Source: Tidjanibacter sp. (GTDB taxonomy: Bacteria > Bacteroidota > Bacteroidia > Bacteroidales > Rikenellaceae). Taken from it: 51,641 nucleotides of DNA. A program made the translations under genes and the position numbers. Each line of letters opens with the position of its first letter. The first letter of the stretch is position 1. The stretch spans positions 1-51,641 of the forward strand of contig JAFTUI010000013.1 in NCBI GenBank assembly GCA_017466345.1, in the 5' to 3' direction. The notes under the pieces were generated by a model. The model did not search any database. It saw nothing but the letters and a program-made list of their open reading frames with translations, and had not been told where the DNA came from. Positions 1 to 51,641 of this stretch are shown here, in pieces.

Positions 1-119
1 TTGTATTGTCTAACGTCTAACGTCTAACGTCAATAGTCCTAAGGCTCATAGGGCATAGAGGGCTTATAAGAAAATTTTCACTGTTAAATTTTAAATTTTC
101 AATTTTCAACTTTCAACTT
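1..119. repeat. Composite intergenic repeat downstream of murC
   Basis: On the plus strand this stretch holds three GTCTAAC heptamers (from 8), the core GTCAATAGTCCTAAGGC, then period-9 TTATAGGGC-like sequence, then TTTTCAATT-like period-7 repeats that reach the murC stop codon. The same block order occurs downstream of murG, mraY and ftsI, and a reversed core occurs near 39.85, 42.8 and 50.3 kb. No gene is seen; ftsQ would be expected further left. Confidence 0.75.
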
Positions 120-1487
120 TCAACTCTTGCCTTGCAAGATTTGAGAAACCTTCTCGCACTCGCGGTCTATATCGCCGGCACCGAATGTCACCACAATGTC
201 GGTCGTAAGTTCGCCCAGCTTCTGGGCGAGGTCACTCTTCTCTACAATCTCGCAGGGCGAGGTTATCTTCTCCATTAGCATTTGGCTTGTCACACCCTCA
301 ATAGGCAACTCCCTTGCGGGGTAGATAGGGAGCAGCAGCACCCTGTCGGCTGCCGACAGAGCCGCACTAAATTCGGGTGCAAAGTCCCTTGTGCGGGTGT
401 AGAGGTGGGGCTGGAATGCCACTGTGAGGTGCCTACCGGGGAACATACCTCGTATGGAGCGTATGGCTGCCGAGAGTTCTTGGGGGTGGTGTGCGTAGTC
501 GTCAATGTAGACCTTTTCGGGGGTGTTGATATAGACCTCAAAACGGCGTTTAACGCCCTCAAACTCCTCCAAGCCCCTCTTCAATCCGCTCTCATCGAAG
601 TCGCCCGCAGCCCACACTGCCGCCACAGCCGCCACAGCATTCTCCACATTTATCTCGCCCCCCACGCCGAGCCTGCAACCTTCTATGGTGCGGTCGGGGC
701 AGACGATGTCGAAACGGAAGGTACCATCGCCAATGGGCGTGAGATTGGTGGTGTGGAAGTCTGCCTCGGCATTGCGCAAATCGTAGGTGTACTCCCTGAT
801 ACTCTTATTGTTATGGTCAATGACCAGCCCCAAGTGCTTGATGAGTGTGCCACCCTCTACGATGCGCTCCACAAACTGCCCGAAGGCTCGGCGCAACTCC
901 TCGTGTGTGCCATAGATGTCGAGGTGGTCGGCATCGGTGCTGGTCACAACAGCTATGCTGGGCGTAAGGCGCAAGAACGAGCGGTCGAACTCGTCTGCCT
1001 CCACAGCAATCCTCTCGCCACCTCCGAGCACCAAGTTACTACCCACATTGCGCGATATACCTCCCAAAAAGGCGTTACCCTTGCCCGTTGCGCGAAGTGT
1101 GAGCCACGCAGTGAGGGTTGTGGTGGTTGTCTTACCGTGAGTGCCCGCAATGGCGGTAGTAAACTTGCCCGATGTGAGGTGTCCGAGTACCTCGGAGCGT
1201 TTTACAACCTCGAAACCCTCCTTGCGGAAATATCCGAGTTCCGAATGGTCGGCAGGAATGGCGGGGGTATAGACCACCAATGTCTGCTTGGGGTCGAGCC
1301 ACTCCTCGCCAATGAGCCTTATGTCGTCCTCGTAGTGAATTTGTGCGCCCTCCTTTTCGAGCTGTGCTGTCAGTGGCGATGGGGTGCGGTCGTAGCCTGC
1401 CACCTTAGCCCCTTCGTGCATAAAGTAGCGTGCTATGGCACTCATACCAATACCGCCAATACCTACAAAATATACCGTTCTACTCAT
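120..1487 (-). CDS. murC: UDP-N-acetylmuramate--L-alanine ligase MurC
   Basis: ATP-dependent cytoplasmic ligase that adds L-Ala to UDP-MurNAc, the first amino-acid step of the peptidoglycan stem. The 455-residue product has the N-terminal Rossmann glycine motif GIGGIGMSA at residues 9-17 and the Mur-ligase P-loop GTHGKT at 115-120; length is typical of the family. The frame stays open further upstream, but that extension is the 120-bp intergenic repeat, so I use the ATG at 1487, whose product begins MSRTVYFVGIGG. It is the last dcw gene in the window, after murG. The TGA stop lies in the period-7 repeat array, giving the tail Q-G-K-S. Confidence 0.96.
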   Translation of the reverse strand: MSRTVYFVGIGGIGMSAIARYFMHEGAKVAGYDRTPSPLTAQLEKEGAQIHYEDDIRLIGEEWLDPKQTLVVYTPAIPADHSELGYFRKEGFEVVKRSEVLGHLTSGKFTTAIAGTHGKTTTTTLTAWLTLRATGKGNAFLGGISRNVGSNLVLGGGERIAVEADEFDRSFLRLTPSIAVVTSTDADHLDIYGTHEELRRAFGQFVERIVEGGTLIKHLGLVIDHNNKSIREYTYDLRNAEADFHTTNLTPIGDGTFRFDIVCPDRTIEGCRLGVGGEINVENAVAAVAAVWAAGDFDESGLKRGLEEFEGVKRRFEVYINTPEKVYIDDYAHHPQELSAAIRSIRGMFPGRHLTVAFQPHLYTRTRDFAPEFSAALSAADRVLLLPIYPARELPIEGVTSQMLMEKITSPCEIVEKSDLAQKLGELTTDIVVTFGAGDIDRECEKVSQILQGKS

Positions 1488-1490
1488 ACC

Positions 1491-1626
1491 TTGTTGCGTT
1501 GTTCGACTGCATCTCGCTGGCATCTGCTGCGTTACGCTCGTGCTCGAAATGCTCATTTGCGCTGAGCAAACTCCGCTTTCTCGCCCATCGCAAGCCTTGC
1601 ATCTGCTCAGCGATATGCACTCTTAA
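1491..1626. repeat. Family A structured repeat, copy A1 (before murC)
   Basis: About 135 bp directly before the murC ATG. It shares GGCATCTGCTGCGTTACGCT, a GCTCATTT segment and GCAAGCCTTGCATCTGC with copies before mraY and ftsI. In minus orientation its centre can pair TTTGC with GCAAA around TCAGC; other copies pair TTTAC with GTAAA at the same place, a compensated change. It keeps the minus-strand reading frame open into murC, which would mislead automatic start calling. Confidence 0.75.
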
Positions 1627-1636
1627 AGTTTTTATT

Positions 1637-1701
1637 GTCTAACGTCTAACGTCTAACGTCAATAGTCCTAAGGCTTATAAGGCTTATAGGGCATATAAGG
1701 C
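1637..1701. repeat. Composite intergenic repeat downstream of murG
   Basis: Three GTCTAAC heptamers, the core GTCAATAGTCCTAAGGC and four TTATAGGGC/TTATAAGGC nonamers. The murG stop codon (TAA, 1702-1704) and its last codons lie in the final nonamer. Confidence 0.75.
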
Positions 1702-2817
1702 TTATAGGGAAACTTTCAACTCGTCCATCGCGATTTTTGCCACCCTGTCGGCAGAGTTGGCAATGGCGAGGGCGCGGATATTCTCGCTCAGAGAGGCAAG
1801 CCTCTCGGGGTTGGCGACCATCCCCTCCACAACCTCAAAAGCCCTCTCCACAGCCTCCACATCCCTGACAATCTCGGCTGCTCCCTTGCGGACAAGTGCC
1901 ATAGCGTTGTGTGTTTGGTGGTCTTCGGCTACGTTGGGCGAGGGTATGAAGAGCGTGGGTTTGCCCACCAAGCAGAGTTCGCTCACCGAGCAGGCACCGC
2001 TCCTCGAAACCACCACCGTAGCCGCCTCGTAGGCGTAGTCCATACGGTCTATGAAGGCTCCGCGCCAGATGCCCGTCATATCCCTATCCTTGCAGAACTC
2101 CGCCATCTCCTTGTCGTAGTACTTGCCGTTCTGCCAGATGACCTCCACCTTGCCCTCGCGGACTATGCGGTCGAGGTGTGCTTTCATCATCTCGTTCATT
2201 GTGCGTGAGCCGAGCGAGCCACCCACAATAAGTACTACGGGCTTGGTGCCGCTCAGCCCGAAGTGGGCGAGAGCCTCTGCGTGGTCCACCGCGCCACCAA
2301 AGCTACCCCTCAGGGGGTTACCCGTGTGGACAATCTTCTCCTCGGGGAAGAAACGCTCCATACCCTCGTATGCTACGCAAATTTTGCGTGCTTTCTGGGC
2401 GAGGAGTTTGTTCGTAACGCCCGCAAAGGAGTTCTGCTCCTGCAAAATGGTCGGTATGCCCATCCTCTGTGCAGCTTTCAGCACGGGGGCACTTGCGTAT
2501 CCGCCAAATCCTATCGCCAAGTCGGCACCGAACTCTTTAAGTGTGCGGCGTGCCTTGCGCATACTGCTGAGCACCTTGAAGGGTACGAGCAGGTTGGAGA
2601 GCGTGAGCCTACGCTGCAAGCCCACAATGGGCAATCCCACAATGTTGTAACCCAGGGCGGGAATCTTCTCCATCTCCATCTTACCCTCAGCACCCACAAA
2701 GAGCAGCTCAACACTCTCTCCCAGCGCCCTTTTGAGCGCCTCGGCAGTCGCCACAGCAGGGTATATATGTCCTCCTGTACCACCACCGCTTAAAACTATC
2801 TTAATTGTTCTTCCCAT
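1702..2817 (-). CDS. murG: Lipid II synthase MurG (undecaprenyl-PP-MurNAc-pentapeptide GlcNAc transferase)
   Basis: Peripheral inner-membrane GT28 glycosyltransferase that moves GlcNAc from UDP-GlcNAc to lipid I, making lipid II. The 371-residue product starts MGRTIKIVLSGGGTGGH, with the GGGTGGH loop typical of MurG at residues 11-17. A second glycine-rich segment (VLIVGGSLGSRTMNE) precedes the C-terminal UDP-GlcNAc domain, and SRSGACSVSELCLVGKP is the family signature. It lies between ftsW and murC; a 73-bp gap from ftsW holds a short family A repeat. The last residues K-V-S-L and the TAA stop are encoded by the period-9 repeat rather than by conserved sequence. Confidence 0.96.
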   Translation of the reverse strand: MGRTIKIVLSGGGTGGHIYPAVATAEALKRALGESVELLFVGAEGKMEMEKIPALGYNIVGLPIVGLQRRLTLSNLLVPFKVLSSMRKARRTLKEFGADLAIGFGGYASAPVLKAAQRMGIPTILQEQNSFAGVTNKLLAQKARKICVAYEGMERFFPEEKIVHTGNPLRGSFGGAVDHAEALAHFGLSGTKPVVLIVGGSLGSRTMNEMMKAHLDRIVREGKVEVIWQNGKYYDKEMAEFCKDRDMTGIWRGAFIDRMDYAYEAATVVVSRSGACSVSELCLVGKPTLFIPSPNVAEDHQTHNAMALVRKGAAEIVRDVEAVERAFEVVEGMVANPERLASLSENIRALAIANSADRVAKIAMDELKVSL

Positions 2818-2823
2818 ATTCTA

Positions 2824-2878
2824 TTCGTTGTTCGAGTTTATCTCGTGGGCATCTGCTGTGCGATATAAACTCTTAATG
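2824..2878. repeat. Short family A derivative with 8-bp terminal arms
   Basis: Between ftsW and murG. GAGTTTAT (2834-2841) and ATAAACTC (2865-2872) are perfect inverted arms around CTCGTGGGCATCTGCTGTGC, which is shared with the larger family A repeats. The element could form a stem in the mRNA just before the murG start. Confidence 0.6.
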
Positions 2879-2890
2879 TTCTTTCAATTT

Positions 2891-4129
2891 TCAATTTTCT
2901 GCCTTCGCACTCACACCCATCAGCATACCAAGCATCGAGAGCGTCAGCACCAACGATGTGCCACCCTTACTCACTATCGGTAGTTGCTGTCCCGTAAGTG
3001 GGAAGAGCGACACGCAGACCATCATATGCAGGAAAGCCTGCAAGACTATCACCGTACCTATACCCAAGACCATAAGCCCCGGAAATGCCGTACCACATTT
3101 GAGGAAGATGACCATCGAGCGGTAGAACATCAGCAGGTAGGCAAAGAGCATCACAAGTCCGCCAAAGAGCAGTCCATACTCCTCAATGAGGAAGGCAAAA
3201 GCCATATCCTTATCCGCCTCGGCAAGGTAGCGGTTGGTACTCTGGCCTGGTCCCTTGCCCACCAAGCCACCCGTGGCGATAGACATCTTGGCGTAGAGTG
3301 TCTGGTCGTGTTCCTGCTCGTGTCGTTTGTAGTACTCCTTACCATCCTTACCCACGCCCACCGACTTACTTAGCACGTTGGGAGTCCACGAGGAGACGCG
3401 GCTTACGGCTGTACCGCTGCGGCTACCCTGCGAACCATAAATCACAAGTGCCAAGCCGCCCACAAGCAAGCCCACAACTATTATCTTGCCTATATCGCTC
3501 TTGTGTACCCTGCTGAGGAACATCATAGCCAGCGATGAGGCGGCGATGATGAGCGTTGTGGAGTTGCTGAACTTCACGGTAATAAGGCAGCAGAGCGCAA
3601 TGGGACCAAGTATGGGCAGGGTTTGGGTGCGCAATATCTCCAACTGACTCTCCTTGTCTTCCCTCCAATCGGCTATACGGAAACTCGGCATTATGCGTAG
3701 CGACTCCATCTGCTTTTGGCGTGTGGAGAGTTGGCGTGCGAGGTTTATCACTATGGCAAATTTCAGAAACTCGAAGGGTTGGAACTCCAAGCCAAAGAGG
3801 TTGAGTGAGCGAGCAGCACCACCACCGCTGTGGGAGAGTATCATATAGAATGTCAGACCGAGCGATATGAGCAAAAATGGCACAACAATACGCTTATAGA
3901 ACTTGATGCTCATCGCTTGCGCGGTGTAGAACCCCGTCATACCTATGCAGATGAAGAGTATCTGTCGGATGAGCTCCTGGCTTGCACTCTTGGAACTGTC
4001 GTATGCCATATTGGAGTAGACCAGGAACAAGGAGTATACGAGTAGCACTACAAGTACCACCCACATAACCTTGTCGCCCGCAAAGATGCGGCTCGCCATA
4101 CTGCCACTATATACTTTCTCTTTTGCCAT
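2891..4129 (-). CDS. ftsW: Septal peptidoglycan polymerase FtsW (SEDS family)
   Basis: Polytopic SEDS glycosyltransferase that polymerises lipid II at the division site together with the class B PBP encoded upstream. The 412 residues contain about ten hydrophobic helices, the first near residues 23-40. Conserved SEDS segments are visible: a long loop before GLVGKGPGQSTNRYLAEADKD-like sequence, then FLIEEYGLLFG, and the C-terminal PLTGQQLPIVSKGGTS-like stretch with the KGG(T)S motif. Spacing to murD is 26 bp. The TGA stop is inside a period-7 array, giving the tail A-E-N. Confidence 0.95.
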   Translation of the reverse strand: MAKEKVYSGSMASRIFAGDKVMWVVLVVLLVYSLFLVYSNMAYDSSKSASQELIRQILFICIGMTGFYTAQAMSIKFYKRIVVPFLLISLGLTFYMILSHSGGGAARSLNLFGLEFQPFEFLKFAIVINLARQLSTRQKQMESLRIMPSFRIADWREDKESQLEILRTQTLPILGPIALCCLITVKFSNSTTLIIAASSLAMMFLSRVHKSDIGKIIVVGLLVGGLALVIYGSQGSRSGTAVSRVSSWTPNVLSKSVGVGKDGKEYYKRHEQEHDQTLYAKMSIATGGLVGKGPGQSTNRYLAEADKDMAFAFLIEEYGLLFGGLVMLFAYLLMFYRSMVIFLKCGTAFPGLMVLGIGTVIVLQAFLHMMVCVSLFPLTGQQLPIVSKGGTSLVLTLSMLGMLMGVSAKAEN

Positions 4130-4155
4130 CGATATACTTATCTAACTCTCAACTC

Positions 4156-5487
4156 TCAACTTTTAACTCTCAACTCTAAAACCTTGTTCTTGAAGAGTCT
4201 GCCTCGCTCCTCATAGTTGCGGAACAAGTCGAAGCTCGCACAAGCGGGCGAAAGCAACACCGTATCGCCACTCTGAGCCACCTGGCGGCACACCTCCACA
4301 GCCTCGTCTAACGAGTGGGTGTCATAGACGGGAACTTTCCCTTTGAAATTGTCGAGCAGTTTGGCATTGTTGACGCCCATACACACCAGTGCCTTAACCT
4401 TCTTGCCCACAAAGTCCATCAGCGGCTCGTAGTCGTTGCCCTTGTCCGTACCGCCGGCAATCCACACCGTTGGGCGGCGCATACTCTCCAATGCGTACCA
4501 TACGGAGTCCACGTTGGTCGCCTTAGAGTCGTTTATCCACTCCACGCCCTCAATCTCGCACACCCTCTCCAAGCGGTGCTCCACGCCCTCGAAGGAGTAG
4601 AGCGTGCGGAGGATATTCTCCTCAGCAACTCCCGCCGCCAAAGCCGCAAGTGTCGCTGCCATAGCGTTGTAGGCGTTGTGCAAACCCTTGATGTGGAGCC
4701 TGTCGAGGTCAATCCTTACCTCCTTTTCGCCCAACCTTACACAAGCCACACCCTCCGAGATATTGCACTTACCAAAGGGGCTCAGCAGTGCTGCGGGGTG
4801 CAACTTCTCCACCTCGGTGGCGATTGTCTGGTCGTCTGCCGAGAAGATGAAGTGGTCCTCGGGGCGTTGGTTGCGTATGATGCGCATCTTGCTATCCACA
4901 TAGTTCTGGAACTTGTAGTTGTAGCGGTCGAGGTGGTCGGGCGTGATGTTCATCAGCACTCCCACATCGGCACGGAAGTCGTAGCAACCATCGAGCTGGA
5001 AACTGCTGAGTTCCAAGACGTACCACTCCCTGTCGCACTTCGCTACCGTCAGTGCGTAACTCTCGCCAATGTTGCCACCCACAGCCACATCCAAGCCTGC
5101 CTCGGCGAGTATGCGGTGGGTGAGGGTGGTGGTTGTGGTCTTACCATTGGAGCCTGTGATGCAGATGGTCCTACCCTTGCTGAAAGGGCGTGCGAACTCC
5201 ATCTCGCTCACTATCCTCACACCCTTCTCGCGCAACTTTACGATGATGGGAGCTTTTTCGGGAATACCAGGACTCTTCACTACAAGGTCGGCTGCGAGCA
5301 CACGCTCCTCGCTGTGACCGCCCTCCTCGAACTCTACGCCCTCTGCCACAAGCAGGTTGCGATACTTCTCGCTCAGTGTGCCACTATCCGAGAGGAAAGT
5401 GCCAAAGCCTTTGCTCTTCGCCAGCACCGCCGAGCCGTAGCCGCTCTCGCCGCCACCAAGGATTACTATGTTTTGTATTTTATCCAT
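4156..5487 (-). CDS. murD: UDP-N-acetylmuramoyl-L-alanine--D-glutamate ligase MurD
   Basis: Cytoplasmic ligase adding D-Glu to UDP-MurNAc-L-Ala. The 443-residue product has an N-terminal glycine-rich UDP-binding domain (ILGGGESGYG), the P-loop GSNGKT at 112-117, and the Mur-ligase motif WINDSKATNVDS in the C-terminal half. I chose the ATG at 5487 because the frame upstream opens only with TTG. It sits between mraY and ftsW. The end reads L-E-L-R-V-K-S before a TGA inside the AGTTGAG repeat array, so the final residues come from repeat DNA. Confidence 0.95.
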   Translation of the reverse strand: MDKIQNIVILGGGESGYGSAVLAKSKGFGTFLSDSGTLSEKYRNLLVAEGVEFEEGGHSEERVLAADLVVKSPGIPEKAPIIVKLREKGVRIVSEMEFARPFSKGRTICITGSNGKTTTTTLTHRILAEAGLDVAVGGNIGESYALTVAKCDREWYVLELSSFQLDGCYDFRADVGVLMNITPDHLDRYNYKFQNYVDSKMRIIRNQRPEDHFIFSADDQTIATEVEKLHPAALLSPFGKCNISEGVACVRLGEKEVRIDLDRLHIKGLHNAYNAMAATLAALAAGVAEENILRTLYSFEGVEHRLERVCEIEGVEWINDSKATNVDSVWYALESMRRPTVWIAGGTDKGNDYEPLMDFVGKKVKALVCMGVNNAKLLDNFKGKVPVYDTHSLDEAVEVCRQVAQSGDTVLLSPACASFDLFRNYEERGRLFKNKVLELRVKS

Positions 5488-5516
5488 AATTAGCAATTGT
5501 TTCTTGTTGTCAAATA

Positions 5517-5626
5517 TCTAACGTCTAACGTCCTAAGGCTTATAGGGCTTATAGGGCATATAAGCCTTATAGGAAAATTCTCAATTCTCAACTCTCAATT
5601 CTCAACTCTCAACTCTCAACTCTCCT
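5517..5626. repeat. Composite intergenic repeat downstream of mraY
   Basis: Two TAACGTC units, CCTAAGGC, six TTATAGGGC-like nonamers, then about six CTCAATT/CTCAACT heptamers reaching the mraY TAG stop. This copy lacks the AATAGT part of the core. No gene is seen. Confidence 0.75.
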
Positions 5627-6880
5627 CTACCTTATTTTCAGCGTTACGAGTGCAAAGGCTGCCAGCAGTATCTGGACAATCCAGAAGCGGATGACGATTT
5701 TGTTCTCGTGCAGGTTTTGCTTTTGGTAGTGGTGGTGGAGTGGCGCCATACGGAAGAACCTTTTGCCTTCGCCATACTTCTTGCGGGTATACTTGAAGTA
5801 GAGAGTCTGTATCATCACGCTCACGACCTCCACCAAGTAGATACCGCACAAAATGGGCAGCAACAACTCCTTGCGAATAGCAAGTGCAAAGACTGCCACA
5901 ATGCCGCCAATTGCCAACGAGCCCGTATCGCCCATAAAGACTTGTGCGGGGTGGCAGTTATACCACAAGAAGCCAATCAGCGCACCCACGAATGCTGCAC
6001 CAAAGACCGCAAGTTCGCCACTGCCGGGGATGTACATAATGTTGAGGTAGTCGGCGTAGATGACGTGACCCGAGAGGTACGCCAAGATGGAGAGTACCAC
6101 CGCCACAATGGCACTCACGCCCGTATTCAGACCATCCAGACCGTCCGTGAGGTTTGCGCCATTCGACACCGCAGTGATGACAAATATCGCCACCAAGATG
6201 TAGAGCACCCACGTCAGCGCATCTCCCGTCTTGCTGTCGGAGGGGATGAACCAATGGTAGTCGAACTCGTTGTCCTTCACAAAGGGAATGGTTGTCTTGG
6301 TGCTCTTCTCGCCAACGTAGTACTCCTCCACGCGGCTCTCAACCGTACCATCGGGCAACACAACCTCCACAACCTCCGAAGTCTTCTCGGCGGTGTTCTT
6401 ATCCACTACCACCACCTGCTCCGAGAGGCACATCACCGTTCCGACAATGACACCCAAGCCCACCTGACCGACAATTTTGAACTTACCTTTCAGACCGTTC
6501 TTATTCTTGCGGAAGACCTTGATGTAGTCGTCTGCAAAGCCCAATGCTCCGAGCCAGATGGTGCTGATAATCATCAACCAAACGTAGATGTTCGTAAGGT
6601 CGCCCAACAGAAGTATGGGCACCAGCACCGAGAGCAGAATGATGACACCGCCCATTGTGGGTGTGCCCTTCTTCTCCATCTGTCCCTCCAAGCCGAGGTT
6701 GCGGATGTCCTCGCCAATCTGCTTGCGCCTGAGGAGGCGAATGAGCTTATCGCCAAAGATCATCGCTATCAGCAGCGCAAGAATTATCGCACCCACCGAG
6801 CGGAACGATAGATACTGGAACATACCCAATCCCGGGATGTCGAAGTGTTGTTCGAGATACTTAACTAATGAATATATCAT
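5627..6880 (-). CDS. mraY: Phospho-MurNAc-pentapeptide transferase MraY
   Basis: Integral membrane enzyme that joins phospho-MurNAc-pentapeptide to undecaprenyl phosphate, making lipid I. The 417-residue product has many hydrophobic helices and the family motifs [17 protein letters not shown] (catalytic Asp pair), [12 protein letters not shown], and PLHHHYQ near the C terminus. A hydrophilic insert of about 60 residues (around 165-225, rich in Val, Glu and Thr) is longer than in E. coli MraY. The frame is open upstream through family A repeat DNA, so I start at the ATG at 6880 ([13 protein letters not shown]). It lies between murE and murD. Confidence 0.95.
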
Positions 6881-6893
6881 ACCTATCTTTTTT

Positions 6894-7018
6894 GTCGGCT
6901 GCGCCTTGTGGGCATCTGCTACGTTACGCTCGTGCTCGGATTGCTCATTTACGCCTAAGTAAACTCCGCATCCTCGCACTTCGCAAGCCTTGCATCTGCC
7001 TCACAAATCGCACCCTCT
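6894..7018. repeat. Family A structured repeat, copy A3 (before mraY)
   Basis: 125 bp, nearly identical to copy A4 before ftsI. In minus orientation it contains TTTAC-TTAGGC-GTAAA, a 5-bp hairpin flanked by GGAT and ATCC. It ends 13 bp before the mraY ATG. Confidence 0.8.
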
Positions 7019-7051
7019 GTTCTATCTAATTAATTTTCAATTTTCAATTTT

Positions 7052-7140
7052 CAATTGACCAGCCTTCGGCTGCTCTAAAATGCTCCCGCTCGGCATAGCG
7101 TGCAAGCCCGCTCTGCCCTCGCTTAATCGCATTTGCCTCA
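7052..7140. repeat. Family B 85-bp repeat, single copy
   Basis: Starts CAATTGACCAGCCTTCGGCT and ends GCTTAATCGCATTTGCCTCA. It is flanked by period-7 arrays (7031-7055 and 7140-7165). Four more copies lie at 11023-11197 and 39566-39740. Several frames are open through it. Confidence 0.8.
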
Positions 7141-7144
7141 ATTC

Positions 7145-8593
7145 TCAATTCTCAATTCTCAATTCCCTCTTCACTTCTTCTTGGTCGGAGAAGTGGCGTT
7201 TCTCGGTGCCGATGATTTGGTAATCCTCGTGTCCCTTGCCCGCAATGAGCACCACATCGCCTGCCTCTGCCATACGGAGTGCTGCCCGAATTGCCTGCGC
7301 ACGGTCGGTGATGGTGAGGTAGTTGTGGCGTCCCGTAACGCCCGCCTCCATATCCCTTAGGATTGCCTCAGGATCCTCGGTGCGAGGGTTGTCGGAGGTG
7401 AAAATTGCTGTATGCGACTTCTCGGCTGCAATCTTCGCCATCTCGGGGCGTTTGGTGCGGTCCCTATCGCCTCCGCAGCCACAAACCGTGATGAGTCTGC
7501 GGGCGGTGCCTACGCCGAGGATGGTGTCGATAACATTGTCGAGCGCATCGGGTGTGTGGGCGTAATCAACCACCGCTGTAACACCCTCTGCCGAGCGGAA
7601 GGTCTGGAACCTGCCGCAGACGCTCTGCAAACTACTCAGAGCCACCAGCACCTCCTCCTTCTCGAAGCCCAAAAGGCGTGCGGCACCATAGACTGCCGTA
7701 AGGTTGTAGCCGTTGAATCTTCCGAGCAGGTGCGACCACATTTGGTTGCCGTCAATCTCCAAGAGCATACCCTCCAAAGAGGTCTCGATAATCTTGGTGT
7801 TGATTGTGCCAACGCCACGCAACGAGTATGTGTATTTTTGCGCCTTGCAGTTTTGGAGCATAACGGCTCCGTTCTTATCATCGGCGTTTGTCAGTGCCCA
7901 ACTCTCTTTGGGGAGTCCATCGAAGAGCATTTTCTTAGCCCTGAGGTACTCCGCAAAGGTCTTGTGGTAGTCTAAGTGGTCGTGTGTGAGGTTGCTGAAC
8001 ATTGCACCCTTGAAGCACAAACCCGCCGTGCGCCTCTGCACAAGGCTGTGTGATGATACCTCCATAAAGCAGTACTCGCACCCTGCTGCCACCATCTCTG
8101 CCAAGAGCCTATTGAGGGTTATGGCATCGGGCGTGGTGTGTGTTGAGGGCTCCTCGCGGCCGCCAATCTTGTAGACTACCGTGGAGATAAGCCCCGCCTC
8201 GTAGCCCAACTTGCGCACGAGATTGTAGAGTAGGGTGGCGGTTGTGGTTTTGCCGTTGGTGCCCGTTACACCCACGAGTTTGAGCTGCTCGCTGGGGCGA
8301 GAGTAGAAGTTGGAGGCGATGATGCCCATAGCCTCATTGGTGTCCTCCACCACAATATAACTCACACCCTCTCTTATCTCCTCGGGCAACCTTTGGCATA
8401 CTACGGCACTTGCACCCCCCTCGGTTGCGGCACCTATGAAACGGTGACCATCTACCACCGTACCCTCAATAGCCACAAAGAGCACCCCACAGCCCGCCTT
8501 GCGCGAGTCCATAGTTATGGCGTCAATCTCCACGCTCCACTCTCCAACGTGCTCCTTGACCTCAATTCTTTCTAATATCTTGTCTAATCTCAT
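7145..8593 (-). CDS. murE: UDP-MurNAc-tripeptide synthetase MurE (meso-DAP adding)
   Basis: Cytoplasmic ligase adding the third stem residue to UDP-MurNAc-L-Ala-D-Glu. The 482-residue product has the P-loop GTNGKTT at 111-117, the substrate motif HTTPDA, and DNPRTEDP, which in characterised MurE enzymes marks meso-diaminopimelate specificity. KGHEDYQI near the C terminus is also typical. It starts at the ATG at 8593 and sits between ftsI and mraY. The last residues R-E-L-R-I-E-N and the TGA stop are encoded by the period-7 repeat array; the same R-I-E-N tail ends FtsI and the FtsL-like protein. Confidence 0.96.
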   Translation of the reverse strand: MRLDKILERIEVKEHVGEWSVEIDAITMDSRKAGCGVLFVAIEGTVVDGHRFIGAATEGGASAVVCQRLPEEIREGVSYIVVEDTNEAMGIIASNFYSRPSEQLKLVGVTGTNGKTTTATLLYNLVRKLGYEAGLISTVVYKIGGREEPSTHTTPDAITLNRLLAEMVAAGCEYCFMEVSSHSLVQRRTAGLCFKGAMFSNLTHDHLDYHKTFAEYLRAKKMLFDGLPKESWALTNADDKNGAVMLQNCKAQKYTYSLRGVGTINTKIIETSLEGMLLEIDGNQMWSHLLGRFNGYNLTAVYGAARLLGFEKEEVLVALSSLQSVCGRFQTFRSAEGVTAVVDYAHTPDALDNVIDTILGVGTARRLITVCGCGGDRDRTKRPEMAKIAAEKSHTAIFTSDNPRTEDPEAILRDMEAGVTGRHNYLTITDRAQAIRAALRMAEAGDVVLIAGKGHEDYQIIGTEKRHFSDQEEVKRELRIEN

Positions 8594-8599
8594 ATGTTA

Positions 8600-8698
8600 T
8601 GTCTAACGTCTAACGTCTAACGTCAATAGTCCTATGGCTTATAGGGCTTATATGCCTTATGGGATAATTTTCAATTCTCAATTTTCAACTTTCAATTC
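8600..8698. repeat. Composite intergenic repeat downstream of ftsI
   Basis: Three GTCTAAC heptamers, the core with CCTATGGC in place of CCTAAGGC, three nonamers, then five or more TCAATTC/TCAATTT heptamers that continue into the ftsI stop codon. Confidence 0.75.
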
Positions 8699-10792
8699 TC
8701 AATTCTCAATTCTCAATTCGAGCCTCACGCTCTCGCCCTCGGTGTACTCCTTGCCGGGCTCTATGCTCTGGCTCACAACGGAGCCTTTGCCCTTGAAGGT
8801 TACACGCAAGTCCCTTCGTTCCAACTCCCACAGGGCGTCCCTAAGTCCCATACCCCTCACATCGGGCATCACATACTCTTCGGTGGGGGTTGCTGTGGTG
8901 GCTTTCGTTCTTGCTGTGCCCTCGGTGGTGGGGGTTGCCTCCTTGTACCACGCGGGGTCGTGGGCGTAGATATACTCGGCAATCTCCCTGAAAACGGGCA
9001 GCGACACTCCTGCACCCGTATAGAATTTCACTTCGCCCTTTTTGCGCAGGGTTTTGATGGATACTATGCAGGTGTATTTGGGTGCCTCGGCAGGGAAGTA
9101 GCCCACAAATGTTGCGAGGTACTCGCGGCTACCATCTTTGGTCTCGTAGGCGGTGCGTCCTCTGTTGCCCGCCTTCTGGTAGATCTGTGCCGTTCCCGTC
9201 TTACCCGCCACGCGGAAGGGGAGCGAGCCCAAGCCGCTATGCGCAGTGCCCAACTCGTCACTCACCACAGCCTCCATACACTCCCTAAGTTTGGCGAGTG
9301 ATTCGGGCGAGCAGATGGCAGGATTGACCACCTCCGTAGAGAACTCCTCCACAATCTCTCCATCCCTCTCTATGCTCTTTACGAGTATGGGCTGTATGAG
9401 TTTGCCATCGTTTGCCACAGCATTGTAGAACATCAGTGTCTGCAAGGGAGTCATATCCAACTCGTAGCCATAGGCGGTCTGTGTGAGGGTGGTGTGCGAC
9501 CAGCCGCCCTCCTGCTTATAGGTCGAGGGGTGTTTTATGCCCCTGAAACCGTAGCCCTTCATACGCTGTATGTTGCGCACACTGTCTAAGCCTATGGCGT
9601 TGATATACTCCACCCATCGTTCGGGATTGTCGCCATAGACTTCGGTTACGGTCTTGGCAAAGCCGATGTTGGAGGATTCGGCAAAGATGCCTTTTAGCGT
9701 GGTCTTGCCCGTCTTCTTGCCCACAACGTGGGTGTCGGTAATGTTCAGACCGTTTATCTTCATCGTTGGCTTGGTGCCACAGTCGATACGCTTGTCAAGA
9801 CTCAGCCCCGCCTCGTCAATCAGTGCCATCAGCGACACCCCTTTGAAGGTGGAGCCAGGGGCGCCCTGCCACTGTATGGCGTAGTTGAAGTCATCGTTTA
9901 TCTGACCACCCTCGTAGTGAGTAAGGTTTGCCATAGCCCTAATCTCGCCCGTGGCACACTCTATGACTATTGCTGTGCCGCTGGTGGCGTTGTTATCCTC
10001 TAATTTGCGCCTCAGGGCACTCTCCACCACATCTTGGAGGTTGATGTCGATGGTGGTTATGATGTTGTTGCCATTCTGTGCGGGGGTGTTATCCTTGTCG
10101 ATGGTGGGTACAGAGTGGCGGTGGCGTGAGTCGAGCCACACAAAGCGGTTCTCGCCATCCTCAGCCTTTATGACATCGCGGTAGGCACTCTCTACACCGC
10201 TCGAAATGGTGTATGCCGCCAGTGAACCGTAGACCTTGTGGCGCGATTGGCGAGTTTCAACCACCAAACCATAGCGAGGTTCCATCAGCGGGAAAGTCCT
10301 CAGGCGGTCATACTCCCTCTGGTTGAGCGTCTGAGTGATGAAGGGCTGGCTGTAATACGATGAGCCTATCTTGTTCAGGGCGCGGTGACGTATATCGCCC
10401 AGCATCTTCTTGTAGTGCGAGGCGGGCTTACCAAACATTGCCGAGAGTGAGTCGCACAACGCTGGCAGCTCCATCTCATACACTCCGCCCCCCAAAGCCT
10501 CGGCGTGCAAGTCGAGTCTCAGGCGGTAGCCCCTTGTGTCCGTAGATAGCACCTCGCCATTGCGGTCGTAGATGTTACCTTGTGCGCCCTCGATGGTGCG
10601 AGTGGTGTAGCAACGTGCCTCCGAGAGGTTCCTCAGCGGTGTGCCATTGGGACCATACTGCGTGGCGACAATCTGACCTATGACCATAAGCGACAGTAGA
10701 GCGAAAATTCCGTAGAGAATTTTCACCCTATTTTGTATGCCTTTTTTTATGCGCCCGGGGTGTGGGTCTTTTATGTTTTTGCTTTTGGTCAT
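8699..10792 (-). CDS. ftsI: Penicillin-binding protein (FtsI-type transpeptidase) with C-terminal PASTA domain
   Basis: Class B PBP that cross-links septal peptidoglycan in the periplasm. The 697 residues have one N-terminal transmembrane helix (about 25-45), a dimerisation domain, and the transpeptidase motifs STFK at 314-317, SSN at 373-375 and KTG at 531-533. A PASTA domain follows a Thr/Ala-rich linker (about 634-697, starting YVMPDVRGMG). Its place between the FtsL-like gene and murE fits FtsI. The final L-R-I-E-N and stop come from the period-7 repeat. The ATG at 10792 is preceded by a family A repeat. Confidence 0.95.
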   Translation of the reverse strand: MTKSKNIKDPHPGRIKKGIQNRVKILYGIFALLSLMVIGQIVATQYGPNGTPLRNLSEARCYTTRTIEGAQGNIYDRNGEVLSTDTRGYRLRLDLHAEALGGGVYEMELPALCDSLSAMFGKPASHYKKMLGDIRHRALNKIGSSYYSQPFITQTLNQREYDRLRTFPLMEPRYGLVVETRQSRHKVYGSLAAYTISSGVESAYRDVIKAEDGENRFVWLDSRHRHSVPTIDKDNTPAQNGNNIITTIDINLQDVVESALRRKLEDNNATSGTAIVIECATGEIRAMANLTHYEGGQINDDFNYAIQWQGAPGSTFKGVSLMALIDEAGLSLDKRIDCGTKPTMKINGLNITDTHVVGKKTGKTTLKGIFAESSNIGFAKTVTEVYGDNPERWVEYINAIGLDSVRNIQRMKGYGFRGIKHPSTYKQEGGWSHTTLTQTAYGYELDMTPLQTLMFYNAVANDGKLIQPILVKSIERDGEIVEEFSTEVVNPAICSPESLAKLRECMEAVVSDELGTAHSGLGSLPFRVAGKTGTAQIYQKAGNRGRTAYETKDGSREYLATFVGYFPAEAPKYTCIVSIKTLRKKGEVKFYTGAGVSLPVFREIAEYIYAHDPAWYKEATPTTEGTARTKATTATPTEEYVMPDVRGMGLRDALWELERRDLRVTFKGKGSVVSQSIEPGKEYTEGESVRLELRIEN

Positions 10793-10804
10793 CGTTTTTA
10801 TGTT

Positions 10805-10992
10805 GTCGGCTGCGCCTTGTGGGCATCTGCTGCGTTATGCTCGTGCTCGGATTGCTCATTTACGCCTAAGTAAACTCCGCATCCTCGCACTTCGCAAGCC
10901 TTGCATCTGCCTCACAAATCGCACCCTCTTATTGTAGGGTTATGTTATCGGCTGCGCCTTGTGGGCATCTGCTGCGTTACGCTCGTGCTCGA
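10805..10992. repeat. Family A repeats, full copy A4 and truncated copy A5 (before ftsI)
   Basis: A4 (10805-10929) matches A3 almost base for base. After 18 bp a truncated copy A5 (10948-10992) repeats only the first 45 bases (GGCTGCGCCTTGTGGGCATC onward). Together with the B repeats that follow, the 403-bp gap between the FtsL-like gene and ftsI holds only repeats. Confidence 0.8.
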
Positions 10993-11022
10993 ATTAACTT
11001 TCAATTTTCAATTCTCAATTCT

Positions 11023-11197
11023 CAATTGACCAGCCTTCGGCTGCTCTAAAATGCTCCCGCTCGGCATAGTCTGCAAGCAGTCTCTGCACTCGCTTACTCG
11101 CATTTGCTTCAATTGACCAACCTGCGGTTGCTCTAAAATGCTCCCGCTCGGCATAGCGTGCAAGCCCGCTCTGCCCTCGCTTAATCGCATTTGCCTC
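11023..11197. repeat. Family B repeat, two tandem copies
   Basis: Copies at 11023-11109 and 11110-11197 in the same orientation, each starting CAATTGACC and ending ATTTGC(C/T)TC. Period-7 CTCAATT arrays flank the pair. The copies differ at scattered sites, for example GCCTTCGGCTGC versus ACCTGCGGTTGC. Confidence 0.8.
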
Positions 11198-11630
11198 AAT
11201 TCTCAATTCTCTTTATCACCTGTGGTGGGGTGTTCCACTGCTTGATGCCTATCTTGCGTGTTTCAATCTCCTCCACAATGTTGTTGTAACGTGTGGCGCG
11301 GAGTCGCTCGGAGGAGTAGAGCAGTGCCTTCGAGCGAACACGTTGCAACTCTATGCGGCAGGTTATCTCCTCCCTTTGGACTTGTTGGCAAGTGAAGACG
11401 TAGCCCATATAGAGCAGTATCAGCAAACAGCAGTAGAGCATAAAGGGGTAGTGGCGGCGCACCGACTTGCTATACAGCACATCGCCCGAAAAGATGCTCT
11501 TCGAGGAGCGTCTGCCCGACTCGTTGATGGCACTCGGTTTGACAGCACCCACAGGTTTCTCGTCCTTGCGCGGTGCAGTAGCCTGCCTGCCGTTCTTGCT
11601 CTTCCTATCTCTCTTACCAAACAAATTCAT
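11196..11630 (-). CDS. FtsL-like division protein
   Basis: 144-residue bitopic membrane protein: basic N-terminal cytoplasmic part (residues 1-60), one hydrophobic helix at about 62-80, then a charged helical region as in FtsL-type coiled coils. I assign it from its position between rsmH and ftsI and its topology; FtsL has little sequence conservation. In other bacteria FtsL links the FtsQB complex with FtsWI. The last codons (R-I-E-N) and the TGA stop lie in the period-7 array. The gap to rsmH is 44 bp of period-7 repeat. Confidence 0.75.
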   Translation of the reverse strand: MNLFGKRDRKSKNGRQATAPRKDEKPVGAVKPSAINESGRRSSKSIFSGDVLYSKSVRRHYPFMLYCCLLILLYMGYVFTCQQVQREEITCRIELQRVRSKALLYSSERLRATRYNNIVEEIETRKIGIKQWNTPPQVIKRIEN

Positions 11631-11674
11631 CTCTAACTCTCAACTCTCAATTCTCAACTCTCAATTCTCAACTC

Positions 11675-12586
11675 TCAATTCTTCTCTGCCACTCGGAGTT
11701 TTGCGCTGCGCGAGCGGGGGTTGCGCTCCACCTCCTCGGGGGTGGGGACTATCGCCTTGCGGCTCACAGCCTCCCACGGAGAGCTTACGTTGCCATAAAA
11801 ATCCTTCTCCACCTTACCCTCGAAGTTGCCCGCCTTGATGAAGTTCTTCACAAGTCTATCCTCCAACGAGTGGTACGAGATGACGCACAGCCTACCGCCC
11901 GGTTTGAGGACTTTGAGGCTCTGTTCGAGTGCCATTTTGAGAGCCTCCATCTCGCCATTGACCTCTATTCGCAGGGCTTGGAAGAGTTTGGTGAGGAACT
12001 TGGCTCCGTCCTTCTTGGGGGTGCAGGGGGCTACCGCCTCTATGAGTTCGCCAGTGGTGGTTATCTCCTTCTGCTCGCGGTAGCGGACAATGCACGAGGC
12101 GATCTTCCACGTTGTGTCCAACTCGCCATACTCCCTCAGCACCCTCGCCAACTCCTCCGCCGAATAGGTGTTCACCAACTCGCGGGCAGAAAAAGGTGCC
12201 CTCTGGTTCATCCTCATATCGAGCGGGGCGTCAGTCTTGAACGAAAAGCCCCTCTCGGCAGTGTCGAAGTGGTGCGATGAAACGCCTAAGTCGGCAATGA
12301 TGCCGTCAACCTCGCCATCCCCAATGCCCCTCAGGCGCAACTGCGAGCGCAGAAAGCGGAAGTTGCTCTCCACAAAGTGGTGTCGCTCATCGTCTGTGAG
12401 GTTTGCTTTGGCGTCTGCATCTTGGTCGAAAGAGAAAAGGCAACCCTTCTCGGAGAGCTCAGAGAGAATAAGGCGCGAGTGTCCGCCGCCACCGAATGTC
12501 AAATCGACATAGATGCCGTCTGGGTTAATTGCCAATCCCTCAATGGTTTCCTCGGCTAAGGCAGGAATATGATAAGTTTCGGTCAT
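11675..12586 (-). CDS. rsmH: 16S rRNA (cytosine(1402)-N4)-methyltransferase RsmH
   Basis: SAM-dependent methyltransferase that modifies C1402 in the 16S rRNA decoding site (formerly MraW). The 303-residue product begins MTETYHIPALAEETIEGL; the SAM-binding segment VDLTFGGGGHSRLIL lies near residues 29-43, and ADLGVSSHHFD and ISYHSLEDRLVKNF are family signatures. I use the ATG at 12586; only a TTG lies upstream in frame. It is the first dcw gene here and no mraZ precedes it. The tail A-E-K-N and TGA stop lie in the AATTGAG array. Two inverted repeats lie just upstream. Confidence 0.96.
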   Translation of the reverse strand: MTETYHIPALAEETIEGLAINPDGIYVDLTFGGGGHSRLILSELSEKGCLFSFDQDADAKANLTDDERHHFVESNFRFLRSQLRLRGIGDGEVDGIIADLGVSSHHFDTAERGFSFKTDAPLDMRMNQRAPFSARELVNTYSAEELARVLREYGELDTTWKIASCIVRYREQKEITTTGELIEAVAPCTPKKDGAKFLTKLFQALRIEVNGEMEALKMALEQSLKVLKPGGRLCVISYHSLEDRLVKNFIKAGNFEGKVEKDFYGNVSSPWEAVSRKAIVPTPEEVERNPRSRSAKLRVAEKN

Positions 12587-12595
12587 ACGCAAGAC

Positions 12596-12653
12596 TACAA
12601 AGTATTAAAAATACTTTGTAAAGGTACGGCTTTTGTTGCGAACTATGCAACAA
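12596..12653 (-). promoter_or_regulatory. Two inverted repeats and possible promoter before rsmH
   Basis: A perfect 25-bp palindrome lies at 12596-12620 (arms TACAAAGTATT and AATACTTTGTA, 3-base loop), 10 bp upstream of the ATG. A second inverted repeat has arms TTGTTGC (12633-12639) and GCAACAA (12647-12653). Reading minus, TACCTTTA (12626-12619) resembles a Bacteroidota -7 box (TAnnTTTG), so a transcript could begin with the 25-bp stem. This is the only plausible promoter region seen for the dcw operon. Confidence 0.5.
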
Positions 12654-12726
12654 ATTTAGCGGAAAGTTATTAACAATTTGGAAGAGTCCCCCCCATTTGT
12701 GGGGATGAATGGAGGGCAGGAGTGTT

Positions 12727-13200
12727 TTAGCACCTCTCGATAAGTGCCACAGCGTAGGCGGCAACACCCTCTTGTCTGCCCGTAAAACCGAGTTTTTCGG
12801 TGGTGGTGGCTTTGACGGAAACCGAGCCCACCTCTACGCCCATAACCTCGGCAAGGCGTGTCCTCATTTGGTCTATGTGAGGGCGCAATTTTGGACGCTC
12901 TAATGCGATTGTAATATCCACATTACCAACCTTATAGCCCTCTTTGCGGAGTAGCGCAACGGTGTGCGCAAGGAGGATGGTTGAGTCTATGCCTTTGTAG
13001 GCAGGATCGGTGTCGGGAAAGTGCTTGCCGATGTCGCCCAAAGCAGCCGCGCCAAGCAGTGCATCGCACAGCGCGTGAATTGCCACATCTCCATCCGAGT
13101 GCGCCACGCAACCGAGCGCTGAGTCCACCCTCACGCCACAAATCACAAATGGCAGTCCCTCTGCCAAAACGTGTACATCGTATCCAAAACCTATGCGCAT
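12727..13200 (-). CDS. ispF: 2-C-methyl-D-erythritol 2,4-cyclodiphosphate synthase IspF
   Basis: Zinc enzyme of the MEP isoprenoid pathway that cyclises CDP-ME 2-phosphate. The 157-residue product has the metal-binding motif GYDVH at 5-9 (Asp and His), [19 protein letters not shown], and [13 protein letters not shown]. The ATG at 13200 is preceded by AGGAGGTATT, an unusually good Shine-Dalgarno sequence for this phylum, which fixes the start. It is a single gene, separated by 140 bp from rsmH, and supplies precursors including undecaprenyl phosphate used by the neighbouring wall enzymes. Confidence 0.96.
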
Positions 13201-13427
13201 AATACCTCCTTGTGCTACTTTATTTCTCTTGTCGGTTTTACCCCACAAAAATACGCATAAAATTTGAGAAACTAAAATCCAGCGGGCGGTATTTGGTTGT
13301 CAGTTGTCAGTTGTTGATTGTCTAACCTCTCCAACCTCTCTAACCTCCTCCCCCTCATTCTCGGGTATCTTTTTTAATACCCAAGAGGGTGGGGCGTTCT
13401 TTCTGTTCTTCCTGTTGCCATAGCCAC
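13201..13427. repeat. Intergenic region with a GGGTAT...ATACCC hairpin
   Basis: After the ispF leader come TTGTCAG and CTAACCTCTCC short repeats, then CCCCTCATTCTCGGGTAT (13351-13368), a CTTTTTTA loop and ATACCC (13377-13382) followed by AAGAGGGTGGGG. The same hairpin with C-rich and G-rich flanks occurs at about 18.27, 34.8, 35.2, 49.6 and 50.1 kb. No gene is seen. Confidence 0.65.
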
Positions 13428-13727
13428 GAGGATTGACTGCGCTTCGCTTGTCTTTCCTCTGCTGCTGCCGCAGGGGCGCCATTTCAAGGAGGATTGGCCA
13501 ACACTCTGTGTTGCCCTTTCCTCTGCTGCTGCCGCATGGGCGCCATCAACGAGGATTGCCTTCGCTGTCGCTTGGCTTTCCTCTTTTGCTGCCGCAGGGG
13601 CGCCATTCCCGAGGATTGACTGCGCTTCGCTTGTCTTTCCTCTGCTGCTGCCGCAGGGCGCCATCAACGAGGATTGACTGCGCTTCGCTTGTCTTTCCTC
13701 TTCTGCTGCCGCAGGGGCGCCATCAAA
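13428..13727. repeat. Five tandem copies of a 58-62 bp repeat
   Basis: Units begin GAGGATTG at 13428, 13489, 13551, 13611 and 13669 (lengths 61, 62, 60, 58 and 59). The most constant part is TCTGCTGCTGCCGCAGGGGC followed by GCCAT; the part after GAGGATTG varies (GACTGCGCTTCGCTTGTCTT in units 1, 4 and 5; different in 2 and 3). There are no unique spacers, so this is a minisatellite, not CRISPR. The minus frames are partly open but the encoded peptide resembles no domain I know. Confidence 0.8.
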
Positions 13728-13864
13728 GCAAACAATGAGCAAGGGCGACAACGAGTGTCGCCCTCCTCTTTTTTTGTTACAAGAGGCTTCTGTGAGCAAG
13801 CTCCCAAGCCTCTTATAACAAAAAAAGGTGAAACTTTCGTTTCACCTTCTCATTGTTTGCTTTG
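13724..13864. repeat. 140-bp nested inverted-repeat unit next to tRNA-Thr
   Basis: Outer arms AAAGCAAACAATGAG (13725-13739) and CTCATTGTTTGCTTT (13849-13863) are perfect inverted copies. Inside lie three hairpins: AGGGCGACA/TGTCGCCCT (13742-13764) followed by a T run on the plus strand, a long stem around AAGAGGCTT/AAGCCTCTT (about 13777-13817), and AAGGTGAAAC/GTTTCACCTT (13825-13848). The right arm abuts the 3' end of tRNA-Thr. Confidence 0.65.
13818..13848 (-). terminator. Intrinsic terminator of tRNA-Thr
   Basis: Reading minus, a 10-bp stem (AAGGTGAAAC, loop GAAA, GTTTCACCTT) is followed by a run of T, 17 bp after the tRNA 3' end. Confidence 0.8.
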
Positions 13865-13936
<72 letters not shown>

Positions 13937-13957
13937 ATTTACTTCCTAAAAGCGGGA

Positions 13958-13965
13958 CAAAAGTA
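13958..13965 (-). promoter_or_regulatory. Probable -7 box for tRNA-Thr
   Basis: Minus-strand TACTTTTG matches TAnnTTTG and lies 21 bp before the tRNA 5' end. No clear TTTG -33 box is seen. Confidence 0.5.
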
Positions 13966-14128
13966 CAACGCATTTTTTAATTGTGCAACTTTTCAATCAT
14001 TTTTTGCCAACTTTTTTGCAAAAACACCGTTTGATGCACTTCTTGCGAGGGTGGGGGAGGCGCACCAACCCACTATGTCGGTTGGCAAGCAGAGTGCAGC
14101 GGCTCAGTATTTACGTCATATCTTGGTG

Positions 14129-14821
14129 TTAAAAAACGGCAGCCGTCATTATGGAGTTGGCGATGAGGCGGTGTCCAGCGGCATTGGGATGTATGCCATC
14201 GGGGCAGATGAGCGAGCGCCATTCCTCTTTGAGGTCGCTAAAAGGGTGTGTAATGTCTAATATAGGTGTGGCTGTTTGGGTGGCTATTGCGAAGAGTTCC
14301 CTGTTGTAGTCTTCGTGCCAGCGCTCAATAGCCTCCACCTCGCCACCCATCCATCCGAGGATGTTGTTCTGCTGACTCTGGTCCATGCTGCGAGAGAAGA
14401 ATGCAAAGTAGGAGTCAGAGACGATGGGTGGCAAAGAGAGGATTATGGGCTTGGAACCCAACGCTTTAACCTTGTCAATAAGTTCCACAAACGACTCTCG
14501 GAACGCTTCGAGTGTGGTCTTGGGCTTATGCTCGGCCTTGGGGTCGAGTGCTATACGTTTCCAATGAAAGTCGCAGTCGTTGCCACCATATTCTATAATG
14601 GTATACTCCGCCGAGGCGATCTCTTCGCTGTGGCGGTCGATAACCTGATGACCATAGTTGATGGTGCAGCCGAAGCGTCCGTAGTTCTCGATTTCTAAGT
14701 TACGCTCGCGCCTTAAAATCTCCACAAAACTACCCTCAGAAACCAAGTAGTTATTCTCGTTATTTAGTACGACACCTTTGGTTATGGAGTCGCCAAGTGC
14801 TACAATTTTTCTCTTTTTCAT
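14129..14821 (-). CDS. SGNH/GDSL-family hydrolase
   Basis: 230-residue esterase or lipase-like hydrolase without a clear signal peptide, so probably cytoplasmic. Block I is GDSIT (residues 10-14, nucleophile Ser12), block III is GGND in YGGNDCDFHW, and block V is DGIHPNAAGH carrying the catalytic Asp and His. The substrate cannot be told from sequence; family members act on acyl esters or acetylated sugars. It is transcribed divergently from the LytTR regulator, with a good promoter match upstream. Confidence 0.85.
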   Translation of the reverse strand: MKKRKIVALGDSITKGVVLNNENNYLVSEGSFVEILRRERNLEIENYGRFGCTINYGHQVIDRHSEEIASAEYTIIEYGGNDCDFHWKRIALDPKAEHKPKTTLEAFRESFVELIDKVKALGSKPIILSLPPIVSDSYFAFFSRSMDQSQQNNILGWMGGEVEAIERWHEDYNRELFAIATQTATPILDITHPFSDLKEEWRSLICPDGIHPNAAGHRLIANSIMTAAVF

Positions 14822-14846
14822 ATCTCAGTCTTGTTGTTTGTGATGA

Positions 14847-14879
14847 CAAAAGTAGTGTGCCTTACAGGGCTCTCACAAA
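14847..14879 (-). promoter_or_regulatory. Bacteroidota-type promoter for the SGNH hydrolase
   Basis: Minus strand: TTTG (14879-14876), 21-bp spacer, TACTTTTG (14854-14847), close to the consensus TTTG-N19-21-TAnnTTTG; 25 bp before the ATG. Confidence 0.75.
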
Positions 14880-14940
14880 ATATGTTGTGGGTACGAGTGT
14901 ATAGTTGTAAAAATGCGTATTTAGGGATAAAAGCCCCAGA

Positions 14941-14972
14941 TTTGGGAAGTTTGACAAAAAATTGTATATTTG
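14941..14972 (+). promoter_or_regulatory. Bacteroidota-type promoter for the LytTR gene
   Basis: TTTG (14941-14944), 20-bp spacer, TATATTTG (14965-14972), a full match to the consensus. The ATG at 15000 lies 27 bp downstream. Confidence 0.8.
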
Positions 14973-14999
14973 TCCCCGTAAATTTTGGGATATTTGTAT

Positions 15000-15800
15000 A
15001 TGGAAAACAGCAAGCATATTTTACTCGGTGGTGTGAGTGCCACGTTGCACTCACTAATCGTGCCACTATTCTCGTTCGTCTTTGCCATTCTCTACAAGCC
15101 TTTCTCCATACCAACGGTCTTGGAGATGGAGAGTAGCTCCTACAATTTCAATATCACAATCCTTCTCTGCATTGTGCTTGGCGTGATGTTGCTTACGCGC
15201 GGAGGACTGCTGTTGCTCCGTAAGCGTTTCCCCACAGGCGATTTCTTCTATGCGCTATGGTGTCTGGGCGAGATTGTCCTCTCGGCACTCTTTGCCTCGC
15301 TATACCTTACCCTAATGCTCAATGGAACAAGAGGTTACTTCGAGGTTGTGGGCGCTACCGTAGGACGCTACTTTGGCATTGCAATATATCCCTATGCCAT
15401 ACTCTATCTCGGCTTCAAACTCTATGCCGAACGCAACAAGGAGGAGCAGGATCCCTCGAAATTGATAAAGTTCTACGATGAGTATCGCAAATTGCGCTTT
15501 GTGATAGATTCTGAGGCGGTTGTCTTCCTCAAATCGGAGGAGAATTATGTGCAGATTCACTATGTGGAGAACTCCAAGACCAAGAAATTTGTGCTCCGCT
15601 CCTCGATGCGAGCCCTCGAAGAGCAGATGGCGCACTACGGACTCGTGCGTTGCCACCGCTCCTACTATATCAATCCCGACCACGTCAAGATGGTACGCAA
15701 GGAGCCTTCGGGTGTTGTGGTTGCTCTGCTCAAAGAGGAGGGCTACGAGCCTGTTCCCATCTCACGCAAATACCAAGAGGAACTAACCCGCTTGCTCTAA
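15000..15800 (+). CDS. Membrane-anchored LytTR-domain transcriptional regulator
   Basis: 266 residues: an N-terminal half with about four hydrophobic helices (near 17-35, 52-72, 83-105, 118-138), then a charged linker and a C-terminal LytTR DNA-binding domain (about 165-266) with the family pattern FLKSEENYVQIHY, RSSMRALEEQM and RCHRSYYINPDHV. There is no receiver domain, and no sensor kinase gene is adjacent, so signal input is probably through the membrane part (inference). The ATG at 15000 is preferred over an in-frame TTG at 14985. It may regulate its divergent neighbour or the small gene that follows. Confidence 0.85.
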   Translation: MENSKHILLGGVSATLHSLIVPLFSFVFAILYKPFSIPTVLEMESSSYNFNITILLCIVLGVMLLTRGGLLLLRKRFPTGDFFYALWCLGEIVLSALFASLYLTLMLNGTRGYFEVVGATVGRYFGIAIYPYAILYLGFKLYAERNKEEQDPSKLIKFYDEYRKLRFVIDSEAVVFLKSEENYVQIHYVENSKTKKFVLRSSMRALEEQMAHYGLVRCHRSYYINPDHVKMVRKEPSGVVVALLKEEGYEPVPISRKYQEELTRLL

Positions 15801-15894
15801 ATAGGTAGAGGGGGAGATAAAAATATCGCCGTAGGCGATACAAACTTCAATTCTTTTTTGTACATTTGGGGGATTAAAATGGCTCAAAAAGCGT

Positions 15895-16134
15895 ATGTAC
15901 GATTACAAAAGCCTTCGTAAGATTGTGGTGTTGCTCGCCGTTTTGTTCGGTGTAGTGTTGGCAGTGTTGGTGCTTACCTCGCTGCCACTCAACAAGTTTG
16001 CACTACTGTCGGTAGTGCTGATGGTGGTTGTGGGCATCTATTTTGTGACCATTCCGCTGAAACTCTTGAAGGAGATGAAGGATATGGAAGCCATTATTGA
16101 GAAGTATAAACGTGGCAACTCGAAACAAGACTAA
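15895..16134 (+). CDS. Small two-helix membrane protein, unknown
   Basis: 79 residues with two hydrophobic helices (about 8-29 and 35-54) and a charged C-terminal helix ending in KYKRGNSKQD. I do not recognise a family. TACATTTG at 15861-15868 is a possible -7 box, 27 bp before the ATG. It ends 25 bp before the threonine dehydrogenase start, so the two may be cotranscribed. Confidence 0.6.
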   Translation: MYDYKSLRKIVVLLAVLFGVVLAVLVLTSLPLNKFALLSVVLMVVVGIYFVTIPLKLLKEMKDMEAIIEKYKRGNSKQD

Positions 16135-16159
16135 CCTGAAAAAACAATAACTCTAAACA

Positions 16160-17107
16160 ATGAAAAGAATTCTTATCGCTGGTGCGGGTGGTCAGATTGG
16201 CTCGGAACTTACGGGCTACCTCCGCAAAATCTATGGTCCTGAGAATGTGGTGGCAGCTGACCTCCGTGAATGCCCCCATTTGGCATACGATGGTCCCTTT
16301 GAGATTCTCAACATTCTCGACAGGGAGGCCTATGCAGCACTCGTGCGCAGTTACAACATCGACACCATCTTCAACCTCGTTGCAGTACTCTCGGCTACGG
16401 GTGAGAAGAACCCTCAGGGTGCGTGGAATGTAAATATGGGTGCGCTGATGAACTCGCTCGAAATTGCCCGCGAGTATGGTTGTGCTCTCTTCACTCCCAG
16501 CTCGATTGGTGCTTTCGGTGGCGACTTCGAGAGGGACAACACTCCTCAGGATGTATCGATGCAGCCCAACACCATCTATGGCGTGTGCAAGGTGACGGGC
16601 GAGTTGCTCTCGAACTACTACAACACTCGATTTGGAGTTGATACCCGTAGTGTGCGTTTCCCCGGTATCATCTCGAATGTGACAATGCCCGGTGGCGGTA
16701 CTACCGACTATGCAGTGGAGATTTTCTACGAGGCGGTCAAAACGGGTCACTACACTTGCCCCGTGCCTGCGGATGTCTATATGGATATGATGTATATGCC
16801 CGATGCGCTGAAATCTATCGTGGATTTGATGGAGGCTGATCCCACCAAGTTGCGCCACCGCAACTCGTTCAACATCGCCTCGATGAGTTTCACTCCCGAG
16901 ATTTTGGCAGCCGAGATTCGCAAACACATCCCCGAGTTTACTATGGACTACAACGTAGATCCCGTGAAGGAGGAGATTTCTCGTAGCTGGCCCAATAAAC
17001 TTGATGACACTTGCGCTCGTGAGGAGTGGGGCTGGTCGCCCGATTGGGACTTGGAGAAGATGGTTGTGGATATGCTCGCAGCCGTTCGCAAGAAATTGGG
17101 CAAATAA
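16160..17107 (+). CDS. L-threonine 3-dehydrogenase, SDR (epimerase-like) type
   Basis: NAD-dependent oxidoreductase of the extended SDR family, 315 residues. The Rossmann motif GAGGQIGSEL is at 8-17, the conserved Ser stretch TPSSIGAFGG near 112-121, and the catalytic YxxxK is Y140/K144 (YGVCK). The overall pattern matches the epimerase-like threonine dehydrogenases known from Bacteroidota, which oxidise L-Thr to 2-amino-3-ketobutyrate. No kbl (the usual partner ligase) is next to it. An intrinsic terminator follows before panE. A different nucleotide-sugar epimerase is the alternative. Confidence 0.85.
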   Translation: MKRILIAGAGGQIGSELTGYLRKIYGPENVVAADLRECPHLAYDGPFEILNILDREAYAALVRSYNIDTIFNLVAVLSATGEKNPQGAWNVNMGALMNSLEIAREYGCALFTPSSIGAFGGDFERDNTPQDVSMQPNTIYGVCKVTGELLSNYYNTRFGVDTRSVRFPGIISNVTMPGGGTTDYAVEIFYEAVKTGHYTCPVPADVYMDMMYMPDALKSIVDLMEADPTKLRHRNSFNIASMSFTPEILAAEIRKHIPEFTMDYNVDPVKEEISRSWPNKLDDTCAREEWGWSPDWDLEKMVVDMLAAVRKKLGK

Positions 17108-17123
17108 CAAGTCAAGACACTTT

Positions 17124-17156
17124 GGGCGTAGGCACTTGGGTTCCTGCGCCCTTTTT
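17124..17156 (+). terminator. Intrinsic terminator after threonine dehydrogenase
   Basis: Arms GGGCGTAGG (17124-17132) and CCTGCGCCC (17143-17151) pair with one G-T wobble, followed by TTTTTA. It lies 26 bp upstream of panE. Confidence 0.75.
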
Positions 17157-17181
17157 ATTAATAATAAGGTATAAGTTTACT

Positions 17182-18183
17182 ATGAGAACAGCAATCTATG
17201 GCGCGGGGTCGTTGGGTACGATTCTCGGCGCATACATAACCAAGAATGGCGGTAAGGTGGAACTCATCAACCGCAATAAGGCACACGTTGAGGCTCTGCA
17301 AACCGTTGGTGCTCAGGTGGTCGGTACGGTCAATTTCACTCAGCCCGTAACCGCCTATCTCCCCGAAGAGATGGAGGGAGTGTATGACATCATCTTCCTT
17401 ATGACCAAACAGCAACAGAATGTGGAGGTTGTTACCCGCTTGAAAGATTTTCTGGCAGAGGATGGTGTTATCGTGACCTTGCAGAACGGCATTCCAGAGT
17501 TGCAGATTGGCGAGATTGTGGGCGACAACCGCACGCTGGGCTGTACGGTGGCGTGGGGTGCTACGATGAAGGGTGCTGGCGTGTGCGAACTCACCAGCCA
17601 GCCCGATAGCCTTACCTTCTCGCTCGGCTCTCTCACTGCGGAGCGCAACGCACACTTCGAGGATGTGAAGGCTCTGCTGGAACTGATGGGCGAAGTGGAG
17701 GTTGACGAGAACTTTGTGGGCACACGTTGGAGTAAACTGCTCATCAACGCCTCGTTCTCGGGTATGAGTGCTGTGTTGGGTTGCACCTTTGGCGAGGCTG
17801 CCAAGGCGAAGGCTTCCAGACGCATCGTGCAGGCTCTCATCAAGGAGTGTATAGACGTGTGCGCCAAGGGTGGCATTAGGATTGAGCCTGTGCAGGGCAA
17901 GGATATTGTCAAGTTGCTCGACTATAAGAGCGGGCTGAAAAAAGCCATCTCGTTCTTCATCATCCCCATCGCTATCCGCAAACACGCACTGCTGAAAGCA
18001 AGTATGCTGCAAGATATTGAGAAGGGTAAGCTGACCGAGGTGGATGCCATAAATGGCGTTGTGAGTGCCTACGGTCGCAAGGTGGGCTTCCCTACACCTA
18101 TGAACGACAAGGTTGTGGAGATTATCCACCGCATCGAAAAAGGCGAACTCAAACCCTCGTTCGACAACCTCGCTTTGTTCTAA
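17182..18183 (+). CDS. panE: 2-dehydropantoate 2-reductase (ketopantoate reductase)
   Basis: NADPH-dependent reductase making pantoate for CoA synthesis, 333 residues. The N-terminal nucleotide motif GAGSLGT is at 7-13, followed by the family pattern FLMTKQQQN and TLQNGIPE; the ApbA/PanE C-terminal helical domain contains WSKLLINASFS with the likely catalytic Lys. The ATG at 17182 (MRTAIYGAGSLG) is chosen; the upstream open frame overlaps the previous gene. The substrate is inferred from family; related reductases of other 2-oxo acids are possible. Confidence 0.88.
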   Translation: MRTAIYGAGSLGTILGAYITKNGGKVELINRNKAHVEALQTVGAQVVGTVNFTQPVTAYLPEEMEGVYDIIFLMTKQQQNVEVVTRLKDFLAEDGVIVTLQNGIPELQIGEIVGDNRTLGCTVAWGATMKGAGVCELTSQPDSLTFSLGSLTAERNAHFEDVKALLELMGEVEVDENFVGTRWSKLLINASFSGMSAVLGCTFGEAAKAKASRRIVQALIKECIDVCAKGGIRIEPVQGKDIVKLLDYKSGLKKAISFFIIPIAIRKHALLKASMLQDIEKGKLTEVDAINGVVSAYGRKVGFPTPMNDKVVEIIHRIEKGELKPSFDNLALF

Positions 18184-18187
18184 GAGT

Positions 18188-18215
18188 AACAATTCTCAAT
18201 GTTTTGAGAGTTGTT
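18188..18215 (+). terminator. Hairpin after panE
   Basis: Arms AACAATTCTCAA (18188-18199) and TTGAGAGTTGTT (18204-18215) with one wobble and a 4-base loop, 4 bp after the panE stop. The arms are built from the AATTCTCAA-type period-7 sequence. No long T run follows. Confidence 0.5.
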
Positions 18216-18600
18216 GTCTAAGGTCTAACGTTTAACGTTTAAGGTCTAACGTTTAAGGTCTTCTCCCCCCCTTATTCTCGGGTATCTTTTTTAATACCCG
18301 CGAATAAGGGGGGAGGTTTTTTACAGACCTCTCCCGCCCTGCGGGCACCCTCCCTGCTCGGCGGGGACGCCGAGCGCAATTTCGACCACCCCTCCTATCC
18401 TCCCCTCATCGTAGGGGAGGAACTTCTTTACAGACCTCTCCCGCCCTTTGGGCACCCTCCCCTAAGTTAGGGGAGGGTTGCAGGGGTTACAGGGGTTACA
18501 GGGGTTACAGGGAGTACTCCCTGCTATCCTTGTTATCCTTGTTATCCTTGTAACCCTTGGAACTCTTGCAAAGATGGAGCGGGCTCCGCAGTTTGCACTC
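18216..18600. repeat. Repeat island between panE and der
   Basis: In order: GTCTAAC/GTTTAAC heptamers (18217-18260); a GGGTAT...ATACCC hairpin with CCCCCC/GGGGGG outer arms (18264-18314); two copies of the CCTCCCC...GGGGAGG family with ACAGACCTCTCCCGCCC (18323-18420 and 18430-18480); three GGGGTTACA nonamers (18482-18510); three TTATCCTTG nonamers (18528-18558). No gene is seen in this 545-bp gap. Confidence 0.75.
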
Positions 18601-18603
18601 TTG

Positions 18604-18726
18604 CAGCGATTGCGATTTGTGAGGCGAGTAGTAGGCGCACAAGAAAACCACCTTCGTAATTTACTAAGCGTAAATGAGAAGGTGGTTTATCGCAGTGCAA
18701 CGACCTAATCGCCCACAAGGCGCAAT
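18604..18726. repeat. Diverged family A repeat forming the der terminator hairpin
   Basis: Aligned to A3/A4 in reverse orientation it keeps TGCGATTTGTGAGGC, TTTAC-TAAGC-GTAAATGAG and CCCACAAGGCGCA. The central TTTAC (18660-18664) / GTAAA (18670-18674) stem is kept and is enclosed by a longer stem, AAACCACCTT (18645-18654) / AAGGTGGTTT (18679-18688). Reading minus, the stem is followed by TTTTCTT, so it probably ends der transcription. Confidence 0.65.
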
Positions 18727-18728
18727 CG

Positions 18729-20030
18729 CTACTTCTGGCGGAAATATATCTGCATCGGCACTCCACAAAAATCCCAATGCTCACGAATCTTGTTCTCCAA
18801 GAATCGGCGATAGTGGTCGCGGATGTATTGGGGCAAGTTTACGAAGAACGCAAACGAGGGGGTAACCGTAGGCAGCTGAGTGATATATTTGATTTTGATA
18901 TACTTACCCTTGGTCATTGGAGGAGGTGTCTCCTCAATGATAGGCAGCAGATACTCGTTGAGTTCGCTGGTGGAGATGCGGCGAGCACGCGACTCGTAGA
19001 CCTTCACAGCGGTCTGCAACACCTCCATAATGCGCTGTTTGTTGATGACCGAAGTGAAGATGATGGGCACATCGTTGAAGGGTGCGAGTTTTGCCAAGAG
19101 AGCCTCGCGCCACTCCTTCATAGTGTTGTTGCCTTTCTCTATGAGGTCCCACTTATTGACCACAATCACGCAGCCCTTTTTGTTGCGCACGATGAGCGAA
19201 AAGATATTCATATCCTGCGACTCGATGCCCTGACGAGCATCCAACATCAGCACGCAAACATCGGAGTTTTCGATAGCCCTGATGGAGCGCATAACCGAGT
19301 AGAATTCCAGGTCCTCGGTAACTTTACCTTTCTTGCGAAGGCCCGCAGTATCAACAAGATAGAAGTCCAAGCCGAACTTATTGTAGCGGGTGTTGATGCT
19401 GTCGCGAGTTGTGCCTGCAATGTTGGTCACAATGTTGCGCTCGGTGCCAAGCAGAGCGTTGGTAAGCGAAGATTTACCCACATTGGGGCGACCTACGATA
19501 GTGATGCGGGGCAGTTGTTCCTCCACTTCGGGCTTATCCTCGGGCAGCATCTCTACGATTTTATCCATCAAATCGCCCGTACCGCTACCGCTCATAGAGC
19601 TGATGCAGTAGGGGTCGCCAAGTCCCAAACCATAGAACTCGTTGGAGCCGTAGATAAGTTCATAGTTATCGACCTTATTTACCACCAGCAGAGTGGGTTT
19701 CTTGCTACGGCGCAGAACATCTGCCACCATCTGGTCGAGGTCGGTGATGCCCGTAGATACTTCCACCATAAAGAGGATGAGGTCTGCCTCGTCAATGGCG
19801 AGATGCACCTGCTTGCGAATCTCCTCCTCGAAGGCGTCATCGCTACCCACCGAGTAACCTCCCGTGTCGATGAGCGAGAACTCCTTACCGTTCCAATCGG
19901 TTTTACCGTAGTGGCGGTCGCGCGTGGTGCCTGCCGTAGAATCGACAATCGCCTGACGCATACCTACCAAACGGTTGAAAAATGTACTCTTGCCCACATT
20001 TGGGCGACCTACTATTGCGACTAAACTCAT
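18729..20030 (-). CDS. der: Ribosome-associated double GTPase Der (EngA)
   Basis: Essential GTPase for 50S ribosome assembly, 433 residues. Two tandem G domains each show G1 GRPNVGKS (8-15 and 180-187) and the following AGTTRD and NK(V/W)D motifs, then a C-terminal KH-like domain (ending with PMQIYFRQK). The ATG at 20030 ([13 protein letters not shown]) is chosen; the open frame upstream crosses the divergent promoter region. Minus-strand TATCTTTG at 20061-20054 is the likely -7 box. Confidence 0.97.
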
Positions 20031-20053
20031 AACTATTTCGATTAATTCGGCTG

Positions 20054-20061
20054 CAAAGATA
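20054..20061 (-). promoter_or_regulatory. Probable -7 box for der
   Basis: Minus-strand TATCTTTG matches TAnnTTTG, 23 bp before the der ATG. It is divergent from the barrel gene promoter. Confidence 0.55.
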
Positions 20062-20087
20062 ACCAACTTTGAGAAAAAAATCATCTT

Positions 20088-20122
20088 TTTGCACCATTTT
20101 TGAAGAATAATACATATATTTG
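20088..20122 (+). promoter_or_regulatory. Probable promoter for the first barrel gene
   Basis: TTTG (20088-20091) and TATATTTG (20115-20122) with a 23-bp spacer, longer than the usual 19-21, so the -33 match is tentative; the -7 match is perfect. Confidence 0.5.
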
Positions 20123-20177
20123 TAGCAGAATTTAGAATACTGAAAATCAATTTGATAATAGACAAACGCCTAATTCT

Positions 20178-20822
20178 ATGAAAAAATTTATTCTTTCGGC
20201 ACTCTTCGTGCTCTCCTCGGCAGTGACAATGAACGCCTTTGGCATATTGGGCATTCTCAATGTGGGTGCCCGCATCGGTATCGTCTCTTCGAGTGAGCAA
20301 ATCCCCACCACCAGCGATGGTATAATGGAGTCTATTAGTGCCGAGGGTACAGGCTGGACAGGTACCATCTTTGCACGCCTCAACATCCCCAAGTTGCCCA
20401 TCTATATTCAGCCTGAGTTGCAATATACCAAGACGACCATAGACCTTCCAAAGTTCAACCTCGACTACATCCTCGGCAAAGAGGAAGAGGGTGTTGAGAG
20501 CCACAAGTACATCGACCTACCCATCCTCTTGGGTGCGGAGTTCGACTTGGCTCTTGCCAGCATTAGGGTAAACGCAGGTCCCGTATTTGCCATCACTTCC
20601 GAGAAAGGTTTTAGGGATTTGGTGGAGGAGGATTTCATTGCCGCCTACAATGAGCCCAAAGTGAGTTGGACTGCGGGCTTGGCTGTTGATCTCTTCTGGC
20701 TCACTGCCGAGATTCGCTACAATGGCAACTTCAAAAACGACACCGTAAATACCGAAGACATCGCAGGTAGCATCAATCCCAACCGCACAAGTTGGAACCT
20801 GAGTTTCGGTATAACATTCTAA
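20178..20822 (+). CDS. PorT-like outer membrane beta-barrel protein
   Basis: 214 residues with a signal peptide (about 1-20, [20 protein letters not shown]) and alternating amphipathic strands ending in the C-terminal Phe expected for BAM-dependent insertion (SFGITF). The pattern is that of small eight-strand barrels annotated as PorT-family or outer membrane beta-barrel proteins in Bacteroidota. It has the same architecture as the next gene and probably arose by duplication. The function is not evident. Confidence 0.8.
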
Positions 20823-20902
20823 AAAAAGCACACAAACTACACAAAATAGGCGGCAGAGAGTGAAAATGATAGTATAAAATACTATTGTTTGTAAAAAATA
20901 AC

Positions 20903-20910
20903 TATATTTG
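20903..20910 (+). promoter_or_regulatory. Probable -7 box for the second barrel gene
   Basis: TATATTTG, 62 bp before the ATG. The nearest TTTG is only 11 bp upstream, so no -33 box is assigned. Confidence 0.45.
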
Positions 20911-20972
20911 CCCAGTGCAAAACTATTAACACGAAGAAAAAGATAATTTTTAACTAATACCAAAAAAACATT

Positions 20973-21611
20973 ATGAAGAGAGTGATTATGATGGTGGCTG
21001 TTGCCCTTATGGCAATTTCTACCGTAAACGCACAGAGCCACAAATGGTTGTGGGTAGGTGCAAAGGCAGGTTTGACCTCTACCGCTTCGGAAGTGAAGAT
21101 GGATGGTGAGAGCCTCCAAGGTGTATTTGATGGCGCAATGGGCTACAATGCTGGTCTTATGCTCCGCGTGAACGCTCCCCTGGGTATCTTCTCGCTCCAC
21201 TTGCAGCCTGAGGTTATGTACAACTGGCAGAAAGGTCAGCTCACAAACGAAGCTGGCGAGATGAAGGAGATGACTCTCAACGAGTTTAGCGTTCCCGTAT
21301 TGGCAGGTGTAGGTCTTGACCTCGGTTTGTTCAACGCTCGCTTGCAGGCTGGTCCTGTTGTGAAATTCAACTCCAACGCTGTTATTTCGGGCGAGAACGC
21401 AAATACTGAGGGTATCGATTGGCAGGATGTATCGTACACTTGGGCAGCAGGTGTAGGTATCGACCTCTTCAACTTCATTATGGTTGATTTCCGCTACCTC
21501 GGTGGTTGGTTGGAGGGTGCTGAGCCTAAGAACATTGGCGAGCTCTTCAATTTCGACAACATCAACAAAGAGGCTAACGCTTGGTACGTTTCGCTTGGTA
21601 TTATGTTCTAA
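20973..21611 (+). CDS. PorT-like outer membrane beta-barrel protein
   Basis: 212 residues with a signal peptide cleaved after about residue 20 (STVNA-QSHKW) and a small barrel ending in Phe (VSLGIMF). Shared blocks with the previous protein include the strand patterns around LHLQPEVMYNWQ (cf. IQPELQYTK), LQAGPVVKFNS (cf. [11 protein letters not shown]) and TWAAGVGIDLFNF (cf. [11 protein letters not shown]), supporting tandem duplication. It has its own -7-like box. Confidence 0.8.
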   Translation: MKRVIMMVAVALMAISTVNAQSHKWLWVGAKAGLTSTASEVKMDGESLQGVFDGAMGYNAGLMLRVNAPLGIFSLHLQPEVMYNWQKGQLTNEAGEMKEMTLNEFSVPVLAGVGLDLGLFNARLQAGPVVKFNSNAVISGENANTEGIDWQDVSYTWAAGVGIDLFNFIMVDFRYLGGWLEGAEPKNIGELFNFDNINKEANAWYVSLGIMF

Positions 21612-21633
21612 GCGATTGACTAACAACGTGTAA

Positions 21634-22608
21634 ATGGCAGAGAAGAGCATATCTATTGACGGTATTGAACTTCTCGACTTCTATGGGGTCGCAAATTCTA
21701 ATTTCAACAGGATTTGCGACCTTTTTCCTAAACTCAAAATTGTTGCTCGCGGCAACGCCATTAAGGCAATAGGTGCCGATGAGGAGATTGAGCGTCTGGA
21801 AGAGAGGTTGAGTTCGCTTGTCCTGTACTACAACAAGTACGGGCATATCTCCGTCAGTGTCATTAATCAGATTTTTCAGGGAGGACTCCCCCATTTGGAG
21901 GGCGAGCCCCAAGATGCCGATGTGATAGTCTACGGAAATAACGGACTAATCGTCAAGGCACGCACTAAAAACCAACAACGACTCGTTGAACTATATAAGT
22001 CCAACGATTTGCTGATGGCTGTTGGTCCCGCAGGTAGCGGCAAGACCTACACCGCCATAGCACTTGCAGTGGGTGCGCTCAAAAACCGCGAGGTGAAGCG
22101 CATCATCCTCACCCGCCCCGCAGTGGAGGCTGGCGAGAGGCTCGGTTTCCTGCCGGGCGACTTGAAGGAGAAGTTAGACCCCTATCTGCAACCCTTGTAT
22201 GACGCGCTGAACGATATGATTCCGCCCGCCAAGTTGCAGAAATTTATGGAGGAGGGTGTGGTGCAGATTGCTCCGCTGGCGTATATGAGGGGCCGCACAC
22301 TCGACAATGCCTTTGTGATACTCGATGAGGCACAGAACACCACCCTACCCCAACTCAAAATGTTCCTTACACGAATGGGACGCAATGCGAAGTTCATCGT
22401 CACGGGCGACCTGACGCAGATAGACCTTCCAAAAAAGAGCGACTCGGGACTTGCGCGCGCAATTGGAATGCTCAAAGATATTGATGGCATAGGCATTGTG
22501 GAGTTCGATAGTAAGGACATCATCCGCCACTCGCTCGTAAGCCGCATAGTGAAGGCTTTTGACGGTAAGAGCGCAGGGGATGAGCAGCTACAAGAAGAGG
22601 AAAAATAG
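21634..22608 (+). CDS. phoH: PhoH-family ATPase
   Basis: 324-residue P-loop ATPase of the PhoH/YbeZ type, linked in other bacteria to ribosome and RNA metabolism. An N-terminal KH-like segment (about 30-105) precedes Walker A GPAGSGKT (131-138), the conserved LTRPAVEAGERLGFLPG, and Walker B FVILDEAQNTT. It starts 22 bp after the second barrel gene. YbeY, its usual partner, is not in the window. Confidence 0.92.
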   Translation: MAEKSISIDGIELLDFYGVANSNFNRICDLFPKLKIVARGNAIKAIGADEEIERLEERLSSLVLYYNKYGHISVSVINQIFQGGLPHLEGEPQDADVIVYGNNGLIVKARTKNQQRLVELYKSNDLLMAVGPAGSGKTYTAIALAVGALKNREVKRIILTRPAVEAGERLGFLPGDLKEKLDPYLQPLYDALNDMIPPAKLQKFMEEGVVQIAPLAYMRGRTLDNAFVILDEAQNTTLPQLKMFLTRMGRNAKFIVTGDLTQIDLPKKSDSGLARAIGMLKDIDGIGIVEFDSKDIIRHSLVSRIVKAFDGKSAGDEQLQEEEK

Positions 22609-22653
22609 AGATAATACATAACATAAATAACACTAAACAAAACAGATAACACT

Positions 22654-24117
22654 ATGGACAAAAACCTGTCGAAACTCGCTCCCGCAGCGGTTTGGAAAAA
22701 CTTTGAGGGTCTGACCAAATGCCCTCGCCCCTCGCACAACGAAGAGGCTGCACGCAAATACATCATCGAGTTTGTGAAAAATCTCGGCTTGGAGTACTCC
22801 GAGGACGAAGCTCACAACATCTTGGTTAAGAAGCCCGCAACCGCAGGTATGGAGAACCGCAAAACCATCGTTCTCCAATCGCACGTTGATATGGTGCCCC
22901 AGAAGAACTCCGACAAAGAGTTCAACTTCGACACTGACGCCATTGAGGCTTACATTGATGGCGAGTGGGTAACCGCAAATGGTACCACTCTCGGTGCAGA
23001 CAACGGTATTGGCGTTGCTGCTATGATGGCAGTTTTGGAGTCAAAAGATCTCAAACACGGTCCTATTGAGGCTCTCTTCACCGCAACTGAGGAGACAGGT
23101 ATGGATGGTGCATTTGGCTTGAAGGCTGGTCAGTTGAAGGGCGAGATTTTGCTCAATATGGACTCCGAGACCGAGGGCGAGCTGTATGTTGGTTGCGCAG
23201 GTGGTATGGACTTCAACGCCACACTCCGCTACGGTACAGGTCGCATTATGAAGAGCGATTTCAGCGCATATAGGCTCGAAATTAAAGGCTTGAAGGGTGG
23301 TCACTCGGGTATGGAAATTATACTCCAAAGGGCTAACTCGAACAAACTGATGGCAAGGTTCCTCAAAACCTTTATGGATAAATTCGGCATCCTGCTGTGC
23401 AACATTGATGGTGGCGGTCTGAGGAACGCTATCCCCAGGGAGGCTTTCGCTACTGTGGCTGTTTTGAAACAGTACGAGAAGAAATTCCTCTCGGCAGTGA
23501 AACGCTACGAGAAACTCTATCAGGCTGAGTTCAAGGGTATTGAGGACAGCATTTCGTTCAAGGCTGTACCCGTTAAGTGCCCCTCGAAGTGCATCGACAT
23601 CTTCGATACTCAGGACCTCATTGATGCAGTATTGGGTTTGCCCAACGGTATCGTGAAGATGAGCACCACTATGCCCGGTTTGGTACAGACTTCGACCAAC
23701 CTCGCAAGAGTCGTATCGGAGAAGGGTAAGTTCACCATCCTCTGCCTCTTGCGCTCATCGGTACGCAGCGAGAAAGAGGCTTTGGCTCAGCAGATGAAGA
23801 CCATTTGCGAGATGGCAGGTGCTACCGTGAAACTCAGCGGCTCGTATGACGGTTGGAACCCCAATCCCGAATCGCCCATCCTCCACACTATGCAGGAGGG
23901 TTATGAGGCTCTCTATGGCAAGAAACCTGAGATTATGGCTATCCACGCAGGTTTGGAGTGCGGTATCATCGGCGGCGTATATCCCAAGATGGATATGATT
24001 TCGTTCGGTCCTACCATCTGCTATCCCCACTCGCCAGACGAGAAGGTTAATATCGCTTCGGTAGAGAAGTTCTACAACTACCTCTGCTACACTTTGGAGC
24101 ACGCTCCCTTGAAGTAG
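22654..24117 (+). CDS. pepD: Aminoacyl-histidine dipeptidase (PepD, M20 family)
   Basis: Zinc dipeptidase of 487 residues, probably cytoplasmic. Metal ligands and catalytic residues are visible: H77 and D79 in SHVDMV, D116 in GADNG, and E146/E147 in EETGMDGA. The C-terminal half includes HAGLECG and the family end SPDEKVNI. Length matches PepD (about 485). It acts on short peptides such as Xaa-His. It lies between phoH and the lipid kinase with gaps of 45 and 92 bp. Confidence 0.93.
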   Translation: MDKNLSKLAPAAVWKNFEGLTKCPRPSHNEEAARKYIIEFVKNLGLEYSEDEAHNILVKKPATAGMENRKTIVLQSHVDMVPQKNSDKEFNFDTDAIEAYIDGEWVTANGTTLGADNGIGVAAMMAVLESKDLKHGPIEALFTATEETGMDGAFGLKAGQLKGEILLNMDSETEGELYVGCAGGMDFNATLRYGTGRIMKSDFSAYRLEIKGLKGGHSGMEIILQRANSNKLMARFLKTFMDKFGILLCNIDGGGLRNAIPREAFATVAVLKQYEKKFLSAVKRYEKLYQAEFKGIEDSISFKAVPVKCPSKCIDIFDTQDLIDAVLGLPNGIVKMSTTMPGLVQTSTNLARVVSEKGKFTILCLLRSSVRSEKEALAQQMKTICEMAGATVKLSGSYDGWNPNPESPILHTMQEGYEALYGKKPEIMAIHAGLECGIIGGVYPKMDMISFGPTICYPHSPDEKVNIASVEKFYNYLCYTLEHAPLK

Positions 24118-24209
24118 TCGTAGCCGAAGAATAGAGCCCAACAATGGGTGGTGCGCCTCCACACACGGGGGCGCACACCTTAAATAATAAATGAAGAACA
24201 CAGGTTAGA

Positions 24210-25148
24210 ATGAGTAAAAACAAAAGGTGGCTCGCCATTGTCAATCTGCTCTCGGGCAGTGGCAGATGTGGGCGCGACTGGGAACACATAGCTCGTATGC
24301 TCTACGCCAAAGGTATAGACTTCGACACCGTCTTTACGGGCTACCGCTACCACGCCATAGAGTTGGCTCGTAGGGGTATCGTAGAGGACGGTTACCGCAA
24401 CCTTATTGCCATTGGCGGTGATGGTACGGTACACGAGGTTGCAAATGGCATACTGATGCAGCAGGAGGTTCCCTCCACAGAGGTTAGGATGGGAGTTATT
24501 CCCGTAGGTACGGGCAACGATTGGATTCGCACGTTTGGTATTCCGAAGGACTATGAGGCTGCTATTGACATTCTCGCCGAGGGCAAAGAGTTTGTGCAGG
24601 ATGTTGCGAGGGCGACTTTTGTAGGTCGCAATGGCGAGCCTGAGAGCCGCTATTGTGTGAATGTCAGCGGAGCAGGTTTGGACGCCTTTGTAAATTTGAA
24701 GGTGTGCCAAATGAAGGATAAGGGCAAGAATGGCAAGATGTCCTATATGATGGGACTTGCCAAGTCGGTCTTGGAGTACCGCTCGTGCCGCACTGCTGTG
24801 AGAGTCGATGGCGAGAACGAGGCTAAGGGCTTGATTATGAGCGTTTCAGTAGGCATCGGTCAGTATAATGGTAGCGGTATGCTCCAACTGCCAGAGTCGA
24901 AGGCTGACGATGGTTTGCTGGACGTTACGGTCATCGAGACAATGTCCGTACCCCGCATTCTTACGGTTGTGGGCAGACTCTTCGATGGCAAGATCTACTC
25001 TGTCAAGAGGGTGCACAACTACAAAGGACGCACCATAGAGATTGCCTCTGACGAGGTTAAGGAGGTGGAGGTAGATGGCGAAGCACTCGGCACCACACCC
25101 GTAAGCTACACCATAGAAGACAGGAGGCTCAAAATTATTGTACCATAA
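24210..25148 (+). CDS. Diacylglycerol kinase-type lipid kinase (DAGK catalytic domain)
   Basis: 312-residue cytosolic kinase of the YegS/DgkB type that phosphorylates diacylglycerol or a related lipid. The ATP motif GGDGT (69-73, then VHEVANG) and GTGNDW are typical, and the C-terminal beta domain ends with VEVDGE. The exact substrate (diacylglycerol, sphingosine or other lipid) cannot be told. A strong intrinsic terminator follows. Confidence 0.88.
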   Translation: MSKNKRWLAIVNLLSGSGRCGRDWEHIARMLYAKGIDFDTVFTGYRYHAIELARRGIVEDGYRNLIAIGGDGTVHEVANGILMQQEVPSTEVRMGVIPVGTGNDWIRTFGIPKDYEAAIDILAEGKEFVQDVARATFVGRNGEPESRYCVNVSGAGLDAFVNLKVCQMKDKGKNGKMSYMMGLAKSVLEYRSCRTAVRVDGENEAKGLIMSVSVGIGQYNGSGMLQLPESKADDGLLDVTVIETMSVPRILTVVGRLFDGKIYSVKRVHNYKGRTIEIASDEVKEVEVDGEALGTTPVSYTIEDRRLKIIVP

Positions 25149-25226
25149 ACAAGAGTTTAAGCCATAGCTAATACATCGCCGAATTTTGCAAATTCTCACG
25201 TTGTATTAGGCGGTTGCTTTGTAACG

Positions 25227-25268
25227 AAATCGGGCGCGGAGGCACCTCTGCGTCCGATTTTGTTTTTT
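25227..25268 (+). terminator. Intrinsic terminator after the lipid kinase
   Basis: 16-bp stem AAATCGGGCGCGGAGG / CCTCTGCGTCCGATTT (two wobble pairs, 2-base loop by strict pairing) followed by TTGTTTTTT. Its T run overlaps the -33 box of the sir2 promoter. Confidence 0.85.
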
Positions 25269-25289
25269 GCTTTTTGAATTGTACCTTTG
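25259..25289 (+). promoter_or_regulatory. Bacteroidota-type promoter for sir2
   Basis: TTTG (25259-25262), 19-bp spacer, TACCTTTG (25282-25289); the ATG is 24 bp downstream. Confidence 0.78.
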
Positions 25290-25313
25290 TAGATTGTAAA
25301 ATACGCATTTAGG

Positions 25314-26009
25314 ATGAAACGAATTGTGGTCTTTACGGGTGCGGGGGTGAGTGCCGACAGTGGCATTGCAACTTTCCGCGATAGCGATGGGCTGTGGGCT
25401 TCCTACCGCATTGAGGATGTGTGCACACCAGAGGCTCTGGTGCGCAACAGGGCTCAGGTGGTGGAGTTCTACAATATGCGCCGCCGCGAGGTGCTCAGCA
25501 AAGAGCCCAATGCGGGACACTACGCCATAGCCGAGCTGGAAAAGCATTTCGATGTGAGAGTCATAACGCAAAACATTGACAACCTGCACGAAAGGGCGGG
25601 CTCGACAAACGTATTGCATCTTCACGGTGAGGTCGTAAAACTCCGTAGCGAGAAGAATCCAAACCTCATCGTACCCATAGAAGGATGGGAGCAGAAGTTG
25701 GAAGACAGAGCCGAAGATGGAGCGCTACTGCGCCCTCACATTGTCTTCTTTGGCGAGTCGGTACCCAACTTTGACGAGGCTACGAGGATTGCCCAGACAG
25801 CAGATATAATGGTCGTTGTGGGCTCTTCGTTGGCTGTTTATCCTGCTGCATCGCTTGTGAGGTATGTGCGCCCCGAGGTGCCCGTCTACCTTGTGGACCC
25901 ACACCTACCCGCAGGTCACGGTATACGCAACTTGGCGGAGTATATCCCCCTGCGCTCGGCAGAGGGCACTCCACTTTTGGTCGAAAAATTAATTGAACAA
26001 TATACCTAA
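25314..26009 (+). CDS. Sir2-family NAD-dependent protein deacylase, without the zinc Cys tetrad
   Basis: 231-residue sirtuin. NAD-binding motif GAGVSADSGIATFRD (9-23), TQNIDNLHERAGS and the catalytic His in LHLHGE are present. Y53 and R56 (FYNMRR) match the Tyr-X-X-Arg pair that in CobB/SIRT5-type sirtuins recognises succinyl or malonyl lysine. The region that normally carries four zinc-binding Cys (after LHLHGE) has none; the only Cys is C37. The start is fixed by the promoter match. It is 18 bp upstream of carbamate kinase. Confidence 0.92.
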   Translation: MKRIVVFTGAGVSADSGIATFRDSDGLWASYRIEDVCTPEALVRNRAQVVEFYNMRRREVLSKEPNAGHYAIAELEKHFDVRVITQNIDNLHERAGSTNVLHLHGEVVKLRSEKNPNLIVPIEGWEQKLEDRAEDGALLRPHIVFFGESVPNFDEATRIAQTADIMVVVGSSLAVYPAASLVRYVRPEVPVYLVDPHLPAGHGIRNLAEYIPLRSAEGTPLLVEKLIEQYT

Positions 26010-26027
26010 AACCACTACTAAAACACT

Positions 26028-26966
26028 ATGAGTAAACTTATTGTAATTGCATTTGGCGGCAACGCACTGCTTCGCAAAGGCGGAGGCGTTGATTACGCAG
26101 CACAAAAGGAGAATGTAGCAGAGATTTGCGCCACGCTCGAAGGTATGGCACGCGAGGGCGCAAGGATGATTATAGGTCACGGCAATGGTCCCCAGGTGGG
26201 TAACGTGCTGTTGCAACACGAGGCAGGCAGAAAGATGTTCGATGTGGAGGCTATGCCTTTGGACTTCTGCGTTGCCGAGACTCAGGGCTCGCTGGGCTAT
26301 ATGATTGAGTGCGGTATGCGCAATATGATGGCAGAGAAAGGCATTGATCGCGAGGTTGTTACACTCCTCTCGCAGGTGGTAGTAGACGAGAACGACACCG
26401 CCTTCCAAAATCCCACTAAACCCATCGGGCCCTACTACACCGAGGAGGAGGCAAAAGAACTCGCAGCCAGCAAGGGCGAAACCTACCACTGCGACCCCAA
26501 AGGTCGTGGCTGGCGCAAGGTTGTAGCCTCGCCCAAGCCACTCGCTATTCACAATGTAGACCTTGTGAAGATGTTGGCAGATGCAGGCAACATTGTCGTT
26601 ACCGTAGGCGGTGGTGGCGTTGCTGTGGTCAATAAGGGCGGCAAGTGGATTGGCTTGGAGGCTGTGATTGACAAGGATTTGGCGTTGGCTACTACGGCTG
26701 TGGCTGTGGGTGCCGATGAGTTCTACATCCTTACCGACATAGAGAAGGTGTGCCTGAACTTCAACACCCCCGAGGAGCGTAGGCTCGACAGGATTACCGT
26801 TGCGGAGGCTAAGCAGTTCCTCGCCGAAGGTCACTTTGCCGAGGGCTCTATGGCTCCAAAGATTCGTGCTGCGGTGCACTTTGTGGAGAGGTGTGGTGGC
26901 GAGTGCATCATTACCGATGCTGCTTGCTTGGGCGATCCTGAGTGCGGTACGCGCATCGTGAAATAA
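26028..26966 (+). CDS. arcC: Carbamate kinase
   Basis: 312-residue amino-acid kinase family enzyme making ATP from carbamoyl phosphate and ADP (or the reverse). FGGNALLRKGGG near residues 9-20, GHGNGPQVGN and the AETQGSLGYMIE segment are typical of carbamate kinases, and the C-terminal CITD is present. It follows sir2 by 18 bp. Arginine deiminase and ornithine transcarbamylase genes are not in the window, so the source of carbamoyl phosphate is unknown. Confidence 0.94.
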   Translation: MSKLIVIAFGGNALLRKGGGVDYAAQKENVAEICATLEGMAREGARMIIGHGNGPQVGNVLLQHEAGRKMFDVEAMPLDFCVAETQGSLGYMIECGMRNMMAEKGIDREVVTLLSQVVVDENDTAFQNPTKPIGPYYTEEEAKELAASKGETYHCDPKGRGWRKVVASPKPLAIHNVDLVKMLADAGNIVVTVGGGGVAVVNKGGKWIGLEAVIDKDLALATTAVAVGADEFYILTDIEKVCLNFNTPEERRLDRITVAEAKQFLAEGHFAEGSMAPKIRAAVHFVERCGGECIITDAACLGDPECGTRIVK

Positions 26967-27058
26967 CACTTAGAGAATTGAGAATTATGGTGCGCCAATG
27001 GCGTACCATAAAGACACTAAATCATAGACGTAAGTTATTGTACGTTAGACCAAACAAT

Positions 27059-28447
27059 ATGGGGAAAACTAAATTCAGTAAGGCATTCTGGGTAGCCAAT
27101 ATGGCGGAGATGTTCGAGAGGGCGGCATACTATGGTGTATTTGTTGTCATCACGCTCTATTTGAGCAACATCCTCGGATTTTCGGATATTGAGGCGGGTA
27201 TCATCAGCGGCTTGTATGCTTCGTTGCTCTACTTCTTACCGCCCTTTACGGGTGCATATGCCGACCGCATAGGCTTCCGCAAGGCTATGTTGCTGGCTTT
27301 TGCGCTCCTTACGGTGGGCTATGCGGGCTTGGCACTGCTCCCCACGGGCTTAGAGGCAGCAGGATTGGTGGAGTATGGCGAGAAGACCGTCTTCACGGGC
27401 TTGGCAACGAGTGGCTACCGCTATCTTATTGTGCCTGTGCTCGTTATCTTGGTTGTTGGTGGCTCGTTCATCAAGGGCATCATCAGTGGTAGTGTGGCTA
27501 AGGAGACCGATGAGAAGAACCGCGCTCAGGGCTTTGCGATTTTCTACGCAATGATTAATATCGGCTCTTTTTCGGGTAAGTTCATAGTGGACCCACTGCG
27601 TAGGTCGTTGGGCGATAGCGGTCTTATCTACCTCAATTGGTTCTCGGTGGTGATGACGCTTGTTGCACTTGTTGCGATATATATCTTCTACCGCAGCGAC
27701 AACGCACAGCCCGACCGCTCGAAGAGTATGAAGGGTATCTTTCGCTCGTTTGGTAAATTGTGCTGCAATGGTCGTTTGGTGGCTCTTATCCTCATTGCCA
27801 GCGGTTTCTGGACGGTCTACTACCAGCTCTACGCCACAATGCCCAAGTATGTCATCCGCCTTGCGGGCGAGGCAAGCACCATCGGTTGGTATACGATGCT
27901 CAACCCGCTGATTGTGATACTGACCGTCAATGGTCTGACACGAATGCTCTCCAAACGCACCGCGCTCTTTTCGATGATGTGCGGTATGTGCATCATTCCC
28001 ATCTCGGCACTCATTATGTCCTCGGGACACCTCTTCTCGGCGCCCATCTTGGGGCTCCACCCTGTGGTATTTATGATGCTGTGCGGCATCTGCGTGCAGG
28101 CATTGGCGGAGGCTCTCATATCGCCCCGCTATTTGGAGTATTTCTCGCTCCAAGCACCCAAAGGCGAGGAGGGTATGTACTTGGGGTTCGCGCAGTTGGA
28201 GTCGTTTGTGAGCACCCTTGTAGGCTTTGCAATGTCGGGCTGGCTGTTGGATAAATACTGTCCCGACCCATCGCGCTTTGCCACTCACGAGGAGTGGCTC
28301 GCCGCCTCGGCTAATGCGCACTACATCTGGTACTACTTTGCCGCCATTGCTGCTGTGGCTGCCATTGCGCTGGTCATCTACCAGAGGGTTGTAAAGAGGC
28401 TGGACGAGAAGAAAATTCAAAATTCAGAATTCAAAATTCAAAATTAG
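27059..28447 (+). CDS. POT/PTR-family proton-dependent peptide transporter
   Basis: 462-residue polytopic MFS protein with about 12 helices. The N-terminal signature MFERAAYYGVFVVITLY matches the POT family FERxxYYG motif, and the following DRIGFRKAM is the MFS loop. POT proteins import di- and tripeptides with protons, but the substrate is inferred. I use the ATG at 27059; upstream frame DNA is repeat-like. The last residues (KIQNSEFKIQN) are encoded by five AAAATTC-type heptamers, another case of repeat DNA supplying a C terminus. Confidence 0.82.
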   Translation: MGKTKFSKAFWVANMAEMFERAAYYGVFVVITLYLSNILGFSDIEAGIISGLYASLLYFLPPFTGAYADRIGFRKAMLLAFALLTVGYAGLALLPTGLEAAGLVEYGEKTVFTGLATSGYRYLIVPVLVILVVGGSFIKGIISGSVAKETDEKNRAQGFAIFYAMINIGSFSGKFIVDPLRRSLGDSGLIYLNWFSVVMTLVALVAIYIFYRSDNAQPDRSKSMKGIFRSFGKLCCNGRLVALILIASGFWTVYYQLYATMPKYVIRLAGEASTIGWYTMLNPLIVILTVNGLTRMLSKRTALFSMMCGMCIIPISALIMSSGHLFSAPILGLHPVVFMMLCGICVQALAEALISPRYLEYFSLQAPKGEEGMYLGFAQLESFVSTLVGFAMSGWLLDKYCPDPSRFATHEEWLAASANAHYIWYYFAAIAAVAAIALVIYQRVVKRLDEKKIQNSEFKIQN

Positions 28448-28476
28448 TCTACCCATATAATTTGCAACTATTCACT

Positions 28477-29013
28477 ATGAAGAAACTTACGCAAGAGGAG
28501 ATGGGACGACTCTCGGTGGAGGAGTTCAGGGCGATGGAGAAATTGCCCGTTGTGGCGGTGCTCGACAATGTGCGCTCGGCGGGCAATGTAGGTGCTTTCT
28601 TCCGCACCTCAGACGCTTTCGGCATTGGCGAGGTGGTGCTTTGTGGCATTACCGCTCGCCCACCCCAAAAGGAGATACACAAAACTGCCCTCGGAGCCGA
28701 GCTGACGGTGGTGTGGAGGGGCTTTGAGAGCACTTTGGAAGCAGTCAGCACCCTGCGCAAGGAGGGCTACACCATTGTTGCTGTGGAGCAGGTTGCGGGC
28801 TCGGTTAAGTTGGGAGAGTTCCAACCCTCGACCGACAAAAAGTACGCTCTTGTCTTTGGTAACGAGGTGGAGGGTGTTGCTCAGGAGGTTGTGGATGTGT
28901 GCGATATGGCACTCGAAATCCCCCAAGTAGGCACCAAACACTCGCTCAACGTGGCAGTTACGGGGGGCGTAGTATTATGGGAGTTGTTTAATAAGCAAAA
29001 CAATAAGGCATAA
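28477..29013 (+). CDS. SpoU (TrmH)-family RNA 2'-O-methyltransferase
   Basis: 178-residue SPOUT methyltransferase consisting of the catalytic domain only. Motif 1 NVRSAGNVGAFFRT, motif 2 VFGNEVEGV and motif 3 KHSLNVAVTGGVVLWE are all present, including the knot-forming parts. The RNA target (tRNA or rRNA) cannot be told. I use the ATG at 28477; a TTG lies five codons earlier. It is separated by 29 bp from the transporter and followed by a strong bidirectional hairpin. Confidence 0.92.
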   Translation: MKKLTQEEMGRLSVEEFRAMEKLPVVAVLDNVRSAGNVGAFFRTSDAFGIGEVVLCGITARPPQKEIHKTALGAELTVVWRGFESTLEAVSTLRKEGYTIVAVEQVAGSVKLGEFQPSTDKKYALVFGNEVEGVAQEVVDVCDMALEIPQVGTKHSLNVAVTGGVVLWELFNKQNNKA

Positions 29014-29028
29014 GGCATAACCCCTAAC

Positions 29029-29071
29029 ACACAACCGCCCGATAGCACAAAGAGCTATCGGGCGGTTGTGT
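29029..29071. terminator. Bidirectional terminator between SpoU and FadL-like genes
   Basis: Perfect 18-bp stem: arms ACACAACCGCCCGATAGC (29029-29046) and GCTATCGGGCGGTTGTGT (29054-29071), 7-base loop, between convergent genes. Confidence 0.85.
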
Positions 29072-29090
29072 ATTGTAGCGTAACCAACTA

Positions 29091-30713
29091 TTAGAAGAGC
29101 GTAGTGTAGGTCAAGCCGATAGTGTTGCTGGTGTGCTTGGTGTTCATCATCGCAGGACCCGTAACATTGATGTTTGTTTGGTCGTCCGTGTAGGAGTAGT
29201 AATACATCACACTATTTGTATAGTGTGCTCTCGACAAACTCCAAACCAGATCCAACGATGTGCCACTCGCAAACCTCCAACCAGCACCGAGCGAGAAGGT
29301 GTCGCTATGGGTCTTATAGGTGCCATAGAAGGCGTTGCCTTCATCGTTGTAGGCGGTAGCCTCGCGGTTCAGTGGCGAGCCATAGTAGGCATAGCCAGCC
29401 CTCAGGTAGAGGTTGCTAATGGGCAAGACCTCCAAGCCTACGCGGAAGTTGTCGGCACTACCCAAGTCGTATGCCACATCGTTTGCAAAAGCCTCCTCTA
29501 AGCCATAGGTCTGCATATCCATTCCATCGTACCACACCCTGTCGTAGTCCACCGAGAGGATGGCCCTATTGGAGAGCGTCAGCGATGCACCCAAGAGGAG
29601 TTTCGAGGGCGAGGTGTAGTCGTAAGTGAAAGTATTTATATACGACTTTTCAAAGATACTCTTGCCGCTGACGAAATTAGTTTGCATATCGGTCGAGTAG
29701 TCCTTCGAAAGACTCACAGAGGTGGGCGAATGGTAGGCAATACCAAATCGCAGAGCACTGATGGGGCGCAGGATTGCACCAATCTTGAAGTTGATGCCTG
29801 AGCCATAGTTGGCAATGGTGGGGCGGTAGAGCATAGAAGAGAGTTCCGTATCGCCCGAAGCACCCACATACTTCTCCGAGTAGTCGTAGTAGATAATCTG
29901 CTCAATGCTTTGTATGCCGAGTGTTGCACCCACATAGAGCAGGTTGCCGAAGTTGAAACCCGCCGAGAGGTCGTACTCGCCAACACTACCCATACTCTCC
30001 ACCGCAAGGTGCGAATTGACGCGGTTTTCGATAGGCACACCCGTAACATCATAGCCACCCGTAAAGAGTCCGCTATTTTCGTCCATAACAGGGTTGATAA
30101 AGAAAGTGCGGTATGCCAACACCCCACCCCACTCATCGGGATAGATGTCGGGGTTGGAGAAGGGAGCCTTCGAGGGACTGAGTTCGGAAGGATCTATACC
30201 ATACATCTGCTCGGCAAAGAACTCGCCAATGGTAACCTCGCCATTATCCCACCTTGCCGAATTGCGGTAGTTGAGGTCGGCGAGCTTGTTGTAGGCAAAG
30301 CCGAGTGTGAAGCTCACCAAAGAGCCTGAGCCTTGATAGAGATTGAGTGCCGTGCCTATCTGATTGAACGAGAAATTACCCTTATTGATTCCATAGCCCA
30401 CATTGCCATTCGAGGAACGTGTATGGTCGTAAGCCGCCGACACACTCAGCACCGAGGAGCGGTACATACCCAAGCCCGCGGGGTTGATAGTCATACTCGA
30501 AAGGTCGGCACCGAGTGAAGTGAAGGCTCCACCCATCGCCGCAACCCTTGCCGAGAGGTATGTATGTTCTGTTTGGGAGAACTTAGCCGCCTCCATATGG
30601 CTCATATTGACGGGAGAGATGACTTCGCCACCAAACACCGTAGTCTGAGCCACAGCCTTGGTTGTGAGCGAAAAGAGTGTCGCCAATGTCGCTATACAAA
30701 TAAACCTTTTCAT
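29091..30713 (-). CDS. OmpP1/FadL/TodX-family outer membrane transport protein
   Basis: 540 residues with a signal peptide (about 1-22, ending AVAQ) and a large beta-barrel ending in Phe (TTLF). The N-terminal ARVAAMGGAFTSLGADLSSMTINPAGLG is the FadL-family hatch signature. Such porins carry hydrophobic substrates, including fatty acids, through the outer membrane; the actual substrate is unknown. It is 55 bp downstream of the Ser-rich lipoprotein on the same strand, so the two may be cotranscribed. Confidence 0.9.
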   Translation of the reverse strand: MKRFICIATLATLFSLTTKAVAQTTVFGGEVISPVNMSHMEAAKFSQTEHTYLSARVAAMGGAFTSLGADLSSMTINPAGLGMYRSSVLSVSAAYDHTRSSNGNVGYGINKGNFSFNQIGTALNLYQGSGSLVSFTLGFAYNKLADLNYRNSARWDNGEVTIGEFFAEQMYGIDPSELSPSKAPFSNPDIYPDEWGGVLAYRTFFINPVMDENSGLFTGGYDVTGVPIENRVNSHLAVESMGSVGEYDLSAGFNFGNLLYVGATLGIQSIEQIIYYDYSEKYVGASGDTELSSMLYRPTIANYGSGINFKIGAILRPISALRFGIAYHSPTSVSLSKDYSTDMQTNFVSGKSIFEKSYINTFTYDYTSPSKLLLGASLTLSNRAILSVDYDRVWYDGMDMQTYGLEEAFANDVAYDLGSADNFRVGLEVLPISNLYLRAGYAYYGSPLNREATAYNDEGNAFYGTYKTHSDTFSLGAGWRFASGTSLDLVWSLSRAHYTNSVMYYYSYTDDQTNINVTGPAMMNTKHTSNTIGLTYTTLF

Positions 30714-30768
30714 AGTTCTATATCACGCTTATTCAATTATCTATCCTATTAACCTAACACAGTCTATC

Positions 30769-32193
30769 CTACCTCCTTGAAGAACGACTGCTTCCCGAAG
30801 AGCGGCTACTGCTGCTACTGCTGCCTCCCGAAGAGTAGCTACTACGACTGCTACTACCTGAGGAGGAGTAGCTGCTGCGACTCGAAGAGGAGGATGAGGA
30901 ACGACTGCTACTACTGCTGCTTACACTCGAAGAGCGACTGCTACGCGAGGAGCTACCGCTACTCACTCTCGAAGAAGAGGAGCGCGAAGAGGAGGATGAG
31001 GATTTGCTACTTACACCCGCAGAGCGCGAAGAGGATGAGCTACCACCATTGGATGTTACCGCCGAGCGCGAAGAGCGCGAAGAGGAGTTGCTCACGCCAC
31101 TTACGCCACCACCCCTTGTAGGACGCGAAGCGTTAGGATTGATGGTGGTACCACTCAGAGTGCCCGATAGTTCGTTCTTGTGGGTGGGTTTAGCCATCTC
31201 TGAGCGAGTAGTGCCTACGTTTTCTGGCACCCTGCCATTAGATACTGCTGGACGAGCCGAGGAACCTCCACGCGAGGATGTAGCGCTACCACTTGTTCCG
31301 CCTGCAATCTGTGTGCCACCACGCGAGGTGGATACTCCACCAAACTGCTCCCTATACGATGGGCGCGAAGTGCTACCGCCTGCTGTCACACCATAGCTTG
31401 GACGATGCGACACATTGGGACGCTTGTGACCGCCCGCCACAGGGGGATGAGGTGGATTGTGGGGATGTCCGTAGTGGGGACCATACCAATGGTTGTGGCA
31501 ATGGTGGTGGTAGAATGGGTCGCAACCCCAATAGGGCGAGTTCCATCCCCAATAGTCCCAATAACCATAACTATAACCAAAGTAGTAGGGGTTGTAGCCA
31601 TAGTGGTAGCCATAGTAGTATGGGTTGTTCCAACTGCCAAACATATTGGTAATGTAGCGAGGCTCCACCCACACCTGGTCGCCCATAATCATCACGGTAT
31701 AGAATGCAGGATCGTAGGCAAGGGTAAGGAAATATGCATCGCCATAGCGGTAGTCCCAATAGGAGGAGGGCATACGATAAGTAAGCGAGGTGAAACCCTG
31801 CAAGCGGCGTGCGTAGGCACTCTGGTAGTCGTCTACATAGATATTGGTGTAGACATTCACATCGCCTCCCGTATTGGAAGAAACAACCGTACCGGCAGGA
31901 CTTGCCACAACATCTACATCGCTCAACAGGTCGTCAATATCTGCTTCGGCATTGGCTGCGGCAATCATTGCGGCGATGCGTTTCTCTTGTGCTGCCTTCT
32001 CGGCTGCAATTTGCTCGGCGAGCAGTCGTTCTGCCTCGCGCAGAGCCTCAGTGTCGTGGATACCATAGAGGTCATCGGTGTAGGCTGCGGCATTTATCCT
32101 TGCCAAATTCATAGCAGTGCCACACGAAGTAGCCCCCAGAGTCATAAGCCCCAGGGCAACCATAATCAGTAGGGTGTTTCTTGTTCTCATCAT
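30769..32193 (-). CDS. Lipoprotein with aromatic-rich middle and Ser/Arg-rich tail, unknown
   Basis: 474 residues. A signal peptide with lipobox GATSC (Cys24) predicts membrane anchoring. Residues about 45-90 are a charged Ala/Glu helix, likely coiled coil; about 140-245 is rich in Tyr, Trp, Gly and His (YGYHYGYNPYYFGYSYGYWD, then an HHHCHNHWYGPHYGHPH-like stretch); about 255-474 is low-complexity Ser/Arg/Gly (SSSRSS repeats). I do not recognise a family. A surface role and metal binding by the His cluster are only inferences. The start could be either of two adjacent ATG codons. Confidence 0.75.
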   Translation of the reverse strand: MMRTRNTLLIMVALGLMTLGATSCGTAMNLARINAAAYTDDLYGIHDTEALREAERLLAEQIAAEKAAQEKRIAAMIAAANAEADIDDLLSDVDVVASPAGTVVSSNTGGDVNVYTNIYVDDYQSAYARRLQGFTSLTYRMPSSYWDYRYGDAYFLTLAYDPAFYTVMIMGDQVWVEPRYITNMFGSWNNPYYYGYHYGYNPYYFGYSYGYWDYWGWNSPYWGCDPFYHHHCHNHWYGPHYGHPHNPPHPPVAGGHKRPNVSHRPSYGVTAGGSTSRPSYREQFGGVSTSRGGTQIAGGTSGSATSSRGGSSARPAVSNGRVPENVGTTRSEMAKPTHKNELSGTLSGTTINPNASRPTRGGGVSGVSNSSSRSSRSAVTSNGGSSSSSRSAGVSSKSSSSSSRSSSSRVSSGSSSRSSRSSSVSSSSSSRSSSSSSSRSSYSSSGSSSRSSYSSGGSSSSSSRSSGSSRSSRR

Positions 32194-32474
32194 AATCTTA
32201 TAACATTTTGTTGTGGTGAGCTCTCTTTTTTTGTGGGAGCCTTAAACCAGCTCTTCTTACTATATAGACGCAAAAAAGGGGCAAATAGTTGCATCGTGAG
32301 CAAAAAAATTTTGCTTTTCCTCTCTCAACCCTTCGGGATGTACATTTTTTCGACAAAAAAGTGTACCTTTGTGTCGGTTTTTTGCGCACTACTACAAAAG
32401 TAGTAATTTCGCGCAAGATTACCGCACTCACACACCATTTTTTGGAACAAAAAAAACGAAACATATAGAACACA
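32194..32474. other. Divergent intergenic region, lipoprotein / proS
   Basis: 281 bp, AT-rich, without recognised repeats. It carries TACCTTTG at 32364-32371 as the likely proS -7 box. I found no T-box or riboswitch structure that I could support. Confidence 0.5.
32364..32371 (+). promoter_or_regulatory. Probable -7 box for proS
   Basis: TACCTTTG matches TAnnTTTG; the -33 region is T-rich (TTTTTT at 32345-32350) without an exact TTTG. The leader would be about 100 nt. Confidence 0.55.
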
Positions 32475-33959
32475 ATGGCAAAAGAACTCAAACAACTCAC
32501 TCCTCGAGAGGAGAATTACTCGCAGTGGTACAACGACCTGGTGGTAAAAGCAGGCTTGGCAGAGAACTCCGCAGTGCGCGGTTGTATGGTTATCAAACCC
32601 TATGGCTACGCCATCTGGGAGAAGATGCAACGTGCGCTGGATGATATGTTCAAGGCGACAGGTCATCAGAACGCATATTTCCCACTCTTTATTCCCAAAT
32701 CGTTTTTCAGCCGCGAGGCAGACCACGTTGAGGGCTTTGCCAAGGAGTGCGCAGTGGTTACCCACTACCGCCTGATGAACGACCCCGAGGGCAACGGTGT
32801 TGTTGTAGACCCCGAGGCTCGCTTGGAGGAGGAACTCATCGTGCGCCCCACCTCCGAGACCATCATCTGGAACACCTATAAGAACTGGATTCACTCCTAC
32901 CGCGACCTGCCCATTCTTTGCAACCAGTGGGCTAACGTAGTGCGCTGGGAGATGCGTACAAGGCTTTTCCTCCGCACCGCCGAGTTCCTCTGGCAGGAGG
33001 GTCACACCGCACACGAAACCCGCGAGGAGGCTATTGAGGAGGCTCAGAAGATGATTCGTGTCTATGCCGACTTTGCCGAGAATTGGATGGGTGTGCCTGT
33101 GATTATGGGTACCAAGAGTGCTAACGAGCGTTTTGCGGGTGCTGTGGACACCTTCACTATTGAGGCACTGATGCAGGACGGTAAGGCTTTGCAGAGCGGT
33201 ACTTCGCACTTCCTCGGTCAGAACTTCGGTAAGGCCTTCGATGTGCAGTTTGCAACCCGCGAGGGCGGTATGGACTACGCTTGGGCTACTTCGTGGGGCG
33301 TATCTACCCGACTGATGGGTGCGCTGATTATGGCTCACTCCGACAACAATGGTCTGGTGTTACCTCCCAAGTTGGCTCCCATTCAGGTTGTTATGATACC
33401 CATCTACAAGGGCGATGAGGAGCTCAGGAGGATGACCGAGGAGTTGGAGAAAATCGCCTCCAAACTGCGTGCTAAGGGCATCAGCGTGAAGATTGACAAC
33501 CGCGACAATGTACGCTCGGGCTTCAAGTTTGCCGAGTATGAGCTCAAAGGTGTGCCCGTAAGGCTTGTTGTAGGTCCTCGCGACTTGGCAAACGGTACGG
33601 TGGAGATGATGCGCCGCGACACGTTGGAGAAAGAGAACGTGGCTTTGGAGGGTATCGAAAATCTCGTGGAGAAAACCCTCGAAGAGATGCAGCAGACCAT
33701 CTTCCAGAAGGCTCTCTCGTTCCGCAACTCTATGATTACCAAGGTTGATAGCTGGGAGGAGTTCAAGGATGTTTTGGAGAACAAGGGCGGCTTCATCTTG
33801 GCACACTGGGACGGCACAACCGAGACCGAGGTGGCTATTAAGGAGGCTACGAAGGCTACCATCCGCTGTATTCCCTTCGACACGGTTGATGAGGAGGGCA
33901 CCTGTGTGTTCAGCGGCAAACCCTCGCACCGCCGAGTGCTCTTCGCAAGGAGCTACTAA
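32475..33959 (+). CDS. proS: Prolyl-tRNA synthetase, archaeal/eukaryotic type
   Basis: Class II synthetase of 494 residues. Motif 2 ([10 protein letters not shown] ... [30 protein letters not shown]) and motif 3 ([19 protein letters not shown]) are clear. The editing insertion of the E. coli-type enzyme is absent, and a C-terminal extension after the anticodon-binding domain ends in [11 protein letters not shown], as in the shorter archaeal/eukaryotic-like ProRS found across Bacteroidota. The ATG at 32475 starts [12 protein letters not shown]. Confidence 0.96.
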
Positions 33960-33987
33960 AAAGAGGCTTTTATACCTTTATATAATA

Positions 33988-34019
33988 GAAGAAGGGCGAC
34001 CGATGGGTTGCCCTTCTTC
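33988..34019 (+). terminator. Hairpin after proS
   Basis: GAAGAAGGGC (33988-33997) pairs with GCCCTTCTTC (34010-34019), with inner GACC/GGTT pairs; followed by GTTT. It is probably used by proS and perhaps the convergent lipoprotein. Confidence 0.6.
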
Positions 34020-34068
34020 GTTTGGGGCGGGCTGTTGTGCTGCCTGCCCCAAGACTCGCTTCGCCTTT

Positions 34069-34503
34069 TTAGTAGTCAAAACGCAGGAATTTACCGTTGA
34101 GGTCGAAGTCGAGATCTAAACCTGTGTTGAGCTCTACATCAAACTGCCTATCGCGCTCGATGTCCACCACGAAAGCGTCCGAATAGTTGGTGGCAACGTA
34201 GGTCTGAATAGCCTCGGGGATTACCGATGCGGGCACGCCCGTTACACGATTTTCCACCTCTTTCCACTCGCCGCTCTTCTTGAACTCGATGAAGGTACCG
34301 TCCGAGAGATAGACATCATAACGCACTGTGAAATCGTCATACTCTTTCATCACGCTATTGATACTTGCCTCCGCAAAGTGTGTGTCGATAAAAGTCTCAG
34401 CCGCCTGAGGGAGTTTGTTGGGGTCGATAGGCTTCTCGTCATCGCAACTCTGGAAACCGAAAAATGCTACTGCCATAGCGAGCATAAAAATTGTTCTTTT
34501 CAT
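34069..34503 (-). CDS. PepSY-like lipoprotein
   Basis: 144 residues; signal peptide and lipobox (FGFQSC, Cys20) predict a lipoprotein. The body has two repeats of the pattern seen in the PepSY-like (BLIP-like) family of Bacteroidota periplasmic proteins: LPQAAETFIDTHFAEASINSV...YDVYLSDGTFIEFKKSGEW and IPEAIQTYVATNYSDAFVVDI...FDVELNTGLDLDFDLNGKF. The function of this family is not established; inhibitor-like binding is one idea. A good promoter lies upstream. Confidence 0.82.
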   Translation of the reverse strand: MKRTIFMLAMAVAFFGFQSCDDEKPIDPNKLPQAAETFIDTHFAEASINSVMKEYDDFTVRYDVYLSDGTFIEFKKSGEWKEVENRVTGVPASVIPEAIQTYVATNYSDAFVVDIERDRQFDVELNTGLDLDFDLNGKFLRFDY

Positions 34504-34555
34504 AGTCTTTGTGTTTATTAATTAGTTTGTAATTATTATTTCTTTGTATTTATTA

Positions 34556-34586
34556 CAAATTTAACACTAAAAATTAAATTTCCAAA
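34556..34586 (-). promoter_or_regulatory. Bacteroidota-type promoter for the PepSY-like lipoprotein
   Basis: Minus strand: TTTG (34586-34583), 19-bp spacer, TAAATTTG (34563-34556); 52 bp before the ATG. Confidence 0.65.
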
Positions 34587-34612
34587 ATTTATGCCAAAAA
34601 TTTTTAGATTTT

Positions 34613-34872
34613 TTTGGGGAGGTGGTGAGAAAAATGGGAGAAATGGGAGTGATGGGAGTGATGAGAATACCACAACCATACCACCCCCCAAGGTTTGGGG
34701 AGATGCCCTTAGGACAGAAGAGGTTTGTTTTATCACATTACTCCTATAAGCCCTATAAGCCTTATACGTCCTATATGCCCCACAAAAAAAATACTCAGGG
34801 GTATTAAAAAAGACACCCGTGAACAAGGGGGAGGGCAAAATTTTCAATTTTCAAGGCGGTTGGCATCTACCT
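34613..34872. repeat. Repeat island 1, first part
   Basis: ATGGGAGAA-like nonamers (34634-34664), a CCCCCAAGG block, CCTATAAG nonamers (34741-34780), a GGGTAT/ACACCC hairpin (34798-34828), TTTTCAATTTTCAA (34841-34854) and half of a REP-like element, AAGGCGGTTGGCATCTACC (34854-34872). The trio hairpin, TTTTCAATTTTCAA and half REP recurs at 35203-35275. No gene is seen. Confidence 0.7.
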
Positions 34873-35240
34873 TGCTTTTTGTGGGCGACCAAGTCGCCCT
34901 TTTCTTTGCCACTTTTGGTGGCAAAAGTGGCGCAAAAGCCACGCACCGCATCTCTGGCAGGAGCAAGACTCGCAAAATCTAAAACGAACGCTACGCGGGC
35001 AAAGCGTTTGCCGTCTTCGTTTTTTAACGCTTTTGCGACTCTTGCTCGCCACAACCGCCGAGGCGGTCGCTTCTCTGCCGCCGATGCGAAGTGCGAATTT
35101 TGACAGACCCCCTCCCCCTGCGGGGCACTCCCCCTAACTTAGGGGGGATAGTTCCCATATCTCCCATAAGGCTTATAAGCCCTATATGCCCTATACGAAC
35201 ACGGGTATTAAAAAAGATACCCGAGAACAAAGGGGGGGGC
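34855..35240. repeat. Module M copy 1 (about 390 bp, inverted copy at 49592-49981)
   Basis: From left to right: half REP, GTGGGCGACC/AAGTCGCCC hairpin (34881-34900), GCCACTTTTGGTGGCAAAAG hairpin, CACGCACCGCATCTCTGGCA, CGCTACGCGGGCAAAGCG, CAACCGCCGAGGCGGTCGC (about 35052-35070), GATGCGAAGTGCGA, the CCCCTAACTTAGGGG hairpin (about 35102-35150), nonamers, and the GGGTAT hairpin (35203-35222). Order and orientation are mirrored at 49.6 kb. It has no convincing gene, although one frame of the part around 34.95 kb encodes a peptide shared with the other copy (ARDAVRGFCATFATKSGKEK). Confidence 0.75.
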
Positions 35241-35286
35241 AAAATTTTCAATTTTCAAGGCGGTTGGCATCTACCGCTTTACACTC

Positions 35287-35310
35287 ACGTTCGGTGCGCC
35301 CACCGAACGT
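35287..35310. repeat. 24-bp palindrome ACGTTCGGTG/CACCGAACGT
   Basis: Perfect 10-bp arms with a CGCC loop, directly before the left REP-like element of the GIY-YIG unit. Confidence 0.8.
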
Positions 35311-35352
35311 CTTGCCACGACTTGTCGTTAGACAAGGCGGTTGGCATCTACC
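35308..35352. repeat. REP-like element L (left of GIY-YIG gene)
   Basis: CTTGCCACGA, stem CTTGTC-GTTA-GACAAG (35321-35336), then GCGGTTGGCATCTACC. It is in the opposite orientation to R1 and R2, which lie beyond the other end of the GIY-YIG gene. The element ends 4 bp from the GIY-YIG stop codon. Confidence 0.85.
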
Positions 35353-35356
35353 ACTC

Positions 35357-35647
35357 TTAATAATCATCTACGGGCATAAGGTCACGCCACGCAGGGTTTT
35401 GTTGTTGTATGAGCAGCTCTTTACGATGTCGCGAGAGCATTTTTATCTTCTTCTCGCGTTCAATAGCATCAATGATACTGCCAAACTCCTCCACATACAC
35501 CAACTTATTAAGGTTGTACCTTTGGGTAAAGCCTTCGCGAACTTTCGCTCGATGCTGCAATATACGCCGCTCCAAGTTGGAGGTAACGCCTGTGTAGAGA
35601 ACAGAATTTCCCTCGTTGGTAAGCATATAGACATAACTCTTCCTCAT
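35357..35647 (-). CDS. GIY-YIG nuclease domain protein (UPF0213/YhbQ-like)
   Basis: 96-residue stand-alone GIY-YIG domain. YVYML (5-9) and LYTGVT (17-22) form the GIY-YIG core; R27/R28 in LERRILQHR and the Glu pair in AIEREKKIK (63-65) are the usual catalytic positions, all intact. I use the ATG at 35647; the frame upstream runs through repeat DNA. Minus-strand TATCTTTG at 35659-35652 would give an almost leaderless mRNA. The gene fits exactly between inverted REP-like elements (L and R1), which suggests it travels with or acts on them; a DNA-repair role is the alternative. Confidence 0.88.
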   Translation of the reverse strand: MRKSYVYMLTNEGNSVLYTGVTSNLERRILQHRAKVREGFTQRYNLNKLVYVEEFGSIIDAIEREKKIKMLSRHRKELLIQQQNPAWRDLMPVDDY

Positions 35648-35651
35648 ACCA

Positions 35652-35659
35652 CAAAGATA
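35652..35659 (-). promoter_or_regulatory. Possible -7 box for the GIY-YIG gene
   Basis: Minus-strand TATCTTTG only 4 bp before the ATG, which would imply a leaderless transcript. The -33 region would fall in the REP element and shows no TTTG. Confidence 0.35.
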
Positions 35660-35674
35660 ATGATTTTTTAGCAA

Positions 35675-35717
35675 GGTAGATGCCAACCGCCTCAACTCCG
35701 TTGAGTCGTGGCAAGAC
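35675..35717. repeat. REP-like element R1 (right of GIY-YIG gene)
   Basis: GGTAGATGCCAACCGC, stem CTCAAC-TCC-GTTGAG (35691-35705), TCGTGGCAAGAC. The flanks are identical to element L in inverse, but the stem sequence is different and still pairs fully. Confidence 0.85.
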
Positions 35718-35750
35718 GGAGTTATGCCACTCCTATCAATTCCAAGAGTT

Positions 35751-35790
35751 GTAGATGCCAACCGCCTGCCTGCGGCAGTCGTTGCAAGAC
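35751..35790. repeat. REP-like element R2
   Basis: GTAGATGCCAACCGC, stem CTGCC-TGC-GGCAG (35766-35778), TCGTTGCAAGAC. Same orientation as R1, with a third distinct stem. Confidence 0.85.
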
Positions 35791-35841
35791 GAAATTTGCC
35801 ACACTTACTGCACCTACTACTCCCCTCTGCGGGGGTGGGGA

Positions 35842-35873
35842 CAAAAAAAGGTGTGGCGGAGAACCGCCACACC
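35842..35873 (-). terminator. Intrinsic terminator of the BACON lipoprotein gene
   Basis: Reading minus, stem GGTGTGGCGG, loop TTCT, CCGCCACACC, then seven T. It begins 33 bp after the stop codon. Confidence 0.9.
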
Positions 35874-35905
35874 CGTTATTTTCGCTAACAACAATTAGTT
35901 GCTAA

Positions 35906-38900
35906 TTAACCAAGGTACTGCACTTCACCAGTCCACTCGCCTTTGAAGGTCTCACCATTCTCGCACGAGAGGTCGAAGACAATAGTCCAAGTACCATCAC
36001 CATTGTCAGTGGTGGTCATAGAACCTGCATTGATAATATCAACTAAGCCGAATTCAGCATCCAAAATGTAGGAACCTACGCCATCGCCATCAAAATTATC
36101 CTGAGTACCTGCGATAGCATAGTTAGTGCCGTTATAGCCTGCATCAGGAGCAATGGTAAAGGTACCCTCTACAACATCCAATTTACCTGCTTCGGCATTC
36201 CAGCACTCTACCTGAATCATATTCTCGCCATAAGTTGCATAGATTACATAGTTGGAGTCAGCGTAAGGCATAAACATCACATTGCTAATCTCATTGCTAT
36301 CACTTGCGGGAGCCTTCATCAGACCATCGATAGTAACGGTAAACTCACTGGCAAGTTCGAAGTTCCTGTCCTCGCCCTCGAGAGTAAGAGGAGCACGGCT
36401 TGAGAATGTCATAGTGTAAACACCAAACTCGTCAGTGGTGGTCAGCACCATACGACCATTTGCCTCTTCGCTTTCAACCATCTCATATACACCATAGTCG
36501 AAACCATCGTCCAATACCCAACTTGCCTGCAACAGATTGTCACCAGCTACATACAAAACGCCTTCCTCATCTGCAAAAGGCTCGCCCCAGTTGCTAATTG
36601 TGAGGGTAAGAACGCCGTTATTCGAGCGAGCAGTCAAAACTGCCATATTACCCTCCAAAACAGCGTTGAAGTTGGTTAAACTATACACGTCAAGATCCAA
36701 CTGCTGAGTGGGTTTGGAATTTGCGGGGTAGTTCAAAATACCCTGATAGCAGCCATCAACAACATACATATTACCCTCTTTGTCCATTACGGGAATGTAG
36801 AAGGTAATCATATTAATATCCATATCAGGCATCATAGTAACAACATTCACACCATAGGGTCTACCATTAGCATCAGTTGCTGTCTCGGGCTGAACTGCCT
36901 CGTAGTATTTACCACCGATGTTAAACTCAGTGTAGCCAGGGATAGCAATTACGCAGCTCTGCGAGGGGTTGTTCAACAAAAGATAGTCTGTACCAGAGGG
37001 AAGAGCACCAGGAACATAACCGGCATTGGTCATTTCAAGGAAAGACATAAGAGCGGTATCGCCATTGCTGGTGCCGAAGTAGAATTGCCAACCAGGCATA
37101 CCAATCGTTTCCAAGAGGTTAACAGTGTTGTAGAGTTCGCCTGCAAGACCTGCATCGGGGTTGATAACGAACTCGAGAACTTCCAACTCCTCAGCCTCAT
37201 TACCACCTTCCTCTGCATAGAGTGCAAGAGTGCCACTATGAGTGAAAGTGATAGTACCAGCCTCCACATAGTTTGCCATATCGAAGAGTGCGAGGGTACC
37301 GCTGATGATGTTCACATCCGAATCAGCATTTACGCCATCGTAGCCACTCTGAATCTGCAAAGCGTGTTCCTCTTTACCATCGGGATAGAACATATAGTTC
37401 GCAAGAGTCTCAGGATTCTCATAGTTAGACAAATCTGCGATAACGATAGGAGTTGTGGCCAAACCATAGCTACCGACTGGGAATGTGCCATTAATAGGTG
37501 CGGGAACAGTAGCCATAATATCAATACCCAAAGTTGCTTTCTCATTATTGGTCGAGAGCAATTCGAGTAACCAAATGGTAGGACCATATTTATCCACATC
37601 CTGCGAGAATTTACCCGAGGCGATAACAAACTCGATATTCGAGCCCTCTTCGCCGCCTTCGCCGCCTTCGCTACCACCGTTACCATAGAGCGAACCCATA
37701 TAACGGAAAACAGCCTGACCGCCAGCCTCTGTATTCATCCAAGCACCTACGAAGTCGGACTCAGCGCAGAACTCACCAGCTACACACTCGTCAAGTTTGT
37801 TCCACTCAAGGTCGTAAACAGTAGCACTGGTAACATATACCTCTGCACCCTCTTCTTCGCCTTCAAACCAGATAGAGTCGTTCTCTATGTTTCCCAGAGT
37901 GTTCACGAAAACCTGCAAAATGTAACCACTCTGTTCGTCAGTGAAAGTAATCCAAGTCTCTTCATACAAATCATCTTTCTCTACCAACAACGAAGTAGCA
38001 TAGCAATCGTAGTTTGCAGCCTCCTTGGGAGTAGTGATGGTTGCGGTAACCATATCTTTCTTACCAGCTGCATCCTCGTAAGCCAAGAAGATAGTGTACT
38101 CAGTCTCGGGATTAAGGCGCATATGGCTCATCTCTACATCAGCCTGATTGAGCTGAGTTTCAGGATCGAGAGGCCAACCTCCCATCTCGCTAAGAACGAA
38201 CTCAGCAGTGAAAGTCTCGTCAACATTCGAGGTAGCAGTAACAAGGGTAGATGCTTTTACCACGTTAGCAGTAGAAACGTAATAAACAATCATTTTACCC
38301 ATAGGACCCTCTGCAACCTGAACATTAGAAATGCTTGCGGTAGCAGCACCTTCCTCGCCACCAGCTGCGCCATCTTTTGCCTCCGAAGGAGCAACGCCAG
38401 CAGCCATTACATAGAATTTGGTAGCGTCCTCGCTGATATAGAGGTCATAAGTACCAGCAGCAACTTTGATATTCTCGCCAGCAACAGCGTAGAAATGGTT
38501 TACTACGATTTCTGTATCCGCAGCAACACCATACCAATCGCTCCTATTCTGAACGAATTTGAACTCACCAGCAGCAGTGAACTCCAAGCCTTTGTAGCCC
38601 CAAAGACCATTCTCGAGAGTCATATTAACATCGTCACCGTCTTTGTTCCAGCCATTGTGAGTACCAACAATCCTCATACCTTTGGCATCTTCGGGAACCT
38701 CAGCCTCTTCCAACTCAGACGAATCCTTAGCCTCGGCGGGAAGTTTACCAGCCTCCATCAGGTAGAAAGTGTCGGTAGCCTCGTTCAGATAAACGTCATA
38801 AGTACCCTCAGCGGCAACTTTGATATTACCACCAACAGACTGCTGTACAGGGTAATAGTAGTTTGCAACGATAGGTTTTTTGCCCTCATAACCACGACAT

Positions 38901-39421
38901 ACAGCCCAAGCGTTATCCTTAACGAATTTGAACTCGGTACCGGCTTCGAACTCTAAGCCTTTCTGGAAGTAGTAGCCATCAGCATACTCCATAGCGGTAG
39001 CATCCGCAGGGCTCCAACCCTGGTGGCTACCTGCAAGACCCCAAACCTCGCTACCTGCGGGCTCGCCAGCCTGCTGTGCAACAGCAACCTCGGCTTTCTC
39101 CTCGCCAACAGCAAATACTACTTTGCCCTCGCGTGCCTCGGTAGTCGCGTTCTTCTCAGCATAAATCTTTACCGATACGGTACCAGCCTCACCCGAAGCG
39201 GGCTCAACTTTGATCCACTCTGCATCAGGAGTAGCAGTCCAAGCGCCTTTTGCTACAACGCTAACGGTCTGCTCGCCACCGGCAGCCACATAGGATACCT
39301 CCATAGGCATCACACCAATCTGAACCTCGGGAGTGGGCTTCACGGGCTCGTCTGGTAGTTCGTTACAAGCAACTGCAAAAACCATTGCAGCAGCAGCCAA
39401 AAGTAATTGTTTAATTTTCAT
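35906..39421 (-). CDS. Large BACON-domain lipoprotein with tandem carbohydrate-binding-like modules
   Basis: 1171 residues; lipobox FAVAC (Cys19) predicts a lipoprotein, probably surface-exposed. A BACON-like domain follows (about 33-118, with GAWTATPDAEWIKVEPASGEAG). Two tandem repeats of about 110 residues (about 127-225 and 248-345) share G(S/T)H-GW, L(E/T)F-AG-EFKFV and Y(D)-Y; they resemble SusE/SusF-type glycan-binding modules (inference). A fibronectin-like segment (about 358-470) and several divergent 150-residue beta-rich repeats fill the rest, with acidic composition. No SusC/SusD partner is nearby. It has a -7 box at 39513-39506 and a strong terminator. Confidence 0.85.
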   Translation of the reverse strand: MKIKQLLLAAAAMVFAVACNELPDEPVKPTPEVQIGVMPMEVSYVAAGGEQTVSVVAKGAWTATPDAEWIKVEPASGEAGTVSVKIYAEKNATTEAREGKVVFAVGEEKAEVAVAQQAGEPAGSEVWGLAGSHQGWSPADATAMEYADGYYFQKGLEFEAGTEFKFVKDNAWAVCRGYEGKKPIVANYYYPVQQSVGGNIKVAAEGTYDVYLNEATDTFYLMEAGKLPAEAKDSSELEEAEVPEDAKGMRIVGTHNGWNKDGDDVNMTLENGLWGYKGLEFTAAGEFKFVQNRSDWYGVAADTEIVVNHFYAVAGENIKVAAGTYDLYISEDATKFYVMAAGVAPSEAKDGAAGGEEGAATASISNVQVAEGPMGKMIVYYVSTANVVKASTLVTATSNVDETFTAEFVLSEMGGWPLDPETQLNQADVEMSHMRLNPETEYTIFLAYEDAAGKKDMVTATITTPKEAANYDCYATSLLVEKDDLYEETWITFTDEQSGYILQVFVNTLGNIENDSIWFEGEEEGAEVYVTSATVYDLEWNKLDECVAGEFCAESDFVGAWMNTEAGGQAVFRYMGSLYGNGGSEGGEGGEEGSNIEFVIASGKFSQDVDKYGPTIWLLELLSTNNEKATLGIDIMATVPAPINGTFPVGSYGLATTPIVIADLSNYENPETLANYMFYPDGKEEHALQIQSGYDGVNADSDVNIISGTLALFDMANYVEAGTITFTHSGTLALYAEEGGNEAEELEVLEFVINPDAGLAGELYNTVNLLETIGMPGWQFYFGTSNGDTALMSFLEMTNAGYVPGALPSGTDYLLLNNPSQSCVIAIPGYTEFNIGGKYYEAVQPETATDANGRPYGVNVVTMMPDMDINMITFYIPVMDKEGNMYVVDGCYQGILNYPANSKPTQQLDLDVYSLTNFNAVLEGNMAVLTARSNNGVLTLTISNWGEPFADEEGVLYVAGDNLLQASWVLDDGFDYGVYEMVESEEANGRMVLTTTDEFGVYTMTFSSRAPLTLEGEDRNFELASEFTVTIDGLMKAPASDSNEISNVMFMPYADSNYVIYATYGENMIQVECWNAEAGKLDVVEGTFTIAPDAGYNGTNYAIAGTQDNFDGDGVGSYILDAEFGLVDIINAGSMTTTDNGDGTWTIVFDLSCENGETFKGEWTGEVQYLG

Positions 39422-39505
39422 TTGTTTGTAAAATTAGTTAATAAAAAAGTGAATTGGTTTTTGTGTTTCTTATCAAATTTCACTCGCTAATATACACATA
39501 GCGCA

Positions 39506-39513
39506 CAAATATA
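39506..39513 (-). promoter_or_regulatory. Probable -7 box for the BACON lipoprotein gene
   Basis: Minus-strand TATATTTG, a perfect TAnnTTTG match, 84 bp before the ATG. The nearest upstream TTTG is 25 bp away, longer than consensus. Confidence 0.5.
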
Positions 39514-39565
39514 GTAAAAAAATGTTGCATTAGTACCACAAAGGGGCAAAAAATGCAAAAAAAGT

Positions 39566-39740
39566 TGAGGCAAATGCGATTAAGCGAGGGCAGAGGCTGC
39601 TTGCAGACTATGCCGAGCGGGAGCATTTTAGAGCAGCCAAAGGCTGGTCAATTGAGGCAAATGCGAGTAAGCGAGGGCAGAGGGCACTTGTGCACTATGC
39701 CGAGCGGGAGCATTTTAGAGCTGCCGAAGGCTGGTCAATT
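39566..39740. repeat. Family B repeat, two tandem copies (reverse orientation)
   Basis: Copies at about 39566-39654 and 39655-39740, the reverse complement of the copies at 7.05 and 11.0 kb (TGAGGCAAATGCGATTAAGC ... CGAGCGGGAGCATTTTAGAG). AATTGAG heptamers (39746-39778) follow on the right. Confidence 0.8.
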
Positions 39741-39875
39741 GAAAGTTGAGAATTGAGAATTGAGAATTGAGAATTGAAAGTTTTTTAAGGACATTAAGGT
39801 CGTTAAACTCCTATAAGCCCTATAAGCCTTATAAGCCTCATAAGCCTTAGGACTATTGACGTTAGACGTTAGACA
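39741..39875. repeat. Composite repeat block (reverse orientation)
   Basis: AATTGAG heptamers, AAGGACATTAAGGTCGTTAA, six CTATAAGCC-type nonamers, then GCCTTAGGACTATTGACG and TTAGACG heptamers. It has the same components as the dcw blocks but on the other strand. No gene lies in the 499-bp gap. Confidence 0.75.
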
Positions 39876-39935
39876 ATGACTCATAAGTAACAAAATAGGC
39901 GACTTGCGCCGCCTATTTTGTTACTTATGAGTCAT
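39876..39935 (-). terminator. 26-bp perfect hairpin overlapping the stop of the UPF0597 gene
   Basis: Arms 39876-39901 and 39910-39935 are perfectly complementary over 26 bp with an 8-base loop. The arm nearest the gene encodes the last four residues (M-T-H-K) and the TAA stop; CGCCTATTTTG/CAAAATAGGCG at the tip gives the U-rich end. Confidence 0.85.
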
Positions 39936-41207
39936 AATGTGAAGTATCATCCTATCAGTCTCCAACATACCTCGTGAGCCAATGGTCGTGAGGTTCAAAA
40001 TTGACTTATCGACATCGTCATCCACAATACCCTCATATGCCGTCACACAGCGGTGCTCCATAGCCATCGTGGCAGCCATAACAGCCGTAGACACCGAACT
40101 CGAAAGTTTCAGCGCACAGCTCGGTTTTGCACCATCGCAAATCATACCCGTAAGCGTGGCTACCATATTCTTCACAGCCATCGCAACCTGCTCATAGTCA
40201 CCGCCCATAAGGTAGGTAATACCGCAACTCGAACCCGTAGAAGCAACCACACAGCCACACAGTGCCGAGAGTCTGCCGAGGCTCTGTTTGATATAGATAA
40301 CCGTAAGGTGTGAGAGAGCAAGCGCACGAATGAGTTGCTCCTCGCTCGCGCCCGTATCCTCGGCATAGACCACCACAGGAAGAGTCGAAACAATACCCTG
40401 ATTGCCGCTACCCGAGTTACTCATAACAGGTATCTTCGCGCCACCCATACGAGCATCACACGCCGCCGAAGTGTAGGAAATCATATGTGACAAAATGGTG
40501 TCACCCATAATCTTGCGACTACCCGCGCTCTCCCTTACGGTACGACCTAAGCAGTGTCCCCATTCGCCCTTCATAGACTCATCGGCAGCCGCCTTGTTGA
40601 GTCTGCGAGCCTCCAAAATAAAGCGCAACTCCTCGATAGGCGAGGTGGTGGCAAAATTCCACACGGTGCGGAGCGTCAGAGCCACCTCTTTGTGCTCGCC
40701 ACTCTCCGAGGCGGGTGTACGGTTATCAACAATAACCTCTTCATCCTTAGCCACATAGGTAAAGTTAGTATGCGAGCCCGAGATAATAGCCGTAGCGGTG
40801 TGTCCCTCGGCAGTGGCGATAACCTCTATATAGAGCGTTTCGCAGTCGCCGTCCTTAACGCCGACCGTTACCCTACCCTCGTCAATCATCTTGCGACCAC
40901 GCTCAACAGCCTCGGGCGTAACATCCCTCAGCACTTCGAGTTGGTACTCGCTCTTACCCACAATCGCTCCCAGCGCAATGGCAATAGGCAGACCTATCAT
41001 ATCCGTACCCGGGATGCCCACGCCCATAGCGTTTTTGAGCACATTGGGGCTCAGCAACACCTTGATACTCTGTGGTTCACATCCCAGCACCTCGGCAGCC
41101 TTAGCCGTACACAACGACACAGCGATAGGCTCAGTACAGCCCATTGCGGGCACAACCTCACGATTGATGAGGTCGATAATCTCCTTCCTATATTCGGCAG
41201 ATAACAT
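39921..41207 (-). CDS. UPF0597 / L-cysteine desulfidase-like (serine dehydratase alpha-type) enzyme
   Basis: 428 residues of the UPF0597 family, related to the alpha subunit of iron-sulfur serine dehydratases; the E. coli member (YhaM/CyuA) is a cysteine desulfidase. The N-terminal VVPAMGCTEPIAV and the conserved Cys residues of the C-terminal part (SALCGCVVASTGSSCGITYLMGG and MICDGAKPSCALK) would hold the Fe-S cluster. I use the ATG at 41207: a longer frame starts at 41270, but a -7-like box lies between. It is 88 bp downstream of mnmA, which also handles sulfur from cysteine. Confidence 0.85.
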   Translation of the reverse strand: MLSAEYRKEIIDLINREVVPAMGCTEPIAVSLCTAKAAEVLGCEPQSIKVLLSPNVLKNAMGVGIPGTDMIGLPIAIALGAIVGKSEYQLEVLRDVTPEAVERGRKMIDEGRVTVGVKDGDCETLYIEVIATAEGHTATAIISGSHTNFTYVAKDEEVIVDNRTPASESGEHKEVALTLRTVWNFATTSPIEELRFILEARRLNKAAADESMKGEWGHCLGRTVRESAGSRKIMGDTILSHMISYTSAACDARMGGAKIPVMSNSGSGNQGIVSTLPVVVYAEDTGASEEQLIRALALSHLTVIYIKQSLGRLSALCGCVVASTGSSCGITYLMGGDYEQVAMAVKNMVATLTGMICDGAKPSCALKLSSSVSTAVMAATMAMEHRCVTAYEGIVDDDVDKSILNLTTIGSRGMLETDRMILHIMTHK

Positions 41208-41239
41208 ATAGAACAGCGGTTTATTTTGGTTTAGTTTTT

Positions 41240-41247
41240 CAAAGGTA
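41240..41247 (-). promoter_or_regulatory. Probable -7 box for the UPF0597 gene
   Basis: Minus-strand TACCTTTG, 32 bp before the chosen ATG; it decides against the longer start at 41270. No exact -33 TTTG is seen. Confidence 0.5.
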
Positions 41248-41295
41248 GTATTTTTTTCGTTAGAGTGCACTCCTCGGGCTTCACTTTTTGCAAAT

Positions 41296-42495
41296 CTACT
41301 TATCTATGACGCCCGAGCCGACCAACTCATCGCCATCGTACCACACAGCAAATTGCCCCGCAGTGATACCCCTTTGGGGCTCATCAAACAGGAGGTAGCC
41401 GCCCTCCTCGGTGGTGTAGAGTCGTGCCCCTTGCAGTGGTTGGCGGTAGCGGATGCGGGTGCTATATCTTCGGGGGCTCTCCCCTACTGCTTGGCGCAGG
41501 TCTTCCCTCACCCAATGCATCTCCTCGGGGCGTATGTGGAGTGCTCGGCGCAACAGACCTGGATGGTCGTGTCCCTGTCCAACATAGACAATGTTGCGCA
41601 CCACATCCGTTGCAATCACAAACAAGGGTAGTGCCGTACCACCCACACCCAAGCCGTGGCGTTGACCTACGGTGTAGAAATGGGCTCCCGAGTGGGTGCC
41701 GACCTTCTTACCATTTGCAGGCTCGTATCTATAAGGTTCCGAGAGAGTTACCACATCCTCCCTTGCCGCCAATTCGTCATTTTCTTCCTCCGAGCGGTAG
41801 CCCTCCCAATCGCGTGGTATCTCCACAATACGTCCCTTCTTGGCAGCCAATTTTTGCTGCAAAAAGACGGGCAAATCGACCTTGCCGACAAAGCATATAC
41901 CCTGCGAATCTTTCCTCTTGGCAGTAGCCAGATGGAGCGCACTCGCCCTCTCCCTCACCTCGGGTTTGAGCATATCGCCAACGGGAAAAAGTGCCTTCGA
42001 GAGTTGCTCCTGCGTGAGTCCGCAGAGAAAGTAGCTCTGGTCCTTATTGCCGTCCACACCCGCCAGCAGTCGGTGTGTGCCATCCTCGCAGTGTTCTACC
42101 CTGCAATAGTGTCCCGTAGCCACCCAATCGGCACCCAATTTGAGTGCCTCCTGCAAAAAAGCATCGAACTTTATCTCCCTATTACACAGCACATCAGGAT
42201 TGGGCGTGCGGCCCTTCTCGTACTCCGAGAACATATAGTCCACCACCCTCTCCCTATACTGCTCCGAGAGGTCCACCATACGGAACGGAATGTCGAGCCT
42301 CTTGGCGACCAACTCCGCAAAGAGTCTATCGTCCTCCCAGGGGCACTCGCCACTGAGCGTGCCCACCGTGTCGTGCCAATTGACCATAAACAGACCTACC
42401 ACATCGTAGCCCTGCTCCTTCAAGCGTGCCGCAGCCACCGAGGAGTCCACACCCCCCGACAACCCAACAACAACTCTCTCTTTTCTCTTCTCCAT
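41296..42495 (-). CDS. mnmA: tRNA-specific 2-thiouridylase MnmA
   Basis: ATP-dependent enzyme that makes 2-thiouridine at the wobble position of Lys, Glu and Gln tRNAs. The 399-residue product has the PP-loop SGGVDSS (13-19), nucleophile C104 in NPDVLCNREIKF and catalytic C201 in GICFVG. Between GRIVEIPRD and HSGAHFYTVGQR it carries an insert of about 35 residues compared with E. coli MnmA; I recall such inserts in other Bacteroidota. A perfect 22-bp palindrome lies 13 bp upstream of the ATG. Confidence 0.95.
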   Translation of the reverse strand: MEKRKERVVVGLSGGVDSSVAAARLKEQGYDVVGLFMVNWHDTVGTLSGECPWEDDRLFAELVAKRLDIPFRMVDLSEQYRERVVDYMFSEYEKGRTPNPDVLCNREIKFDAFLQEALKLGADWVATGHYCRVEHCEDGTHRLLAGVDGNKDQSYFLCGLTQEQLSKALFPVGDMLKPEVRERASALHLATAKRKDSQGICFVGKVDLPVFLQQKLAAKKGRIVEIPRDWEGYRSEEENDELAAREDVVTLSEPYRYEPANGKKVGTHSGAHFYTVGQRHGLGVGGTALPLFVIATDVVRNIVYVGQGHDHPGLLRRALHIRPEEMHWVREDLRQAVGESPRRYSTRIRYRQPLQGARLYTTEEGGYLLFDEPQRGITAGQFAVWYDGDELVGSGVIDK

Positions 42496-42508
42496 TTTAT
42501 TTTGTTTC

Positions 42509-42530
42509 GCGACTTTTTATAAAAAGTCGC
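42509..42530 (-). promoter_or_regulatory. 22-bp perfect palindrome before mnmA
   Basis: Arms GCGACTTTTT (42509-42518) and AAAAAGTCGC (42521-42530) with AT between, 13 bp upstream of the mnmA ATG. It could be a 5' stem or an operator. Confidence 0.55.
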
Positions 42531-42555
42531 CCAAAAATTTTTAGTGTAGCCTTTG

Positions 42556-42672
42556 CGGTGGTATGACTGCCTTCGGCAGGTCTGAAATGAGTAAACCACC
42601 CATCTCTTTCAAACAAGTTTGAGAGATGGTGTTTTCCTCATTTCTGCTCCTTCGGAGCATCCCACACCACCG
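42556..42672. repeat. BIME-like palindromic unit of two hairpin-bearing arms
   Basis: Left arm CGGTGGTATGA, stem CTGCC-TTC-GGCAG (42568-42580), GTCTGAAATGAGTAAACCAC. Centre: CATCTCTTTCAAAC/GTTTGAGAGATG hairpin (about 42601-42628). Right arm is the inverse: GTGTTTTCCTCATTTC, stem TGCTCC-TTC-GGAGCA (42647-42660 approx.), TCCCACACCACCG. Flanks are shared between arms but the stems differ. Confidence 0.75.
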
Positions 42673-42832
42673 AAAAAAGACTCCTCTCAAACTTCCACAT
42701 ATTGCTCCCCTAAGTTAGGGGAGCTGTCGCAACGCGACTGAGGGGTCTGTTTCCTGTATGCCCTATATGCCTTATATGCCTTATACGCCCTATAAGCCTT
42801 AGGACTATTGACGTTAGCCATTGAACATTAAG
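42673..42832. repeat. CTCCCCTAAGTTAGGGGAG element and composite repeat
   Basis: CTCCCCTAAGTTAGGGGAG (about 42713-42731) with GTCGCAACGCGAC and GAGGGGTCTGT, then CCTATATG nonamers and GCCTTAGGACTATTGACG (42796-42813). No gene is seen in the 400-bp gap between the TPR gene and mnmA. Confidence 0.7.
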
Positions 42833-42887
42833 CACATCTTTACAAAATAGCCCGACCCAAAAGGTCGGGCTATTTTGTAAAGATGTG
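42833..42887 (-). terminator. 25-bp perfect hairpin after the TPR gene
   Basis: Arms 42833-42857 and 42863-42887 are perfectly complementary, 5-base loop; the tip is AGCCCGACC/GGTCGGGCT followed by ATTTTGT or ACAAAAT. It starts 8 bp past the stop codon. Confidence 0.85.
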
Positions 42888-42895
42888 CAAGCTCA

Positions 42896-44230
42896 CTACA
42901 TACCCTTCATCTGCTTGAAGAGCTCGTTGTAGTGGTTATATTTGTCCATATATTCGGGTTTCTCGTTGCGCACCTGGAAGCAGATACTCTTCAAGAACTC
43001 CACAGTATTAACATCCTCAGGATTGAGCTCGTGAGCCTTCTCGAAGGGCTCAATAGATGCTGCATAAGCCTCCATAGAAGCCTTCCTTACGCTGGCGAGG
43101 TTCTCATCGTTCCACGACATCTGGTTGGCCTCCTGGCCCAAGTCATCGCCCTTACGGGTGTAGGTGTAAGCCTTATTGAGGTAGAGGTTGATGTTGGTGG
43201 GGTCTACCGCAAGAGCGTTATCGAACATAACCACTGCATCGTCATACATTTTGAGCTCTGCATAGACTGCGCCCAAGCCAATCTGCAACTGAGGATTCTG
43301 AGGATCGGCAGCGATAGCGTTTTTCAGAAGGTCAATCATTGGTTCGGGACTCTCGCCAAGCACCAAGTAGAGGTCGGTCATACACGAGATGAGGTCGGAG
43401 TTGCCGGGGAACTGCACGAGGGCTGCTTCGAGAACGCCTTTAACCTCACTCATCTTCTCCTTGTTGTCGAGGTAAGCACCGCGGTAGGAGTTGTAGAGCA
43501 CATTGTAGAGTGTGCCATCGGCGTAGTAGCCAAGCGACTCAGCGATTTTCAGATTCTCAATACTGCGCTCGTACTGACCAGCGAAGTGTGCCAAGTAGCC
43601 AGAGTTGAAAATCGAGATGCTATCAACGGGCAGACCTGCCTCGGGGATAATCGACACCTCATAAGCCCTCTGGTAGTAGTCGGTAGCGGCAGCGTAGTCC
43701 TGCATAAAGAATTTGCTATTAGCATTCTTGCGGAGGATGTTGTTGATGTTCATAAAGCCCGCATTAACCTTCTTGGCGAGTTTGGGATTGAGTTCGTACG
43801 ACTTGCTGTAAGCCTCAACAGCCTTGTCGATAGCCTCAGGATAGATGGGCTGAACAACATCCCAACCCATAACCATCTGACCCATAGCATCTACATATAC
43901 ATCGTATGCGCCATAGCCGAGTTTGATATACTGGTCGTTACCGATAGCAACCATCTCCTGAGTTGCGGGGTTGCCAATCTTCATCAGCAAGAGGTTGATG
44001 GGAGCCTGCTCGAAAATCTGGTCAGTGTAGGCGGTCTCTGCCTCCAACATAACCTCGGCACGTTTCATCCAAGTCGAAGCTTTCAGTGCCTTCTTCTCGT
44101 TGGCAATATCAGCATCGGACTTAGCAATTTTCTTCTGAATCGCCTCTGGATTAACCTGCACGGGCTCCTGAGCAAACGATGGCAAGCACATAACAAGTGC
44201 TGCTGCAATAGTCAAAAATGTCTGTTTCAT
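42896..44230 (-). CDS. Tetratricopeptide-repeat periplasmic protein
   Basis: 444 residues with a signal peptide (about 1-20, ending SFAQ) and several TPR-like helical repeats, for example AVEAYSKSYELNPKLAKK, LLKNAIAADPQNPQLQIGLG, AVVMFDNALAVDPTNINLYLN and PFEKAHELNPEDVNTVEFL. No enzymatic domain is seen; it is likely a scaffold in the periplasm. It lies 46 bp downstream of gyrA on the same strand and is probably cotranscribed with it. Confidence 0.85.
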   Translation of the reverse strand: MKQTFLTIAAALVMCLPSFAQEPVQVNPEAIQKKIAKSDADIANEKKALKASTWMKRAEVMLEAETAYTDQIFEQAPINLLLMKIGNPATQEMVAIGNDQYIKLGYGAYDVYVDAMGQMVMGWDVVQPIYPEAIDKAVEAYSKSYELNPKLAKKVNAGFMNINNILRKNANSKFFMQDYAAATDYYQRAYEVSIIPEAGLPVDSISIFNSGYLAHFAGQYERSIENLKIAESLGYYADGTLYNVLYNSYRGAYLDNKEKMSEVKGVLEAALVQFPGNSDLISCMTDLYLVLGESPEPMIDLLKNAIAADPQNPQLQIGLGAVYAELKMYDDAVVMFDNALAVDPTNINLYLNKAYTYTRKGDDLGQEANQMSWNDENLASVRKASMEAYAASIEPFEKAHELNPEDVNTVEFLKSICFQVRNEKPEYMDKYNHYNELFKQMKGM

Positions 44231-44276
44231 AGTAGATTCTATTATTTAAGTGTTACTCTTTTATGTTCGTAGTTTT

Positions 44277-46877
44277 CTACTCCTCGGAGGGGGTTTCAGC
44301 CTGAGCAGACTCCACAGCTGCTACGGCATCCGTTGCGACATTCTCGTCAGCGGTGCTAACCTCAGCACCCTCTGCGGCTACAAGATTATCGTCCTCTTCC
44401 TCCCTGGGGACCGGTACCACCGAAGCGATAGAGTCTCCCTCGCGGATGTTGATAATCTTCACGCCCTGAGTAGCCCTACCTGCTACGCGAATATCAGCCA
44501 CCGAGGTGCGGATAGTAGTACCACTGCGGTTGATAATCATAAGGTCGTTCTCGTCAGTAACAGCCTTCAAAGCCACCAAAGCACCCGTCTTCTCGGTTAC
44601 GTTGATGGTCTTCACGCCCTTACCGCCCCTATTGGTCACGCGGTAGTCCTCCAAGTCGGTACGCTTACCATAGCCATTCTCGCTCAGCACAAGGATGTCC
44701 TTGCCATCGCCCTCCTCTACGCAAGCCATACCTACAACCCAGTTACCGTCCTCAATATCAACACCCCTTACACCGGTGCTGACACGTCCCATAGCCCTCA
44801 CTTTCGACTCGTTGAAGCGGATAGCCTTACCCTCGTGGGTAGCCAAGAGTATCTCGGCATTGCCGCTGGTCAGTACCACATCTACCAATTGGTCGTTCTC
44901 GCGGATGTTGATAGCATTCACACCATTGCGTCTTGGGCGCGAATACTCCTCCAACAAGGTCTTCTTCACAACACCCTCTTTGGTACACATCACGATGTAG
45001 TGGCTATTAACGAACTCCTCATCCTCCAAGTGGCGGATGTTGATATAAGCCCTCACTTTATCATCGGGCTCAATCTGGATAACATTCTGGATAGCCCTAC
45101 CCTTCGATGCCCTCGTACCTTCGGGAATCTCGTAGACTTTCAGCCAGAAGCAACGTCCTTTCTCAGTGAAGAACAACATTGTGTTGTGCATTGAGGTAAC
45201 ATAGAGGTGTTCGATGAAGTCCTCGTCCCTCGTTGCGCTACCCTTCACACCAATACCGCCCCTATGTTGTGTGCGGTACTCTGCCAAAGGAGTGCGTTTG
45301 ATGTAGCCCATATGCGAAACGGTAATAACCATCTCATCATCGGCATAGAAGTCCTCTGGGTTGAACTCGCCGGCACTCATCACAATCTCGGTGCGGCGTT
45401 CGTCACCATATTTCTCCTTAATCTCAATGGTTTCGTCCTTAACAATCTGCAACTGCATCTTCACATCCGCAAGCACAGCTGTGAAGTAGTCAATCTGCTG
45501 AGTCAGCTCTTTCAGTTCTGCCTCCAACTTACCCCTCTCCAAGCCTGTCAGAGCCCTCAGGCGCATATCTACAATAGCCTGAGCCTGCAACTCCGAGAGG
45601 TCGAAGCGCTGCATCATACTGCTCTTGGCCTCATCGGGAGTCTGCGAAGAGCGAATGATGCGGATAATCTCGTCAATGTTGTCCTGAGCAATCAGCAAGC
45701 CCTTGACGATGTGAGCTCTTGCCTCAGCAGCTGCCAAGTCGTGTTTAGTGCGCCTTATGACAACCTCGTGGCGGTGCTCCACAAAGGCAGCAACCATATC
45801 CTTGAAGTTCATCAGCACAGGGCGACCACCCACCAGAGCGATATTATTTACCGAGAAGGAACTCTGCAAGGGGGTATTCTTATAAAGGTGTTGCAACACT
45901 ACGCTACTAACAGCATCTTGTTTGAGGATGATAACAACCCTCACACCCTCCTTGTTACTCTCATCGTTGATATAGGCAATGCCCTCTATCTTCTTCTCAT
46001 TGACAAGTTGGGCAATCTTCTGCACCATCTCTGCCTTATTGACCATATAGGGCACCTCGGTAATGACAATGCACTCCCTGCCGCTCTTGGTGTACTCAAT
46101 TTCGGTCTTGGCACGCATCACTACCCTACCACGACCTGTCTCAATAGCCTCGCGGACACCCTCGTAGCCATAGATAATGGCACCCGTTGGGAAGTCGGGA
46201 CCTTTGACGTATTGACACATCTCGCTGGGTTCCATATCGGGATTATCAATATAGGCGCAGATAGCATCGCAGCACTCCGAGAGGTTGTGGGGAGCCATAT
46301 TGGTAGCCATACCCACAGCAATACCATTAGAGCCATTGACCATCAGCAGAGGAATACGAGTGGGCAACACCGTAGGCTCCAACTCCGTATCATCGAAGTT
46401 ATACATAAAGTCTACGGTATCTTTCTCTATATCAGCCATCACTTCGTCAGTGATTTTCCTCATACGCGCCTCGGTATAACGCATTGCTGCGGGCGAGTCG
46501 CCATCCATAGAGCCAAAGTTACCCTGACCATCTACGAGCGGATAGCGCATACTCCAAGGTTGCGCCATACGACACATAGCGTCATAGATACTGCTGTCAC
46601 CGTGGGGGTGGAATTTACCCATCACCTCGCCGACAATACGGGCACTCTTACGAGTGGGTTTGTGCGAACAAAGACCAAGCTCGTGGCTCATACCATAGAG
46701 AATGCGGCGATGTACGGGTTTCATACCATCCCTTGCATCCGGCAGAGCACGCGAAACAATTACCGACATCGAGTAGTCGATATAAGCAGTTTTCATCTGC
46801 TCCTCGATGTTGATTTTAATAATTCTCTCCTCCTGTGGAAGTTCTTCCGTAAGGGTTATGTTCTGTGTTTCGGACAT
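44277..46877 (-). CDS. gyrA: DNA gyrase subunit A
   Basis: 866-residue subunit that cuts and religates DNA for negative supercoiling. The catalytic Tyr is Y134 in AMRYTEARM. The quinolone-resistance region [11 protein letters not shown] carries S95 and D99, equivalent to wild-type E. coli S83 and D87, so no classical resistance change is seen. The GyrA box is degenerate, NRGGKG in the beta-pinwheel domain (E. coli has QRRGGKG). The C terminus is an acidic tail ending [11 protein letters not shown] palindrome and -7-like box lie upstream. Confidence 0.97.
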
Positions 46878-46900
46878 ATTATTTTGTTTAGTTTCTCTTC

Positions 46901-46925
46901 ACGCGATTTTAATCGCGTAAAGATA
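46901..46925 (-). promoter_or_regulatory. Palindrome and -7 box before gyrA
   Basis: Minus-strand TATCTTTA (46925-46918) is followed at once by a perfect 18-bp palindrome, ACGCGATT/AATCGCGT with TT or AA loop (46901-46918), 23 bp before the ATG. A transcript would begin with this stem. Confidence 0.5.
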
Positions 46926-47100
46926 CAAAGAATAATTGAGAATTGAAAATTGAGAATTGAAAATTTTTTATTTTTCTCCCCTTTTAGGGGAGAGTTGAGG
47001 CAAATGCGAGTTGAGCGAGAGTAGAGCGCAGAGTACAGAACACAAAGGGCATAATACAAAGGGCAGAGTGCTAAATACTCATTTTTGGGTATTGATTTGT
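46926..47100. repeat. Period-7 array and family B fragment between gyrA and feoB
   Basis: AATTGAG/AATTGAA heptamers (46934-46962), then TTGAGGCAAATGCGAGTTGAGCGAG-like sequence from about 46993, a 25-bp fragment of family B, and AGAGTACAGAACACAAAGGG-type short direct repeats. Confidence 0.6.
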
Positions 47101-47113
47101 GGGCGCACAAGGG

Positions 47114-47138
47114 CTATTTTTGCACTCAGCAAAAATAG
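47114..47138 (+). promoter_or_regulatory. 25-bp palindrome overlapping the feoB -7 box
   Basis: Arms CTATTTTTGC (47114-47123) and GCAAAAATAG (47129-47138) are perfect, spacer ACTCA. TATTTTTG (47115-47122) matches TAnnTTTG, so the palindrome covers the likely -7 box 14 bp before the ATG. It is a candidate operator for an iron-dependent repressor (Fur or DtxR type). Confidence 0.6.
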
Positions 47139-47152
47139 ACTAACAACAAGTT

Positions 47153-49558
47153 ATGAAACTTTCAGAACTCAAAACAGGCGAGAAGGCTGTGATTGTGCGC
47201 GTTGCAGGTCACGGTGGTTTCCGCAAACGCCTGATGGAGATGGGGTTTGTCAGAGGTGTGGAGGTACGAAGTGTGCAGGACTCCCCAATGCACGACCCTG
47301 TGAAATATACCGTTATGGGCTACGATGTGTCGCTCCGCCGCAGCGAGGCAGAGATGATTGACGTACTCCCCGATGGCGAGGAGAATCAGCCTTTGGAGGG
47401 TGCTGGCAGTCGCATCTGCGAGGGCTCGTGCGAGGGATGTTCGCTTGTGGATTGTGTATTGCACAACCGCAAGCCCCTGCGCCGCAACGAGATTAACGTG
47501 GCTTTGGTGGGCAACCCCAACAGTGGCAAAACCTCGCTCTTCAACGCTCTTTCGGGAAGCAGCGAGCACGTTGGCAATTACAGTGGTGTGACGGTCGATG
47601 CCAAACTCGGCTCGCTGACCTACAAAGGCTATCGCATTAACATCACAGACCTGCCCGGCACCTACTCACTCTCGGCATACACCCCCGAGGAGGTCTACGT
47701 TCGTCAGCACCTCTACGAGAAGATGCCCGATGTGATTATCAACGCTGTTGTGGCGTCCAACTTGGAGCGCAACCTCTATCTCACAAGCGAGCTTATCGAC
47801 CTCAACCAGCGCACCGTTGTAGCACTCAATATGTATGACGAGTTGCAGCGTAGCGGCTCTGCGCTCGACTACGAGGCTTTGGGTGGTATGATTGGTATCC
47901 CAATGATACCCACCATAGCCAAGACGGGCTACGGACTCAGTGCGCTACTCGATGCGGTAATTGAGCTCTTCGAGGGGCGCAACAATGCCGCACGCCACGT
48001 CCATATCAACTATGGCTCGGCAATGGAGCGCGAAATAAGGAGCCTCTCGGACGAGATACGACTCTCCAACGACCTACCACGTCAATTCCCCGTGCGTTAT
48101 TGGGCAATAAAGCTCATCGAGGGCGACAAGGAGGCCCTCGGCATTCTCTCGCGCTGTGGGGACTTCCAACGCTGGCAGGAGCTTGCAAAGCAGTCGGCAG
48201 AGAGAGTGGCTATCGAGTCGGGACGTGACATAGAGACACTGCTCAGCGACTACAAATATGGTTTTATTGATGGTGCACTCGAAGAGACACTACAAGTGGG
48301 CAAGGAGGACTTCAATAGTCGTTCGAGGCGCATAGATAGGCTTGTGGCGAACAAGTGGCTCGGTTTTCCGCTCTTCATTCTGCTGATGTGGCTGATGTTT
48401 TGGGCAACATTCACTCTGGGTGGTTATCCTCAGGAGTGGATAGAGAGCGGCTTTGGCTGGCTCGGCGAATGGCTCTGGGGTATTATGCCCGAAGGAGCAC
48501 TGAGGGATATGGTCGTAAATGGAGTTGTGAGTGGTGTGGGCAGCGTGGCAGTATTCCTGCCCAACATTCTCATCCTCTACCTCTTCATCTCGCTGATGGA
48601 GGACTCGGGATATATGGCTCGCGCGGCATTCATTATGGATAGACTTATGCACCGTATGGGACTGCACGGAAAGTCGTTCATTCCGCTGTTGATGGGTTTT
48701 GGCTGCAACGTGCCCGCAATTATGGCTACACGCACCATCGAGAGCCACTCTTCGAGGCTCATAACCATTCTCGTCACACCCTTTATGTCGTGTAGCGCAC
48801 GCCTACCCGTCTTTCTGCTCTTGGCGGGCACCTTCTTCCCTCGCCACGCTGCAACGGTGCTCATAGGGCTCTACTTGTTGGGCATTGGCGTGGCATTCCT
48901 TACGGCTCGACTACTGCGCAGTACCAAGTTCAAGAAGGACGAAACGCCATTCGTTATGGAGTTGCCGCCCTATCGTATGCCCACACTGAGGGCTACATTG
49001 AAACATATGTGGGATAAGTGCGCACAGTACATCCGCAAGATTGGTACGACCATACTGCTGGCGACCATCGTCATTTGGGCACTCTCCTACTACCCCCGCC
49101 CCAAAGAGGAGCAAACCATTTTGGCACAGCAGGAGGTGGTTGCCGAGAGTGGCGAGAGTAGTGCCGAGAGCGAGGCTCTGGTAGGCTCCTACATTGGTCA
49201 CATCGGCAAATTCATAGAGCCTGTAATGCGCCCCTTAGGACTCGATTGGAGGGCTGGTGTGGCACTACTGACGAGCATTCCTGCCAAAGAGTTGGTCGTT
49301 AGTACTATGGCTGTGCTCTATGGTGGCGATGATATTGCCTCGCTATCGAAGAACATTGTCAACCATAGTGGAATAACGCCTCGCTCGGCTATGGCGTTTA
49401 TGATATTCATACTGCTCTTCTTCCCCTGCATCGGCACCCTCGCCACCATCCGTAGCGAGACGGGCAGTAGAGGCTGGATGTGGTTTACGGCAATCTACAA
49501 CACCGCCATAGCGTGGCTCCTTGCGTGGCTGGCGTTCCTCATAGGCGGTTTGTTCTAA
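47153..49558 (+). CDS. feoB: Fused FeoA-FeoB ferrous iron transporter
   Basis: 801-residue inner-membrane Fe(II) importer. FeoA (SH3-like) domain at about 1-75, then a linker with four Cys (C89, C93, C96, C101, in CEGSCEGCSLVDC), then the GTPase domain with G1 GNPNSGKT (120-127), DLPG and NMYD, and a polytopic permease with FLPNILILYLFISLMEDSGYMAR and GFGCNVPAI motifs typical of FeoB. FeoA fusion is common in Bacteroidota. A 25-bp palindrome covers the promoter, in line with iron control. It is divergent from gyrA. Confidence 0.96.
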   Translation: MKLSELKTGEKAVIVRVAGHGGFRKRLMEMGFVRGVEVRSVQDSPMHDPVKYTVMGYDVSLRRSEAEMIDVLPDGEENQPLEGAGSRICEGSCEGCSLVDCVLHNRKPLRRNEINVALVGNPNSGKTSLFNALSGSSEHVGNYSGVTVDAKLGSLTYKGYRINITDLPGTYSLSAYTPEEVYVRQHLYEKMPDVIINAVVASNLERNLYLTSELIDLNQRTVVALNMYDELQRSGSALDYEALGGMIGIPMIPTIAKTGYGLSALLDAVIELFEGRNNAARHVHINYGSAMEREIRSLSDEIRLSNDLPRQFPVRYWAIKLIEGDKEALGILSRCGDFQRWQELAKQSAERVAIESGRDIETLLSDYKYGFIDGALEETLQVGKEDFNSRSRRIDRLVANKWLGFPLFILLMWLMFWATFTLGGYPQEWIESGFGWLGEWLWGIMPEGALRDMVVNGVVSGVGSVAVFLPNILILYLFISLMEDSGYMARAAFIMDRLMHRMGLHGKSFIPLLMGFGCNVPAIMATRTIESHSSRLITILVTPFMSCSARLPVFLLLAGTFFPRHAATVLIGLYLLGIGVAFLTARLLRSTKFKKDETPFVMELPPYRMPTLRATLKHMWDKCAQYIRKIGTTILLATIVIWALSYYPRPKEEQTILAQQEVVAESGESSAESEALVGSYIGHIGKFIEPVMRPLGLDWRAGVALLTSIPAKELVVSTMAVLYGGDDIASLSKNIVNHSGITPRSAMAFMIFILLFFPCIGTLATIRSETGSRGWMWFTAIYNTAIAWLLAWLAFLIGGLF

Positions 49559-49591
49559 AAGAGATTTGCACCGCCCACAACAAAAAAACAC

Positions 49592-49981
49592 CCTCCCCCT
49601 TGTTCTCGGGTATCTTTTTTAATACCCGTGAGTGTTTTATGGGAGTTATGGGAGAAATGAGAGATATGGGAGTCCAACAACCACCTCCCTCCCCTGTGTC
49701 AGGGGAGGGTGCCCGCAGGGCGGGAGAGGTCAGTAAAATCGCACTTCGCATCGGCGGCAGAGAAGCGACCGCCTCGGCGGTCGTGGCGAGAGCGGAGCAA
49801 AAAGGCGTCAAAAAACGGAGACGGTAAATGCTTTACCCGCCAAAGGCGTCCGTTTTAGGCTTTTTGCTCCGCTCTCCTGCCAGAGATGCGGTGCGTGGCT
49901 TTTGCGCCACTTTTGCCACCAAAAGTGGCAAAGAAAAGGGCGACAAATGTCGCCCACTAAAAGCAAAGTCGATACCAACCG
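49592..49981. repeat. Module M copy 2 (inverted copy of 34855-35240)
   Basis: From left to right: GGGTAT...ATACCC hairpin (about 49608-49627), ATGGGAGAA nonamers (49638-49672), CCTCCCCTGTGTCAGGGGAGG (49691-49711), GCGCACTTCGCATCGGCGGC-like sequence, GACCGCCTCGGCGGTCGTGGC (49768-49786), the AAAACGGAGACGG/CGCCAAAGGCGTCCG region, GATGCGGTGCGTGGCTTTTG, GCCACTTTTGCCACC, GGGCGACAAATGTCGCCC (49939-49956) and a REP flank. It mirrors copy 1 part by part. Confidence 0.75.
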
Positions 49982-50010
49982 CCTTGTCTAACGACAAGTC
50001 GTGGCAAGAC
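49973..50010. repeat. REP-like element R3
   Basis: TACCAACCGC, stem CTTGTC-TAAC-GACAAG (49983-49998), TCGTGGCAAGAC. Same family as the elements around the GIY-YIG gene, but with no nuclease gene beside it. Confidence 0.85.
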
Positions 50011-50340
50011 GGACAGACCTCTCCCGCTGCTGCGCAGCACCCTCCCCTAACTTAGGGGAGGGTTACACACGCCCCCGCCACGACTCCGTAGCCACCCTTT
50101 TTTTTCTCGGGTATCTTTTTAATACCCGTGTTCGTATAAGGCTTATGGGGCTTATAGGGCTTATAGGGCGTATAGGGCGTATGGGCGACAGACCTCTCCC
50201 CCGCTCCGCGGACCCTCCCCTAACTTAGGGGAGGGTTATTAAGGGCGTTAAACTCCTTAAAGTCCTTAAAGTCCCTAAACTCCCATAAGCCTTAGGACTA
50301 TTGACGTTAGACGTTAGACGTTAGACGTTAGACGTCAGTC
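50011..50340. repeat. Repeat island 2, right part
   Basis: Two CAGACCTCTCCC...CTCCCCTAACTTAGGGGAG elements (50013-50062 and 50190-50236) whose inner hairpins differ (CTGCTGCGCAGCA versus CCGCTCCGCGGA), a GGGTAT hairpin (50109-50127), TTATAGGGC nonamers (50133-50185), CTTAAAGTC nonamers, and the core GCCTTAGGACTATTGACG with TTAGACG heptamers (50285-50335). No gene is seen in the 820 bp between feoB and rimM. Confidence 0.75.
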
Positions 50341-50349
50341 CCAAACAAA

Positions 50350-50380
50350 AAAAACGACACCATAAAGTGGTGTCGTTTTT
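50350..50380 (-). terminator. Intrinsic terminator of the rpsP-rimM operon
   Basis: Perfect 13-bp stem: AAAAACGACACCA (50350-50362), loop TAAAG, TGGTGTCGTTTTT (50368-50380); the T run on the minus strand follows. Its outer bases overlap the rimM stop codon. Confidence 0.88.
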
Positions 50381-50924
50381 AGTTCAAATCGAGGAGTCCT
50401 TCGGGTAGGTCGAAATGGACTGTCCGCCCGCTCGGGGAGTACTCCACTATGAAGTCATCCACCGCAGGTACCATAATCTCCTTGCCATTTATCTCTATAA
50501 TAAACAGAGGATTCCAATCGCTATCCTCGAAGTCTGTAATCTCTCCCTCTACATCGCTACCCTCAAAGGTGGCGCGGAAGCCCACAAAGTCTTCGAGATA
50601 GAGTTCGTCATCGTCCGAGAATTCCTCTCTATCCTCCTCCGAAGTCAAGCCGAGGAGTTCCTCCTCCAAGCCCATAAAGAGTTCTTTGCCGATAAGTTCT
50701 GAGGCGCGATGGGCAGTATCGAAGTCGGCGAAAGTGACCACACCCCCACTCTTACCCCTACGCTCGAAGTGGTCCAAAAAGAGAGGAACCGCCAAGTTGT
50801 CTATATAGACAAACAGCGGTTCCTCTATTGTGAAGTCCGAAGGGAAAGTGTCGTAGAGATTGATGGTAAGTTCGCCCTGAGTACCGAAACTCTTGCCCAC
50901 CTTGGCAACTGCAAACCCTGCCAT
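50379..50924 (-). CDS. rimM: Ribosome maturation factor RimM
   Basis: 181-residue 16S processing factor that binds S19 in the 30S head. The N-terminal VAKVGKSFGTQGELTI is the family signature (VGKI.GTHGLKG type), and the PRC-barrel domain follows an acidic stretch (EEDREEFSDDDELYLEDFVG). Only a TTG lies upstream in frame, so the ATG at 50924 is used; GAGAGGT precedes it. It follows rpsP by 56 bp, the usual S16-RimM pairing. Confidence 0.93.
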   Translation of the reverse strand: MAGFAVAKVGKSFGTQGELTINLYDTFPSDFTIEEPLFVYIDNLAVPLFLDHFERRGKSGGVVTFADFDTAHRASELIGKELFMGLEEELLGLTSEEDREEFSDDDELYLEDFVGFRATFEGSDVEGEITDFEDSDWNPLFIIEINGKEIMVPAVDDFIVEYSPSGRTVHFDLPEGLLDLN

Positions 50925-50980
50925 ACCTCTCACTGCCTTAAACAAGCCCTAACACTCTACCTTCTCCCTTCCAGATGGGA

Positions 50981-51511
50981 CTAAGCCTCCTCTGCGGGAG
51001 CAGCCTCTTCTGCGTTCTCCTCGGCAGTAGCCTCAGCGGCAGCAGCGGCAGCAGCAGCCTTCTTCTCAGCGATTTTGGCAGCGATAGCCTCTTTGGTCTT
51101 AACCTCCTCAGCAACAGCGGCTTTGTGAGCAGCTACTTTATCAGCAGCGATTTTGCCGGCCTTAGCGGAGATTTTAGCCTCTTTCTCGCCCATCCATTTG
51201 TTGAACTTAGCCTCAGCGGTAGCCTCGTCAAATGCGCCCTTAGCTACACCACCCATAAGGTGTTTTTTGTAGAGCACGCCTTTGTACGAAAGGATAGCGC
51301 GGCAAGTGTCGGTGGGCTGAGCACCTTTCTGCAACCAATCAAGAGCCTTGTCAAAGTTGAGCTCGATAGTTGCGGGGTTGGTGTTGGGGTTGTAGGTACC
51401 GAGTTTCTCGATGAATTTACCATCGCGGGGAGCCCTACTGTCAGCGGCTACGATGTGGTAGAAAGCATAACCTTTTTTACCGTGGCGAGCCAAACGAATT
51501 TTTACAGACAT
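50981..51511 (-). CDS. rpsP: 30S ribosomal protein S16 with long C-terminal extension
   Basis: 176 residues; the first 85 or so are a standard S16 ([31 protein letters not shown]). The remaining half is a Lys/Ala/Glu-rich helical tail ending in poly-Ala and acidic sequence, about twice the E. coli length. Extended S16 proteins are usual in Bacteroidota. It is the first gene of a two-gene operon with rimM. The leader carries a small GACCCT/AGGGTC hairpin (51545-51561) that could be a translational control site (inference). Confidence 0.95.
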
Positions 51512-51604
51512 TTTTTTGTAATTTTTTAAGTATTAATCTGTTGTGACCCTTCCCGAGGGTCTGTTACTACACTCCGAGCCCTTCACGAGAGCCCAATGAG
51601 CCCG

Positions 51605-51612
51605 CAAAGATA
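51605..51612 (-). promoter_or_regulatory. Probable -7 box for rpsP
   Basis: Minus-strand TATCTTTG, a full TAnnTTTG match, giving a leader of about 85 nt. The -33 position reads TTTC in the period-7 array. Confidence 0.6.
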
Positions 51613-51641
51613 CAAACAAAATTGAAAATTGAAAATTGAAA

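Follow-up and report, generated by a model that had tools for sequence, protein, structure and literature searches.

Are a small nuclease gene and the palindromic repeats on either side of it chance neighbors, or are they parts of one element? This is the question raised by the window—the whole stretch of 51,641 nucleotides of Tidjanibacter DNA analyzed here—in which a gene for a GIY-YIG nuclease lies between inverted hairpins tagged with CGTC. According to the portions of the 2013 survey by Di Nocera et al. on which we draw (PMC3733652), CGTC-tagged REPs have a CGTC, TGTC, or CCTC tag, an 8- to 9-bp stem beginning with A-T pairs, a short loop, and a CCA tail; they are reported in five phyla, include repeats of many alphaproteobacteria, count Neisseria dRS3 and Rickettsia RPE-4/RPE-6 among their members, and are apparently without a dedicated transposase. 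The term GIY does not occur in the text of that survey or in passages of two papers that cite it (PMC12306157 and PMC6006769), and among the open-access papers listed in literature searches, no title or abstract opening reports a link between GIY-YIG proteins and extragenic palindromic repeats. We compared the window's own genome (G000) and its sister species (G005) within a set of 24 genomes of the genus, and extended the comparison to the order Bacteroidales and to other phyla.

The nuclease gene and its tagged hairpins

The preliminary description of this DNA had placed a 96-codon GIY-YIG gene between two inverse elements, with gaps of 4 and 27 bp, and the sequence, its translation, and a Pfam match bear this out. 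The gene, 96 codons plus stop, occupies positions 35357..35647 on the minus strand, and residues 3–75 of its 96-aa product match PF01541 with an E value of 1.2e-16. The GIY-YIG superfamily is delimited by the GIY and YIG motifs, a central Arg, and a C-terminal Glu (PMC1564403, in the part available), and the window protein has all of them: its motif reads YVYML...LYTG, Arg 28 and Glu 65 are conserved, and Y7, Y18, R28, and E65 are invariant in an alignment of seven GIY-YIG sequences. Repeat L (35308..35352, plus strand) lies 4 bp from the stop codon, with its CGTC tag (35308) pointing outward and its tail, TCTACC, inward, while R1 (35675..35718, minus strand), inverted relative to L and likewise with its tag outward, lies 27 bp from the start codon. 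Both are 44–45 bp long and have in common, in inverse, an outer flank CGTCTTGCCACGACT and an inner flank AGGCGGTTGGCATCTACC; the likeness of the flanks had been proposed earlier from two quoted strings, both of which are contained, on the other strand, in these flanks. The picture of a bracket of two elements was incomplete. L and R1 are real, but a third full element, R2 (35750..35791, minus strand), lies outside R1 in the same orientation and also belongs to the unit in the sister species, and two half elements, with the inner half only, are found on the plus strand at 35258..35275 and 34854..34871. Each terminates one copy of a 76-nt repeat (35200–35275 and 34796–34871, respectively, 93% identical), whose ends look as if the other REP half had been replaced; the window also contains a 9-bp tandem array at 34743–34780. 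One full element elsewhere in the window, at 49967..50011 (minus strand), was found with a covariance model.

The hairpin formed by this repeat is real. From outside to inside, its consensus is CGTCT-TGCCA-CGA-(variable hairpin)-GCGGT-TGGCA-TCTACC, and standard pairs occupy 98% of pair cells in 18 distinct elements of the genus. In the apical helix of these elements there are 22 compensatory cells compared to a shuffled mean of 5, a value that none of 500 shuffles attained. The search pattern behind the 18 elements partly fixed the conserved feet and left the apical stem free, and apical compensation is thus independent of element selection. When elements are chosen by the inner foot alone (n = 29), the outer foot is found in 25, with an intact CGTC tag in 23 of those, and nearly all, including L and R1, have GGTAG at their inner end. 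The window element consists of two 5-bp helices with an internal loop, a variable loop, the TCTACC tail, and a CGTC tag at one end that is unpaired in the structure. It is similar to CGTC-tagged REPs in its tag, palindromic stem, many copies, and inverted pairs, but its stem is broken and its tail is different, whereas the published form has an 8- to 9-bp stem starting with A-T pairs, a 4- to 5-nt loop, and a CCA tail. Because of the broken stem and the TCTACC tail, we have not filed it as a strict CGTC-tagged REP; we class it as a divergent CGTC-tagged form, which has tag and orientation in common with the published families but not stem and tail. No Rfam family was found at gathering scores for these hairpins, either in the window or at 14 loci.

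Full elements are concentrated around the gene. The covariance model finds 26 of them in G000 (4 on the window contig), 3 of which fall within the 484-bp span around the gene, where uniform placement would put 0.007 (P about 5e-8), and 3 of the 6 full elements of G005 bracket its GIY-YIG gene, with 0.0015 expected under uniform placement and a rounded G005 genome size. At 8 of 25 own-genome loci (L008–L032, the eight within L010–L026), the same inner flank GTTATCCCTGCAAGAAAAACAAGATAG is found next to the repeat, and some repeats therefore belong to a longer composite repeat.

Association of gene and repeats in genus, order, and other phyla

Within the genus, the unit is found in the sister species at another locus, between different neighbors, with the same R2-R1-gene-L order as in the window. 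Gene and repeats align throughout between G000 and G005—the protein is 93% identical and 231 of the 291 bases of the gene are identical—while the two 200-bp outer flanks have only about 30% identical columns. Directly outside L in G005 there is another dispersed repeat, which has matches elsewhere in the window. By the Nei-Gojobori method, pS between the two genes is 0.78 (78% of synonymous sites differ) and pN is 0.05; the nuclease protein is therefore under strong purifying selection, the split between the two copies is not recent, and, because synonymous sites are saturated, no recent jump is visible. We had suspected a recent horizontal transfer between G000 and G005, the nuclease being 93% identical compared to 66% for a protein encoded next to it in G005, but this is unsupported since proS is 97% identical and the nuclease gene has saturated synonymous sites, which leaves only the change of locus. 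At the HAD-phosphatase locus that adjoins the G005 unit, the related genome G023 is without the unit and has one repeat foot, which terminates an open reading frame (L187, 183–755) weakly similar to S23 (PF05635, E value of 3e-6, under the curated cut-off). Overall, the gene is present in 2 of the 24 genomes and the repeat in 7, including both gene-bearing ones; 5 have the repeat and no detected gene and 17 have neither, a co-occurrence that is not significant (Fisher p 0.08). Among the five, G013 (95% complete) and G017 (92% complete) have 14 and 21 repeats, respectively, and no such gene. A Y1 (HUH) transposase (PF01797), the classical REP enzyme whose gene lies beside the repeats in a REPtron, was found neither in G000 nor in 22 of its 23 congeners, and the one congener that has it (G007) holds no copy of the repeat.

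In the order, 142 of the 295 genomes have related GIY-YIG genes according to a profile search, with up to 11 matches per genome. We scored 40 stretches around such genes, taken from the top of the match list and hence non-random (L153 gave no scored case), by the highest-scoring match of the 300 bp upstream of the gene to the 300 bp downstream. A score of at least 14 is reached by 32/43 GIY-YIG genes compared to 31/507 other open reading frames, and by 30/34 compared to 29/204 when at least 80 non-coding bases are present on each side. A strict rule for tagged hairpins finds them at 10/44 GIY-YIG genes and 5/356 controls in the same stretches, and a relaxed rule with a 4-bp stem, defined post hoc, finds them at 25/30 GIY-YIG loci and at only 1/30 loci each for S23 and ParE genes (the 40 stretches and these GIY-YIG loci overlap, and L202 and L134 are one and the same DNA). 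In this three-gene comparison, no flank score could be evaluated for 3, 12, and 4 of the 30 GIY-YIG, S23, and ParE loci, and scores of at least 14 were found at 22/27, 17/18, and 1/26 of the others, respectively. We considered that such repeats might be common to any small mobile gene and rejected this idea: ParE genes are without flanking repeats, and those of the S23 genes inspected are of another kind. At 12 loci looked at, the S23 four-helix-bundle genes (PF05635; L284–L302) have flanks made up of short tandem units, which in many cases are inverted on the other side of the gene and are unlike the tagged hairpins beside GIY-YIG genes. The bracket has exceptions: one genus of the order (L112, L115) has the gene at a conserved position, with repeats visible on a single side. 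Degenerate tRNA-like pieces accompany some GIY-YIG genes that are more distant, either in tandem with them or as copies on both sides (L039/L049, G060:C20; L040, G053:C23).

The association extends well beyond Bacteroidales. A contig scan confirmed at least 533 loci in named organisms, and our sample is the best 80 of these, a non-random choice from the top of the match list that covers Bacteroidota, several proteobacterial classes, Patescibacteria, Chloroflexi, and others; its 80 genes come from 78 loci because L219 and L272 gave no evaluable gene, and two of the 78 hold two matches, one of them a fragment. In this sample, the best 80 of 533, 52/80 GIY-YIG genes have a flank score of at least 14 compared to 11/226 controls, or 43/50 compared to 9/107 with matched non-coding flanks, and the element common to both flanks has in most rows the form GTCA-(stem-loop)-TCC. 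A tagged hairpin lies within 300 bp of 66/80 GIY-YIG genes and 14/140 neighboring genes (p 4e-28), the latter being the controls out of 226 that remained once those near a target had been excluded, and the density of tagged hairpins per kb of non-coding DNA is 5.1 beside GIY-YIG genes compared to 0.55 for controls and 0.02 for shuffled flanks. The nearest elements within 150 bp are at a median distance of 23 bp upstream and 19 bp downstream. Upstream, their tags point outward in 43 cases and inward in 13 (n = 56); downstream there is no clear bias (28/48 outward and 20 inward, p 0.31). Both tags are outward in 20 of the 33 genes with elements on both sides. Many of these elements, although not in every row, fit the CGTC-REP form, as exemplified by CGTCATCCTCGGGCTTGACCCGAGGATCCA in Shinella and Sinorhizobium meliloti, and the GIY-YIG gene of Neisseria gonorrhoeae has repeats of the dRS3 form around it. 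The bracket is thus general, recurring with different repeat sequences in many phyla, and the window unit resembles those with classical CGTC-tagged REPs in enzyme, layout, and tag.

GIY-YIG genes were also matched in 33 plasmid records, some of them of chromosome size, such as those of N. gonorrhoeae (2.2 Mb) and Aeromonas caviae (4.9 Mb) (L315, L360, and others). At the 13 loci inspected, clear tagged hairpins are present on both sides in Sphingobium, S. meliloti, N. gonorrhoeae, Azospirillum lipoferum, Shinella, Aeromonas, and Rhizobium CIAT894, and variant hairpins, by eye, in Novosphingobium aromaticivorans, Sinorhizobium C101, Planktothrix, and Spirosoma; Photobacterium has hairpins downstream only and further off, and those of R. 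tumorigenes are unclear. On plasmid p1 of Planktothrix agardhii (L361), the gene lies between those for a type IIL restriction enzyme (MmeI) and the DISARM protein DrmA. No match to the GIY-YIG query (P0002) was found in phage records at an E value of 1e-8.

Relocated units and empty sites

The preliminary description had suggested looking in related genomes for flanked copies and for sites without the unit, and both exist: the G005 copy is bracketed by R2-R1 and L at another locus, and empty sites were found in Azospirillum, Sphingobium, and Sinorhizobium. In A. lipoferum 4B, gene and flanking repeats lie between sufB and sufC, and 11 other Azospirillum records match both sides with the unit absent; three empty sites that we aligned have neither gene nor tagged hairpin. 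Four other A. lipoferum replicons have matches to pieces of the repeats flanking the 4B unit. In Sphingobium, the unit is on seven plasmids (on one, the gene match is in two pieces) and absent from four related ones, one of which, TomTYG64, has at the empty site CGTCACCCCGGGTCAAGCCCGGGGTGACG, a junction of the outer halves of the left and right repeats. TomTYG74 has a mutated form of this fused hairpin, and the other two have a different sequence. Three Sinorhizobium records are without the unit, and in the one inspected (K101), the place where S. meliloti Ak57 has the unit is taken by a similar fused hairpin, whose tag by eye is damaged. Fused hairpins are thus found in three of the eight empty sites compared in these three genera, and no clear target-site duplication was seen by eye in the Azospirillum and Sphingobium alignments.

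A fused hairpin may be the footprint of loss or an ancestral target. Because two inverse palindromes contain direct repeats, ordinary deletion can also produce it without any enzyme. As a common form of the repeat, the double-tagged hairpin was rejected for our samples: no CGTC double-tagged hairpin was found in the named-locus sample (best 80 of 533; 228 tagged hairpins with 6-bp stems) or in the 40 order stretches, and two matches at L222 are a different repeat. The units of S. meliloti and Shinella do not share a locus, and the longest stretch over which they match (387 columns, 78%) extends from repeat to repeat. Beside the complete unit of S. meliloti Ak57 (L314, 2155–2316), a GIY-YIG remnant lies between two repeats, like an internally deleted derivative.

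Candidate explanations for the bracket

The reading that we favor, with a probability of roughly 0.6, is that the gene and its flanking repeats would constitute one minimal mobile unit, in which the nuclease would take the unit's own repeats as its substrate. The nuclease would recognize the tagged hairpin—as a cruciform or a single strand—and would then nick or cut it. Because known GIY-YIG enzymes hydrolyze DNA and do not rejoin it, the unit would more plausibly spread via host repair or gene conversion, with the repeat arms as homology, than by strand transfer of the RAYT kind. Solitary repeats and dimers would be the non-autonomous products of this process, and the fused-hairpin empty sites would fit a deletion or a cut between the repeat arms. 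The preliminary description had gone some way in this direction in proposing that the nuclease mobilizes or domesticates its own repeats, an idea that holds in part. The unit at another locus in the sister species, the cross-phylum bracket, the empty sites, the strong purifying selection, and the failure to find a Y1 transposase in G000 or 22 of 23 congeners all argue for it, whereas the repeats of G013 and G017 without the gene, the conserved gene place with one-sided repeats, and the absence of repeats at E. coli yhbQ argue against it.

Comparison with known systems highlights both similarities and differences. REP/RAYT (TnpA-REP) REPtrons and REPINs likewise have a small nuclease gene between REPs and many solitary REPs elsewhere, but the window enzyme is a GIY-YIG protein rather than an HUH tyrosine transposase, its outward tag is CGTC and not GTAG, and covalent rejoining chemistry, unlike in RAYT, is not expected of it. 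I-TevI and Seg are GIY-YIG homing endonucleases, with which the window protein has its catalytic domain in common, and spread through cutting and repair is conceivable here as well; in contrast, the window protein has no further Pfam domain such as NUMOD, no intron or intein is seen, and its gene is free-standing and bracketed by full hairpins. A homing-type interruption of the unit's own recognition site is allowed by the fused-hairpin empty sites, which deletion also explains. Compared to an insertion sequence, which has terminal inverted repeats, a target-site duplication, and a transposase, the unit has inverted repeats, and its enzyme is not a known transposase. UPF0213/YhbQ proteins are small GIY-YIG proteins as well and provide the only PDB sequence relatives found at E values up to 0.01 (1zg2 and 1ywl). 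Yet in E. coli K-12, yhbQ, which we take to be a stand-alone GIY-YIG gene, lies between other genes with no tagged hairpins within 400 bp.

The main rival is that another agent moves the repeats, which would serve the nuclease gene, a selfish passenger, only as recombination handles or safe sites. We consider this unlikely, although it deserves to be taken seriously: five of the seven repeat-bearing genomes of the genus are without a detected gene, and homologous deletion suffices for the fused empty sites. Against it, the 2013 survey, in the portions we cite, gives no dedicated enzyme for CGTC repeats (PMC3733652), a Y1 transposase was not found in G000, and the bracket is seen again in many phyla, where the repeat sequences differ, but not at ParE or S23 genes. 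Improbable by comparison is a host-useful, structure-specific nuclease of Slx1/YhbQ type that processes repeat cruciforms and is kept near repeats by selection rather than mobility. Purifying selection on the protein is consistent with it, as are the UPF0213 proteins as the only solved relatives found and the grouping of prokaryotic stand-alone domains with the Slx1 family (PMC1564403, in its accessible part), but the patchy distribution (2/24 genomes in the genus and 142/295 in the order), up to 11 matches per genome, and the empty sites look selfish rather than housekeeping.

That a RAYT since lost left the window repeat behind as a GTAG-type REP, with the GIY-YIG gene adjoining by accident, is very improbable. 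The inner end does read GTAG, as part of the GGTAG of L, R1, and nearly all other elements. However, in each of two species, at two different loci, the gene has three elements closely around it, CGTC-type repeats bracket related genes, and a Y1 transposase was not found in G000, its only bearer among the congeners, G007, being without these repeats. Least credible of all is that the hairpins are merely terminators or regulators of a small gene in repeat-rich intergenic DNA, as might be suggested by the location of REPs mostly downstream of coding regions (PMC3733652, in the text at hand). Such pairs are rare at neighbors with comparable non-coding flanks (29/204 in the order; 9/107 in the named loci, best 80 of 533), elements occur upstream and not downstream alone, and an equal frequency at size-matched genes, checked with ParE, was not found.

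Returning to the proposed mobile unit driven by its own nuclease, a broader proposal has about even odds in our estimation: CGTC-tagged repeats would belong, as its non-autonomous component, to a distinct class of mobile elements. In this class, an independent counterpart of REP/RAYT, a stand-alone GIY-YIG nuclease would drive spread by hairpin cleavage and host repair, and loss would leave a double-tagged fused hairpin. The GIY-YIG nuclease is thus a candidate for the missing enzyme of a large repeat class. If this is true, a question open since 2013 becomes a simple biochemical test, the frequent annotation "GIY-YIG nuclease family protein" acquires a function, and two unrelated enzyme families would have mobilized palindromic repeats.
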